The notes under the pieces were generated by a model that saw nothing but the letters and a program-made list of their open reading frames with translations, had not been told where the DNA came from and made no database searches. This document shows positions 1 through 43,619 of a DNA stretch of 43,619 nt, piece after piece. Position 1 is the first letter of the stretch. Every line of letters starts with the position of its first letter. A program made the translations under genes and the position numbers. Source of the stretch: Anaerolineales bacterium. GTDB taxonomy: Bacteria; Chloroflexota; Anaerolineae; Anaerolineales; Villigracilaceae. The DNA lies in assembly GCA_013360875.1 (NCBI GenBank), contig JABWAU010000018.1:1-43619 (forward strand). Reading direction: 5' to 3'.

Positions 1-49
1 AGGAAACCGCCGCAGGTGGCGTTACAACTACCTTCACGATGGACTTGAA

Positions 50-69
50 CCCTTCGACTTCGCTCAGGG
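50..69. repeat. Dispersed short hairpin repeat, copy 1
   Basis: The 20-nt unit CCCTTCGACTTCGCTCAGGG sits inside the RHS remnant and recurs at 7045-7064 with two base changes. It can fold as a small hairpin with arms CCCT/AGGG. Inside the RHS frame it adds 18 nt (51-68) between residues reading DLN and AG, so it entered without breaking the local frame. Confidence 0.6.
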
Positions 70-150
70 CAGGCTTTTACCTTTGGTTATATCGGCAGTA
101 TTCTGGACACCGCCACCGGGCTTCTGTACGTTGGCAATGGACAGTATTAC

Positions 151-186
151 ACTTGCACCGCACTGCGTTCGGTGCAGTGCAGGTGT
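151..186. repeat. 36-nt palindromic element inserted in frame
   Basis: Sixteen-nt arms (150-165 and 170-185) around a 4-nt loop CGTT pair with 13 Watson-Crick pairs, two G-T wobbles and one mismatch. The insert is exactly 12 codons long and lies between YY and EPATGRF of the RHS signature. It resembles palindromic elements known to insert in frame in other bacteria. Confidence 0.6.
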
Positions 187-795
187 GAGCCTGCTACGGG
201 TAGATTCCTAACTCGTGGTGTCAATCCCGACGCTCTCAATCCCTGCGTGCCGTGGAATCCGATTGGTGCGATCATCGGTCCGCTGGCGTTGTTCTCTGTG
301 GTTGCACGGCGCAGGAAGAGCAAGGCTACTCCGTACTTGTTGATGCTGCTGATGCTGATTGTACTTCCCTTGAGTGTGTGGATGGCGTGTGGCTCACCGG
401 CTCCCGTACCAACAGAAGAGCCGCCATCACCGTCACCAAGTCCTACTCCCATACCATCTCCAACACCAAGCCCGACACCGGCTCCGCCGCCATGCCCCCT
501 TTGCCAAGCGGGGCGACAATTTGATAATGACCAAACGGCTTGCCTGTCAGGTCTTCCATGTTTTACCCTTTCTGCCGGAAGCCGCCGGTTTGCCTGGGTT
601 CGATTCGATCCGCCCTTCGTCGAACAAATTTCGAGGTCATTATAATCCTCCTGGCAGAGAGGAATCATTATCGGGGTGTTGAGGCATACGTGACCGCGCC
701 AGGCGTCGGCGGGGGAAAGACGCGGGATGTCCGTTGCGTATGCCGCGTATCCTGGACGTTGTTCATTCCCGTTTGCAGGCGGCGCGCGGACGTTT

Positions 796-2268
796 CTAAT
801 TTCCCCACCTGGGCTGGTAGTCGCAGTAACTGTTGTTCGTGAGTCGGCGGACGTCCGTGCCGTCGGCGCGCATGACGTATATTTCGCACGAACTCTGGTC
901 CCTTCCCGCGACGTTGGTGTAGGCGGTGAAGGCGATCCATTCCCCATCGGGCGAAAAACTGACGCCCTGCGCGTTCATGCCGCTCGTCAATTGGGTCAGC
1001 CCGCTTCCGTCTAGGTTCATGGTGTAGACCTCGTGCTGGAACGGACCGCCCTGGTCGAAGGCGATGAGGTCTTTTGCAGACCAATCGCTTCGCCCGCGTG
1101 TGTCAATCGAATCGTTGACCACCTGCGGCGCGCGCTGATCGAAGTCCATGATGTAGAGTTTGTTGCTTTCGCCCTTGCCCATTGCGAAAAGGATCTGCGT
1201 TCCGTCCGGCGACCAGTTCCCGTCGTGCGCGTCCCTGCCCGGTTCGCTGAAATATTCGCGCGGGTCGCTCCCGTCCCTGTCCATCAGCCATAAGCGCAGG
1301 GTTTCGCCCGGGGCGGCGTATTGGAAGAGGATGGTCTTATTGTTCGGTGAGATTTCCGGCGCGCTCGACCACTTTTCAAAATCGGTCAATTGTTTCGTCT
1401 GTCCGGTTTGCGTGTCCAGTTCGTGGATCTCGGAATAGGTCCCGTAATTCACCACGAAGACCGCCATTCGACCGTCCGGCGCGAGCGTTGCGTGGGAATT
1501 GGCAAAGGACGTGTTTGTCAGCCTTCTCCAGCCGGTGCCGTCCGCGTTGATGATGCAAATCTCGGTTCCCTGGATTTCGCAGGAAAAAATAATCTTGCCG
1601 GCCGGTTCGGTCTGGTCCGCGGTCGCAGGTTCTGTGGCGGTTTCAATGATTGGGAGATCGGTGTCGGAGGGCGTGGTGGCGACGACGGACGGGGGAGTTT
1701 CCGTGCCGTTCCCGGAACCGTTCACCACCGCAATGATCCCGCCGAGGACAGCAAGTCCCGCAACGGCGATCAGGATTGGCACGCCGAGTTTTTTCAAATC
1801 CATTGCCGGTTTGATCCCCTTGCCGACAACGCGGGTCTGCGCGGCGATCTCCTTTTTAGTGCCAACGTAATCCTTGAGCGCGGCGGCAAGTTCATCGAGA
1901 CCCGTCTCGAACTTTGTGCGCAGGTCCACGCGCTGGTGGCTGGCAAGCCTGAGAGGGGTGGACGTATCTTCGTCCCCTTCGATCAATACGGGGAAGATGC
2001 GCTTGCGATGCTGTTCGCCGAAACTGATCTCGCGCCGCACCCATTCCGAGTTGTTTGCCTCCGGCGAGAGGAGGACGACGATCCCCGTTGACTCGCGGAT
2101 CGCCCTTTCGACCTCGCGTTCCCAGGTCGGTGTGCCGGGGGTGAGATTTTCGATGTCCACCCAGACGTTGACGCCGCGTTCGCGCAGTTCCCTGAGGATG
2201 CGCCTCTGTTTTACGGTGTCTTCGCGGCTGTAACTCAAGAAAAAATAGGGGGTGGGGGATGGATCCAT
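796..2268 (-). CDS. TIR-domain protein with one membrane segment and extracytoplasmic beta-propeller
   Basis: Residues 7-130 form a TIR domain (FFLSYSRED at the start, VWVDIENL, then TPTWEREVERAI). The Glu at about residue 50 in TWERE aligns with the catalytic Glu of TIR NADases. A hydrophobic helix spans about 161-183, with Lys/Arg before it and a polar Ser/Thr/Pro linker after it, which predicts the TIR domain inside and the C-terminus outside. Residues 220-490 carry TolB/PD40-type blades (repeats like SPDG and ADGT..RRLTN). The ATG at 2268 is chosen because AAGGAG lies 10 nt upstream; an in-frame ATG at 2307 has no such site. TIR plus propeller suggests a sensor-effector, but defence or signalling is inference. 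It is flanked by repeats and has no operon partner. Confidence 0.82.
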   Translation of the reverse strand: MDPSPTPYFFLSYSREDTVKQRRILRELRERGVNVWVDIENLTPGTPTWEREVERAIRESTGIVVLLSPEANNSEWVRREISFGEQHRKRIFPVLIEGDEDTSTPLRLASHQRVDLRTKFETGLDELAAALKDYVGTKKEIAAQTRVVGKGIKPAMDLKKLGVPILIAVAGLAVLGGIIAVVNGSGNGTETPPSVVATTPSDTDLPIIETATEPATADQTEPAGKIIFSCEIQGTEICIINADGTGWRRLTNTSFANSHATLAPDGRMAVFVVNYGTYSEIHELDTQTGQTKQLTDFEKWSSAPEISPNNKTILFQYAAPGETLRLWLMDRDGSDPREYFSEPGRDAHDGNWSPDGTQILFAMGKGESNKLYIMDFDQRAPQVVNDSIDTRGRSDWSAKDLIAFDQGGPFQHEVYTMNLDGSGLTQLTSGMNAQGVSFSPDGEWIAFTAYTNVAGRDQSSCEIYVMRADGTDVRRLTNNSYCDYQPRWGN

Positions 2269-2400
2269 GCGCGCCTCTCCTTGCATTCGTTCGACGATTG
2301 AGGTCAACGACCAAAGTCAACGGCTGAAGTCGTTACTACGCTTTTTTGATACATTGATTATAGGATTAGCCGCCTGACAGTTTGCTTCAACGGAGCTCTG

Positions 2401-2472
2401 TTGGTCGAGTAGGCGTCAGAAAAAGTATTGATTTTCAAGAAATGCTACTGTTTGCCATCGTATCGAGACCAA
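2401..2472. repeat. TGGTCGAGTAG...CGTATCGAGACCA palindromic repeat, unit 1
   Basis: The ends TTGGTCGAGTAG (2401-2412) and CGTATCGAGACCAA (2459-2472) are imperfect inverted repeats around an AT-rich centre. Sequences of this type are dispersed REP-like elements in several GC-rich phyla. Confidence 0.55.
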
Positions 2473-2496
2473 ATGTAGGCAGGAATTGCTGGAATT

Positions 2497-2543
2497 GTGG
2501 TCACGATACGCCCCTCGAAGAACACTCGGGGCTACTCGACCAC
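2497..2543. repeat. TGGTCGAGTAG-type palindromic repeat, unit 2 (opposite orientation)
   Basis: GTGGTCACGATACGCCCC (2497-2514) pairs imperfectly with GGGGCTACTCGACCAC (2528-2543). It is the same family as unit 1 but inverted, so CTACTCGACCA here and TGGTCGAGTAG at 2402 form a perfect 11-bp inverted repeat across about 120 bp. Confidence 0.6.
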
Positions 2544-2600
2544 CACTTGCATCAAAAGTGTCAGGTGGCTAGATTATAGGATAAAAACTGGAATAGGTAA

Positions 2601-2632
2601 ACAAAAAAAACGACATGAGAGGCTTCATGTCG
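2601..2632 (-). terminator. Rho-independent terminator of the PilZ gene
   Basis: CGACATGA/TCATGTCG gives an 8-bp stem with a 6-nt loop. On the minus strand it is followed by eight T residues and GTTT. It sits 20 nt past the PilZ stop codon. Confidence 0.85.
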
Positions 2633-2652
2633 TCCATTCGCTGGTCGCGTTC

Positions 2653-3048
2653 TCATTCCGCGATGTTCAGTTCGTTCGGGTGGGTTGGGTAACCGGGTCT
2701 TTGGCGGCGGAATTCGTAACGCTCGATGATGGCTTCGACGATCCTCTTTTGCCTTTCGGTGAGCGCCTTGAATTCCAGCCCGATGTTGTGGAAGTCCGGG
2801 CTGATATCCGGTTGGCACCACGCCACGCGCGCGGGGATCGCGATCGCGCTGTCCGAAATCCCGTCCAGTTCCGGCAGTTGAATGCGGATGGTCAATTCGG
2901 TTCCTGCGTTCATTTCCGCGTCGCTGATGACCATCGCGCCGAGCGTGTTGAGGTCGCCCAGGTAGCCGATCAGGTATCCCCCGTTCGCGTCGAAAACCTG
3001 GGAATAGGACATCAAATCCTTGCGCGGTTGTTTGCGTCGTTCCTGCAT
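2653..3048 (-). CDS. PilZ-domain protein (c-di-GMP receptor candidate)
   Basis: This 131-residue protein is almost entirely one PilZ domain. It has an N-terminal basic RRKQPRKD stretch matching the RxxxR half of the c-di-GMP site. GDLNTLGAMV near residue 32 corresponds to the D/NxSxxG half, although Ser is replaced by Thr or Asn here. VAWCQPD and the closing HNIGLEF strand are also typical. The start has GGAGG seven nt upstream. It stands alone with its own terminator. A role as cytosolic c-di-GMP effector follows from the family; the target is unknown. Confidence 0.85.
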   Translation of the reverse strand: MQERRKQPRKDLMSYSQVFDANGGYLIGYLGDLNTLGAMVISDAEMNAGTELTIRIQLPELDGISDSAIAIPARVAWCQPDISPDFHNIGLEFKALTERQKRIVEAIIERYEFRRQRPGYPTHPNELNIAE

Positions 3049-3136
3049 ACCTTACCTCCAGCCCAAGTGTACATGAAGAATGCTCCGAAATCAATTGCAT
3101 GAATCTCTTAAAAACTTCGTCAATCCCGGCGGACTG

Positions 3137-3145
3137 TGGTTAAAT
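3137..3145 (+). promoter_or_regulatory. Extended -10 promoter giving a leaderless PIG-L mRNA
   Basis: TGGTTAAAT is an extended -10 (TGn plus TTAAAT) ending 6 nt before the ATG at 3152, with no Shine-Dalgarno. Transcription would begin at or next to the start codon. Confidence 0.5.
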
Positions 3146-3151
3146 CATCCC

Positions 3152-3886
3152 ATGCGCTGGATCTATCTTTCCCCACACCTCGACGACGCCGTCCTCTCCG
3201 CAGGGGGGTTGATCTACGAGCAGGCGAAATCGGGCATCCCGGTCGAAATCTGGACGTTCATGTGCGGCTTCCCGCCCGACGTCGAGTATTCGCCCTTCGC
3301 GCAGTTGCTCCATTATCAGTGGGGGTTTTCCTCCGCGGAGGAGACGGTGCGCTCACGCCGCGAGGAGGATCGCCGCGCCGCGCAGATCGTCGGCGCGGGC
3401 GTTCAGCATTTCGATTTTCTGGATTGCATCTACCGCCGCGCGGAAAACGGAGAATGGCTCTACGGCGACATTTACGTTCCGCCTCACGAAGCGGATGAGG
3501 ACCTGCCCGCCCAAATCGCGGAGACGATCTCCCCCCGCCTCACGCGGGACGACGTGCTGGTCTGCCAGTTGTCGGTCGGTTCTCACGTGGATCACGTCCT
3601 CGTCCGCCGGGCGGCGGAGTTGTTGGGGCGTCCGCTCCTGTACGACATTGACGTCCCCTACATTTTCTATAAACCCGGGGAACTTCCCTCGAAATCGGCT
3701 GGGATGAAGGAAAAGGTCCACGAGGTCACAGAGGCAGGATTGAGGTCCTGGCAGGAGGCGGCTTTGGCGTACGCCTCCCAGTTGCCGGTCCTGGGGGACG
3801 CCTTCGATACCCCCGAAAAAGCCGGGGAATCCATCCGTTCCTATTGGACGGAGAACAGGGGGATTCGGCTGTTTGTACCTATGTAA
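3152..3886 (+). CDS. PIG-L/LmbE family deacetylase-like protein
   Basis: This 244-residue protein opens with the zinc motif of the PIG-L/LmbE fold, SPHLDDAVLSAGG, at residues 7-19. A later GSHVDHVLV near residue 142 supplies the third metal ligand. Family members are zinc N-deacetylases acting on N-acetylglucosaminyl groups such as mycothiol or lipid precursors; the substrate here is unknown. The ATG at 3152 directly precedes the core motif and has a -10 hexamer six nt upstream. An in-frame ATG at 3080 would add 24 residues without domain support. No signal peptide is seen, so it is probably cytosolic. Confidence 0.82.
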   Translation: MRWIYLSPHLDDAVLSAGGLIYEQAKSGIPVEIWTFMCGFPPDVEYSPFAQLLHYQWGFSSAEETVRSRREEDRRAAQIVGAGVQHFDFLDCIYRRAENGEWLYGDIYVPPHEADEDLPAQIAETISPRLTRDDVLVCQLSVGSHVDHVLVRRAAELLGRPLLYDIDVPYIFYKPGELPSKSAGMKEKVHEVTEAGLRSWQEAALAYASQLPVLGDAFDTPEKAGESIRSYWTENRGIRLFVPM

Positions 3887-3902
3887 GGATGTTGCACAAC
3901 TC

Positions 3903-3931
3903 TTGAATTGACCGAAAATTCGTGATATATT
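3903..3931 (+). promoter_or_regulatory. Sigma-70 type promoter of greA
   Basis: TTGAAT and TATATT are separated by 17 nt. The predicted start of transcription near 3938 gives a leader of about 75 nt that contains the hairpin at 3968-3990. Confidence 0.65.
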
Positions 3932-3967
3932 ATCGCCACTTTCGGAGAGAAATGTCTCGACCAATTC

Positions 3968-3990
3968 TTTGTCCCGCCATGCGGGACAAA
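3968..3990. other. Perfect hairpin in the greA leader
   Basis: TTTGTCCCGC, loop CAT, GCGGGACAAA form a 10-bp perfect stem. No T-run follows, so it is not a classic terminator. It may be a dispersed palindrome or a structure affecting greA translation, since the ATG lies 23 nt downstream. Confidence 0.5.
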
Positions 3991-4013
3991 ATTCTTCATA
4001 GCAGGAAAGAAAT

Positions 4014-4481
4014 ATGCCGAACAACTTTTTGACCAAGGAAGGTTTCCAAAAATTGCAGGAGGAATTGGAATACCTGCGCACCGTCAAGCGCCAGGAAGTC
4101 GCCAATCGTCTGCACGAAGCGATGGAGGGCGGGGAGTTGATCGAAAACGCCGAATACGAAGCCGCCAAGAACGAGCAGGCTTTTGTGGAGGGGCGCATCC
4201 AGGAATTGGATGTGTTGCTTGCCAGCGCCAAGATCATCGAGGAAAACGGCAGGAAAAAGAGCGACGTCGTTCAACTTGGCTCGAAGGTGACCATCAAGGA
4301 GGGCAACTTCGAAGCCGAGAGTTTCACCATCGTCGGCGCGGCGGAGGCAAATCCCCGCGAAGGCAGGATCTCCAACGAATCGCCCATCGGCAAAGCCATC
4401 CTCGGGCACAAGGTTGGAGAGGTGGTGAAGGTGGAAACGCCGGGCGGAACGTATAATGTTAAAATCCTGAAGATCGGTTGA
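4014..4481 (+). CDS. greA: Transcription elongation factor GreA
   Basis: GreA enters the RNA polymerase secondary channel and stimulates cleavage of backtracked transcripts. The 155-residue length is standard. Residues 1-75 form the N-terminal coiled coil, with the acidic tip region GGELIENAEYEAAK near residues 39-52 carrying the Glu residues that position the catalytic Mg. The C-terminal FKBP-like domain ends SPIGKAILGHKVGEVVKVE, a hallmark of the family. The ATG follows an AGGAAAG site. It has its own promoter and terminator but may be read with lysS by read-through. Confidence 0.95.
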   Translation: MPNNFLTKEGFQKLQEELEYLRTVKRQEVANRLHEAMEGGELIENAEYEAAKNEQAFVEGRIQELDVLLASAKIIEENGRKKSDVVQLGSKVTIKEGNFEAESFTIVGAAEANPREGRISNESPIGKAILGHKVGEVVKVETPGGTYNVKILKIG

Positions 4482-4505
4482 AACAGTACAGGCGCGTACC
4501 TGCAT

Positions 4506-4541
4506 CCCCGCGTGCCTGTGACGGAACGCGGGGTTTTATTT
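4506..4541 (+). terminator. greA terminator
   Basis: CCCCGCGT (4506-4513) pairs with ACGCGGGG (4526-4533), followed by TTTTATTT. The 8-bp GC-rich stem and T-run make a good intrinsic terminator. Confidence 0.8.
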
Positions 4542-4562
4542 CCCCCTTCCCGCCATCGGCGT

Positions 4563-4611
4563 CCTCCCCTGTCTCGCGGGATCGGGGAGGGTCGAGGCGG
4601 AGGCTGGGAGG
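4563..4611. repeat. GGAGGCTGGGAGG repeat supplying the lysS ribosome binding site
   Basis: CCTCCCC (4563-4569) pairs with GGGGAGG (4584-4590), and GGAGGCTGGGAGG follows at 4599-4611. The same 13-mer occurs next to a hairpin inside the serS leader (37145-37157). Its GGGAGG lies six nt before the lysS ATG. Confidence 0.6.
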
Positions 4612-4616
4612 TTTGA

Positions 4617-6134
4617 ATGGCTGAATACAATTCACTTGAAAAGATCCGTTTGCAAAAATTGGAGGAACTCCGCGCCGAGGGCGTGGAAGTCTATCCCACG
4701 CGCGCAAAACGCACGCACTCGAGCGCGGAGGCGATCTCGGAATTCGAGGCAAAGGAGAGCGAGGGCGTCGAAATCCCCGTTACGCTGGCGGGGCGCATTC
4801 GTTCCATGCGTTCGATGGGGAAGGTGTCGTTCGCTCACATCGAAGACGGCGCGGGCAGGGTGCAGTTGTTCTTCCGCGCCAACGAGATCGGGAAGGAACG
4901 CCTGGAGTTCTTCAACAAGATGTTCGACATCGGCGACTTCATCCAGGCGGAGGGAGTCATGTTCCGCACGAAGAGCGGAGAAGTGACGCTTCACGTCCGC
5001 GACTTCAAACTGCTCGCCAAATCCATCAGCCCTCTCCCCGCCGCAAAAGACGAGACGCTCGAGGACGGAACCGTCGTTCGTCACGCCGCGCTCGAAGATC
5101 CCGAACTGCGCGCCCGACAACGCTACGCCGACCTGGCGGTGAATCCCGACGTGCGCGAGACATTCCGCAAGCGCGCCGCCATCGTCAAAGCCCTGCGCGA
5201 GTTTCTGGACGGTCACGGCTTCCTCGAAGTGGAGACGCCCATCCTGCAGCCGTTATACGGCGGCGCGGCGGCGCGTCCGTTCGTGACGCATCACAACGAA
5301 CTCGAACAGGATATGTACCTGCGCATCTCGTTCGAGTTGTATCTCAAACGCCTGTTGGTGGGTAACCTCGAAAAGGTCTACGAGATCGGACGCGACTTCC
5401 GCAATGAGGGCGTCTCGTTCAAACACAACCCCGAATTCACGCAACTGGAATTCTATTGGGCGTACGCGGACTATTTGCAGGTCATGGAATTGACAGAACG
5501 GATGGTCTCGTACGTGGCGGAGAAGGTGTTGGGGACGCAAAAGATCAGATTCAGGGAACACGAGATTGACCTGACGCCTCCGTGGAGACGCCTCGAAATG
5601 CGGCAGGGCATTCTCGAAACGTCGGGAGTTGATTTTGCCGGGCATAAAACGGCGAAGGAACTTTTCAAGGCGATTCGGGAAAAACACCCCAACCTGACCC
5701 CCGACCCAAACGCCACGCGCGGCAAGTTGATAGATTTCCTGCTCTCCGAATTTCTGGAACCGACTTTGATCCAGCCGACGTTCCTGTACAATTATCCGCG
5801 TGATATTTCGCCGCTGGCAAAATCCATCCCCGGCGACCCGCTGACCGTGGAACGTTTCGAGGGTTATGTGGCAGGCTTCGAACTATGCAACGCCTTCACC
5901 GAATTGAACGATCCGCTCGATCAGGAACAGCGCTTCATCGAAATGGGGCGCGACTACGCCGCCGACGACGCGGAGAAGCATCCGCTCGACGAGGATTACC
6001 TGCGCGCCATGCGTTACGGAATGCCGCCCAACGGCGGATTCGGCATGGGTGTGGATCGTCTTGCGATGTTGCTGCTCGACAAACATTCCATCCGTGACGT
6101 GCTGTTGTTCCCCGCCTTGCGAAAGGAAGAATAA
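4617..6134 (+). CDS. lysS: Lysyl-tRNA synthetase, class II
   Basis: The enzyme charges tRNA-Lys using ATP. The 505-residue protein has an N-terminal OB-fold anticodon-binding domain (ITLAGRI-like VTLAGRIRSMRSMGKVSFAH, residues 59-78). The class II catalytic core follows: motif 1 around EVETPILQPLYGGAAARPF, motif 2 with FRNEGVSFKHNPEFTQLEF and motif 3 with GFGMGVDRLAML near the end. Length and motif order are normal. The ATG at 4617 has GGGAGG upstream, donated by a dispersed repeat. The L7/L12-like gene follows 19 nt after the stop and is probably cotranscribed. Confidence 0.96.
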   Translation: MAEYNSLEKIRLQKLEELRAEGVEVYPTRAKRTHSSAEAISEFEAKESEGVEIPVTLAGRIRSMRSMGKVSFAHIEDGAGRVQLFFRANEIGKERLEFFNKMFDIGDFIQAEGVMFRTKSGEVTLHVRDFKLLAKSISPLPAAKDETLEDGTVVRHAALEDPELRARQRYADLAVNPDVRETFRKRAAIVKALREFLDGHGFLEVETPILQPLYGGAAARPFVTHHNELEQDMYLRISFELYLKRLLVGNLEKVYEIGRDFRNEGVSFKHNPEFTQLEFYWAYADYLQVMELTERMVSYVAEKVLGTQKIRFREHEIDLTPPWRRLEMRQGILETSGVDFAGHKTAKELFKAIREKHPNLTPDPNATRGKLIDFLLSEFLEPTLIQPTFLYNYPRDISPLAKSIPGDPLTVERFEGYVAGFELCNAFTELNDPLDQEQRFIEMGRDYAADDAEKHPLDEDYLRAMRYGMPPNGGFGMGVDRLAMLLLDKHSIRDVLLFPALRKEE

Positions 6135-6153
6135 GTTTTACAGGAGATACACC

Positions 6154-6645
6154 ATGCCCAGCCTGCGCCCCGACCAGGTCCAGCAGATCCACGAGTTCAT
6201 CCACAGGGAGCAATTGATCCACGCCATCAAATTGTATCGGGAAGCCACCGGAGCCAGCCTTGCGGAAGCGAAGCAGGCAATCGAGGAAATGGCGCGCAAC
6301 GAATCCGCCAAACCGCCGGATGGAACGAGGGATCACGATAATCCCATTCTCGAAGCCAGGATCAAATCCCTACTTGCCAAAAGGCGGAAGGTCGAAGCCG
6401 TCAAAGTTTACCGCGAGGAATACCGCGTCGGCTTGAAGGCGGCGAAGGACGCGGTGGACAGGATCGAAGCCTCCATGAGACGGCTAAATGGACCTGCCAT
6501 GAACGCACAGCATGAGTCAGCGATCGGCCGCGATCCATTTGAGGAACGGGGTGGAACGGGAGCGCGCGGCTTGCTCCTCCTCCTGGCGGTCGCCGCGCTC
6601 GCGATATGCGGGCTGGCTGTATACCTCCTGCTGGCGGGGTTCTGA
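6154..6645 (+). CDS. Membrane-anchored protein with two L7/L12 C-terminal-like repeats
   Basis: This 163-residue protein has two similar segments. Residues 5-50 include IKLYREATGASLAEAKQAIE and residues 66-108 include VKVYREEYRVGLKAAKDAVD. Both match the helical signature of the ribosomal L7/L12 C-terminal domain (lysine-rich helix, then LxEAKxxV). A charged linker and a C-terminal hydrophobic helix (LLLLLAVAALAICGLAVYLL) suggest tail anchoring. AGGAG lies upstream of the chosen ATG. It is not the ribosomal stalk protein, because the N-terminal dimerisation domain is missing. Its function is unknown. It follows lysS and precedes a DUF3054 gene two nt later. Confidence 0.75.
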   Translation: MPSLRPDQVQQIHEFIHREQLIHAIKLYREATGASLAEAKQAIEEMARNESAKPPDGTRDHDNPILEARIKSLLAKRRKVEAVKVYREEYRVGLKAAKDAVDRIEASMRRLNGPAMNAQHESAIGRDPFEERGGTGARGLLLLLAVAALAICGLAVYLLLAGF

Positions 6646-6647
6646 AC

Positions 6648-7031
6648 GTGACCGCCTCGAAGTGGACGTTGATCCTGGGGGACCTGCTCGCCATGGCTGT
6701 TGTGACGCTCATTGGTTTCGCAACGCACGGCACAGCGGAATTATCCTTCCTGCCGCGCATCGCCGCGGTCTTCTTTCCACTTTCCGTCTCCTGGTTCCTT
6801 CTCGCCTCCCCGCTCGGGTTATTCAAACAAGAGATCGTGTCCAACCCCAGGGAACTCTGGCGTCCTGCATTCGCCATGCTCTTCGCCGCTCCGTTTGCCG
6901 CCGTCCTGCGCGGGCTCATCCTCGCTGCCCCAATCCCTCCCGTTTTCGTTGTGGTGTTTGCAACAACCTCCGCATTTGGCATGTTCCTCCGGCGCGGCTT
7001 GCGCCTCCTCCTCATCCGCAAACCTCACTAA
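6648..7031 (+). CDS. DUF3054-like integral membrane protein
   Basis: The protein has about 127 residues and four predicted hydrophobic helices. It opens with KWTLILGDLLAMAVVTLIGF, typical of DUF3054, where a GD pair and a conserved F.TH motif (here GFATHG) follow. The GTG at 6648, two nt after the previous stop, is chosen because it precedes the family start. An in-frame ATG at 6606 lies inside the upstream gene. Tight spacing suggests translational coupling. No biochemical role is established for this family. Confidence 0.65.
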   Translation: MTASKWTLILGDLLAMAVVTLIGFATHGTAELSFLPRIAAVFFPLSVSWFLLASPLGLFKQEIVSNPRELWRPAFAMLFAAPFAAVLRGLILAAPIPPVFVVVFATTSAFGMFLRRGLRLLLIRKPH

Positions 7032-7044
7032 TCGTCACTTTCCA

Positions 7045-7064
7045 CCCTTCGACTCCGTTCAGGG
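7045..7064. repeat. Dispersed short hairpin repeat, copy 2
   Basis: CCCTTCGACTCCGTTCAGGG matches the unit at 50-69 at 18 of 20 positions. Here it lies between genes, directly before a heptamer array. Confidence 0.6.
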
Positions 7065-7068
7065 CAAT

Positions 7069-7110
7069 CTTTCCACTTTCTACTTTCCACCTCCCACCTC
7101 CCCCGCCTCC
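7069..7110. repeat. Tandem heptamer array (CTTTCCA type)
   Basis: Six 7-nt units run in register: CTTTCCA, CTTTCTA, CTTTCCA, CCTCCCA, CCTCCCC, CGCCTCC. The array fills most of the gap before the sigma factor promoter. Confidence 0.65.
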
Positions 7111-7129
7111 ACGACAAAACACAACACAG

Positions 7130-7138
7130 TGATAAAAT
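7130..7138 (+). promoter_or_regulatory. Extended -10 promoter of the ECF sigma gene
   Basis: TGATAAAAT ends 7 nt before the ATG at 7146 and no Shine-Dalgarno is present, so the mRNA should be leaderless or nearly so. Confidence 0.55.
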
Positions 7139-7145
7139 ACCCGCA

Positions 7146-7757
7146 ATGAACGAACAAGCCCTCATCCACGACGCGCAACAGGGAAGCCTCGACGCCTTCA
7201 ACGCGCTTGTCCTGCACTACCAGGATAGCGTCTTCAACACCGCGCTCCGCATCCTCGGCGATGAAGATCTCGCCGCAGACGTGACGCAGGACGCCTTTAT
7301 CTCCGCCTTCAAGAGCATCGCATCATTCCGCGGCGGGTCGTTCAAAGCCTGGCTCATGCGTACGGTGACCAACGCCTGTTACGACGAACTGCGCCGTCGC
7401 AAACGGCGTCCCACCACGCCTCTCGAACCCGAAACCGACGACGGCGAAGAAATGGACACCCCGCGCTGGCTCGCCGACCCGGGCATGACGCCTGACCAGG
7501 AAGCCGAAGCCAACGAACTCGAACACGCCATTCAGCATTGCCTCGACAACCTACCGCTCGAGTTCAAAACCGTCGTCGTCATGGCGGATATTCAGGGCAT
7601 GGATTACATCGAGGTCGCGGGAGCGATCCGCGTACCGCTCGGCACCATCAAAAGCCGCCTGGCGCGCGCCCGCCTGCGCCTGCGCGAATGCCTACAGGGC
7701 TTCGCGGAACTTTTGCCCGCAAATTATCGTCTGGAAGAAGGACTGAACGCATTATGA
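7146..7757 (+). CDS. ECF-family RNA polymerase sigma factor
   Basis: This 203-residue protein has the two-domain ECF layout. Region 2 spans about residues 20-95 (DEDLAADVTQDAFISAFKSI, then FKAWLMRTVTNACYDELRRR for promoter melting and -10 binding). Region 4 spans about 133-190 (LPLEFKTVVVMADIQGMDYI, then VPLGTIKSRLARARLRLRE, the -35 reading helix). It lacks regions 1.1 and 3. Its stop overlaps the ATG of the next gene by ATGA, which pairs it with that membrane protein as its likely anti-sigma factor. Confidence 0.93.
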   Translation: MNEQALIHDAQQGSLDAFNALVLHYQDSVFNTALRILGDEDLAADVTQDAFISAFKSIASFRGGSFKAWLMRTVTNACYDELRRRKRRPTTPLEPETDDGEEMDTPRWLADPGMTPDQEAEANELEHAIQHCLDNLPLEFKTVVVMADIQGMDYIEVAGAIRVPLGTIKSRLARARLRLRECLQGFAELLPANYRLEEGLNAL

Positions 7758-8467
7758 ATAAACGCGATCTCGAACTTCTTTCTTCATATCTTGACGGGGA
7801 ACTCAAACCATCGGACTCAACAAAACTGGAAGCCCGCCTCACATCCGACCCGGAACTTGCCTCTGTTTTAAACGATCTGCGCGCCGCCCGGACCCTGCTC
7901 CGCAAACTGCCCGCGCGCAAAGCCCCGCGCAACTTTACCCTCACGCGTAAGATGGTCGGACAAAACCCGCCATTACCGCGCGCATATCCCATTTTCCGTT
8001 TTGCCACTGCTGCGGCAACCCTGCTGTTCTTCTTCTCGTTCGCCGCCAATGCCCTCGCGCCTCAATTCACTGTGACCAATCAATTCGGCATGGGTGGAGG
8101 AGGCGGCGTGGAGCAGACCGAGATGTTCGCCGCGGAAGCCGCGACGGAAGAATCCGCGGCGCAAGCCGCGCCCGCTCCCCAGGCGACAGCCGCCGCCGAA
8201 GAACCCTCCGTGGCGCTTGTCCCTCCGGGAACCGAACTCCCGCCGGCCGAGGATGCGACGCGTGTCATGGAGACACCGTCCATCAAGGAAGGAGGAGATG
8301 AAAATGCCGTTGGGGAGGCGGAGCAGTTACAGGTCCCACCCGAAGCGCCGCCTGCTGCCATGCCGTTGGTCTCCTTCGTGTGGCAGATCGGGTTGCTGAT
8401 CGTTGCCGTGGCCGGCACGCTGTTGCTGTACCTGATGCGGCAGGCGTCCGCCCGGCGCTGGAAATAA
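7754..8467 (+). CDS. Membrane anti-sigma factor
   Basis: This 237-residue protein starts inside the sigma gene stop (ATGA overlap), a strong sign of coupling. Residues 1-45 (LELLSSYLDGELKPSDSTKL) match the N-terminal helical domain of anti-sigma factors, but the zinc ligands HxxxCxxC of the ZAS type are absent. A membrane helix lies near residues 78-98. An Ala/Glu/Pro-rich extracytoplasmic stretch follows, then a second helix near the C-terminus (FVWQIGLLIVAVAGTLLLYL) and a basic tail. It should hold the sigma factor at the membrane until a signal arrives. That function is inferred from position and layout. Confidence 0.82.
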   Translation: MNKRDLELLSSYLDGELKPSDSTKLEARLTSDPELASVLNDLRAARTLLRKLPARKAPRNFTLTRKMVGQNPPLPRAYPIFRFATAAATLLFFFSFAANALAPQFTVTNQFGMGGGGGVEQTEMFAAEAATEESAAQAAPAPQATAAAEEPSVALVPPGTELPPAEDATRVMETPSIKEGGDENAVGEAEQLQVPPEAPPAAMPLVSFVWQIGLLIVAVAGTLLLYLMRQASARRWK

Positions 8468-8475
8468 AACTTTGG

Positions 8476-8505
8476 AATCGGACAGCAAGCTGTCCGATTT
8501 GTTTT
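8476..8505 (+). terminator. Terminator after the sigma/anti-sigma operon
   Basis: AATCGGACAGC and GCTGTCCGATT form an 11-bp stem with a 2-nt AA centre, followed by TGTTTT. It ends only 4 nt before the NUDIX start codon. Confidence 0.8.
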
Positions 8506-8509
8506 GCAG

Positions 8510-9004
8510 ATGGCAAACACCGAATACAAATATTGTCCCCGTTGCGCGGCACAATTGAATCTCGAAGAGCGGTTCGGAAAAATGCGTCCCGTCTGCCCGG
8601 CATGCGGATGGATCCATTTCGTGGACCCAAAGGTCGCCGCGGCAGTATTGGTGATTCAAGATGGGTTCGTGTTGCTCGTGCGGCGCGCCAACGAACCCTT
8701 CCGCGGTTTGTGGACGCTGCCGGCGGGATTTATCAACGGAGGCGAGGACCCGGCTCAGGCGGCGGAAAGGGAATGTTTGGAGGAGACAGGCTTGAGCGTG
8801 CGCGTGACGCGGGTGTACGACATCGTGCCGGGACGGGAACATCCGCGTGGGGCGGACTTTGTCATCGTCTATCGAGCCGAAGTCCTGGGCGGCGAGTTGA
8901 AACCGGACGACGACGCGGACGCGGTCGAGTGGTTCGATGGGTCGCGCCTGCCTCCGCTTGCTTTTCTTGCCACGCAAAAAGTGCTAAAATCCTTTTATGG
9001 TTGA
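8510..9004 (+). CDS. NUDIX hydrolase with N-terminal zinc ribbon
   Basis: The protein has 164 residues. CPRC and CPAC pairs near residues 9-12 and 30-33 form an NADH-pyrophosphatase-like zinc ribbon. The NUDIX box follows with the full spacing G-x5-E-x7-RE-x2-EE-x-G (from GFINGGED to EETG). Such enzymes hydrolyse nucleoside diphosphates linked to another group, often NADH or ADP-ribose. The ATG at 8510 starts right after a terminator T-run with no Shine-Dalgarno, so the promoter is unclear. Its 3' end overlaps the next start by 8 nt (ATGGTTGA). Confidence 0.9.
   Translation: MANTEYKYCPRCAAQLNLEERFGKMRPVCPACGWIHFVDPKVAAAVLVIQDGFVLLVRRANEPFRGLWTLPAGFINGGEDPAQAAERECLEETGLSVRVTRVYDIVPGREHPRGADFVIVYRAEVLGGELKPDDDADAVEWFDGSRLPPLAFLATQKVLKSFYG
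8982..8990 (+). promoter_or_regulatory. Extended -10 promoter inside the NUDIX gene end
   Basis: TGCTAAAAT ends 6 nt before the ATG of the MEMO1-like gene. It lies in the NUDIX coding region, so the downstream gene may have its own leaderless transcript. Confidence 0.5.
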
Positions 9005-9836
9005 CGTTCGTCCTTCGCCGATCGCCGGTCAATGGTATGAGGGGAATGCGAAAGCCTTGTCCCGTTCCGTGGATGAATATCTGGAGGGCGCGAAACTTCC
9101 CGAACTGGACGGGGAGGTGATGGCGGTCATTGCGCCGCACGCGGGGCACGTGTATTCGGGCGCGGTGGCGGGCTATGCCTTTGCGGCGCTGCGTCATGCG
9201 AAGCGGACGCCCGATCTCGCGGCTGTGATCGCGCCGATGCACCATCCCTATCGCGAGCCGTTGATCACCACTTCGCACGAGGCGTATTGGACCCCGCTGG
9301 GCGAGGTCCCGGTTGACAGGGATGTCTTGAACGAACTCGATTCGGTTTTGATGTCGGAACTTGGGTTTGGTCTTTCGTCCGTCGCGCGCGACCCCGAACA
9401 TTCGCTCGAGATCGAACTGCCCTTCCTGCAACGCGCGTTGAAATCCGATTGGAGGTTGTTGCCCGTCATGGTGCGCGCACAGGAGCCGTCCGTTTCGCGG
9501 GGATTGGGAAGGGCGCTGGCGCAGGTTTTACGCGATAAGAATTTTGTCCTCGTCGCCAGCACCGACCTCTCGCATTTCTACAACCAGAACGCCGCCTTGA
9601 AATACGACCGCGCCATGCTGGGCGCGATCGAATCCTTCGACCCGGAGGGCGCGTTCGACCTGGAACGCGCCGGCAAAGGCTTCGCCTGCGGGTTGGGAGC
9701 GGTCACTGCGGTGTTGTGGGCGGCGCGTGATCTGGGCGCGGACAGGGTGGAGGTGTTGCGTCACGCCACCTCGGGCGACGTGACGGGGGATTATTCGTCT
9801 GTGGTGGGATACGGCGCGGCGGCGGTGTTGAAATAA
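8997..9836 (+). CDS. MEMO1-family protein (AmmeMemoRadiSam system protein B)
   Basis: This 279-residue protein opens with VRPSPIAGQWYEGN. The metal-site residues of the MEMO fold follow: APHAGHVYSG near residue 46, EHSLEIELPFLQ near 138 and STDLSHF near 189. MEMO proteins resemble extradiol dioxygenases. In bacteria they often sit with an AMMECR1 protein and a radical SAM enzyme, but neither partner is in this window. The biochemical role is unsettled. The length is standard. A -10 hexamer six nt upstream suggests a leaderless start. Confidence 0.88.
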   Translation: MVDVRPSPIAGQWYEGNAKALSRSVDEYLEGAKLPELDGEVMAVIAPHAGHVYSGAVAGYAFAALRHAKRTPDLAAVIAPMHHPYREPLITTSHEAYWTPLGEVPVDRDVLNELDSVLMSELGFGLSSVARDPEHSLEIELPFLQRALKSDWRLLPVMVRAQEPSVSRGLGRALAQVLRDKNFVLVASTDLSHFYNQNAALKYDRAMLGAIESFDPEGAFDLERAGKGFACGLGAVTAVLWAARDLGADRVEVLRHATSGDVTGDYSSVVGYGAAAVLK

Positions 9837-9859
9837 TCTCCTCTCCTTTGGAGTCGTTG

Positions 9860-10513
9860 ATGGCGAAGAGAAAATATTCGATCAACTGGGAGGACGACCT
9901 CCCGGTTTCTTTTGAAGTGGATGGCGTCCGATACGAAAGCCTTGAGGATGTCCCCAACGAAGCGGACAGACGCAAACTCGAAGCGATGATGGAGTCTTCG
10001 TTCGAGGCGGACTTCGACACCGGGTTTGCCGAACTGAATAGGGAAGCCCAGAAGGTCAACGGCGCGTCGGTGGAAAGGATCATTCTCTCGGTGTTCACCG
10101 GCGTCGCAGCGTTGATGCTGCTGATCGCCGGGATCGCATCGGTCAACAACATCCTGAAGACCAGCCGGGAGGAGAGCGCGCCCGGCCGCGTGGTGGAAAT
10201 CATCGAACGACGCGAGTACGTCAACGAACAGGATCGGATCGTCGAGGAATATTATTATCCGGTGGTGGAATTCGTCGCCAGCGACGGCAGGCATCGTTCC
10301 GTGCAAATGAACGAAGGCAGTTCGTCGCCGCAATACGAAACGGGGGAGGAGGTGGTCGTGTTGTACGATCCGAAGCGCCCGCTGGACGCGCGCATCAAAT
10401 CCTTTGGCAGTTCGGCATTGATGTGGATTTTGCCCGCCATCACGGGGATACTGGGCGTCGCTTTTCTCGCCGCGGTGATCGCCGTGCGGAGGTTGATGCC
10501 GCCGGGGGAGTAA
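9860..10513 (+). CDS. DUF3592-family membrane protein
   Basis: The protein has 217 residues. The N-terminal 70 are acidic and soluble, followed by a membrane helix (SVFTGVAALMLLIAGIASV). The central domain is typical of DUF3592: YYYPVVEFVASDGRHRS, a GSSSPQYETGEEVVVLYDP block, then a second C-terminal membrane helix. GGAG lies upstream of the ATG at 9860. The function is unknown. It is followed one nt after its stop by a possible 47-codon gene. Confidence 0.78.
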   Translation: MAKRKYSINWEDDLPVSFEVDGVRYESLEDVPNEADRRKLEAMMESSFEADFDTGFAELNREAQKVNGASVERIILSVFTGVAALMLLIAGIASVNNILKTSREESAPGRVVEIIERREYVNEQDRIVEEYYYPVVEFVASDGRHRSVQMNEGSSSPQYETGEEVVVLYDPKRPLDARIKSFGSSALMWILPAITGILGVAFLAAVIAVRRLMPPGE

Positions 10514-10514
10514 T

Positions 10515-10658
10515 ATGAAAACTAATGTGCTTACTGAAACCATCGCCCCGAAAAAAGGCAAGCCCTGTACTTTTGACGATCCTGTCCTTTATGCGACGGG
10601 CGCTTACATTCGACCTCTGAGAGTGACCGATAAAAAAGGAAACGAATCTTGCAATTAG
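10515..10658 (+). CDS. Possible small protein of 47 residues
   Basis: An ATG one nt after the DUF3592 stop has the strong site GGGGGAG five nt upstream. It encodes a 47-residue protein starting MKTNVLTETIAPKK, continuing TFDDPVLYATGAYIRP and ending in ESCN. I recognise no family. The amino-acid make-up is protein-like. The frame ends exactly where a repeat-rich stretch begins, so it may be a truncated relic rather than an intact small gene. Confidence 0.45.
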   Translation: MKTNVLTETIAPKKGKPCTFDDPVLYATGAYIRPLRVTDKKGNESCN

Positions 10659-10862
10659 AAACCTTTAGAGAGTGTCTGAAAACTTTTGAAAAAGAACCTA
10701 AAGGTTTCCCTTGCAGGCTCAAACGAGTTCAAGCAAGGCTTCCTTGAAAAATCTGCGCCTTTTTCGCCCCAAAAACCTTTAGGGTCTGACTTTTCTTAGG
10801 GTCTCTGGAAATAAAACCGGTTTTGTTGATTGAGGCTGGACATTACGCGGCTGCATAATTAA
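10659..10862. repeat. Repeat-rich spacer with CCTAAAGG-type inverted repeats
   Basis: AAACCTTTAG (10659-10668) and CTAAAGGTTT (10698-10707) are perfect 10-bp inverted repeats, and a further AAACCTTTAGGGTCT copy ends at 10786. The same CCTAAAGG/CCTTTAGG words recur in the MITE at 40565-40703. The stretch is AT-richer than the flanks and holds no gene. Confidence 0.5.
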
Positions 10863-10865
10863 CGT

Positions 10866-10871
10866 TACAAT
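10866..10871 (+). promoter_or_regulatory. -10 hexamer of priA (leaderless)
   Basis: TACAAT ends 7 nt before the priA ATG at 10879, and no ribosome binding site is present. Confidence 0.5.
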
Positions 10872-10878
10872 CACCCCA

Positions 10879-13377
10879 ATGACTGCATTCGTTCAAGTTA
10901 TCGTCAACATCCCGGCTGTTTCGGGAGTGTTCGATTACGCCGTTCCCAAACATCTTGCGGGGAAGGTGGGCGTCGGGCATCTGGTCATCGTCCCATTCGG
11001 CAAACAGACTGCGCAGGGCGTCGTATATCGGTTCGTGGATTCGCCCTCCGTGCGGGATGTAAAAGAGATTCTCGAAGCGGTGGATGAAGAACCGGTTCTG
11101 ACTCCGCCCCAGATTGCCCTGGCTAAAGAAATGGCTGACTCCACGCTTCAGCCGTTGGCGTCCATTGTCGGGTTGTTTCTGCCGGTGGGACTTAGCCAGC
11201 AGGTGGATACGATCTACGAAATCAGGGAACGAAGCGTGGAAGGCGGAAGAACGGAAGGCGGGACGATCAACGCCAAAACCCAAAGACAAACCGTCGAAGA
11301 CCGCCTGTTGAGCCTGTTGCGATTGCGCGGTCCCCTGCGCGGACGGCAGATTGATACACACTTTGCCAAAGTGGACTGGCGCAAGACCGCGAACTACCTC
11401 GTGCGGAAGGGGACGCTTTCAGCGAAGAGCGTTTTACCCCCGCCCCGGGTGAGATCAAAATACATTCGCGTCGCTCAACTCGCAGTCCCGCCGGAGGAAG
11501 CGGAAAGGGAAATGCCGAATTTGGGGACAAAACAAACGCTCGCGCGCCGACAGTCCGCGTTGCGGTTTCTCATCCGCCAGCCCGAAGCGATCAACGTCTC
11601 GTGGGTCTACGCCGAAAGCGGATGCAACCTCAGCGACCTGCAGGAACTCGAAGCGCGCGGGTTGATCCGCTTGTTCGAGAGCGAGATCTTTCGCGATCCG
11701 TTGGAGAAGACAAGTAGACAGGTGGACAGGCATACAGGTACACAAACAGTTGAACTTACGCTCGAGCAGAATGTTGCGCTGAATGAAATCATCAAATCCA
11801 TCACGTCACTGAATGCCCGCAGCCCGTTCCTCTTGCAGGGCGTGACGGGTTCGGGCAAAACGGAAATCTATCTGCGCGCCGCTGAGGAGACGATCAAACG
11901 CGGGAAGCAGGCGATCATTCTCGTTCCCGAAATCGCGCTCACGCCGCAGACCGTCCGCCGTTTTTTGAGTCGTTTTCCCGGGCAGGTCGGGCTGGTCCAT
12001 TCCAAACTTTCGGAGGGCGAGCGATACGATACCTGGCGGCGCGCCCGCGCCGGCAAACTCAAAGTCATCATCGGTGCGCGCTCCGCGTTGTTCGCGCCGC
12101 TGCCGAACATCGGTCTCGTCGTTGCGGACGAGTGCCACGACGCGTCCTATCATCAGTCCGAGCCGCCGTTCTATCACGCGGTCGTTGCGGCGCAAATGTA
12201 TGCGCGCCTGTGCGCGGCGGTTTGCGTTTTGGGTTCCGCCACCCCGACGGTCATACAGCGATATCAGGCGGAAACAAATCAGATTCAAAAACTGGATCTG
12301 CCAAAACGGATCGTGGAAAAAGGCCTCCCTCCGATCCGCATCGTGGACATGCGCGAGGAACTGAAAGCGGGTCATCGCGGGACCTTCAGCCGACTCCTGC
12401 TCGATGAACTCGACTCCACGCTGAAACGGGGCGAGCAGGCGATCCTCTTCCTCAACCGCCGCGGGACAGCCACCTACGTCTTCTGCCGCGATTGCGGATA
12501 CGTGATGAAATGTCCCAACTGCGATTCTCCATTGACATTTCACGTCGAAGAGAAGGAACGTTTGCTTTGCCATACGTGCGGCTACGAACGCGGCAAACCA
12601 AAGAGTTGTCCGCAGTGCGGCGGGAGGCAGATTCGCGAATATGGGCTGGGGAGCGAAAGGGTCGAAGCGGAGGTCAACGCGTTGTTTTCCAAAGCAAGGA
12701 CATTGCGCTGGGACTGGGACACCACGCGTCAAAAGGACGCGCACGAAATGATCCTGACTCACTTCGTCAACCACAAGGCGGACGTGTTGATCGGCACGCA
12801 GATGCTCGCCAAGGGACTCGACCTGCCCATGGTCACGCTGGTCGGCATCGTGCTGGCGGACGTGGGACTGCATTTGCCAGACCCCTTCGCGGGGGAGCGG
12901 GTGTTTCAAGTGCTGACGCAGGTTGCCGGGCGCGCGGGACGAAGCGAACGCGGCGGGAAGGTCATCCTGCAAACGTTCGACCCGGATCACCCGGTCATCC
13001 GCTCCGCGGCGAAGCATGACGTGAACGGATTTTACGCATACGAGTTGGAACAACGGCGCAGGTTGGGCTATCCGCCGTTCACGCGTCTGGTGAGATTGGA
13101 ATATCGGAGCCCGGATCAGGCGTCGGCGGAGAAGGAAGCGAGGAAGGTTGCGGAAAAGTTATCAGTGATCAGTGATCGGTCATCGGTGATCGGTCATCAG
13201 CCATCAGTGAGCAGTAGGCAGTCATCGGTGATTGGGCCCGTCCCATGTTTCTTTGCGAAGGTCGGGGGGTATTATCGCTGGCAGATCGTTTTGCGCGGAA
13301 AAAACCCTCAGGAGTTGTTGCGCGGCGTAAGGCTGGAAGGCTGGCGCGTGGAAGTGGATCCCATCAGCCTGTTGTGA
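10879..13377 (+). CDS. priA: Primosomal protein N' (PriA helicase)
   Basis: PriA restarts stalled forks by binding branched DNA and loading the replicative helicase. The 832-residue protein has the N-terminal 3'-OH binding domain (FDYAVPKHLAGKVGVGHLV), a winged helix, and a superfamily 2 helicase core with GVTGSGKTE near residue 321. Motif II is DECHD near 417, where DEEHD is usual. Eight cysteines in CxxC pairs (about 536-580) form the zinc domain. QVAGRAGRSERGG marks motif VI. Two stretches are encoded by tandem short repeats: residues about 278-291 (octamers) and 762-785 (heptamers). Both keep the frame and lie outside motifs. The start is leaderless. Confidence 0.94.
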   Translation: MTAFVQVIVNIPAVSGVFDYAVPKHLAGKVGVGHLVIVPFGKQTAQGVVYRFVDSPSVRDVKEILEAVDEEPVLTPPQIALAKEMADSTLQPLASIVGLFLPVGLSQQVDTIYEIRERSVEGGRTEGGTINAKTQRQTVEDRLLSLLRLRGPLRGRQIDTHFAKVDWRKTANYLVRKGTLSAKSVLPPPRVRSKYIRVAQLAVPPEEAEREMPNLGTKQTLARRQSALRFLIRQPEAINVSWVYAESGCNLSDLQELEARGLIRLFESEIFRDPLEKTSRQVDRHTGTQTVELTLEQNVALNEIIKSITSLNARSPFLLQGVTGSGKTEIYLRAAEETIKRGKQAIILVPEIALTPQTVRRFLSRFPGQVGLVHSKLSEGERYDTWRRARAGKLKVIIGARSALFAPLPNIGLVVADECHDASYHQSEPPFYHAVVAAQMYARLCAAVCVLGSATPTVIQRYQAETNQIQKLDLPKRIVEKGLPPIRIVDMREELKAGHRGTFSRLLLDELDSTLKRGEQAILFLNRRGTATYVFCRDCGYVMKCPNCDSPLTFHVEEKERLLCHTCGYERGKPKSCPQCGGRQIREYGLGSERVEAEVNALFSKARTLRWDWDTTRQKDAHEMILTHFVNHKADVLIGTQMLAKGLDLPMVTLVGIVLADVGLHLPDPFAGERVFQVLTQVAGRAGRSERGGKVILQTFDPDHPVIRSAAKHDVNGFYAYELEQRRRLGYPPFTRLVRLEYRSPDQASAEKEARKVAEKLSVISDRSSVIGHQPSVSSRQSSVIGPVPCFFAKVGGYYRWQIVLRGKNPQELLRGVRLEGWRVEVDPISLL
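11710..11749. repeat. In-frame octamer array inside priA
   Basis: Five 8-nt units (ACAAGTAG, ACAGGTGG, ACAGGCAT, ACAGGTAC, ACAAACAG) encode part of TSRQVDRHTGTQT, between the wing domain and the helicase core. Confidence 0.65.
13161..13230. repeat. In-frame heptamer array inside priA (ATCRGTS, ten units)
   Basis: Ten 7-nt units start with two copies of ATCAGTG and continue as ATCGGTC, ATCGGTG, ATCGGTC, ATCAGCC, ATCAGTG, AGCAGTA, GGCAGTC, ATCGGTG. They encode a Ser/Val/Gln-rich loop (SVISDRSSVIGHQPS...) directly before the conserved GP.P strand near the C-terminus. Confidence 0.8.
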
Positions 13378-13401
13378 GGAATCCGTTTCCCGGCAATCCT
13401 T

Positions 13402-13410
13402 TGCTATAAT
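13402..13410 (+). promoter_or_regulatory. Extended -10 promoter of the DUF6159 gene
   Basis: TGCTATAAT is a full TGn plus TATAAT match. Transcription near 13417 leaves a leader of about 24 nt that carries AGAGGAG before the ATG at 13441. Confidence 0.65.
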
Positions 13411-13440
13411 CGGCTTGATTTCATTGCAGAGGAGAACAAT

Positions 13441-14337
13441 ATGCAGAGTTTTTCACGGGGCTGGTCGTTCCTGAAACAAGCCTGGAGCATGGCTTTCAAG
13501 GACAAGGACCTGCTCAAACCTTCCATCTACGCGTTGATCGCCGGTATGATCGTTTCGGCGTTCGGCATCATTCCCATTGCGGTGACGGCGATCCTGTTCG
13601 GCGGGTCGCAGGCGGGGAACATTATCCTGGGTGTGATGGGCGCGATCCTGGTCTTTGCGCAGTTTATCGTCACGTATCTTTTTTCTGGGATGACCGCCTA
13701 CCTGATCTTCGGCTATCTTTCCGAGGGCGACGGGCGCATGGACAAGGCTTGGGCGGTCGTCCGCCGCGACTTTTTCGATATCGTCACGCTTGCCGCGGCT
13801 TCGACCGTGGTCAACATGCTCAAGAACGCGGCGAACCGCAATCGGCGCGGCGGTTTGGCTTCGGGACTCATACGCGGCGCGGCGAACCTGTTCCAGGTTC
13901 TATGGACGGAGGCGTCGTATCTCATTTTGCCGGCCATGGTGATTGACGATCTCAACCTCAAGGAAGGGATGATGCGGGTCTTGAAGATCGCGAGGGAGAA
14001 TCTGTTGTTGATCGGCGTCAGCACCGTCGGCGTTCGCCTGGTGACCGGTTTGATTGGGTTCGTGCTGGGCGCCGGAGGCTTTTTGCTTGGGCTTGCGGTC
14101 GGCGGCGGAGCGGTTTATGCGGCTGGCGGAGTCAATTTTCTATCGGTTGTGGGCATTGTCCTTGGCGCATTGATCTTCTTTACTTTTGTCGTCGTTGCCA
14201 GCGTCATCGCCTCCTATACGTCCATTGCGTATCACACGTGCCTGTACATCTGGGCGCGCGACGTGGAGAAGTCGCAGGAAGCGGGCCAGGCGATCCCGGT
14301 TGCCGCGCCGGCTCCGCTGGCGGCGGTGTTATCCTAG
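13441..14337 (+). CDS. DUF6159-like multipass membrane protein
   Basis: This 298-residue protein begins FSRGWSFLKQAWSMAFKDKD, the signature start of DUF6159, and then has about five or six hydrophobic helices. A conserved cytosolic loop (VRRDFFDIVTLAAASTVV) and a region with WTEASYLILPAMVIDDLNLKE sit between helices. AGAGGAG precedes the ATG and a good extended -10 lies upstream. The role is unknown; it is probably an inner-membrane protein. The C-terminal tail is Ala/Pro-rich. Confidence 0.78.
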   Translation: MQSFSRGWSFLKQAWSMAFKDKDLLKPSIYALIAGMIVSAFGIIPIAVTAILFGGSQAGNIILGVMGAILVFAQFIVTYLFSGMTAYLIFGYLSEGDGRMDKAWAVVRRDFFDIVTLAAASTVVNMLKNAANRNRRGGLASGLIRGAANLFQVLWTEASYLILPAMVIDDLNLKEGMMRVLKIARENLLLIGVSTVGVRLVTGLIGFVLGAGGFLLGLAVGGGAVYAAGGVNFLSVVGIVLGALIFFTFVVVASVIASYTSIAYHTCLYIWARDVEKSQEAGQAIPVAAPAPLAAVLS

Positions 14338-14414
14338 GAACATATTCTTACTTCTTTTGTCCTTTCCCGTTGGCGACGGAAGATGCGAGAGGAAAGGCAG
14401 GCTGTACCAAAAGA

Positions 14415-14930
14415 ATGCAACCTCAAAAAGAACCCCGCCGTGAAATGATCTCGTGGGATGAGATCAACCGCCTCATTGACCATCTCCTCCCGCAATTTCG
14501 GCGGGAGTTCACCGCCATGGTTATCATCACGCGCGGCGGAATCATCCCCGGCGGAATGCTCGCCGAAGCGATGGACATCACCCACATCCTGACGGCGGCG
14601 GTGGATTTTCCCGCCCAATCGGCAAACGAAAAAGCCAAACTCATGGCCTGGCCCCAATTCATCCAGTTCCCTGCGGAGGATAAATTGCGCGGCAGACCCA
14701 CTCTGATCGTGGACGATGTGTGGGGGTCGGGGCGCACGATCACGGCGGTCAAGAATCGCGTTTCCGCGGCGGGCGGATTCCCCGAAACGTGCGTGTTGCA
14801 TTTCAACCCCTATCGCAGCCTGTTCGGTAGCGTCCGTCCGGATTACTATGCCGCCGTCACTGATGCGTTCATCGTCTATCCCTGGGAGATTGACCGCGGC
14901 GCGGACCAGGTTCTGCTTGGCGAAGTGTAG
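14415..14930 (+). CDS. Xanthine/hypoxanthine-type phosphoribosyltransferase
   Basis: This 171-residue protein has a type I phosphoribosyltransferase fold. The PRPP loop LIVDDVWGSGRT lies near residues 96-107. VIITRGGIIPGGMLAEAM (about 35-52) and the closing YPWEIDRG match Gpt-like xanthine-guanine enzymes, which salvage purine bases with PRPP. The start is uncertain: ATG at 14415 or 14445 (MISWDEIN), neither with a clear Shine-Dalgarno. The next gene begins 8 nt after its stop, so the two share an operon. Substrate choice between xanthine, guanine and hypoxanthine cannot be read here. Confidence 0.85.
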   Translation: MQPQKEPRREMISWDEINRLIDHLLPQFRREFTAMVIITRGGIIPGGMLAEAMDITHILTAAVDFPAQSANEKAKLMAWPQFIQFPAEDKLRGRPTLIVDDVWGSGRTITAVKNRVSAAGGFPETCVLHFNPYRSLFGSVRPDYYAAVTDAFIVYPWEIDRGADQVLLGEV

Positions 14931-14938
14931 AGTCTGAT

Positions 14939-15625
14939 ATGAAACTTGTCGAGGTATCGCGCAACGAAAAACTCAAGATACTGCGGGTCAACCCGTATTT
15001 CGACGATCTCCCCGAAGACGTTTTGAAGGTGATCGCGACTCAAACGCAGTTGCGCGAATACGAACGCGGCGACATGCTGTTTTGGGAGGGGGACCCCTGC
15101 GCGGGCTTGCACATCATCCAGAGCGGGAGCGTGAAACTGTATCGCATCTCGCCGCAGGGACGGCAATACATCATTGCCGTGCTCACCGAAGGTGCGACGT
15201 GCAACGAGGTGCCGGCCTTCGACGGCGGGACCAACCCGGTCAACGTGGAGGCGCTGGAGACTTCGCGCGTTTGGGTGGTGGACGCGCTCACCCTGCGCGA
15301 ACTGGTCAAGTCCAACCCGGAGTTTGCGTTGAAGATCCTCAGCAAGTTCGGTCAGAACCTTCGCAATCTCGTGCATAAGGTGAGCGAGATGGCGTTCTAC
15401 CAGGTTACGCATCGCCTGGCGCGTCTGATCACCGAACTGCCGGTGGACGAATCGCGCCCGCACTGGACTCAGGAACAACTTGCGGCTCGGTTGGGAACCG
15501 TGCGTGAGGTGGTCTCGCGTTCCCTCAAGGAATTGGAGAAGAGCGGGGCGATCCGCATCGAGGACCGGCGCATCCACATCAAGGACGGGGACGTGCTGCG
15601 CCAGTGGACGCAGCCGTACAATTAA
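14939..15625 (+). CDS. Crp/Fnr-family transcription regulator
   Basis: The 228-residue protein has a cyclic-nucleotide-type beta-roll (residues 18-130; YERGDMLFWEGDPCAGLHII), a long dimer helix and a winged HTH. The recognition helix reads TVREVVSRSLKELE. The RE...R spacing equals that of E. coli CRP, which contacts TGTGA half-sites. The phosphate-binding region lacks the GELxxxxxxRSA pattern (it reads CNEVPAFDGGTNPVNVEAL), so cAMP is unlikely to be the ligand. No FNR-type N-terminal cysteine cluster is seen. A matching TGTGA-N6-TCACA dyad lies before nrfH in this window, which makes that operon a candidate target. Confidence 0.9.
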   Translation: MKLVEVSRNEKLKILRVNPYFDDLPEDVLKVIATQTQLREYERGDMLFWEGDPCAGLHIIQSGSVKLYRISPQGRQYIIAVLTEGATCNEVPAFDGGTNPVNVEALETSRVWVVDALTLRELVKSNPEFALKILSKFGQNLRNLVHKVSEMAFYQVTHRLARLITELPVDESRPHWTQEQLAARLGTVREVVSRSLKELEKSGAIRIEDRRIHIKDGDVLRQWTQPYN

Positions 15626-15630
15626 GACGA

Positions 15631-15669
15631 AAGACCCTGAAGGCGCTGAAAAACCTTTGGGGTCTTTTT
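15631..15669. terminator. Terminator shared by the Crp-family and lipoprotein genes
   Basis: AAGACCCTGAAGG and CCTTTGGGGTCTT pair over 13 positions with two mismatches and are followed by a T-run on the plus strand. The two flanking genes converge here. Confidence 0.75.
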
Positions 15670-15693
15670 GATTTGACAGGCGGTTGACTCCGC

Positions 15694-16140
15694 TCAGGGA
15701 AGCGGCTCGAATGCCGAGACCGAGATGGATAACTCGTCGTCAACGGCGAGTTCGATGAAGTCAATGTCAATCTGTGAGGGGAAGCCGTAGGTGGAGTCGT
15801 AGGCCACGGTGAGTTTGTCGGCTTCTCGGACAGAATCAGATTCGAGTTCCGAAAAGATGCGGTCAATCGTCGCATATTTCAGGATGAATTCGCTCATTGG
15901 GTCGGAGGCGGGAAAAGCATTCCCGTGGACGTCAACGATGGAAACGACTTCCCCATCCTTCACTTCGACGGTCATCGGCATGATGCCGCCCACCGGACAG
16001 AAACAGCCGACTCCCAACTGGAAGCGGTAATGGCTGACGCCCGCATCCTGCCACCTGGACCGGTTGATGCTGAGTTCACTTCCGCCCGCGGAACAGGCGG
16101 CAAGGATCAGAACGAGTAACAATAAGGCTATCTTTTTCAT
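15694..16140 (-). CDS. DUF6174-like lipoprotein
   Basis: The protein has 148 residues. A signal peptide with lipobox LAAC (Cys 16) predicts export and lipid anchoring. The mature part has the pattern of DUF6174 proteins: WQDAGVSHYRFQL, a GCFCP cysteine pair, VEVKDGEVVSIVD, TIDRIFSEL and YDSTYGFPSQIDID. AAGGAG is five nt before the ATG. The function is unknown. It lies directly after the copper-chaperone-like gene on the same strand, with a strong palindrome between them. Confidence 0.75.
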   Translation of the reverse strand: MKKIALLLLVLILAACSAGGSELSINRSRWQDAGVSHYRFQLGVGCFCPVGGIMPMTVEVKDGEVVSIVDVHGNAFPASDPMSEFILKYATIDRIFSELESDSVREADKLTVAYDSTYGFPSQIDIDFIELAVDDELSISVSAFEPLP

Positions 16141-16193
16141 TTTGTCTCCTTCCCCCGGTTGACGATGAAACGCCGCGATTGGTTCCTCAAACG

Positions 16194-16219
16194 AAGGCTC
16201 CCCGGTACCGGGGAGCCTT
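16194..16219 (-). terminator. Perfect 26-nt palindrome after the copper-chaperone-like gene
   Basis: Arms AAGGCTCCCCGG and CCGGGGAGCCTT meet at a TA centre. On the minus strand it is followed by CGTTTG, a weak T-run. It probably ends the upstream transcript. Confidence 0.6.
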
Positions 16220-16223
16220 CCTG

Positions 16224-16679
16224 TTACGGACTGTGATCTTCCATGCCTTGCATTCCGTTGCTGTCTTTGACCGCCGCCGTGACGGTGAGGTCGGGGCTGT
16301 TCCTGAACTGCAGGACGATCTGGATCTCGTCGCCCGTTTTCAGGTCCTGTTTGAGACCGATGAGCATGACGTGATAGCCTCCCGGCTCAAATTCCACTTT
16401 GGCGGAGGGTTCCAGCGCAATGGATTCCACGCGGCTCATTGTCATCACATCCCCTTCCATTTTGCTTTCGTGGATTTCGACCGCCTCCGCCGCATCCGAA
16501 GCCGCCCCGACCAACTCGTCCGTTTCCGCGCTGTGATTTTGGATTACGAAATAGACCGCGCTGTTCATCCCTTGTGTGGATGGACGCGCCCACGCGTCGC
16601 GGATTTCGATGCCCTGCCTCGCGGCGCACGCTCCCAGCAATAGCATTGCCGAAAGCAGAAGTAAAGCCGTTCGTTTCAT
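16224..16679 (-). CDS. PCu(A)C-type copper chaperone lipoprotein
   Basis: The protein has 151 residues. A signal peptide ends in lipobox LLGAC. The mature domain carries the copper-binding pattern of the PCuAC family: HESKMEGDVMTM (His and Met near residues 76-83) and, about 25 residues on, GGYHVMLIGL. These proteins bind Cu(I) in the periplasm or outside the membrane and pass it to cytochrome oxidase. No oxidase gene is present here. GAGGAG is upstream of the ATG at 16679; an in-frame start at 16739 is less likely. Confidence 0.88.
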   Translation of the reverse strand: MKRTALLLLSAMLLLGACAARQGIEIRDAWARPSTQGMNSAVYFVIQNHSAETDELVGAASDAAEAVEIHESKMEGDVMTMSRVESIALEPSAKVEFEPGGYHVMLIGLKQDLKTGDEIQIVLQFRNSPDLTVTAAVKDSNGMQGMEDHSP

Positions 16680-16739
16680 CTCGCTCCTCGCATTTGAATT
16701 TGGTTTGTCTGCCCGATGGACTCGGGAGGTAACTATCAT

Positions 16740-16954
16740 TACCGCGCGAAAACCATCCCAATCGCGAAGGTTCTGTAGCGCGGCATGCTTCGCAATGTCG
16801 CCTTTGGGTCGCGACTTGAAAGTCGCGTTACGACCATCGCTCCCAACGTTCCGAGGATCATCGTCGAATCATATTCAACCCTCGGTGAGGTCAGCCTCGA
16901 AAAAGGACACTGTCTGTATGGACAGTGCCCTTTCGATCTCCCGTCCTCTGTCTG
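16740..16954. other. Spacer with a dispersed hairpin and the nrfA terminator
   Basis: No gene is seen. CGCGACTT-GA-AAGTCGCG (16810-16827) is a perfect hairpin with a GTAGCGCG-like outer arm at 16776, a pattern typical of dispersed repeats. The nrfA terminator follows. Confidence 0.5.
16899..16933 (-). terminator. nrfHA operon terminator
   Basis: On the minus strand AAAGG-CACTGTC pairs with GACAGTG-CCTTT around a 6-nt loop with one internal mismatch, then TTTTT follows. It lies 21 nt past the nrfA stop. Confidence 0.8.
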
Positions 16955-18316
16955 TTACGGAGCCGGTGTGGGTTTGGGGTCCATCTTGTCGTAGATGCCC
17001 GTCTCCAGCAATGCCATGTCGTTCACGGATTGCGCCGCGAGCATTTGCGCCTGCCTTGCCAGGTTGGTGGATTCCGCCAGGATCTTAAGCGCGTATTCCG
17101 GGTTGTGGAATCCGGTTGAGTTTTCGGCGGAGACGAAGTCCCACATGAACTGCGCTTCACGGTGCAATTTTCGCGCCTGGTTCAGCAATTCCTGATCGAC
17201 GTTCGGATTTTCCGCGGCGAGTTTGATGGCGTTGATGGCGTCAATAATGGCGTTTTCCGTTGCAATCTTGGTGGTGGCAACCTGTTCCTGGATGGCGTTC
17301 ACGCGGCGGACAACATACTCCGTGTCGCTGTGGCATTGTCCGCAAGCCTGCTGAGGATTGAGCAGGGGGCTGTGAACATCGTGTGTGGAATATTTCGCCG
17401 CACCCTCGCGGACGTAAGGCATGTGGCAGTCGGAGCAAGAGACGCCCGCGTTGTAGTGTGTGGAGCCGGCGGTGAAGAACTCATATTCGGGATGTTGAGC
17501 CTTGAGCATGGGCGTGCCTGTGCCGGGATATTCCCAATCCTTGAAGCCGAGGTCTTCGTAGTATTTGATGATGGAATTAATATCAGTGCCGTTTGACCAT
17601 GGGAAGGTAAGATACTTGCCGTCACCCTTGAAGTAATATTCCACATGACAGTTGGCGCAAACGACAGTACGCATTTCCTGACGGGTGAAGGTTGTCCAGT
17701 CCTTGCCCTGTGCCTTCAACGCTTCTTCCAGCGCGGGGTTGGTGACGATGAGCCGCATCGTTCCCGCTTCATGGCAGTTGGCGCAGCCGATGGGGTTGTT
17801 GATGTTCGGCGTCATCTCGTTGAACGACATCTTATCGTAGGCTGCCATGCCCATCTCCGCCCATAAGCGGGGGTTGTCGGAGGATTTGCAGGAGTAACAG
17901 GTGGCAGGTGTGTGCTTCGGATCCTCGTCATTGAGGTTCAGGCGTTTTGTGGCGCGCACATCCTCCAGCGCGTTGGCATGACCGCGGTCGTCGTTGTAAT
18001 CCTTGCTGAACGGATAGCCCGCAAACAGGATGACCTGACGCGGATCGCGTTCCAGCCACGAGAACTGCGACGAGCCGCCGTAGGTTGTATCAATATTGTT
18101 CGTCTTCGTTTTGAGAAAGGTCGTGTATTGATTGGGGAAGTTCACGCCCCACTTTGCCGAATCAGGCTCCATTGGCGCGATTTCTGTCAGCGGCTGAAAG
18201 CCTCTTTCCTGCACGGGCTGGTTGCGCAGGAAAACCAGCACGCCCGTCAATACGGCGGCAAGCACGATAATGATGCCAACCAGTATGAGGGTCGTATATT
18301 TTTTCACTGTGTTCAT
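16955..18316 (-). CDS. nrfA: Ammonia-forming cytochrome c nitrite reductase
   Basis: NrfA reduces nitrite to ammonium with six electrons on the outer face of the membrane. The 453-residue protein has an uncleaved-looking N-terminal helix (residues 7-30). The active-site haem motif CYSCK at 140-144 carries the lysine ligand that marks NrfA. Four CxxCH motifs lie at 178, 220, 294 and 325. CHVEYYF (223-229) supplies the calcium and catalytic-tyrosine region and THDVH (311-315) the catalytic His. The C-terminal helical region is the dimer interface. AAGGAG precedes the ATG at 18316. nrfH lies 47 nt upstream. Confidence 0.96.
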   Translation of the reverse strand: MNTVKKYTTLILVGIIIVLAAVLTGVLVFLRNQPVQERGFQPLTEIAPMEPDSAKWGVNFPNQYTTFLKTKTNNIDTTYGGSSQFSWLERDPRQVILFAGYPFSKDYNDDRGHANALEDVRATKRLNLNDEDPKHTPATCYSCKSSDNPRLWAEMGMAAYDKMSFNEMTPNINNPIGCANCHEAGTMRLIVTNPALEEALKAQGKDWTTFTRQEMRTVVCANCHVEYYFKGDGKYLTFPWSNGTDINSIIKYYEDLGFKDWEYPGTGTPMLKAQHPEYEFFTAGSTHYNAGVSCSDCHMPYVREGAAKYSTHDVHSPLLNPQQACGQCHSDTEYVVRRVNAIQEQVATTKIATENAIIDAINAIKLAAENPNVDQELLNQARKLHREAQFMWDFVSAENSTGFHNPEYALKILAESTNLARQAQMLAAQSVNDMALLETGIYDKMDPKPTPAP

Positions 18317-18363
18317 ATGCGATTCTCCTTTTGATCGTGTGATGACGGCTGGCGTCTCAAAAA

Positions 18364-18852
18364 TTATTTGACGGGATAGAAATTCGAATCCTGAAACGGG
18401 ACGATGGACGCGCCGCGCGGTCCGTGCGCGGTGTTGCGGTGACATTCCCAGCAATAACGGTCGAACGGCTGGACGCCCATCATGATCGTTTCCACTGCAT
18501 CCTCGTGACAGTGGATGCAATTCCCCTGAATGATTTGTTTGGAATGTTCGTTGGCGCGGATGACCTCCGGCGTCTTCCCTGTGCTGAACACATACACATC
18601 GTGCATGCCCTGCCGCCCCTTTTCGATGTAATAGTTCACGATGTTATCGTGGGGCAGGTGGCAGTCTGAACATTCTGCCCACGGACGATGCGCACTGTGA
18701 TAGTAATTTTCGTACATCGAATCCATCACGTGACAGTTCGCGCACGTCTCGGAGGCAGTGCCGGCGTAGGCAGGGGCGTCGGTCACGAACACAAACGTCC
18801 CCAAGGCGATGACCGCCGCTGTGATTGCAATGAAAAGTGGATTTCTAAACAT
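18364..18852 (-). CDS. nrfH: NrfH, tetrahaem quinol dehydrogenase of nitrite reductase
   Basis: NrfH is the membrane-anchored electron donor that takes electrons from menaquinol and passes them to NrfA. The 162-residue protein has one N-terminal membrane helix (residues 5-24) and four CxxCH haem motifs at 37, 61, 112 and 134. The Met in CHVMDSM after the first haem matches the unusual Met ligand of NrfH. AAAGGTGA precedes the ATG. It is first in the leftward nrfHA operon. A Crp-type dyad and a -10 hexamer lie upstream. Confidence 0.95.
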   Translation of the reverse strand: MFRNPLFIAITAAVIALGTFVFVTDAPAYAGTASETCANCHVMDSMYENYYHSAHRPWAECSDCHLPHDNIVNYYIEKGRQGMHDVYVFSTGKTPEVIRANEHSKQIIQGNCIHCHEDAVETIMMGVQPFDRYCWECHRNTAHGPRGASIVPFQDSNFYPVK

Positions 18853-18882
18853 CGGTTCACCTTTGTCGGTAATCTGTCCTTA

Positions 18883-18888
18883 ATTCTA
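18883..18888 (-). promoter_or_regulatory. -10 hexamer of the nrfHA promoter
   Basis: On the minus strand TAGAAT reads toward nrfH and no good -35 box lies 17 nt upstream. The predicted transcription start is near 18876, about 40.5 nt from the centre of the Crp-type dyad, the spacing of class II activated promoters. Confidence 0.5.
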
Positions 18889-18907
18889 TCTTGATTTGTC
18901 CGATTAG

Positions 18908-18925
18908 TTGTGACTTTAGTCACAA
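18908..18925. promoter_or_regulatory. Crp-type operator TGTGA-N6-TCACA upstream of nrfHA
   Basis: TTGTGACT-TT-AGTCACAA is a perfect palindrome and contains the full Crp consensus. It lies between the divergent nrfH and PadR genes, next to the nrfH promoter. It does not match the FNR half-site TTGAT. Confidence 0.7.
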
Positions 18926-18962
18926 ATAGAGTAGCCGAACTCGATAAGCCGTGTCTGTTACG

Positions 18963-18991
18963 TTGTCATAATTGTTTTCATATGATATTAT
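18963..18991 (+). promoter_or_regulatory. Promoter of the PadR gene with overlapping operator
   Basis: TTGTCA and TATTAT are 17 nt apart and the -10 ends 6 nt before the ATG at 18998, predicting a leaderless mRNA. TTATCG-TATGC-CGATAA (18991-19007) overlaps the -10 end and start codon and could be an autoregulatory site. Confidence 0.6.
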
Positions 18992-18997
18992 TATCGT

Positions 18998-19321
18998 ATG
19001 CCGATAACGAAAACCGATAAAATAAACCGTAACTTCTTCCTGGGCTTCATCCGTCTGCACCTCCTGCATCATGCCTCGGTTGAACCCATCTTCGGATTGG
19101 ACATGATCCGCGAACTGGGAAGGCATGGCTACAGCCTCAGCCCTGGTACGTTGTATCCTATCCTGCACGGCCTTGAACGGGACGGTTTTCTTGAGTCCCA
19201 AAAACAGGTGGTGGAGGGGAAGGTCCGCAAGTATTACGTCATCACCACGCCGGGGCGGGAAGCGCTCAAGGATGCGATGGCGAAAGTCCGCGAGTTATTT
19301 GACGAAATCAACACTGATTGA
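18998..19321 (+). CDS. PadR-family transcription regulator
   Basis: This 107-residue protein is a single winged HTH of the PadR type. FGLDMIRELGRHGYSLSPGT and LYPILHGLERDGFLES (residues 32-68) are the family signature, followed by the wing VRKYYVITTPGREAL. PadR proteins repress neighbouring genes and respond to small molecules. It is divergent from nrfHA and 11 nt ahead of the TauE/SafE gene, so it may control either. Its effector cannot be read from the sequence. Confidence 0.9.
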   Translation: MPITKTDKINRNFFLGFIRLHLLHHASVEPIFGLDMIRELGRHGYSLSPGTLYPILHGLERDGFLESQKQVVEGKVRKYYVITTPGREALKDAMAKVRELFDEINTD

Positions 19322-19332
19322 GGAGTCTCATC

Positions 19333-20115
19333 ATGGAATATCTGGTTGTCTGCCTTGTGGCGGTTTTGATCTCCGCGCTCACATTGTTTTCAGGCTTCGG
19401 GCTGGGAACGGTTCTCATGCCAGCCTTTGCGTTGTTTTTTCCGGTGCCGGTCGCCGTTGCCGCAACAGCAGTCGTCCACCTGGCAAATAACATCTTCAAG
19501 GTGTTTCTGGTAGGCAGGAAGGCGGATTGGGGTGTCGTCTGGCGCTTTGCCGCGCCCGCTGTGATTGCCGCCATGCTCGGGGCGGCTTTGTTGGATCTGT
19601 TTGCCGGTATGCCTGCCCTGTACACCTACTCGTTGGGCGGTCGGGTGATTGAAGTAACCGTCATCAAACTGGTGATTGGCATCCTGATCGTTCTGTTTGC
19701 ATTGTTCGAGTTGATCCCTTATTTTGGAAACCTGGCTTTCGATCGCAAGTACCTGCCATTGGGCGGACTGCTTTCCGGTTTCTTTGGCGGCTTGTCGGGT
19801 AACCAGGGGGCGTTGCGTTCGGCGTTCCTGCTCAAGGCAGGCTTGAACAAGGAAGCCTTCATTGGAACTGGAACCGTTTCGGCGGTGATTGTGGATGCGG
19901 CGCGTCTGCTGGTTTACGGATTGAGTTTCTACGCTGTCAGCTTTTCCGGCGTGCGCGAAATTGGCGGGTTGGTGTTCGCCGCCACCTTTGCCGCGTTTCT
20001 CGGCGCGTTTATCGGCTCGCGGTTGGTCAAAAAGATCACACTTCGCACTTTGCAGATCATCGTCGGTGTGATGTTGATTCTGGTCGGGTTTGGAATGGCA
20101 ACTGGTCTGTTCTGA
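19333..20115 (+). CDS. TauE/SafE-family membrane permease
   Basis: The protein has 260 residues and about eight hydrophobic helices. The N-terminal LVAVLISALTLFSGFGLG and the internal repeat GGLLSGFFGGLSGNQGALR match the two halves of TauE/SafE transporters, which export or import sulfite, sulfoacetate or related anions. GAGGAG precedes the ATG at 19333. It follows PadR at 11 nt and precedes chrA and the DsrE gene. A sulfur anion substrate fits that context but is inference. Confidence 0.88.
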   Translation: MEYLVVCLVAVLISALTLFSGFGLGTVLMPAFALFFPVPVAVAATAVVHLANNIFKVFLVGRKADWGVVWRFAAPAVIAAMLGAALLDLFAGMPALYTYSLGGRVIEVTVIKLVIGILIVLFALFELIPYFGNLAFDRKYLPLGGLLSGFFGGLSGNQGALRSAFLLKAGLNKEAFIGTGTVSAVIVDAARLLVYGLSFYAVSFSGVREIGGLVFAATFAAFLGAFIGSRLVKKITLRTLQIIVGVMLILVGFGMATGLF

Positions 20116-20231
20116 TTCGCAGCAGAGAAAATCCCTATGACATACCACCCCATTCAAAAAGCCGGAAAAGTTGAGTCGATCTTGTGTCGAAATGCTGCTT
20201 ATCCATCCGTGCAGAATAAGAGGAAAATCAA

Positions 20232-21350
20232 GTGCCCCCTGCTTTAGAAGTATTCGCCTCCTTTCTTAAACTCGGCTTCACTGCCTTTGGCGGGCCCGCC
20301 GCGCACATCGGCATGTTCCGCGACGAGTTCGTCCATCGCCGCAAATGGCTAACCGACGAAGCCTTCCTCGACCTGCTCGGCGCGACCAACCTCATCCCCG
20401 GTCCCAACTCAACCGAGATGGCGATCCACATTGGCTTTTTGCGCGCGGGCTGGGCGGGTCTCATTGCGGGCGGGCTGGCATTCACTCTTCCAGCCATGTT
20501 GATCGTGCTGGTCTTCGCCTGGCTCTACGTGGAATACGGTTCCACACCTCAAGCATCGTGGCTGCTCTACGGAGTCAAACCCGTGATGATCGCCATCATC
20601 CTGCAAGCCCTGTGGGAACTCGGGCGCAAAGCCATCAAAGGGAAATTGACTCTCGCAATCGGGATTGTCTGTATCGTTTTGTACTTCCTCGGTGTGAACG
20701 AAGTGTTGCTTCTCTTCGCAGGCGGATTAACACTCATGCTCATCCAAAACTGGACTCGACTGCGTGAGGCGAAACCTTCCATTCTGCTCCCGCTTCTTCC
20801 CGCGCTGACAGCTGCTCCCGTTTCATTTAGTTTATCCACCCTGTTCCTGACCTTCCTCAAGATCGGCGCGATCTTATATGGCAGTGGTTATGTGCTGGTC
20901 GCTTTTCTGCGCGCTGATTTTGTCGAACGCCTCGGCTGGCTGACCGAACAACAACTGATAGACGCCATCGCCATCGGGCAGATCACACCGGGACCATTGT
21001 TCACCTCTGCGACCTTCATCGGCTATCTGCTCGGCGGAGTCCCTGCCGCATTGATCGCCACACTCGGAATTTTTCTGCCTTCCTATATCTTCGTTGCCAT
21101 GAGCAATCCGATCATTTCAAAATTGCGGGCATCCGCGTGGGCTGGCAGTTTGCTGGATGGAGTGATCGTCGCTTCATTAGGCTTGATGGCGGCGGTCACA
21201 TTTCAACTTGGGTTGGCTTCGCTGATTGACCTGCCGACGATTGTCATTTTCGGGCTATCCGCCATTCTATTGTTTCGATATAGAGTCAATACTACATGGT
21301 TGATCGTTGGTGGTGCGCTCATTGGTTTCATCACATCAACACTCAACTGA
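20232..21350 (+). CDS. chrA: ChrA-family chromate/anion transporter
   Basis: This 372-residue protein is the long, two-domain CHR type. Domain one starts FLKLGFTAFGGPAAHIGMFR and has NLIPGPNSTEMAIHIGF. Domain two starts FLKIGAILYGSGYVLVAFL and has GQITPGPLFTSATFIGYLLG. About ten membrane helices are visible. Family members export chromate and sulfate-like oxyanions. The GTG at 20232 is the start, with AGAGGAAAA upstream. It sits between TauE/SafE and the DsrE-like gene, which starts 15 nt after its stop. Confidence 0.88.
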   Translation: MPPALEVFASFLKLGFTAFGGPAAHIGMFRDEFVHRRKWLTDEAFLDLLGATNLIPGPNSTEMAIHIGFLRAGWAGLIAGGLAFTLPAMLIVLVFAWLYVEYGSTPQASWLLYGVKPVMIAIILQALWELGRKAIKGKLTLAIGIVCIVLYFLGVNEVLLLFAGGLTLMLIQNWTRLREAKPSILLPLLPALTAAPVSFSLSTLFLTFLKIGAILYGSGYVLVAFLRADFVERLGWLTEQQLIDAIAIGQITPGPLFTSATFIGYLLGGVPAALIATLGIFLPSYIFVAMSNPIISKLRASAWAGSLLDGVIVASLGLMAAVTFQLGLASLIDLPTIVIFGLSAILLFRYRVNTTWLIVGGALIGFITSTLN

Positions 21351-21365
21351 TTTCAAGGAGAAAAA

Positions 21366-21713
21366 ATGAATTGCCTGTTCGTCATCAACGACGCGCCGTA
21401 TGGGGACGAGCGTCCATACAATGCCTTGCGCCACGCCATGAACCTGGTCAAGCGCGAGGGTGTGCAGTTAAAAGTGTTCCTGGTCGCGGATGCGGTCTAC
21501 TGTGCTCGCAAGGATCAGAAAACGCCTGAGGGCTACTACAACATCGAGCGCATGGTCAAATCGTTGGCGAAACGCGGCAAAGTCGCTACCTGAGGCACAT
21601 GCTGCGAACCCCGAGGTCTCGGGGCGGAGGAACTAACCGAGGGTGTGGAAATGGGCAGCATGGATCTGCTCGGTGATTGGACGATGGAGGCGGATCAAGT
21701 GATTGTGTATTGA
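21366..21713 (+). CDS. DsrE-like sulfur-relay protein with in-frame UGA (candidate selenoprotein)
   Basis: AAGGAG precedes the ATG. The first 75 codons read a DsrE fold (MNCLFVINDAPYGDERPYNA, VFLVADAVYC, TPEGYYNIERMVKSL). A TGA at 21591-21593 follows KVAT, and the same frame continues GTCCEPRGLGAEELTEGVE to LLGDWTMEADQVIVY and a TGA at 21711. The joined length of 115 residues is that of DsrE family members. In homologues the position before GTC is a Cys, so UGA replaces Cys and gives a U-x-x-C pair. A GC-rich hairpin with loop AGGTCT lies just downstream. DsrE-like selenoproteins are known. The alternative is a point-mutated pseudogene. It is cotranscribed with chrA. Confidence 0.75.
21609..21624 (+). 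promoter_or_regulatory. SECIS-like hairpin
   Basis: CCCCGA-GGTC-TCGGGG lies 15 nt after the in-frame TGA, with the loop starting 21 nt from it. The apical sequence AGGTCT is the one I recall for the E. coli fdhF SECIS. Spacing and a G-U in the loop fit the bacterial SECIS model; a bulged U in the stem is not seen. Confidence 0.65.
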
Positions 21714-22072
21714 CCAGCCTCATCTGCCAATGGAGGGATATTTCCCCTGGCAAAACAGGGGAAAACGCAACTACCCCTCTTGCTTTGGGGAGTCTACAAT
21801 CATGCTGTAATAAGAATTCTCTTTTCAGGGTTTTTCAAAATCCGGAGCGGGCACTCCGGGTTTTGAATTTAAGGGACGTAAGTGCAGGCGACCATCTCAA
21901 GACAAAATAAGGAAATTCTCCCCTGTTTTATCCGGGGAGGATTCCCCTGCATTTAACTGGATTTAATCTCTACAATGAAAGAAAGGGATTCCAACGATCC
22001 CCATTGCCATGAACGAATTGGACGCCAAATACAAACCGTTCATGGTGTATACCCCAAATTAAGGAGAATGCC
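21714..22072. promoter_or_regulatory. Regulatory region of the octahaem cytochrome gene
   Basis: No gene is seen. TTCCCCT words occur at 21742, 21942 and, inverted, at 21757. TACCCCT, a full match to the NarL heptamer TACYYMT, lies at 21772, and CTCCCCT at 21918. A terminator-like hairpin is at 21836-21866. TACAAT at 21971-21976 is the likely -10; its -35 is weak, as expected for an activated promoter. The leader would be about 90 nt. Confidence 0.5.
21836..21866 (+). terminator. Terminator after the DsrE-like gene
   Basis: CCGGAG, loop CGGGCA, CTCCGG, then GTTTTGAATTT; flanking A and T runs extend the stem. It separates the chrA-dsrE unit from the cytochrome gene. Confidence 0.7.
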
Positions 22073-23344
22073 ATGTCAAAAAAGACGATCTTCGTCATCG
22101 CATCAGGCCTTTTGTTACTGGCGCTTGCCCTGGCTGGCTGCGCAGGTCCGGCTGGACCGGCGGGTCCGCAAGGTCCCAAAGGTGACCCGGGTCCAGCAGG
22201 ACCTCCCGGCCCGGCTGGTGCAGCCGCCGAGGTCAAGGGTGCGGAATACGTTGGCTCCGCCGCGTGTTCGCAATGCCATGAGGCGCTTTACAACACCTTC
22301 ATGATGTCCGGTCATCCCTGGAAATTGAACAAGGTGGTTGATGGAAAACAGCCTGCCTACCCGTTTGCCGACAAGAACGGCGAGATTCAACTGCCCGATG
22401 GCTACACCTGGGATGATATTTCTTATGTCATCGGCGGCTACAAATGGAAAGCCCGCTTCATGGACCAGAACGGCTACATCATCACCGCACCCAAAGGCGA
22501 GGCGCCGGATGCTGAAAAGCACAAAGATTACCTTAACCAGTGGAACTATGCCAACGCCTATGTTGGCAAGGACGCCGGCTGGGTAAAATACAACTCCGGC
22601 AAGACCACCAAGGACCAGCCCGGTCTGGTCTATAATTGCGGCACCTGCCATACCACCGGTTACTCCGCCTGGCCCCCCGATTCTCATCAGGACGATATGC
22701 CCGGCATCGTCGGTACCTGGGCTGAACCCGGAATCCAATGCGAAGCCTGCCACGGACCAGGAAGCCTGCACGCCAGCGATCCGCACGGCGTTGCCCTCGA
22801 AGTCGAGCGTTCCTCAGCGTTGTGCGGCAAATGCCACGACCGCGGCGCCCAGGAATTTGTAGACGCCTCCGGCGGCTTCATCGAACATCACGAGCAGTAT
22901 GAGGAGTTGTTCCAGTCCAAGCACATCACCATTGACTGCGTTGTTTGCCACGACCCGCATGCTGGAGTCGAGCAACTGCGCCAGGCTGGTAAACAGACCA
23001 CGCGGACGCAATGTGAGAACTGCCACTTCAAGGAAGCACAGAACCGCAAAAGTATGGAAAGCCTCGCCTGTACGGACTGCCACATGCCCTTTATCGGCAA
23101 GAGTGCATGGGGCAATGCTGATACCTTCCGCGGCGATGTGCGCACCCACTTGATGGCGATCGATGTCACCACCTTCGACCAGTTCTATACGGTCAAGGAG
23201 GGCGATGTCGAAAAGACCTATGCCCTTTCACAGATCGGCTTGAACTTTGCATGCAAATCTTGTCACGGCCCGTCCGGCATGTTGCCGCTGGATGACGCCA
23301 AGTTGCAAGAAGAGGCCACTGACTTCCACACGTCCGCCAAATAA
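22073..23344 (+). CDS. Octahaem c-type cytochrome lipoprotein with collagen-like stalk
   Basis: The protein has 423 residues. A lipoprotein signal ends LALAGC (Cys 23). Residues 25-52 are about nine Gly-X-Y triplets (GPAGPAGPQGPKGDPGPAG...), a collagen-like segment. Eight CxxCH haem motifs follow at 65, 189, 223, 251, 289, 314, 333 and 394. The first, with YVGSAACSQCHEALYNTFM, resembles cytochrome c554-type multihaem proteins. No CxxCK motif is present, so it is not an Nrf or Otr type enzyme by that mark. It probably carries electrons at the outer surface. AAGGAG precedes the ATG. The NarL/NarX-like genes converge on it. Confidence 0.9.
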   Translation: MSKKTIFVIASGLLLLALALAGCAGPAGPAGPQGPKGDPGPAGPPGPAGAAAEVKGAEYVGSAACSQCHEALYNTFMMSGHPWKLNKVVDGKQPAYPFADKNGEIQLPDGYTWDDISYVIGGYKWKARFMDQNGYIITAPKGEAPDAEKHKDYLNQWNYANAYVGKDAGWVKYNSGKTTKDQPGLVYNCGTCHTTGYSAWPPDSHQDDMPGIVGTWAEPGIQCEACHGPGSLHASDPHGVALEVERSSALCGKCHDRGAQEFVDASGGFIEHHEQYEELFQSKHITIDCVVCHDPHAGVEQLRQAGKQTTRTQCENCHFKEAQNRKSMESLACTDCHMPFIGKSAWGNADTFRGDVRTHLMAIDVTTFDQFYTVKEGDVEKTYALSQIGLNFACKSCHGPSGMLPLDDAKLQEEATDFHTSAK

Positions 23345-23393
23345 ATCACGGTCTCCAGTCAGTGCCGAGGCGTCCCGGAACTGATGAAAGACA

Positions 23394-23430
23394 GAAGCCC
23401 CGAAGTAGATGCTCCGGGGCTTCGCTTTTA
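23394..23430. terminator. Terminator between the cytochrome and response regulator genes
   Basis: GAAGCCCCG (23394-23402) pairs with CGGGGCTTC (23415-23423), then GCTTTTA. The arms are GC-rich and can serve both converging genes. Confidence 0.75.
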
Positions 23431-24093
23431 TCCCTCTCGTCCCATGCGGTCGAATAGATGATGTTCATACGCGTATGCCGCCAGTTCGATGCGGTTATTC
23501 ATGTGCAGTTTCTTGAAAATGTTGCTGACGTAGTTCCCGACGGTCTTCTCGCTCAGCTTCAACAGCGCGGCGATTTCTGAATTGGTCTTTCCTTTCGCAA
23601 GATGTACCAGGACCTCCATTTCACGGTCTGAAAGATCGCGGAAAGCATCCTCGTCCGATTTCCGTTCCGCCTCGCGGACACGCGATAACAGTCGCGCAGT
23701 CGTGGCAGGATCGAGCAACGCTTCGCCCCTCGCCGCCGCCCGGATCGCCCTCAAAAGCTCTTCATTCCCGACCTGCTTTAATACATATCCCACTGCGCCC
23801 GCGCGGATGGCGCGCACGACCAGTTCGTCATCCGCAAAGGATGTAAGCATGACCACCTTGCAGGATGGAATGTTCCTTGTGATCTGCGCGGCGGCTTCGA
23901 TGCCTCCCTCGCCTGGCAGGCGGATATCCATCAACACCACATCAGGCAGGAGATTTTCAACCATTTTTACGCCTTCCCCTGCCGTGCTGGCTTCACCGAC
24001 CACTTCCATGTCTGGCTGGTCGTTGAGCAGGGTCATCAACCCCAAGCGGACGATGTCATGGTCGTCTACGATGAGAATACGGGTCTTGGTCAT
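23428..24093 (-). CDS. NarL/FixJ-type response regulator
   Basis: This 221-residue protein has a receiver domain (residues 5-120; ILIVDDHD, phosphoacceptor Asp in VVLMDIRLPG, Lys in VLKQVG). A LuxR-type HTH follows (about 150-208; LSDREMEVLVHLAKGKTNSE, then LSEKTVGNYVSNIFKKL). It begins 4 nt after the histidine kinase gene, so the two are cotranscribed. NarL-like heptamers lie before the facing cytochrome gene, which makes that gene a plausible target. Confidence 0.93.
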   Translation of the reverse strand: MTKTRILIVDDHDIVRLGLMTLLNDQPDMEVVGEASTAGEGVKMVENLLPDVVLMDIRLPGEGGIEAAAQITRNIPSCKVVMLTSFADDELVVRAIRAGAVGYVLKQVGNEELLRAIRAAARGEALLDPATTARLLSRVREAERKSDEDAFRDLSDREMEVLVHLAKGKTNSEIAALLKLSEKTVGNYVSNIFKKLHMNNRIELAAYAYEHHLFDRMGREG

Positions 24094-24097
24094 GAGG

Positions 24098-25498
24098 TTA
24101 TTGATCCATCCAGGGCAGGGTGAGTTTTACGGTTGTGCCTTTGTCGTTTGCGAAAGTCAAATTGCCGTTCAGCAGGCGGGCGCGGTCGCGCATGTTACGC
24201 AACCCATAACCGGCCTTTTGTTCTGAGGAAAAACCAACCCCGTCATCCATGATGACAATGTGGAGTTGCCCGTCCAGGTCCCGCGCTTCGATCTTCACGT
24301 TCTTTGCTTGTGCGTGGCGGATAATATTTGCCATTGCTTCGTTCACGATTGCAAGGATGTGACCGGTGCGAATGGACGACAACCCCCTGTCTGCCGGGAG
24401 ATCGACCTTCAGTGCAATATTCACCAGGGACGAATAATACGGATCGTTTGCAATCTGCCATAAAAGCGCAGGCAGGGATTCGACCGGGTTTGTCGAATCC
24501 GATTGAAGGTCAGAGAGGTTGCGGCGCAGGTCGGCGATGGCGTCGTTCAGGACGAGCACCGATTTTTCGAGGCGGGATCCGATTTCACTTTTCGGGTCTG
24601 CCAGTCTGGATGCGGATTCGACCAGCAATCCCGCAGTGTACACCTTTTGAATGGCGCCGTCATGCAGATCGCGCGCCAGCCGTTCGCGTTCGGCGGTAAG
24701 GATGTGACGCTGTTCCAGTTCTTCGATGCGGCGCGCAGTCTCCACATCGAAGATTTCCAGCGCCCGGATGAAGGTGACCACCAGGATCAGACCGGTCAGG
24801 GAGCGGAAAACCAGGGGCGGAATTCCGAAGAATTCTGTGAAGGTGACGCGGTTGAGGATGTTTCCGGGAAAGAATTCCACCGGTGGGGGGATCAGCCCGC
24901 TCAACAGGGCATAGATGCCTAGGGTGATCCCCGCCGCTTGCAGGGTCAGAACGATACGGGGGACATTCAATGGTTTGATGCGAAGCAGAGTGTGCCGACG
25001 CAACCCGTATGCCGCCAGCAGTCCACCGGGGAATCCGATGAAATAGCGGGCGAGGGCGTTCGCTGGGTATCTCCACAGGCGTTCGTCGGTTATCTCGGGA
25101 GGGATCATGCTGATCGTGAGAATGAGCCAGGCTGTAAAAAGAATTGCTGTGAACCGGTGATGCCAGGTTTGGCGTTTGTCCTGGCTGAGCAGCGCGAACC
25201 CAAACTCCATAAGGAAACTGTATGAACCTGCAAGCAAGAGCAGTTGCAGAAATTCCAGGATGCGCACAGTCTGCTGGTTCAAGTACTCAGCCTGAATCGG
25301 AATGAAGACTTCGCCCCATTCGTGCAAGCCATGCGTAATCCCAAACGCTGCCAGCCAGCGCAGGCTCCGCGCCAATTCGAGGCGTGAACTTTGCCGGGTA
25401 TACAGGGTGATGGCAAAGCCGAGGATGAAAAAAACCAGCCCGTAAACAAAATAGATGATGGAGCGGTTGATGGCAAAAAACTCGGCAATTGAGATCAT
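24098..25498 (-). CDS. NarX-like membrane histidine kinase (HisKA_3)
   Basis: The protein has 466 residues. About seven hydrophobic helices occupy residues 10-250. A short coiled-coil leads into the HisKA_3 dimerisation helix with ERERLARDLHDGAIQKVY (phospho-His in RDLHDG). The ATPase domain has NEAMANIIRHA, DDGVGFSSE and GYGLRNMRDRARLL. The 7TM input domain has no recognised ligand site. It should phosphorylate the response regulator encoded 4 nt downstream. TAGAAT six nt before its ATG suggests a leaderless mRNA. Confidence 0.92.
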   Translation of the reverse strand: MISIAEFFAINRSIIYFVYGLVFFILGFAITLYTRQSSRLELARSLRWLAAFGITHGLHEWGEVFIPIQAEYLNQQTVRILEFLQLLLLAGSYSFLMEFGFALLSQDKRQTWHHRFTAILFTAWLILTISMIPPEITDERLWRYPANALARYFIGFPGGLLAAYGLRRHTLLRIKPLNVPRIVLTLQAAGITLGIYALLSGLIPPPVEFFPGNILNRVTFTEFFGIPPLVFRSLTGLILVVTFIRALEIFDVETARRIEELEQRHILTAERERLARDLHDGAIQKVYTAGLLVESASRLADPKSEIGSRLEKSVLVLNDAIADLRRNLSDLQSDSTNPVESLPALLWQIANDPYYSSLVNIALKVDLPADRGLSSIRTGHILAIVNEAMANIIRHAQAKNVKIEARDLDGQLHIVIMDDGVGFSSEQKAGYGLRNMRDRARLLNGNLTFANDKGTTVKLTLPWMDQ

Positions 25499-25504
25499 AT
25501 TTTG

Positions 25505-25510
25505 ATTCTA
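25505..25510 (-). promoter_or_regulatory. -10 hexamer of the histidine kinase gene (leaderless)
   Basis: On the minus strand TAGAAT ends 6 nt before the ATG at 25498, and no Shine-Dalgarno is present. Confidence 0.5.
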
Positions 25511-25539
25511 TCCCACAACACGGGCGCCTGTGAATGTTT

Positions 25540-26703
25540 CTATCTCGACCCGTACACCCGACCTTTCCATGCAACCCCCTTGCGCGACACCACCTTCCAC
25601 GCGGACGCCAGCATCATCGCGCCGAAGACCGCCGCGCCGAGGGGAGTGGTCAGCGCATACCAGCGCGGGATGTTCATCTTTGCGGCGACTCTGGCGCGTG
25701 TAGCGATGAGATATGCCCATAACGCCAGCGCCTCGCCGGTGACCGCGAGCGCCATCCATTCTCCGCCCTTGATGTACCAGACTACGCCCAGCAGCAGCCA
25801 GAGAGGGAGAAACAACGCAGCCATGATTGCCAGAAACGCGCCGAACACCCCCAGCCATAACAAGGCCGCCTGGTCTCGCAAACCGAGATAGATGTTCTTC
25901 GTCCAGCCTTCCCACATCTCCGGCAGGGAGGTGTACATGCGCGTCCGCGCTGCCTTCATCCCATCGGCGACGACGAGACGGTAGCCGTTCCATTTGACCT
26001 GTTGTGAGATGGCTTTGTCTTCGACGATGCTGTCTTTTACGCTGGCATGCCCGCCGATGGCGTCATAGACCGAACGCTTGATGAGAATGAATTGTCCGTT
26101 GGCGATGGCGTCTTTGCGCTTCGGGTTGTTGACTTTGCGCGGCGAGAACCCCACCGAGAGGGCGGTCATTACCAGCGGCATGACGGTCTTCTCCCAGAAC
26201 GAGCCGAGGACCTGGAAGGTCATAATGGTGAACATGTCCGCCCCGGTTTCGAGGGCTTTGGCGTAACAGGAGGAAAGCGCGGACGGTGAAAGGAAGGTGT
26301 CTGCATCAATGAAACACAACCACTCGCCGCGCGCGGAGGCTGAGGCTTGGTGCAAGGCATGGGGTTTGCCAGCCCAGCCCTCGGGGAGGTCTGAGCCGCT
26401 GATTGGGCGCAGACGAGAGTCGCGGGAGGCGAGGTCGGTCAAAATGGAGAAGGTCGCGTCGGTCGAGCGGTCATCCAAAACAATGACTTCGATGTTCGGA
26501 TAATCCTGCGCCAGTACGGATTCGACGCAGGCACGAATGTTGCGCTCTTCGTTGCGGGCGGGGATGCAAACGGAGATGAGCGACGCGTGCGATGGGGGGC
26601 GTGTCGGCTCGACGACGATATCGAGATGATACTGGTTGTGAAGCCAGTAAATGATGACAATGCCGCCGATGAACAGAATGGTTGATACGATGAAGTAGGG
26701 CAT
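25540..26703 (-). CDS. Membrane glycosyltransferase family 2
   Basis: The protein has 387 residues. An N-terminal membrane helix is followed by a GT-A domain: SVCIPARNEERNIRACVESV, the nucleotide-binding VIVLDDRSTDAT, the metal-binding FIDADTFLSPSAL and EDKAISQQVKWNG as acceptor-side motif. Two or three helices follow at the C-terminus. It resembles enzymes that glycosylate carotenoid acids or hopanoids (CrtQ or HpnB type), but the acceptor is unknown. The ATG at 26703 is preferred; an upstream TTG at 26721 is also in frame. It lies downstream of sbcC on the same strand. Confidence 0.85.
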   Translation of the reverse strand: MPYFIVSTILFIGGIVIIYWLHNQYHLDIVVEPTRPPSHASLISVCIPARNEERNIRACVESVLAQDYPNIEVIVLDDRSTDATFSILTDLASRDSRLRPISGSDLPEGWAGKPHALHQASASARGEWLCFIDADTFLSPSALSSCYAKALETGADMFTIMTFQVLGSFWEKTVMPLVMTALSVGFSPRKVNNPKRKDAIANGQFILIKRSVYDAIGGHASVKDSIVEDKAISQQVKWNGYRLVVADGMKAARTRMYTSLPEMWEGWTKNIYLGLRDQAALLWLGVFGAFLAIMAALFLPLWLLLGVVWYIKGGEWMALAVTGEALALWAYLIATRARVAAKMNIPRWYALTTPLGAAVFGAMMLASAWKVVSRKGVAWKGRVYGSR

Positions 26704-26723
26704 GTAAGAGTTGAAGATCAAAA

Positions 26724-26758
26724 GTCAAAGGTCATTTGCCCAACTTTTGACCTTTGAC
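26724..26758 (-). terminator. Inverted repeat after sbcC
   Basis: GTCAAAGGTCA and TGACCTTTGAC are perfect 11-bp arms with a 13-nt loop. On the minus strand TTTTG follows, so it may end sbcC transcription. The arms are themselves built of heptamer-like words. Confidence 0.5.
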
Positions 26759-26759
26759 G

Positions 26760-29321
26760 TTAGATAACGCGCACTGTCGAGCCGCGTTCCCCTTTTTCGA
26801 CCTCGATGCGGGTTGGGAAGGCGTCCTTGAGTTCGTCGAGGTGTGTGATGACGATGATGCGCGCAAAGTCGCCCCTGACCAGGTTGATGGCTTCGATGAG
26901 GCGCTGACGTCCCTGCGTGTCCTGCGAACCGAAACCCTCGTCAATGACGAGAGTCCGCAGGCGCGCACCTTTGCGTTGGGCAAGGATTTCCGAGAGCGCC
27001 AGGCGGATGGCAAAGTTGACTCGGAAGGCTTCGCCGCCCGAATACATTTCGTAATTGCGAATGCCCGCCGTATCGCTGATTTGAATGTCGAGCGTTTCCT
27101 TGAGGTCGTCGCGTTTTTTGTCCTTGTATTCGGTCTGTGTGACGAAGCGGATGGACATCTGCCCGTCGGATAATCTGTCGAGAATCTCGTTCGCCTTCGT
27201 TTCGATTTGCGGAAGCGCCTGCTCGATCAACAGCGCGGGGACGCCGTCCCTGCCGAAGGCGCGTTCGAGCGTTTTGTGGCGGGCGATCTGTTTTTGCAAT
27301 TCCTCGCGTTCCTTCTCAAAGTCCGCTTTGCGGGCGCGTTGGGTTTTGAGAATGTCCACGCGCTGCTGCGCGCCTCCCAATTCCGCGCGCACCTTGTTCT
27401 CACTCTCACGCAGTCGGAACAATTCGCGCTCGGCTTCATCGAGATTCGGAGCCTGTGCTTCCGCCGTTTCGAGATTGCCCTTTGCGGATTGATATTCGGC
27501 TTCGAGATTTTCGATTTCAGATTTACGATTTACGATTTCAGAATTCAAACTGGCGATTTCACCATCAATTTGCTTTATCGCTTCCTTCGCGGATTTCAGA
27601 TTGGCGTACTCTTCCTCGACGTTTCGCAGTTCGTTTTCCCTTGCGCGCGCTGCGTCGTGAGCGGATGCGTCGTAGCCGAGTTTAGCGAGTTCCTTGTCCA
27701 GTCTGGCGAGTTGCTTTTGTTCCTCTACCGCAAACTTTCCGCTTTCCAGCGTCTTCTCCACCTGCCTCAAGCGTTTTTTACCGGTTGATTCCCATTTCTG
27801 CGCCTCCGCTTGCAATTTCTCCATGCGCTCGGTGAGTCCCGAAACTTCGCCGGCGTATTTCACGCGTTCGTTTTCGGCGGAAGCCAGTTGCGTAACTTGC
27901 AACTCGTAACTTGCAACCTGCTTCGAGATGGATTTCGCCTCTTCCAGGTTGGCGCGATACTGGTCGCCTTTTCTCTTTCCTTCCGCTTCCAATTGCTTGA
28001 GCGTGGACTTGCGATGTTCCTCGCTCAAAGGCTGCCCGCACAACGGACATTCCGAACCTTCGGCGAATTTCAAACGGTCAATGCGCGCTTTCAATTCATC
28101 CATCTGCGCTTTGAGGTTTTCGTTCTCCGCCTTCAACTCCGCCTGTCTTTCACGCGCCTCGTTCCTTTTGCTCTCCAATTCAACGCGTTCCGCAACCCTG
28201 GCTTCCGCGTCCTTCAAAGCCTTTTCTGCTTCTCCAATGCCCGCTCTTAACTCACTGATCACTGATGACTGATTACTGATCTCCTCCTCTTCGACCAATA
28301 ACCCCCGCCTCTCCTCCTCCAGCCGCGCCTTCTCCGCCGCGATCTTTTCGAGCAGCGGCGCGCGTTCCTTTTCATGCTCGCGGAACTGCGAGGCGGTCTT
28401 CTCCCAATTCTCCAATTCCCTGCGGACGTTTTGCCATTCCTTGTGCCTGGCTTCGATTTCCTTTGCGCGGTTCACGAGATCGGCGTAAGCGGCGCGGTCG
28501 GCTTGTTTGGCGGCGAGACGTGTCTCAAGTCCCGCGAGAGCCGTGCGCGCGTTCTCGAGCGATTTGGATAACGTGGAGGTCAGTTTGCGCTGTTCGTCCA
28601 GCAATGCCGCGTTCCGTCGGATGTTCGCCAGCACGGACTCCTGCGCTTCACGCGCCGCCGACAACTGATTCAGCGACATTTGCAGTTCCTCCAGCCGACG
28701 CCTCCTCGCCTCCTCCTCGGCGAGTTCCGCATTGATCTCCGCGACGCGTCCATCAATTTCACCCACCTCGCGTTCGATGGCTTTGCGTTTCTCGGCGGTG
28801 CGGTTCTTGTATTCCTCCCAAATTTCGAGACCGAGGATGTTGCTCAACACGTCCTTGCGTTTGCTGGCGTTCTGCTGTGTGAACTGGTCCGCCTTGCCCT
28901 GCAAAAAGAACGACGCGTTGACGAAGGTTTCATAATCGAGGCGAAGCGTCTGCTCGATGCGCGCCTGAGTCTCGCGCGTGGTCTTTTCCGTCAGCGGCTT
29001 CCATCCGTCCCCGCTCCGGATTTGGAACTCGAGAACGGTGCTTTTATTGCGCGGTAATGTACGCTGCACGCGATAGGTATTTCCCTCGTGTTCGAACGTG
29101 AGCGCAACCTCCGCGGCTTTGACATCCGCGTTCAGGTTGATGACCTCGCTGCTTTTGCCGCGCGCCTCCCCGAACAGACTCCACGTGATTGCATCCAGTA
29201 ATGATGATTTTCCCGCGCCGTTATGACCCGAGATGCAAGCGAGGTCGAACGGACTGAAATCGAGTTCGACGGGATCGCGATAAGAAAGAAAGCCCGAAAT
29301 GCGGAGACGAATGGGAATCAT
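26760..29321 (-). CDS. sbcC: SbcC/Rad50-type SMC-like ATPase
   Basis: SbcC with SbcD forms the nuclease complex that processes hairpins and double-strand ends. The 853-residue protein has the N-terminal Walker A HNGAGKSSLLDAIT (34-47), two long coiled-coil arms around a zinc-hook CPLC near residue 425, the signature YSGGEAFRVNFAIRLALSE and the Walker B LRTLVIDEGFGSQD near the C-terminus. Three tandem heptamer DNA arrays lie within the arms. No sbcD is adjacent, although the two are usually paired. No Shine-Dalgarno is seen; a palindromic -10 lies 21 nt upstream and is shared with the divergent gene. Confidence 0.92.
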   Translation of the reverse strand: MIPIRLRISGFLSYRDPVELDFSPFDLACISGHNGAGKSSLLDAITWSLFGEARGKSSEVINLNADVKAAEVALTFEHEGNTYRVQRTLPRNKSTVLEFQIRSGDGWKPLTEKTTRETQARIEQTLRLDYETFVNASFFLQGKADQFTQQNASKRKDVLSNILGLEIWEEYKNRTAEKRKAIEREVGEIDGRVAEINAELAEEEARRRRLEELQMSLNQLSAAREAQESVLANIRRNAALLDEQRKLTSTLSKSLENARTALAGLETRLAAKQADRAAYADLVNRAKEIEARHKEWQNVRRELENWEKTASQFREHEKERAPLLEKIAAEKARLEEERRGLLVEEEEISNQSSVISELRAGIGEAEKALKDAEARVAERVELESKRNEARERQAELKAENENLKAQMDELKARIDRLKFAEGSECPLCGQPLSEEHRKSTLKQLEAEGKRKGDQYRANLEEAKSISKQVASYELQVTQLASAENERVKYAGEVSGLTERMEKLQAEAQKWESTGKKRLRQVEKTLESGKFAVEEQKQLARLDKELAKLGYDASAHDAARARENELRNVEEEYANLKSAKEAIKQIDGEIASLNSEIVNRKSEIENLEAEYQSAKGNLETAEAQAPNLDEAERELFRLRESENKVRAELGGAQQRVDILKTQRARKADFEKEREELQKQIARHKTLERAFGRDGVPALLIEQALPQIETKANEILDRLSDGQMSIRFVTQTEYKDKKRDDLKETLDIQISDTAGIRNYEMYSGGEAFRVNFAIRLALSEILAQRKGARLRTLVIDEGFGSQDTQGRQRLIEAINLVRGDFARIIVITHLDELKDAFPTRIEVEKGERGSTVRVI
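27511..27545. repeat. In-frame heptamer array in sbcC (ACGATTT type)
   Basis: Five 7-nt units: TCGATTT, CAGATTT, ACGATTT, ACGATTT, CAGAATT. They encode the stretch SEIVNRKSEIE in the C-terminal coiled-coil arm. Confidence 0.65.
27887..27921. repeat. In-frame heptamer array in sbcC (AACTTGC type)
   Basis: Five 7-nt units: GTTGCGT, AACTTGC, AACTCGT, AACTTGC, AACCTGC. They encode QVASYELQVTQL in the coiled coil just after the zinc hook. Confidence 0.65.
28253..28280. repeat. In-frame heptamer array in sbcC (CACTGAT type)
   Basis: Four 7-nt units: CACTGAT twice, GACTGAT, TACTGAT. Read on the other strand they are ATCAGTN, the same heptamer as in the priA array at 13161-13230. They encode ISNQSSVISEL. 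Confidence 0.7.
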
Positions 29322-29338
29322 GGGACCGATGGTTCAAT

Positions 29339-29350
29339 GGATTATAATCC
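29339..29350. promoter_or_regulatory. Palindromic -10 element between sbcC and the Thr/Pro-rich gene
   Basis: GGATTATAATCC is a perfect palindrome that reads TATAAT on both strands. It ends 8 nt before the plus-strand ATG at 29357 and lies 21 nt before the sbcC start on the minus strand. Confidence 0.5.
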
Positions 29351-29356
29351 ACCATC

Positions 29357-29800
29357 ATGTTTGAAACCTCGAACCCGATTGCGCGCCGCCGCCTCATCCT
29401 GCTTTCCATCGTCCTCGCAACAATTCCCTGCTATTGCATCGGGGGGATCGCCATTATGCTCGCGCCCAGCGCCTCCGCGACGACTCTGACCGCCTCTCCC
29501 ACAGCGACGGAAACGCTTCAGATCCAGACCCCGAGCCCGGCTGTGATCACCGCGACTTCTTCCAACACGCCGACCATCACCCCCTCGATGACCGAAACCT
29601 ACACCCCGACGCTGACTCCATCCGCGACCTCAACATGGACAGCCACCCTCACGCCGACAACCACGTTTACCCTTACGTCTTCGTTCACTCCGTCGCTTAC
29701 CTTCACACCCACTGAAACCTTTACCCAGACCCCAAGCGTCACCCCGGTCACACCTTCCGTCACGCCCACACCGTCCATCACTCCATTCCCCAGCCCGTAA
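29357..29800 (+). CDS. Membrane-anchored Thr/Pro-rich protein
   Basis: The protein has 147 residues. A basic N-terminus (ARRR) and a helix near residues 12-35 form a signal anchor. The rest is low-complexity Thr/Pro/Ser (TPTLTPSATSTWTATLTP, ending SVTPTPSITPFPSP) and would be extended and exposed outside the cell. No domain is present. Such stretches usually link exported domains, so this may be a small surface protein or the anchor part of a once longer one. Its stop directly abuts the ATG of the M42 peptidase gene. Confidence 0.65.
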   Translation: MFETSNPIARRRLILLSIVLATIPCYCIGGIAIMLAPSASATTLTASPTATETLQIQTPSPAVITATSSNTPTITPSMTETYTPTLTPSATSTWTATLTPTTTFTLTSSFTPSLTFTPTETFTQTPSVTPVTPSVTPTPSITPFPSP

Positions 29801-30862
29801 ATGCCTGATATCCTTCCCTTCCTGAAATCCATTATCTCGGTATCCGGTTTATCGGGGCACGAAACGCCCGTTGCCAGACTCGTCGAAGAAAGATGGCGCG
29901 CTCTCGTGGATGAGACAAGCCTCAGCCGAGTCGGCTCGGTGCATGGACTCAAGAAAGGGTCAGGCAAATCGCCGCGTCCCTCCGTGATGATCGCCGCGCA
30001 CATTGACGCCATCGGCATGATGGTCTCCAGCATCGAAGACGGCTTCTTACACATCACGAACGTCGGCGGCATTGACGTGCGCGTATTGCCCGGCGCGCAG
30101 GTGACTGTCCATGCGAGTAGTGGGGAGGAGTTGCCTGCGGTCATTGCGATGCCCCCCACAAAATTCCTGCCCGAATCCGAAGGAGATGGCGTTGTGGCGC
30201 TCAAATACCTGCTCGTGGATACGGGTTTAACCCCGCGCGAAGTGAAAAGGAAAGTACGCGTGGGCGACCTGGTCTCGTTTGCGAACGAACCGATGGAACT
30301 GGCAGGCGACGTGATCTCCGGTCATTCGCTGGATAACCGCGCTTCGGTCGCGGCGTTGACGGTCTGTTTGGAGGAATTGCAGGGGAAGGATCACGTTTGG
30401 GATGTGCGGGCAGTCGGGACGGTCCAGGAAGAGACGAATTATCTCGGCGCGTATACGTCCGCGTTCCAGTTGCGCCCCGATATCGCCATCGCTGTGGACG
30501 GCACATTTGCCAAAGGTCCTGGCGCGAACGGCTGGCAAACACATCCGATGGGGAAGGGCGTGGGTATTTGCATGGGACCGAACATGCACCCGTATTTGCA
30601 CAAGAAACTTACGGAACTTGCGGACAAACTCGAAATTCCCTGGTTTTTGGATGTTGCCCCCAAACATTCCGGCACGGATGCCTACCCGATGCAAACGACG
30701 ATGGAAGGAATTCCCACCGCGCTGATCGAATACCCGCTCCGTTACATGCACACGACGGTCGAGGCGGTTGCCGTGAAGGACCTTCAACGCGCCGGGCGTC
30801 TGCTCGCCGAGTTCATTGTTTCGCTCGATGCGGATTTTGTGAAAGAGATCGTTTGGGAATGA
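29801..30862 (+). CDS. M42-family aminopeptidase, paralogue 1
   Basis: M42 enzymes are cobalt- or zinc-dependent aminopeptidases that form tetrahedral dodecamers and degrade short peptides. The 353-residue protein has the metal ligands: AAHIDAIG, GHSLDNRAS, catalytic Glu pair in VQEETNYLGA, AIAVDG and YMHTTVE. The start abuts the previous stop. It is the most divergent of the three copies. The second M42 gene starts 63 nt later on the same strand. Confidence 0.9.
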   Translation: MPDILPFLKSIISVSGLSGHETPVARLVEERWRALVDETSLSRVGSVHGLKKGSGKSPRPSVMIAAHIDAIGMMVSSIEDGFLHITNVGGIDVRVLPGAQVTVHASSGEELPAVIAMPPTKFLPESEGDGVVALKYLLVDTGLTPREVKRKVRVGDLVSFANEPMELAGDVISGHSLDNRASVAALTVCLEELQGKDHVWDVRAVGTVQEETNYLGAYTSAFQLRPDIAIAVDGTFAKGPGANGWQTHPMGKGVGICMGPNMHPYLHKKLTELADKLEIPWFLDVAPKHSGTDAYPMQTTMEGIPTALIEYPLRYMHTTVEAVAVKDLQRAGRLLAEFIVSLDADFVKEIVWE

Positions 30863-30925
30863 TTTGGGATCGGGAGTCTGCTCCCGTGTACGCCAGCGAT
30901 CTGGCTGAGTCCATAGAGAAAACTT

Positions 30926-31975
30926 ATGCCACCATTTGGAAACCCGCAAATCAAACTGCTCGAAAAACTCTGCAACGCCATTGCCGTCTCCGGCGATGAG
31001 GGCGAGGTGCGTAAGATCGTTCTCGAGGAGGTCGAGCCGTACGCGGACGAGGTCAAGGTGGACGCGCTGGGCAATGTGCTGGCGACCAGGCGCGGGTCAG
31101 GGAAGAAGCGTGTCCGCGTCATGTTGGACGCGCATATAGACGAAGTCGGTTTCTTCATTGTTGGCGAAGACGGCGAGGGAATCTATCGCTTCGAAACCGT
31201 CGGCGGCATGGACGTTCGTTATCTGGTTGGCAAACAGGTTTTCGTCGGGAAGGATCGCGTTCCCGGAGTGATCGGCGGCAAGCCCGTCCATTTGATGGAT
31301 GAGGACGAGATGAAACGCAAGGTGCCGCTGGAGTCCCTGCGAATTGACGTGGGTCTCGGCGGAAAAGTGAAAGTGGGCGACCGCGCAGGCTTTGCCGCGA
31401 AGTTCCGCCGCGCCGGACCTTCGATCATGGCGAAGTCCATTGACAACCGCATCGGCGTCGCGACGTTGATCGAGTTGCTGAAACGCGCGCCATCGAATAT
31501 TGACCTGTGCGCGGCGTTTGCCGTGCAGGAGGAGATCGGCCTGCGCGGCGCGAAGGTGGCGGCGCAATACTTTCAGCCCGATATGGCGATCGCCATTGAT
31601 GCGACGCCCGCGTACGACCTGCCCGTTCACGACGGGGATGAAAATACGGCATACAACACGAAACTCGGATCGGGTCCCGCGATCTACATTGCGGACGGTT
31701 CGACTCTTCACGACCCGCGTCTTGTCCGCTTACTAGGTGAAGTGGGCGACGCTGAAAACGTTCCCCATCAATTCCGCCAACCCGGCGGGGGCGGAACGGA
31801 CTCGGGAGCGATTCAGCGTGCGCTGGGCGGCATCCCGACTGTTTCGGTTTCCGTCCCGCATCGTTATAATCATTCTCCGATCAGCGTCTCGCGCGTGGAG
31901 GATTGGAAGAACACGATCAATCTGCTTCACGCCGCGTTGAAGCGCATCACGCCATCGCTCCTTGCCAACCGTTAA
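30926..31975 (+). CDS. M42-family aminopeptidase, paralogue 2
   Basis: The protein has 349 residues. Ligand motifs are DAHIDEVGFF, SIDNRIGVA, AVQEEIGLRGA, AIAIDATPA and HRYNHSPIS. VKVDALGNVLATRRG near the start is typical of the family and shared with paralogue 3. No strong Shine-Dalgarno is visible at the ATG. It lies within a run of four peptidase-like genes, which suggests a coordinated peptide-degradation role in the cytosol. Confidence 0.9.
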   Translation: MPPFGNPQIKLLEKLCNAIAVSGDEGEVRKIVLEEVEPYADEVKVDALGNVLATRRGSGKKRVRVMLDAHIDEVGFFIVGEDGEGIYRFETVGGMDVRYLVGKQVFVGKDRVPGVIGGKPVHLMDEDEMKRKVPLESLRIDVGLGGKVKVGDRAGFAAKFRRAGPSIMAKSIDNRIGVATLIELLKRAPSNIDLCAAFAVQEEIGLRGAKVAAQYFQPDMAIAIDATPAYDLPVHDGDENTAYNTKLGSGPAIYIADGSTLHDPRLVRLLGEVGDAENVPHQFRQPGGGGTDSGAIQRALGGIPTVSVSVPHRYNHSPISVSRVEDWKNTINLLHAALKRITPSLLANR

Positions 31976-31989
31976 CCTCCTTCTTCTCT

Positions 31990-32021
31990 GTTTACCCGCC
32001 TACTTGCCCACTTTCCACTTT
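31990..32021. repeat. Short octamer-like repeat between peptidase genes
   Basis: Four 8-nt units can be aligned: GTTTACCC, GCCTACTT, GCCCACTT, TCCACTTT. They fill the gap before the S51-like gene. Confidence 0.4.
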
Positions 32022-32032
32022 ACAGGTGCCTT

Positions 32033-32743
32033 ATGAATGGACTCATCACTCTCCTCGGCTCCGGTGAATATCTCCCCGTCATGGAGCCGGTTGACCGTCA
32101 CTTGCTCGCCAGCCTGAACCTGAACGGACGCAAACCGCGCGTCGCCTGCCTGCCCACCGCCGCCGGGAAGGAGGGCGACAGAAGCGTCACTCGCTGGTCG
32201 AGCATGGGAATCGCGCACTTCGAAAAACTCGGCGCGGACGTGAACGCGCCGCGTATCATTGACCGTCAGTCCGCAGACGACCCGCAATGGGAATCGTTCC
32301 TCGAGAACGCGGACCTGATCTACTTTTCCGGCGGAAACCCCGGCTACCTGTACCAAACCATGAACGGAAGCCGCGCCTGGAACGCCGCGCTCCGTGCCTG
32401 GAAGCGCGGCGCGATCTACGCGGGTTGCTCGGCGGGCGCGATGATCCTTGCCAGACAAATGCCTCGTTTTCGCCTCGCGCAAACACAACCGGGGTTTGGC
32501 ATCCTCCCGGTTGAATACGTCATGCCTCATTTCGATGCGATCCCCCTTGTCTTCAAGCCGCTCGTCGCTGCCCTGAAAGGCAAACTCAAAGCGGATGGGC
32601 GAATGCTTGGCATTGACGAAAACACCGCCCTCGTCGGAACGCTTGGCGGCGAATGGACGGTGATGGGAAAAAGCAAGGTTCACATTTTTACACGAGCAGG
32701 CGAACAAATCTATGAAATGGGACAAACCCTCACGCTCGATTGA
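32033..32743 (+). CDS. S51-like serine peptidase (peptidase E/cyanophycinase type)
   Basis: The protein has 236 residues. It shows the class I glutaminase-like fold of family S51: LLGSGEYLPVME at the start, YFSGGNPGYLYQTM near residue 97 and the nucleophile Ser in YAGCSAGAMIL near 130, with MPHFDAIP as the likely His region. Family members cleave Asp-X dipeptides or cyanophycin. The exact substrate is not clear. It lies between M42 paralogues 2 and 3 in the same direction. No cyanophycin synthetase is present in the window. Confidence 0.82.
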   Translation: MNGLITLLGSGEYLPVMEPVDRHLLASLNLNGRKPRVACLPTAAGKEGDRSVTRWSSMGIAHFEKLGADVNAPRIIDRQSADDPQWESFLENADLIYFSGGNPGYLYQTMNGSRAWNAALRAWKRGAIYAGCSAGAMILARQMPRFRLAQTQPGFGILPVEYVMPHFDAIPLVFKPLVAALKGKLKADGRMLGIDENTALVGTLGGEWTVMGKSKVHIFTRAGEQIYEMGQTLTLD

Positions 32744-32783
32744 CTGCCAATCCGCCGAACCATCGAACTAATAAACTACCTCA

Positions 32784-33809
32784 ATGAAAACACTTCTCAA
32801 ACAACTTACTGAAACATTCGGGCCCTCCGGCTACGAAGGCGACGTCCGCAAACTGGTGCGCGCCGAAGTCGAACCTTTTGCCGACGAGCTCAAAGTGGAC
32901 GCGCTCGGCAACCTCATCGTCCGCAAAAAGCCGCTCAAAGGAACGAAGGACGCGAAGAAGATCATGATCGCCGCGCACATGGACGAGATCGGACTCATGG
33001 TCAGCCACGTGGACGAAAACGGCTTCGTCCGCTTCTCGGCGATCGGCGGCGTTTTCAGGCGCTACGTCCCCGGCGGACGCGTCCGCTTTTTGAACGGAAC
33101 GCAGGGCGTGATCGGGTACGACCGCCTCGATAACATCAACGAACTGCCCGCGCTCGATAAAGTTTATATTGATGTTGGTGCGGCGGGCAAAAAGGACTGT
33201 CCCGTAAAAATCGGCGACGTTGCCGCATTCGATCGTCCGTTTACCGAAATGGGAAACCGCCTCGTCGCCAAATCCATGGACGACCGCGTCGGCGTGCTGG
33301 TCGCCATCGAAACCTTGCGCTCTCTGACTCTTCCATACGCTCAGGGCGGCGCATCCACTCCACACGACCTTTACTTCGTCTTCACCACGCAGGAGGAGGT
33401 CGGCGTGCGCGGCGCGGCAACCTCCGCATACGGGGTTGATCCCGATCTTGGCATCGCGCTGGACGTGACGCCGGCCGGCGACACGCCGAAAGCCCTCAAA
33501 ATGGAAATGGCGCTTGGCAAAGGTCCCTGCATTAAGATCCAGGATCCGGGCATGATCGCCGACCCGCGCGTTGTCCAATGGATGATCCGCACCGCGGAGA
33601 AAAACAAAATCCCCTATCAGCGCGAGGTATTGCTCATGGGCAGCACCGACGCGCGCGCCATCCAACTCGCGCGCGCCGGCGTCCCTGCGGGATGTCTCTC
33701 CATACCTGTCCGTTATGTCCACTCGCCCTCCGAAATGGTGGATTACTCCGACGTGCAGAATTCAGTCAAACTGTTGACCGCCCTCCTGCGCGCGCCGATC
33801 GGGCTGTGA
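32784..33809 (+). CDS. M42-family aminopeptidase, paralogue 3
   Basis: The protein has 341 residues. Ligand motifs are AAHMDEIGLM, KSMDDRVGVL, TTQEEVGVRGA, ALDVTPAGD and RYVHSPSEM. It is closest in style to the YsdC/FrvX branch. Its stop overlaps the start of the solute-binding lipoprotein gene (TGATG), so the two are translationally coupled. It is the last peptidase of the cluster. Confidence 0.92.
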   Translation: MKTLLKQLTETFGPSGYEGDVRKLVRAEVEPFADELKVDALGNLIVRKKPLKGTKDAKKIMIAAHMDEIGLMVSHVDENGFVRFSAIGGVFRRYVPGGRVRFLNGTQGVIGYDRLDNINELPALDKVYIDVGAAGKKDCPVKIGDVAAFDRPFTEMGNRLVAKSMDDRVGVLVAIETLRSLTLPYAQGGASTPHDLYFVFTTQEEVGVRGAATSAYGVDPDLGIALDVTPAGDTPKALKMEMALGKGPCIKIQDPGMIADPRVVQWMIRTAEKNKIPYQREVLLMGSTDARAIQLARAGVPAGCLSIPVRYVHSPSEMVDYSDVQNSVKLLTALLRAPIGL

Positions 33810-35071
33810 TGATGAAACGCGCTTTGCGGATCGCGCAACTCGCGCTGACCCTCCTGCTCGTTGGATGCTCGTCCCTCGCCCCGCTTCTTGCCACGCCGAC
33901 ACCTGCTCCTGTCCCTCGAGCCACCTCCACGCCTGAAGCGATTCCCACCCCCACCGCCGCGACGACTAATCAACCGCGCCTTCTGCGCGTCTGGCTTCCG
34001 CCGCGATTCGATCCCAATGCAGAGACGCCCGCCGCCGAACTGTTCAAGCGCCGCCTGCTCGAATTCGAGGGCGAATATCCGGGCATCCGTATCGAAGTCC
34101 GAATCAAATCGGAAGCGGACATCCTGAACGCGCTGTCCATTACCGACAACGCCGCGCCCGCCTCCATGCCGGACCTGATCGCGCTATCCCACACCGACAT
34201 GCAAGCCGCGGTCTCTGCGGGCTTACTGCACTCCTTCGACGGCTTGACGACCCTTCCGCAGGACCCCGACTGGTATGCCTTTGCCCGCGACCTGGGAAAA
34301 CTGCAAGACATCGAATACGGCATCCCGTTCGCAGGCGACGTCCTGCTCGCCGTATATCGCCCTGCCGTTTTCGAAGAACCTCCGTCCGCGTGGGAGGCGC
34401 TTATCGAATCGAACGTCCCCGTCGCCTTCCCCGCCGCCGACCCGAAGGCGCTCTTCTCCCTCTCCCTGTATCTTTCGGAGGGCGCGCAGACCGTGAAGAA
34501 CCAGGGCGGGGTCGCGTTGGACGAAGAATCCCTCCTCCGATTGTTGTTCTTTCAGAAACAGGCGATTGATGCGGGCACGTTTCCCCGCTCCATCATGGAT
34601 CATCAAACGGACGAACAATCCCTCCAGTTGTATCGAGCGGGCGGCGCGGACCTGGCGATTGTCTGGGCGTCCAGCGACCTCCCAGCCCCAGGCGGACGAT
34701 ACGCCCCGTTGCCGGGGTTGAACAACCTCCCATATTCCCTCGGCGATGGCTGGGTGTGGGCGTTGGCGGGTTCGGACCTGGAAAACCAGCCGTTGGCGGT
34801 GGAACTGGCTTCGTATCTCGTCGAAAGCAGTTACATGTCCGAGTGGACGCGCGCGGTTGGATATTTGCCCACACGCCCGCAGGCTCTGGCGGGATGGGAC
34901 GACGAGGACTTGAAGAACTCGATTGGAGAGGCTTTGCGATCCGCCCACCCTGTCCCTTCTGAAGAGTCATTATCTGTGGTGGGACCGCTTTTGCAGGAGG
35001 CGTTGATCCGCCTCTATAATGGGGAACAGCCCGAAGCCGTGGCGCGAAGCGTGATCGAATCCGCAAAATAA
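33809..35071 (+). CDS. ABC-type solute-binding lipoprotein (family 1-like)
   Basis: The protein has 420 residues. A signal peptide ends LLLVGC (Cys 20), then a Thr/Pro-rich linker. The mature domain (from about residue 57, LRVWLPPRFDP) has the features of family 1 extracellular binding proteins: FEGEYPGIRIEVRI, DLIALSHTDM, GIPFAGDVLLAVYR, and a late WTRAVGYLPTR, where such proteins close the ligand cleft. No permease or ATPase gene is adjacent, so it is an orphan or uses a remote transporter. It starts inside the stop of the third M42 gene. Confidence 0.85.
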   Translation: MMKRALRIAQLALTLLLVGCSSLAPLLATPTPAPVPRATSTPEAIPTPTAATTNQPRLLRVWLPPRFDPNAETPAAELFKRRLLEFEGEYPGIRIEVRIKSEADILNALSITDNAAPASMPDLIALSHTDMQAAVSAGLLHSFDGLTTLPQDPDWYAFARDLGKLQDIEYGIPFAGDVLLAVYRPAVFEEPPSAWEALIESNVPVAFPAADPKALFSLSLYLSEGAQTVKNQGGVALDEESLLRLLFFQKQAIDAGTFPRSIMDHQTDEQSLQLYRAGGADLAIVWASSDLPAPGGRYAPLPGLNNLPYSLGDGWVWALAGSDLENQPLAVELASYLVESSYMSEWTRAVGYLPTRPQALAGWDDEDLKNSIGEALRSAHPVPSEESLSVVGPLLQEALIRLYNGEQPEAVARSVIESAK

Positions 35072-35105
35072 AAGAGACGGTCGCCCGAAGCGACCGTCTC
35101 TTTTT
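35071..35105. terminator. Bidirectional terminator between converging genes
   Basis: AAAGAGACGGTCGC, loop CCGAA, GCGACCGTCTCTTT is a 14-bp perfect stem followed by TT. It begins at the last base of the binding-protein stop and abuts the DUF456 stop. Confidence 0.9.
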
Positions 35106-35626
35106 CATAGCCACGCCCATAACATCCACGAGCCGATCATCGTAATACCGATCAAAAACCTCGCGCCGAACGCCCAGCCCCATCCGATCATGTACGCCTT
35201 CGTGGATTGCAAGGCTTCGTCGCGATCCTTCAACCTTCCCAGTTCCGCGAGGAACAATCCCAGCGGCGCGGCAATCAGACCGACCAGCGGCGTGAAGAAA
35301 ACGCTGACGACGATCCCCGCCGCGAACGCGATCAAGATCGAACTCCAAGGGGTGTTATTTTCGCGTACCTTCTTTGCGATGATCAGGTTATCCACAATGT
35401 TGCCGCCGATCATCAGGAGGGTGGTGAAGACGAATGCAAACCATTCCCAGCCGGTCATGTTTCCCTGAATGGCTCGGACAATCGTATAAGGCAGTATTCC
35501 AAGAAACCACATGATCGTAAGCCCTGGGAAAACTGGCACGATCAAACTCACCAACCCAACGAGGAGAACGGCGAGAATTATGGTTTCAAATATGACTTGC
35601 GGTAAGAGTTGGAGCCATTCAGGCAT
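35105..35626 (-). CDS. DUF456-family membrane protein
   Basis: The protein has 173 residues and about four helices. LLVGLVSLIVPVFPGLTIMW near residue 20 is the DUF456 signature, and a second Gly-rich hairpin (GIVVSVFFTPLVGLIAAPLG) follows. AAAGGAAA precedes the ATG. Its function is unknown. It lies downstream of serS on the same strand, separated by an inverted repeat. Confidence 0.8.
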   Translation of the reverse strand: MPEWLQLLPQVIFETIILAVLLVGLVSLIVPVFPGLTIMWFLGILPYTIVRAIQGNMTGWEWFAFVFTTLLMIGGNIVDNLIIAKKVRENNTPWSSILIAFAAGIVVSVFFTPLVGLIAAPLGLFLAELGRLKDRDEALQSTKAYMIGWGWAFGARFLIGITMIGSWMLWAWL

Positions 35627-35640
35627 ATGATTTCCTTTTT

Positions 35641-35672
35641 AGACCTGCGAGGTCTTAAAACCTCACAGGTCT
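35641..35672 (-). terminator. Inverted repeat after serS
   Basis: AGACCTGCGAGGT and ACCTCACAGGTCT pair at 12 of 13 positions around CTTAAA. A T-run is absent, so it may be a dispersed repeat used as a weak terminator. Confidence 0.5.
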
Positions 35673-35686
35673 AAAGGTCTGTTGAA

Positions 35687-36961
35687 TTATCCGATCACGT
35701 CCACGCCGCCCATCCACGGACGGAGCACTTCAGGCACGAGGATCGAGCCATCCGCCTGCTGATTGTTCTCCATGACGGCGATCAGCGTGCGGGGAAGTCC
35801 GAGACCCGATCCGTTCAACGTGTGGACGAAGCGCGCCTTGCCGCCGTCGGCGGGACGATATTTTATATTCGCACGCCGCGCCTGGAAGTCGCGCACGTTC
35901 GAAACCGATGAGACCTCCAACCACTCGTTGCATCCCGCCGCCCAGACTTCGATGTCGTAAGTGATGGCTGAGCCGAAGCCCAGGTCGCCCGTGCAAAGTT
36001 GTTTGACGCGGTAGGGAAGCCCCAGCGCGGCGCAGGTCTCTTCGGCGTCTTTCAACATCTTTTCGAGCATGGCGTCCGACTCTTCGGGTTTGGCGTAGAT
36101 GTACATCTCGACCTTGTCGAACTGATGCCCGCGTTTGATGCCGCGCACATCGCGCCCCGCGCTCATCTTTTCGCGGCGGAAGCAGGGCGTGTACCCCGTG
36201 TAAAGTAGGGGCAATTGCGCCTCGTCGAGAATCTCGTCCATGTGCAAGCCTGTCAGCGGCACCTCGGCGGTAGGCACGAAATACAATTCCTCTTCGTGGT
36301 CTTTATACAGGTTGTCGGCAAACTTGGGCAATTGACCCGCGCCGTACACCGTATCGTATTTCACCATGAAGGGCAGGTATTTTTCTGTGTAGCCCTGTCC
36401 ACCATTCGTGTGCAGGTCGAGCATGAAGGCGATCAAGGCGCGTTGCAAGCGCGCGCCGGGTCCGCTCAGGACGTAAAAGCGTGAGCCGGTGATCTTGGTG
36501 CCGCGTTCGAAGTCAATCACGCCGAGTGCGGGACCAAGATCCCAATGCGGTTTGGGTTCGAAGTCGAATTCGGGGAGTTCGCCAATCGTTTTGATGACGA
36601 CGTTTTCCTCCTCGGATGCGCCTATCGGCGTGCGTTCATCCGGGACGTTGGGCAGGGAGGCGGTCAATGCGGTCAACTCCGCCTCGACGTCTGTCACCTG
36701 CTTATCGAGCGCGGCGATCCTGCCACCGACCTCGCGCATCCCGGAAATCTTCTTTTCGCGTTCCGCCGCGTCTTTCATCCTACCGATCTCTTTCGAGACG
36801 GCGTTGCGTTCCGCCTTCAATTTCTCCACTTCGGTGAGAAGGGCGCGGCGCTTTTCATCCAGTTTGAGGATGTCGTCCACAGGGGACGCGTCCATCTGGC
36901 GATTCCTGAGCGCCGTGCGGATGAGGTCGGGATTTTCGCGAATCAAATTCAGATCCAACAT
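35687..36961 (-). CDS. serS: Seryl-tRNA synthetase
   Basis: The enzyme charges tRNA-Ser and tRNA-Sec with serine. The 424-residue protein starts [18 protein letters not shown]. Residues 30-105 form the long coiled-coil arm that holds the tRNA variable arm. The class II core has motif 2 ([18 protein letters not shown], then HQFDKVEMY) and motif 3 ([17 protein letters not shown]). GGAGG precedes the ATG at 36961; an in-frame ATG at 37030 lies in the RNA leader. Expression is very probably controlled by the T-box upstream. Confidence 0.96.
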
Positions 36962-37344
36962 GATGCACCTCCGATGCAATTTGGAATCCATCAGCTTGCT
37001 GATGGTGTGGAGCAATCTCCACGATTCCATAGGAATAGAATACGCCCCCGGTCCGTTTGCAGGACGAGGGGGCGTCTCGTGGTGCCACCTGCTTTACCCC
37101 CACCGCTCCTTCGGAGCACCTCCCCCATTTTCTTTGAAAATGGGGGAGGCTGGGAGGGGTCTCTCAGCCTGCGCTGTAACGGGCGCTCGCGTCCCTCTTA
37201 CGATATGACGCAAAATAAATTTTGCGCTACATCCCTGCGAGGGCGACCCGGTGAAGGGGATTTCGCTGTCTGCCCGGTTGCCTCGCATCGGCCGGCAACT
37301 TTCTGGACGGTTGAACAGGTACTTGTCTTCACGCTGTCTTATTG
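36962..37344 (-). ncRNA. T-box riboswitch of serS
   Basis: On the minus strand the T-box sequence AGGTGGCACCACGAG (37090-37076) closely matches AGGGTGGNACCGCG. It is followed by a terminator, ACGCCCCC/GGGGGCGT (37075-37042), with a moderate T-rich tail. Stem I is closed by GTGAAG (37332-37327) and CTTCAC (37256-37251). An AGTA motif lies on its 5' side, TCC (37260-37258, a Ser codon) is the likely specifier, and a GTTGCC/GGCAAC stem carries a GATG apical loop. Uncharged tRNA-Ser should favour the antiterminator. A dispersed hairpin repeat (37120-37157) is embedded between stem I and the T-box. Confidence 0.85.
37120..37157. repeat. Hairpin repeat with GGAGGCTGGGAGG inside the T-box leader
   Basis: CTCCCCCATTTTC, TTT, GAAAATGGGGGAG is a 13-bp perfect stem, followed by the 13-mer GGAGGCTGGGAGG also found before lysS (4599-4611). 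Confidence 0.65.
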
Positions 37345-37350
37345 GGCGTG

Positions 37351-37378
37351 ATTATACTCTCGCGGAAGGATGTGTCAA
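37351..37378 (-). promoter_or_regulatory. Promoter of the serS T-box leader
   Basis: On the minus strand TTGACA and TATAAT are 16 nt apart. Transcription would start near 37344. Confidence 0.8.
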
Positions 37379-37380
37379 GT

Positions 37381-37595
37381 TTGGGTTTTTGGCGATTTGC
37401 CCACAATGCGCAGGAAGCGTTCTCTAACGCTGGCAGGAGGCAATGGAGAATACACCCTGCGCGTGGGATGCGGGTAATCACCAGTGGGTTTTGGAAGGAT
37501 CATGGATCGGCGCGGTAAAAGCCCATTGGGCGGGATCAGGCGCCGGTTAGGTCCGAAGCGGGATTTTCCGTCCCGGTTAATGGGAGATTAAGTTG
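37381..37595. other. GC-rich spacer with no recognised gene
   Basis: Several short pairings are possible (for example GCAGG/CCTGC and CGGGA/TCCCG near its right end), but no known RNA family or convincing reading frame is recognised between the divergent serS and response regulator promoters. Confidence 0.4.
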
Positions 37596-37604
37596 TGGTA
37601 TATT
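37596..37604 (+). promoter_or_regulatory. Extended -10 promoter of the OmpR-type regulator
   Basis: TGGTATATT is an extended -10. The start near 37611 leaves a very short leader with AGGAG before the ATG at 37624. Confidence 0.55.
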
Positions 37605-37623
37605 TTGGTCAGGAGCAACGATT

Positions 37624-38301
37624 ATGAACGAGCGTATCCTGATCATCGAAGACGACCAGCAGATCCTGAAACTGCTTCAACGCGGTCTGGCTTACGAAGG
37701 CTATACCGTGGACACCGCCACCGACGGACGCATGGGTTTGATCCTTGCCCGCGACCATACGCCCGATCTTGTGATCCTGGACTGGATGCTGCCCGGCATG
37801 GACGGATTGGAAGTCTGCCATCGCCTGCGCACGGGCGGCTCGATCCCCATTTTGATGTTGACCGCAAAGGACACCGTGCAGGACCGCATCCAGGGGCTGG
37901 ACGCGGGCGCGGACGATTACATGATCAAGCCGTTCAATCTGGATGAGTTGCTGGCGCGCGTGCGGGCGTTGCTGCGGCGAACGCAACCCGAACGCATCCC
38001 GGTTTTGAAGTTTGCGGATTTATCGTTGGATACGGGTTCGAGACAAGCCTCGCGCGGCGACCGCGCCATTTCGCTGACCGCTAAGGAATATGAACTGCTC
38101 GAGTTGTTCCTGCGTCATCCGAAGCAGGTGTTGACGCGTGAAGTGATCTTCGACCGCGTGTGGGGATACGACTTCGGCGGCGAGAGCAACGTGCTCGAGG
38201 TGTACATCCGTTACCTGCGACAGAAACTGGAGAGCGATGGGGAGCCGCGCCTGATCCATACCGTGCGCGGTGTGGGCTATGTATTGCGCGAGAATCCGTA
38301 G
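37624..38301 (+). CDS. OmpR/PhoB-type response regulator
   Basis: The protein has 225 residues. The receiver domain (3-115) has IIEDDQQI, phosphoacceptor Asp in [13 protein letters not shown], and Lys in [10 protein letters not shown]. The C-terminal winged helix (about 128-223) has [20 protein letters not shown], the recognition helix region [15 protein letters not shown] and the closing [18 protein letters not shown] precedes the ATG. The partner kinase starts 62 nt after its stop, and that gap is filled by a heptamer array. Confidence 0.95.
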
Positions 38302-38311
38302 CGCGTTGATC

Positions 38312-38360
38312 GCAATTCGCAATTCGCAATTCACAATTTGCAAATCGTCAATCGTCAATC
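38312..38360. repeat. Heptamer array between response regulator and kinase genes
   Basis: Seven 7-nt units: GCAATTC three times, ACAATTT, GCAAATC, then GTCAATC twice. The array ends three nt before the kinase ATG and replaces any ribosome binding site. Confidence 0.75.
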
Positions 38361-38363
38361 GTA

Positions 38364-39731
38364 ATGTCACTCACCCAGCGCCTGACACTTTTGTACTCCT
38401 TGCTACTGGGTGGCATCCTGCTCATCTTTGGCGCGGCGGTCTTTTCGCTTGTGAATACGGTGCTGCTCAGCCAGGTGGACGATAAACTTGCCGCCGCCGC
38501 GCAGGAGTTCATCGCCATATCGAATGTGACGGACTTGAAGGAGGTGAGGTTCAGCGCCTCCCCCGTCAACGTGGAAAGCGATGTTCAGGCGCAGGTATGG
38601 GGGTTGAATAACGAGTTGCAGGATGGGTTCGGTCCGTTGGGTAGAACTGCGTCCGCGTTCGACCCGGCCGGCACGCACGTGAGTCTTCCCCGTTTTCGTG
38701 AAGTCGAACACGACGAGCGATCGTTTCGTGTCCTGAGCGTCCCTCTGGGTTATGGCGGGAATCAGATTGCCGTGATGCAGGTTGCAACGCCGCTGGATTC
38801 GATCGTCTTCGCCCGCCGTTACTTGCTGTACGTGTTGTTTGTGATCTGGGTGTATGGCGTGATCGTCGTCGGGCTTGCCCTATGGTTCACGCTCGGACGG
38901 GCGCTCGAACCGCTCAAGGTCATTGTGGAAACCGCCGAACAGATCAACCGCGCCGACGACCTTTCCCGCCGCATCCCACTCCAGGGATACGAAGAGGACG
39001 AGATTGGAAGCTTGATCCAGACGTTCAACCGCACTCTCGAAAGGCTCGAGGCGCTTTTCACGTCACAGCAGCGATTCATTGCGGATGTCAGCCACGAACT
39101 GCGGACTCCACTGACGGTCATCAAAGGGAACGTGGATCTAATGCGCCGCATGAAGCAATTCGACGCCGAGTCACTGACCAGCATTGACCAGGAGGCGGGA
39201 CGGCTTACCCGCCTGGTCGGCGGGCTGTTGATGCTGGCGCAGGCTGAATCCGGCAACCTCCCGTTGAATTTTCAACGCGTGGAACTGGATCTTCTGGTCA
39301 CTGAAGTATTTCAGGAAATGCACGTTATTGCGGGCGGCAAAGTGCGCGTCCATCTCAGCGATATTGACCAGTTGCAGGTCAACGGAGACCGCGACCGTCT
39401 GAAGCAGGTGTTGATCAACCTGATCGCCAACGCCATTCAATATACCCCGGAAGGTGGGGACGTGTTCCTCAGCCTCGCGAAAGTGGGCGCTCAGGCTCGC
39501 ATCATTTGCCGGGACACTGGTCCTGGAATCCCCGCCGAGGATCTGCCCAACATCTTCAACCGTTTCTATCGCGCCGAAAAATCCCGCACGCGCGGCAAAT
39601 CCACGGGCTTTGGGCTTGGGCTTTCCATCACGAAATGGATCGTCGAACGTCACAACGGGCGCATCGAAGTGGATTCGAAGGTAGGTCAGGGGACGACCTT
39701 CGCCATCTGGCTGCCGTTACTCGATCTCTAA
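38364..39731 (+). CDS. HAMP-type sensor histidine kinase
   Basis: The protein has 455 residues. Two membrane helices (about 10-32 and 150-172) flank an extracytoplasmic sensor of about 115 residues with no recognised fold. A HAMP linker follows (FTLGRALEPLKVIVETAEQI). The HisKA box is FIADVSHELRTPLTVIKGN near residue 235. The ATPase domain has QVLINLIANAIQYTPEGG, CRDTGPGIPAEDLPNIFNRF and GFGLGLSITKWIVERHNG. It should pair with the upstream OmpR-type regulator. Its last 15 nt overlap the end of the convergent transglycosylase gene. Confidence 0.95.
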   Translation: MSLTQRLTLLYSLLLGGILLIFGAAVFSLVNTVLLSQVDDKLAAAAQEFIAISNVTDLKEVRFSASPVNVESDVQAQVWGLNNELQDGFGPLGRTASAFDPAGTHVSLPRFREVEHDERSFRVLSVPLGYGGNQIAVMQVATPLDSIVFARRYLLYVLFVIWVYGVIVVGLALWFTLGRALEPLKVIVETAEQINRADDLSRRIPLQGYEEDEIGSLIQTFNRTLERLEALFTSQQRFIADVSHELRTPLTVIKGNVDLMRRMKQFDAESLTSIDQEAGRLTRLVGGLLMLAQAESGNLPLNFQRVELDLLVTEVFQEMHVIAGGKVRVHLSDIDQLQVNGDRDRLKQVLINLIANAIQYTPEGGDVFLSLAKVGAQARIICRDTGPGIPAEDLPNIFNRFYRAEKSRTRGKSTGFGLGLSITKWIVERHNGRIEVDSKVGQGTTFAIWLPLLDL

Positions 39732-40412
39732 CCTTCGGCTTGCCTGCCTGCATAAACCAGCCCCGTACTTTCGATACCATTCATCCAGTTTGGGGCTGAA
39801 CGCTGCGCCGCTTCGCGCGTCCTCGTAGATGGGCGCGCCGTAATAGACGTATCTCAACGTTTGGGCGGACCACGTCCACTCGCCGCGCGCAATGACGCCG
39901 ATGCCTCCGTTGTATCCCGCCAGCGCCAGGCGGACGTTCCCGCGTGAGGTGTTCAATGAGCGCGAGAGATAGTTCAACCCGCGCAGGGCGTTCGTGTTGG
40001 GGTCGTAAGGGTTCTCTCCGCTTTGAAAATGGAACGGCATGACCTGGAACAATCCCATGGCGCCCGCGCTGGATCTGGCGCGCGGATCTCCGCAGGATTC
40101 GATTTGCATGACGACCGCGACGAGGTTTGGGTCGAGGGAGGAGGCGTTTGCCCATCGCGCGATGTCATTCGCCCAGTGTTGAACTTCCCGCGTGAAGATG
40201 GGGGAAATGCCGTTCGAGGCCGCAGGGCTGTTTATCGGCGCGGCAGACATGGCTGAGGTCTGAACGGGCGTGTTGAACGAGAGCGCCGTCAACAGGCAGG
40301 CGATCAGCAGTATGGCAAACAGCGGCAGGGAATAAAGGGACAAACAGCCGCTTCCGTCCTGGGTTGCGGCTGTCTGCCGGAGGTCGTGGTTGGCAGTGCG
40401 AGCGCGGGGCAT
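39717..40412 (-). CDS. Lytic transglycosylase (SLT domain)
   Basis: The protein has 231 residues. An N-terminal membrane helix (LPLFAILLIACLLTALSF) anchors or exports it. The SLT domain has the catalytic Glu in VVMQIESCGDPRARSS, then GAMGLFQVMPFHF, LNYLSRSL and ALAGYNGG, as in Slt70/MltC-type enzymes that cleave peptidoglycan to 1,6-anhydromuropeptides. GAGGA precedes the ATG at 40412; an in-frame TTG at 40427 is less likely. Its end overlaps the kinase gene tail by 15 nt on the other strand. Confidence 0.9.
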   Translation of the reverse strand: MPRARTANHDLRQTAATQDGSGCLSLYSLPLFAILLIACLLTALSFNTPVQTSAMSAAPINSPAASNGISPIFTREVQHWANDIARWANASSLDPNLVAVVMQIESCGDPRARSSAGAMGLFQVMPFHFQSGENPYDPNTNALRGLNYLSRSLNTSRGNVRLALAGYNGGIGVIARGEWTWSAQTLRYVYYGAPIYEDARSGAAFSPKLDEWYRKYGAGLCRQASRRLEIE

Positions 40413-40979
40413 GGGTTGGGTCCTCAAATCAGATTTGGAAACCCGAGCTCGAATAGAGTTCGGAGTGAATGGATTTTATCGAAAAAAAACAAGAGCCTCA
40501 CCGCGAAGAAGCGAAGTGCGCGAAGAAAACCGTAGGTGATCCGCAAAGGAAATACAAATTTGGAGTAACTGCTCAGGCAAGACCCTAAAGGTCTTTCTCG
40601 CAAAACAGACACTGAATTTGCAGAGACATCATGCTTGAAGCGTATTTTTGATGGCAAAGGAGACCTTTAGGGTCTGCGTATGCGAGAAGGGCTGAGTAGT
40701 TACAATTTGGATTGAAAAAGATTCAGATCTTGAATCTGGTTCTTAAAAATCCCGGCGTCCTTCGCGCCTTCGCGGTAAAAAAAGACCTTTTTGCAGTGGA
40801 CGCATATGTCATTTCGACGAGCGAAGCGAGGAGAAATCTAGTCGTCGCAAGGCAGGGATTTCTCGAAATCACAATCCTTTAGGTTGTTTCCGATCATGTC
40901 CAATATGTGCGCGAAACGAAGGCGAAGCGCGGTTTGGAACAGATTGTCTTATCTGTGTGACGCGTTACGCCGCGGAAAA
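40413..40979. other. Repeat-rich intergenic island
   Basis: No gene is seen. It contains a MITE-like element (separate entry), CGCGAAG-type words in opposite orientation on either side of it (40500-40526 and 40755-40772), and a GTCATTTCGACGAGCGAAGC-type dispersed repeat starting at 40808 with a GATTTC/GAAATC palindrome at 40857-40870. The region is AT-richer than the genes around it. Confidence 0.55.
40565..40703. mobile_element. MITE-like element, 139 bp, IS66-like ends
   Basis: Terminal inverted repeats GTAACTGCTCAG and CTGAGTAGTTAC differ at one position of 12. The element is flanked by perfect 8-bp direct repeats AATTTGGA (40557-40564 and 40704-40711). It holds inner hairpins built of AGACCCTAAAGGTCT and GACCTTTAGGGTCT but no coding capacity. 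Ends starting GTAA with 8-bp duplications are as in IS66-family elements, so an IS66-type transposase may have moved it. Confidence 0.7.
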
Positions 40980-41747
40980 TCAGGCGCCGTACGAGCGATC
41001 TCCTTCCGCTCCTCCGTTGAAGGACAGGTTATGGTAGGTTGGCTCCGGGCGCGTGAAAGAGGTTTGCTGGGCGGGCTTGGGCGCCGGGCGATACGTGTTC
41101 GTTTGCGCCTGGACGGGGCGATTGATGCTCGAAGCGGGCCGCAGGGGAGGCTGGCTGACCGGGCGATAGGCGTTCTGTTGCGCGGGACGCGGTGCATTGT
41201 TATAAGAACGGCGGTCGCCGGTTGTGAACAGGCGGTCTCCCGCGATGGAGAATGTGCCGATCAGCAAGATGCGGATGAGCAGGATCATCACCGCGACAAA
41301 GATCGGCACGACCTTGGTCATTGTGCTTGCGTTGACCACTGCATTGCCGCTCGCGCTGGTGTGATTGACGATGGCAACCGAGACACCCCACCAGGTAAGC
41401 ACGGCGTTCATGGCGGCGGCAAGCAGCCACGCGCCGAAGAGATACCAAACCTCCACCGGCTCGTCGCTTCCCTGTTCGGGGGTGAAGATGCGGGCGATGC
41501 CTGCAAAGTCAATGCCGCAGAAGGCAATGGCAAGGATGGTCGCCCAGCGCACGCCGCCGAAGGAAAGTTCGCCGATGATGTCGGTCAGGGCAAAGCGCGT
41601 GGCGTTGAAATTGGAGATTTCGAACGCGAGCAGAGCGCCGATGATCATCATGCCCCACGCGGCGCCGCGATTCAGACGCCGCCCGCGCGCGATGTCGCGG
41701 AACAGGGCGGCAAGACCGTCCCCTGAATTTTTACGATAGACAGTCAT
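40980..41747 (-). CDS. Membrane protein with disordered Pro/Tyr-rich tail behind a LexA-like operator
   Basis: The protein has 255 residues. About four helices lie in residues 28-170 (GMMIIGALLAFEISNF, WATILAIAFCGIDFAG, WYLFGAWLLAAAMNAVL, VVPIFVAVMILLIRIL). A cytosolic or external tail of about 75 residues is rich in Pro, Gln, Asn and Tyr with recurring YRP words (NAYRPVSQPP, NTYRPAPKPAQQ). I recognise no family. AAAGGAGG precedes the ATG. A strong promoter with a LexA-type box in its spacer lies upstream, so DNA-damage control is plausible. Confidence 0.7.
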   Translation of the reverse strand: MTVYRKNSGDGLAALFRDIARGRRLNRGAAWGMMIIGALLAFEISNFNATRFALTDIIGELSFGGVRWATILAIAFCGIDFAGIARIFTPEQGSDEPVEVWYLFGAWLLAAAMNAVLTWWGVSVAIVNHTSASGNAVVNASTMTKVVPIFVAVMILLIRILLIGTFSIAGDRLFTTGDRRSYNNAPRPAQQNAYRPVSQPPLRPASSINRPVQAQTNTYRPAPKPAQQTSFTRPEPTYHNLSFNGGAEGDRSYGA

Positions 41748-41785
41748 CTCGACCTCCTTTATCGAATGGGTGGCTACCGAGGTCG

Positions 41786-41814
41786 AGTATAGAACAGATG
41801 TTCTAAATTGTCAA
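41786..41814 (-). promoter_or_regulatory. Strong promoter with LexA-type operator (41790-41805)
   Basis: On the minus strand TTGACA and TATACT are exactly 17 nt apart. The spacer contains the perfect palindrome TAGAACATCTGTTCTA, which matches the Gram-positive type SOS box GAAC-N4-GTTC. Repressor bound there would block RNA polymerase. The -35 overlaps the end of the upstream AHSA1-type gene. Confidence 0.7.
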
Positions 41815-42215
41815 GGTTGGGATCGTTTCCCGAAATATTCCCTCATCGGCTTGAAGTAGAAATCCTCCCAGCCCTGGCGGTAGGACTCCGCCTGATCATT
41901 GGGCATATCCCTGTGGGTAAGCGTGACCTTCGTTCCGCCCTCGACTTCCTCGAGTAGAATCTCAAGGCGGGAATCCGGCGCGTCGCCCGGAAATTCAGTT
42001 GTCCGCCAGGCTTGAACGATGCGCCGATCCGGCGTCAGTTCGAGGGTCAAGCCGGAAATGTATCCATCCCATGCCGTGAATTTCCCGCCGACCCTGCCGT
42101 CCACTTTTGCCGCGCTGCCGGTCATCGCGGAGTGTCCCTCGTCGCTCAGCCAGGCTTTGTAAATGGCGGACGGTTTTGCGTTGAAGATCTCTGAAAGCGT
42201 AAATCCGTTGGGCAT
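41811..42215 (-). CDS. AHSA1/SRPBCC-domain protein
   Basis: This 134-residue protein is one START-like domain: LSEIFNAKPSAIYKAWLSDE at the start, GGKFTAWDGYISGLTLELTP in the middle and the closing helix YRQGWEDFYFKPMREYF. Bacterial members bind small hydrophobic ligands or assist proteins, with no fixed role. The ATG at 42215 overlaps the psuG stop (TGATG), so the two are translationally coupled. Confidence 0.88.
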   Translation of the reverse strand: MPNGFTLSEIFNAKPSAIYKAWLSDEGHSAMTGSAAKVDGRVGGKFTAWDGYISGLTLELTPDRRIVQAWRTTEFPGDAPDSRLEILLEEVEGGTKVTLTHRDMPNDQAESYRQGWEDFYFKPMREYFGKRSQP

Positions 42216-43147
42216 CAGGCGACCTTTCTGCGCTCGCTTTGCCGCAGGGCGCGGGCGATCTGCGCGGCGAGCCGGGCATTGTTCAGGAGCAGGGAAAGAT
42301 TTGCCCGCATTGACCTGCCCTTCGTCAATTCGTTGAGGCGGTCGAGGAGGAAAGGGGTGACATCCTTGCCATGCTTGCCTTTCTCTTTCACTTCCTTGTT
42401 TGCCTGTTCGATCAACGGCTCGATCTCGGATTTTGGGATTGCATCCGCTTCGGGGACCGGATTCGCCACGAGGACCGCGCTCTGCAACCCCGCGTCCCAA
42501 TGCGCTTTTGCGAAGTCAACGATATCCTGCGGGTTATCCAGTTTTTCCGTGACCTCGAGTCCGCTTTCGCGCGAGTAGAACGCGGGGAAATCCTCCGTGC
42601 CATAACCGATGACCGGCACGCTCATGGTCTCGAGGTATTCGAGTGTCGCGGGTAAATCCAATATCGCCTTTGCCCCCGCGCAGACGACGATCATGGGAAT
42701 GGTCGCCAGTGCCTGCAAATCCGCCGAAATATCGAAGTGCGACTCGCGATGCACGCCGCCGATCCCGCCTGTGGCAAAGACTCTGATCTTCGCGTGTTTG
42801 CAGGCGAGCATCGTCCCGGCGACAGTTGTGCCGCCGCAGGCTTCGTTGGTGATGACCGCTGCAAAGTCGCGCGGACCGACCTTGTATGGGTCCTTTTCGT
42901 TGGCGAGCCGTTCGAGTTCGGCGTCGGTCAGCCCGATGTGCAGGTAACCGTCCAGAAAGCCGATCGTGGCGGGAGTCGCGCCTTCCTCTCGCACCGCGCG
43001 TTCCATATCCCGCGCCAGTTGCAGGTTCTGCGGACGCGGAAGTCCGTGTGTGAGGACGGTGGATTCGAGCGCGACGATGGGAAGATGAGTTTTATTTGCC
43101 CGTTTTACATCAGCAGAATAAACTATTTCTTCAATGAAAGTATTCAT
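42215..43147 (-). CDS. psuG: Pseudouridine-5'-phosphate glycosidase
   Basis: PsuG reversibly splits pseudouridine 5'-phosphate to uracil and ribose 5-phosphate in pseudouridine catabolism. The 310-residue length is standard. Motifs are VALESTVLTHGLPRPQN near residue 25, GFLDGYLHIGL, TTVAGTMLACKHA, FATGGIGGVHR, the catalytic-Lys segment VCAGAKAILDLPATLEYLET and VIGYGTEDFPAFY. No Shine-Dalgarno is visible at the ATG. The kinase partner PsuK is not in the window. The gene lies 5 nt after an upstream partial gene on the same strand. Confidence 0.95.
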   Translation of the reverse strand: MNTFIEEIVYSADVKRANKTHLPIVALESTVLTHGLPRPQNLQLARDMERAVREEGATPATIGFLDGYLHIGLTDAELERLANEKDPYKVGPRDFAAVITNEACGGTTVAGTMLACKHAKIRVFATGGIGGVHRESHFDISADLQALATIPMIVVCAGAKAILDLPATLEYLETMSVPVIGYGTEDFPAFYSRESGLEVTEKLDNPQDIVDFAKAHWDAGLQSAVLVANPVPEADAIPKSEIEPLIEQANKEVKEKGKHGKDVTPFLLDRLNELTKGRSMRANLSLLLNNARLAAQIARALRQSERRKVA

Positions 43148-43152
43148 ATTTT

Positions 43153-43619
43153 TTAGGGACCGTGACCAAAGGCTTTGATGATATTGTTTATTGCCTGTTG
43201 GATCCTTTCTGCAATCACTTTTTCTTCCGGGGTGGCTTTTGCCTTGGCGTCTATAAAATCCCTCGTCTCGATCAACTGCTGTTGATAGGATTTAAGTAAG
43301 GAGCGCATGGCTTTGTTATGCTCTATATAGTCCCTGGTCGCGATGTTGTAAGCGCCAATCGGAACATCCTGAATTAATGTTACCGTTTCCTGGATGGTTG
43401 TCTCTTCGATGAGTTTGGTTATGGCTTTATCGCTTCCCTTTTCAAGGTTTTCGCGGCTGATCTTCCATGCTTCGAGATGTTTCTCAGGCACGATATCAAC
43501 GGGCGTCTTCCAGGTGCCGACGCCAATCCAATGGAGTTTTACGCCCTGGTCACGGGCTTTCCTGGTGAATTCTTCGGCAAATTGCGAGAAAAGACTTTTG
43601 ATCTCGTAACGAGGCGTAA
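43153..43619 (-). CDS. C-terminal part of an unrecognised protein (cut by window edge)
   Basis: The frame is open from the right edge to the stop at 43153, about 154 residues. It begins TPRYEIKSLFSQFAEEFTRK and includes LHWIGVGTWKTPVDIVPEKH, then a long Lys/Glu-rich helix (EAWKISRENLEKGSDKAI) and a C-terminal helical segment likely to form coiled coils. I do not recognise the family with confidence; an SPFH-like or other membrane-scaffold protein is one option. It appears to be the promoter-proximal gene of the psuG unit. Confidence 0.6.
   Translation of the reverse strand, partial: TPRYEIKSLFSQFAEEFTRKARDQGVKLHWIGVGTWKTPVDIVPEKHLEAWKISRENLEKGSDKAITKLIEETTIQETVTLIQDVPIGAYNIATRDYIEHNKAMRSLLKSYQQQLIETRDFIDAKAKATPEEKVIAERIQQAINNIIKAFGHGP

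Follow-up and report, generated by a model that had tools for sequence, protein, structure and literature searches.

Does a DsrE-family reading frame that is interrupted by a TGA codon in an Anaerolineales genome encode a selenoprotein, and if so, what might selenium do there? The window analyzed here is the whole stretch of 43,619 nt, in which the frame at 21366-21713 runs for 75 residues to a TGA (21591-21593) and then for a further 39 codons to a terminal TGA (21711-21713). When the first TGA was translated as an amino acid, the product matched PF02635 (DsrE) over residues 1-114 (63.7 bits against a curated cut-off of 22.7; E 2.3e-17), and thus belongs to the DsrE/DsrF-like family, its match covering the entire domain. 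The preliminary description of this DNA had proposed that the frame runs on for 39 codons to a total of 115 residues, with the UGA at a position where relatives have Cys. Both proposals were borne out: the relatives that have no stop encode Cys at residue 76, by TGC or TGT, and the motif is therefore UxxC. We consider it highly probable (about 95%) that the gene encodes a DsrE-family protein with Sec at residue 76, a reading that rests on comparative sequence evidence. Ordinary annotation would cut the gene at the apparent stop, leaving 75 residues. The features of the region are as follows.

18998..19321, + strand: PadR-type regulator (PF03551)
19318..20115, + strand: TauE/SafE-type permease (PF01925)
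20232..21350, + strand: ChrA-type chromate transporter, directly upstream (PF02417, TIGR00937)
21355..21360, + strand: AAGGAG, likely ribosome-binding site, read from the sequence
21366..21713, + strand: predicted selenoprotein gene of the DsrE family (115 aa including Sec76), ending in TGA at 21711-21713
21591..21593, + strand: in-frame UGA, predicted Sec76 of UxxC (the equivalent codon is TGA in 55 distinct genes and TGC/TGT in the Cys relatives)
21609..21624, + strand: SECIS-type hairpin CCCCGA-GGTC-TCGGGG, apex AGGTCT (conservation across Sec genes, with fdhF as control)
22073-23344, + strand: multiheme cytochrome ORF, 8 CxxCH by motif count
23428-25498: LuxR-type response regulator and kinase (two-component pair)

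First, we examined how often the TGA occurs among relatives. Scanning genome contigs yielded 37 loci, comprising 18 with TGA (L021-L038), 18 with Cys (L039-L056) and one frameshifted locus with Cys (L057). Among 400 genomes of the phylum, the gene was found in 31, of which 5 had the TGA and 26 had no stop. Among 400 genomes of the order it was present in 59, of which 47 had at least one copy with an internal TGA and 12 had none; in this count the place of the TGA was confirmed in the fetched loci only, and the stops of four copies (G560, G756 and the second copies of G600 and G623) were counted without their place. After near-copies had been collapsed, 64 rows of TGA loci yielded 55 distinct genes, i.e. 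46 (from 55 rows) that entered the register test described below and 9 recovered afterwards. Two rows do not enter the trees and later counts, namely the window itself (L058) and L060, which carries the same gene as L029. All 55 distinct genes carried TGA at this codon (TAA 0, TAG 0), and all 55 had Cys at +3 of it. Two genomes contained two TGA-bearing copies each (G120, L061 and L133; G605, L130 and L131), as did that of L035/L036, and one (G533) combined a TGA copy (L092) with a Cys copy (L134).

These counts bear on the simplest alternative, namely that sequencing error, or nonsense mutation in a gene undergoing decay, produced the TGA. Additional stops do occur in a few relatives: L031 and its equal L099 have an in-frame TAG near the 3' end, the copy in G617 (L125) has two TGA and one TAA, and partial copies are present in G756 and G623. 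The Sec-form gene of L031/L099 may possibly be decaying or contain an error; L099 and L125 are counted among the 55. However, error or decay would have to produce TGA at this single codon in all 55 distinct genes, which come from many assemblies, while the protein is conserved on both sides of it and a downstream hairpin is conserved as well. The window gene is otherwise intact, with no other disrupted codon, and the relatives on the shared branch carry TGA rather than the TGC or TGT that would have spoken for a read-level error. We therefore regard this alternative as very improbable.

Second, the hairpin downstream of the UGA was analyzed. Its stem is formed by 21609-21614 and 21619-21624 (CCCCGA/TCGGGG), and the loop GGTC begins 21 nt after the UGA, the hairpin sequence and spacing being those given in the preliminary description. 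The apex AGGTCT had there been likened to that of E. coli fdhF, and the E. coli K-12 fdhF sequence confirmed the identity. The loop of the fdhF SECIS starts 18 nt after the UGA compared with 21 nt in the window gene, whose stem is shorter; moreover, 30 of the 55 Sec genes have the apex CGGGNT instead. In detail, AGGTCT was present in 22/55 genes, CGGGCT, CGGGTT or CGGGAT in 29/55 and other apices in 4/55, and the GG of the apex was found in every one of the 55. A 5-bp stem around the six-base apex was complete in 51/55 genes and had at least four pairs in 54/55, the exception being L118 with two of five pairs; because the sequences are related, these counts are not independent.

The central stem pair (nt 18/29) was C-G in 36, U-A in 17, U-G in 1 and C-A in 1 of the 55 Sec genes. 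On the 5' side the swap from C-G to U-A was mostly silent (GCC to GCT), whereas on the 3' side it replaced Gly86 (GGG) by Glu (GAG). At codon 86, each of the 37 Gly genes uses GGG and each of the 17 Glu genes uses GAG, such that the hairpin ties this residue to one or the other in 54/55 genes. The third base of codon 85 was C in 54/55 genes, although the codon specifies Leu, Phe, Ile or Val. Synonymous identity reached 1.00 at codons 85 and 86 only (mean 0.49; 22 Sec genes). On the supported branches of the tree, ~4/5 independent pairs agreed with covariation and none opposed it (p 0.125), too few for significance.

A register-specific stem test, which was chosen after the hairpin had been seen, found the complete 5-bp stem in 42 of 46 genes against 2.15 expected under synonymous recoding, whereas none of 32 distinct Cys relatives had even four of five pairs in that register. 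Among the 47 non-TGA loci, 33 (32 distinct) could be matched; the 14 that were missed comprised 12 with Cys at the site, one that was frameshifted (L086) and one in which the site was not found (L087). When the register was shifted by as much as 9 nt in the set of 22 genes, the stem was present in 20/22 genes at the true register and in at most 1/22 elsewhere. On the other hand, single genes gave little signal: stem length exceeded synonymous recoding at p<0.05 in 0/22 TGA genes vs 4/30 Cys genes, and the folding z-score averaged -0.63 in TGA genes vs 0.00 in Cys genes, which was not significant. The 30 Cys rows in these single-gene and register-slide tests include the frameshifted locus L057, which was kept out of the trees and the register test. 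An Rfam scan of 20500-22500 gave five matches, all under the gathering score and none of them SECIS. Thus, the hairpin signal resides in conservation across genes and not in single genes. As a set, these hairpins provide good natural data for SECIS recognition outside Proteobacteria.

Third, we searched for the Sec machinery in the source assembly (3.99 Mb in 208 contigs, 96.5% complete, 4.4% contaminated). All four components, selA, selB, selC (tRNA-Sec) and selD, were present. The tRNA-Sec scored 70.4 bits, with ARAGORN agreeing on the anticodon TCA, and SelB scored 345 bits; SelA was split between the ends of two contigs, with the first piece over the cut-off, and SelD (347.5 bits) carried an in-frame TGA. 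These genes lie on contigs other than that of the window, and their assignment to the genome assumes correct binning. This SelD, too, is a predicted selenoprotein, its UGA being followed by the hairpin AGCGC-GGAG-GCGCT (L019 1531-1581).

Across genomes, SelB was over the cut-off in 19 of 20 distinct other TGA-form genomes vs 3 of 19 Cys-form genomes (Fisher p 4e-7), a contrast that mixes phyla, and tRNA-Sec in 18 of 20 vs 4 of 19 (p 2e-5). Here G377 and G408, whose coordinates agree, were taken as one TGA-form genome, and the Cys-form genomes include that of the frameshifted L057. The TGA-form exceptions were G401 for SelB and G413 and G414 for tRNA-Sec, and each of the 20 had at least one of the two over the cut-off. 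SelB is the stricter test of the two, because it passed in 2/14 control genomes compared with 5/14 for tRNA-Sec. In the phylum sample, SelB was over the cut-off in 307 of 400 genomes, and a SelB match at E<=1e-60 was found in all 5 TGA genomes and in 19 of the 26 with the stop-free form. Therefore, Sec decoding accompanies the Sec form of the gene but does not predict it.

If UGA were decoded as another amino acid, through a code change or a suppressor, the frame would likewise be open. However, 5 of 12 long window ORFs checked terminate in TGA, as does the DsrE-family gene itself, tRNA-Sec, SelA, SelB and SelD are all present, and the hairpin is found in the TGA-bearing genes and in 0/32 Cys relatives, which makes such decoding most improbable. 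The Sec machinery, the 55 TGA genes and the conserved hairpin agree with the prediction, made at the outset, that the product is translated with Sec. In the proposed mechanism, SelB and Sec-tRNA would bind the hairpin directly after the UGA during translation, and Sec would be put in at position 76 in place of termination. When selenium is absent, only a 75-residue fragment would be made, lacking the reactive site.

With regard to the history of the site, the Sec rows formed one side of a branch supported at 99/95 in a tree of 22 Sec and 29 Cys rows, and again in a larger tree (91/95; 55 and 32 rows), in which the bootstrap was not fully settled. Therefore, a single Cys/Sec exchange would be the simplest history, to which the unrooted trees give no direction.

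DsrE-like selenoproteins as such had been said to be known, and the literature agrees. A DsrE-like UxxC selenoprotein, represented by two sequences in the Sargasso Sea set, has been in print since 2005 (PMC1088965), and such proteins were also reported from Desulfovibrio vulgaris (PMC1794560), from the GOS set as DsrE 1 and DsrE 2 (PMC2398784), and in a 2026 review that lists the family with PF02635 and UxxC and gives WP_014524487.1 for the D. vulgaris-type protein (PMC13188914). In addition, a DsrE-like domain with CGxC occurs in YedF, a protein linked to the use of selenium (PMC5322559). As far as the accessible text of PMC1794560 goes, Chloroflexi are given three selenoproteins of three families, unnamed there, and its single DsrE-like entry is that of D. 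vulgaris. The deep-Sep paper (PMC12013277) makes no mention of DsrE or Chloroflexi, and no description of a Chloroflexota DsrE-like Sec branch was found in the accessible parts of the open-licence PMC literature. The window gene has the features of the known proteins, with the TGA aligned with the Cys of homologs, a SECIS-type hairpin whose apical loop opens with G, and the Sec machinery. It shares with them the Pfam family, the UxxC motif, the Cys homologs and the SECIS-like hairpin after the UGA, a likeness drawn from published descriptions; on the other hand, the Chloroflexota branch is unnamed in the accessible text of those reports. What appears to be new is thus a large and coherent branch in Chloroflexota (Anaerolineae), which adds a well-supported, widespread group of predicted selenoproteins that annotation truncates to 75 residues.

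To what use selenium might be put is suggested by the fold. An AlphaFold2 model of the single chain, with Cys in place of Sec, had a pLDDT of 94.9. Since the model has a beta strand at 72-76 and a helix at 77-83, residue 76 closes the strand and directly precedes the helix. The best match in a structure search was E. coli YchN (1jx7, Z 19.6), followed by TusD (17.1) and DsrE (16.9), which were tied, and YchN was also the sole match in a PDB sequence search at E<=0.1 (1.9e-20). Being closest to YchN in both sequence and fold, with Cys (Sec)-x-x-Cys in place, the protein can be considered YchN-like; it has the UxxC where YchN has CxxC, and differs in having a predicted Sec where YchN has Cys. 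It also shares the fold of TusD (of TusBCD) and DsrE (of DsrEFH), and residue 76 aligned with the NIC cysteine of E. coli TusD, which is Cys78 by counting and the reactive position of that protein. However, TusD has CVAA with no second Cys, whereas both YchN and the window protein have one (Cys79 in the latter). The match to TIGR03012, the TusD/DsrE equivalog, reached 28.1 bits against a cut-off of 89.25, and unlike TusBCD/DsrEFH, there was no DsrE-family partner among the nine neighboring ORFs scanned.

According to the accessible text of PMC3397948, DsrE-Cys78 of Allochromatium vinosum (A. vinosum) bears a persulfide and hands its sulfur on to DsrC; the paper cites TusD-Cys78 as the sole Cys essential for transfer. 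A Salmonella ychN single mutant is described as resembling wild type (PMC3878590, likewise accessible in part). Because residue 76 occupies the Cys78 position of TusD/DsrE and Cys79 is present as in YchN, we infer a chemistry in which the selenol would attack a disulfide or sulfane sulfur and the product would be resolved by Cys79, which lies at +3 and could form a selenenylsulfide with Sec76. Among the possible chemistries, a selenol-based persulfide/disulfide reductase or sulfur carrier is one to which we give a substantial chance, albeit below even. The more specific proposal, that this Anaerolineales sulfur-relay protein holds sulfane sulfur on selenium (Se-S at the TusD-Cys78 position) instead of as a Cys persulfide, i.e. 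as a selenium-based sulfur carrier or persulfide reductase retained throughout the order, is doubtful. Sec at the persulfide-bearing site of a DsrE fold would offer a concrete test of why selenium is preferred in a sulfur-handling protein.

Finally, we considered whether the gene neighborhood points to a function. The ATG of the DsrE-family gene lies 15 nt past the ChrA stop and follows the AAGGAG, and co-transcription with ChrA is plausible. An operon with ChrA and TauE/SafE beside nitrite respiration had been proposed; the adjacency stands, but the functional weight placed on it does not. Among the first 22 other TGA loci, to which these counts refer as lower bounds since flanks were short in several, a ChrA relative was near the gene in two (directly upstream in L062; in L024 on the opposite strand, ~0.9 kb downstream), and a TauE or NrfA relative in none. 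One locus (L021) had PadR and two-component genes in common with the window. Among the stop-free loci, a ChrA relative adjoined the gene in L066 and a weak one lay ~3 kb off in L048. With the window included, no gene family was common to more than 4 of 23 TGA loci. Thus, the ChrA/TauE neighborhood is mostly not common to relatives and says little on function.

The same loci bear on the idea that the protein is a real selenoprotein whose main work is other than sulfur transfer, e.g. the handling of peroxide, heavy metals or oxyanions such as chromate and selenite. ChrA directly upstream in the window and in L062, and its relative beside the stop-free gene in L066, would fit such a role, and UxxC is a general redox motif (PMC1088965, in its accessible text). 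Against it stand the lack of a shared neighbor family and the match of fold and reactive position to sulfur-relay proteins. We hold a role of this kind to be possible, at roughly a third of the full weight.

Other observations concern the wider surroundings of the gene. The cytochrome ORF at 22073-23344 begins with a lipoprotein-like signal, followed by a collagen-like Gly-Pro-rich repeat (PF01391, below cut-off), and a cytochrome c552-type gene (PF02335) lies farther off on the opposite strand. Between the selenoprotein and cytochrome genes, 21735-21949 contains three direct repeats of the CCCCTG type along with several inverted repeats, as well as a heptamer, TACCCCT at 21772, which we take to be NarL-like.
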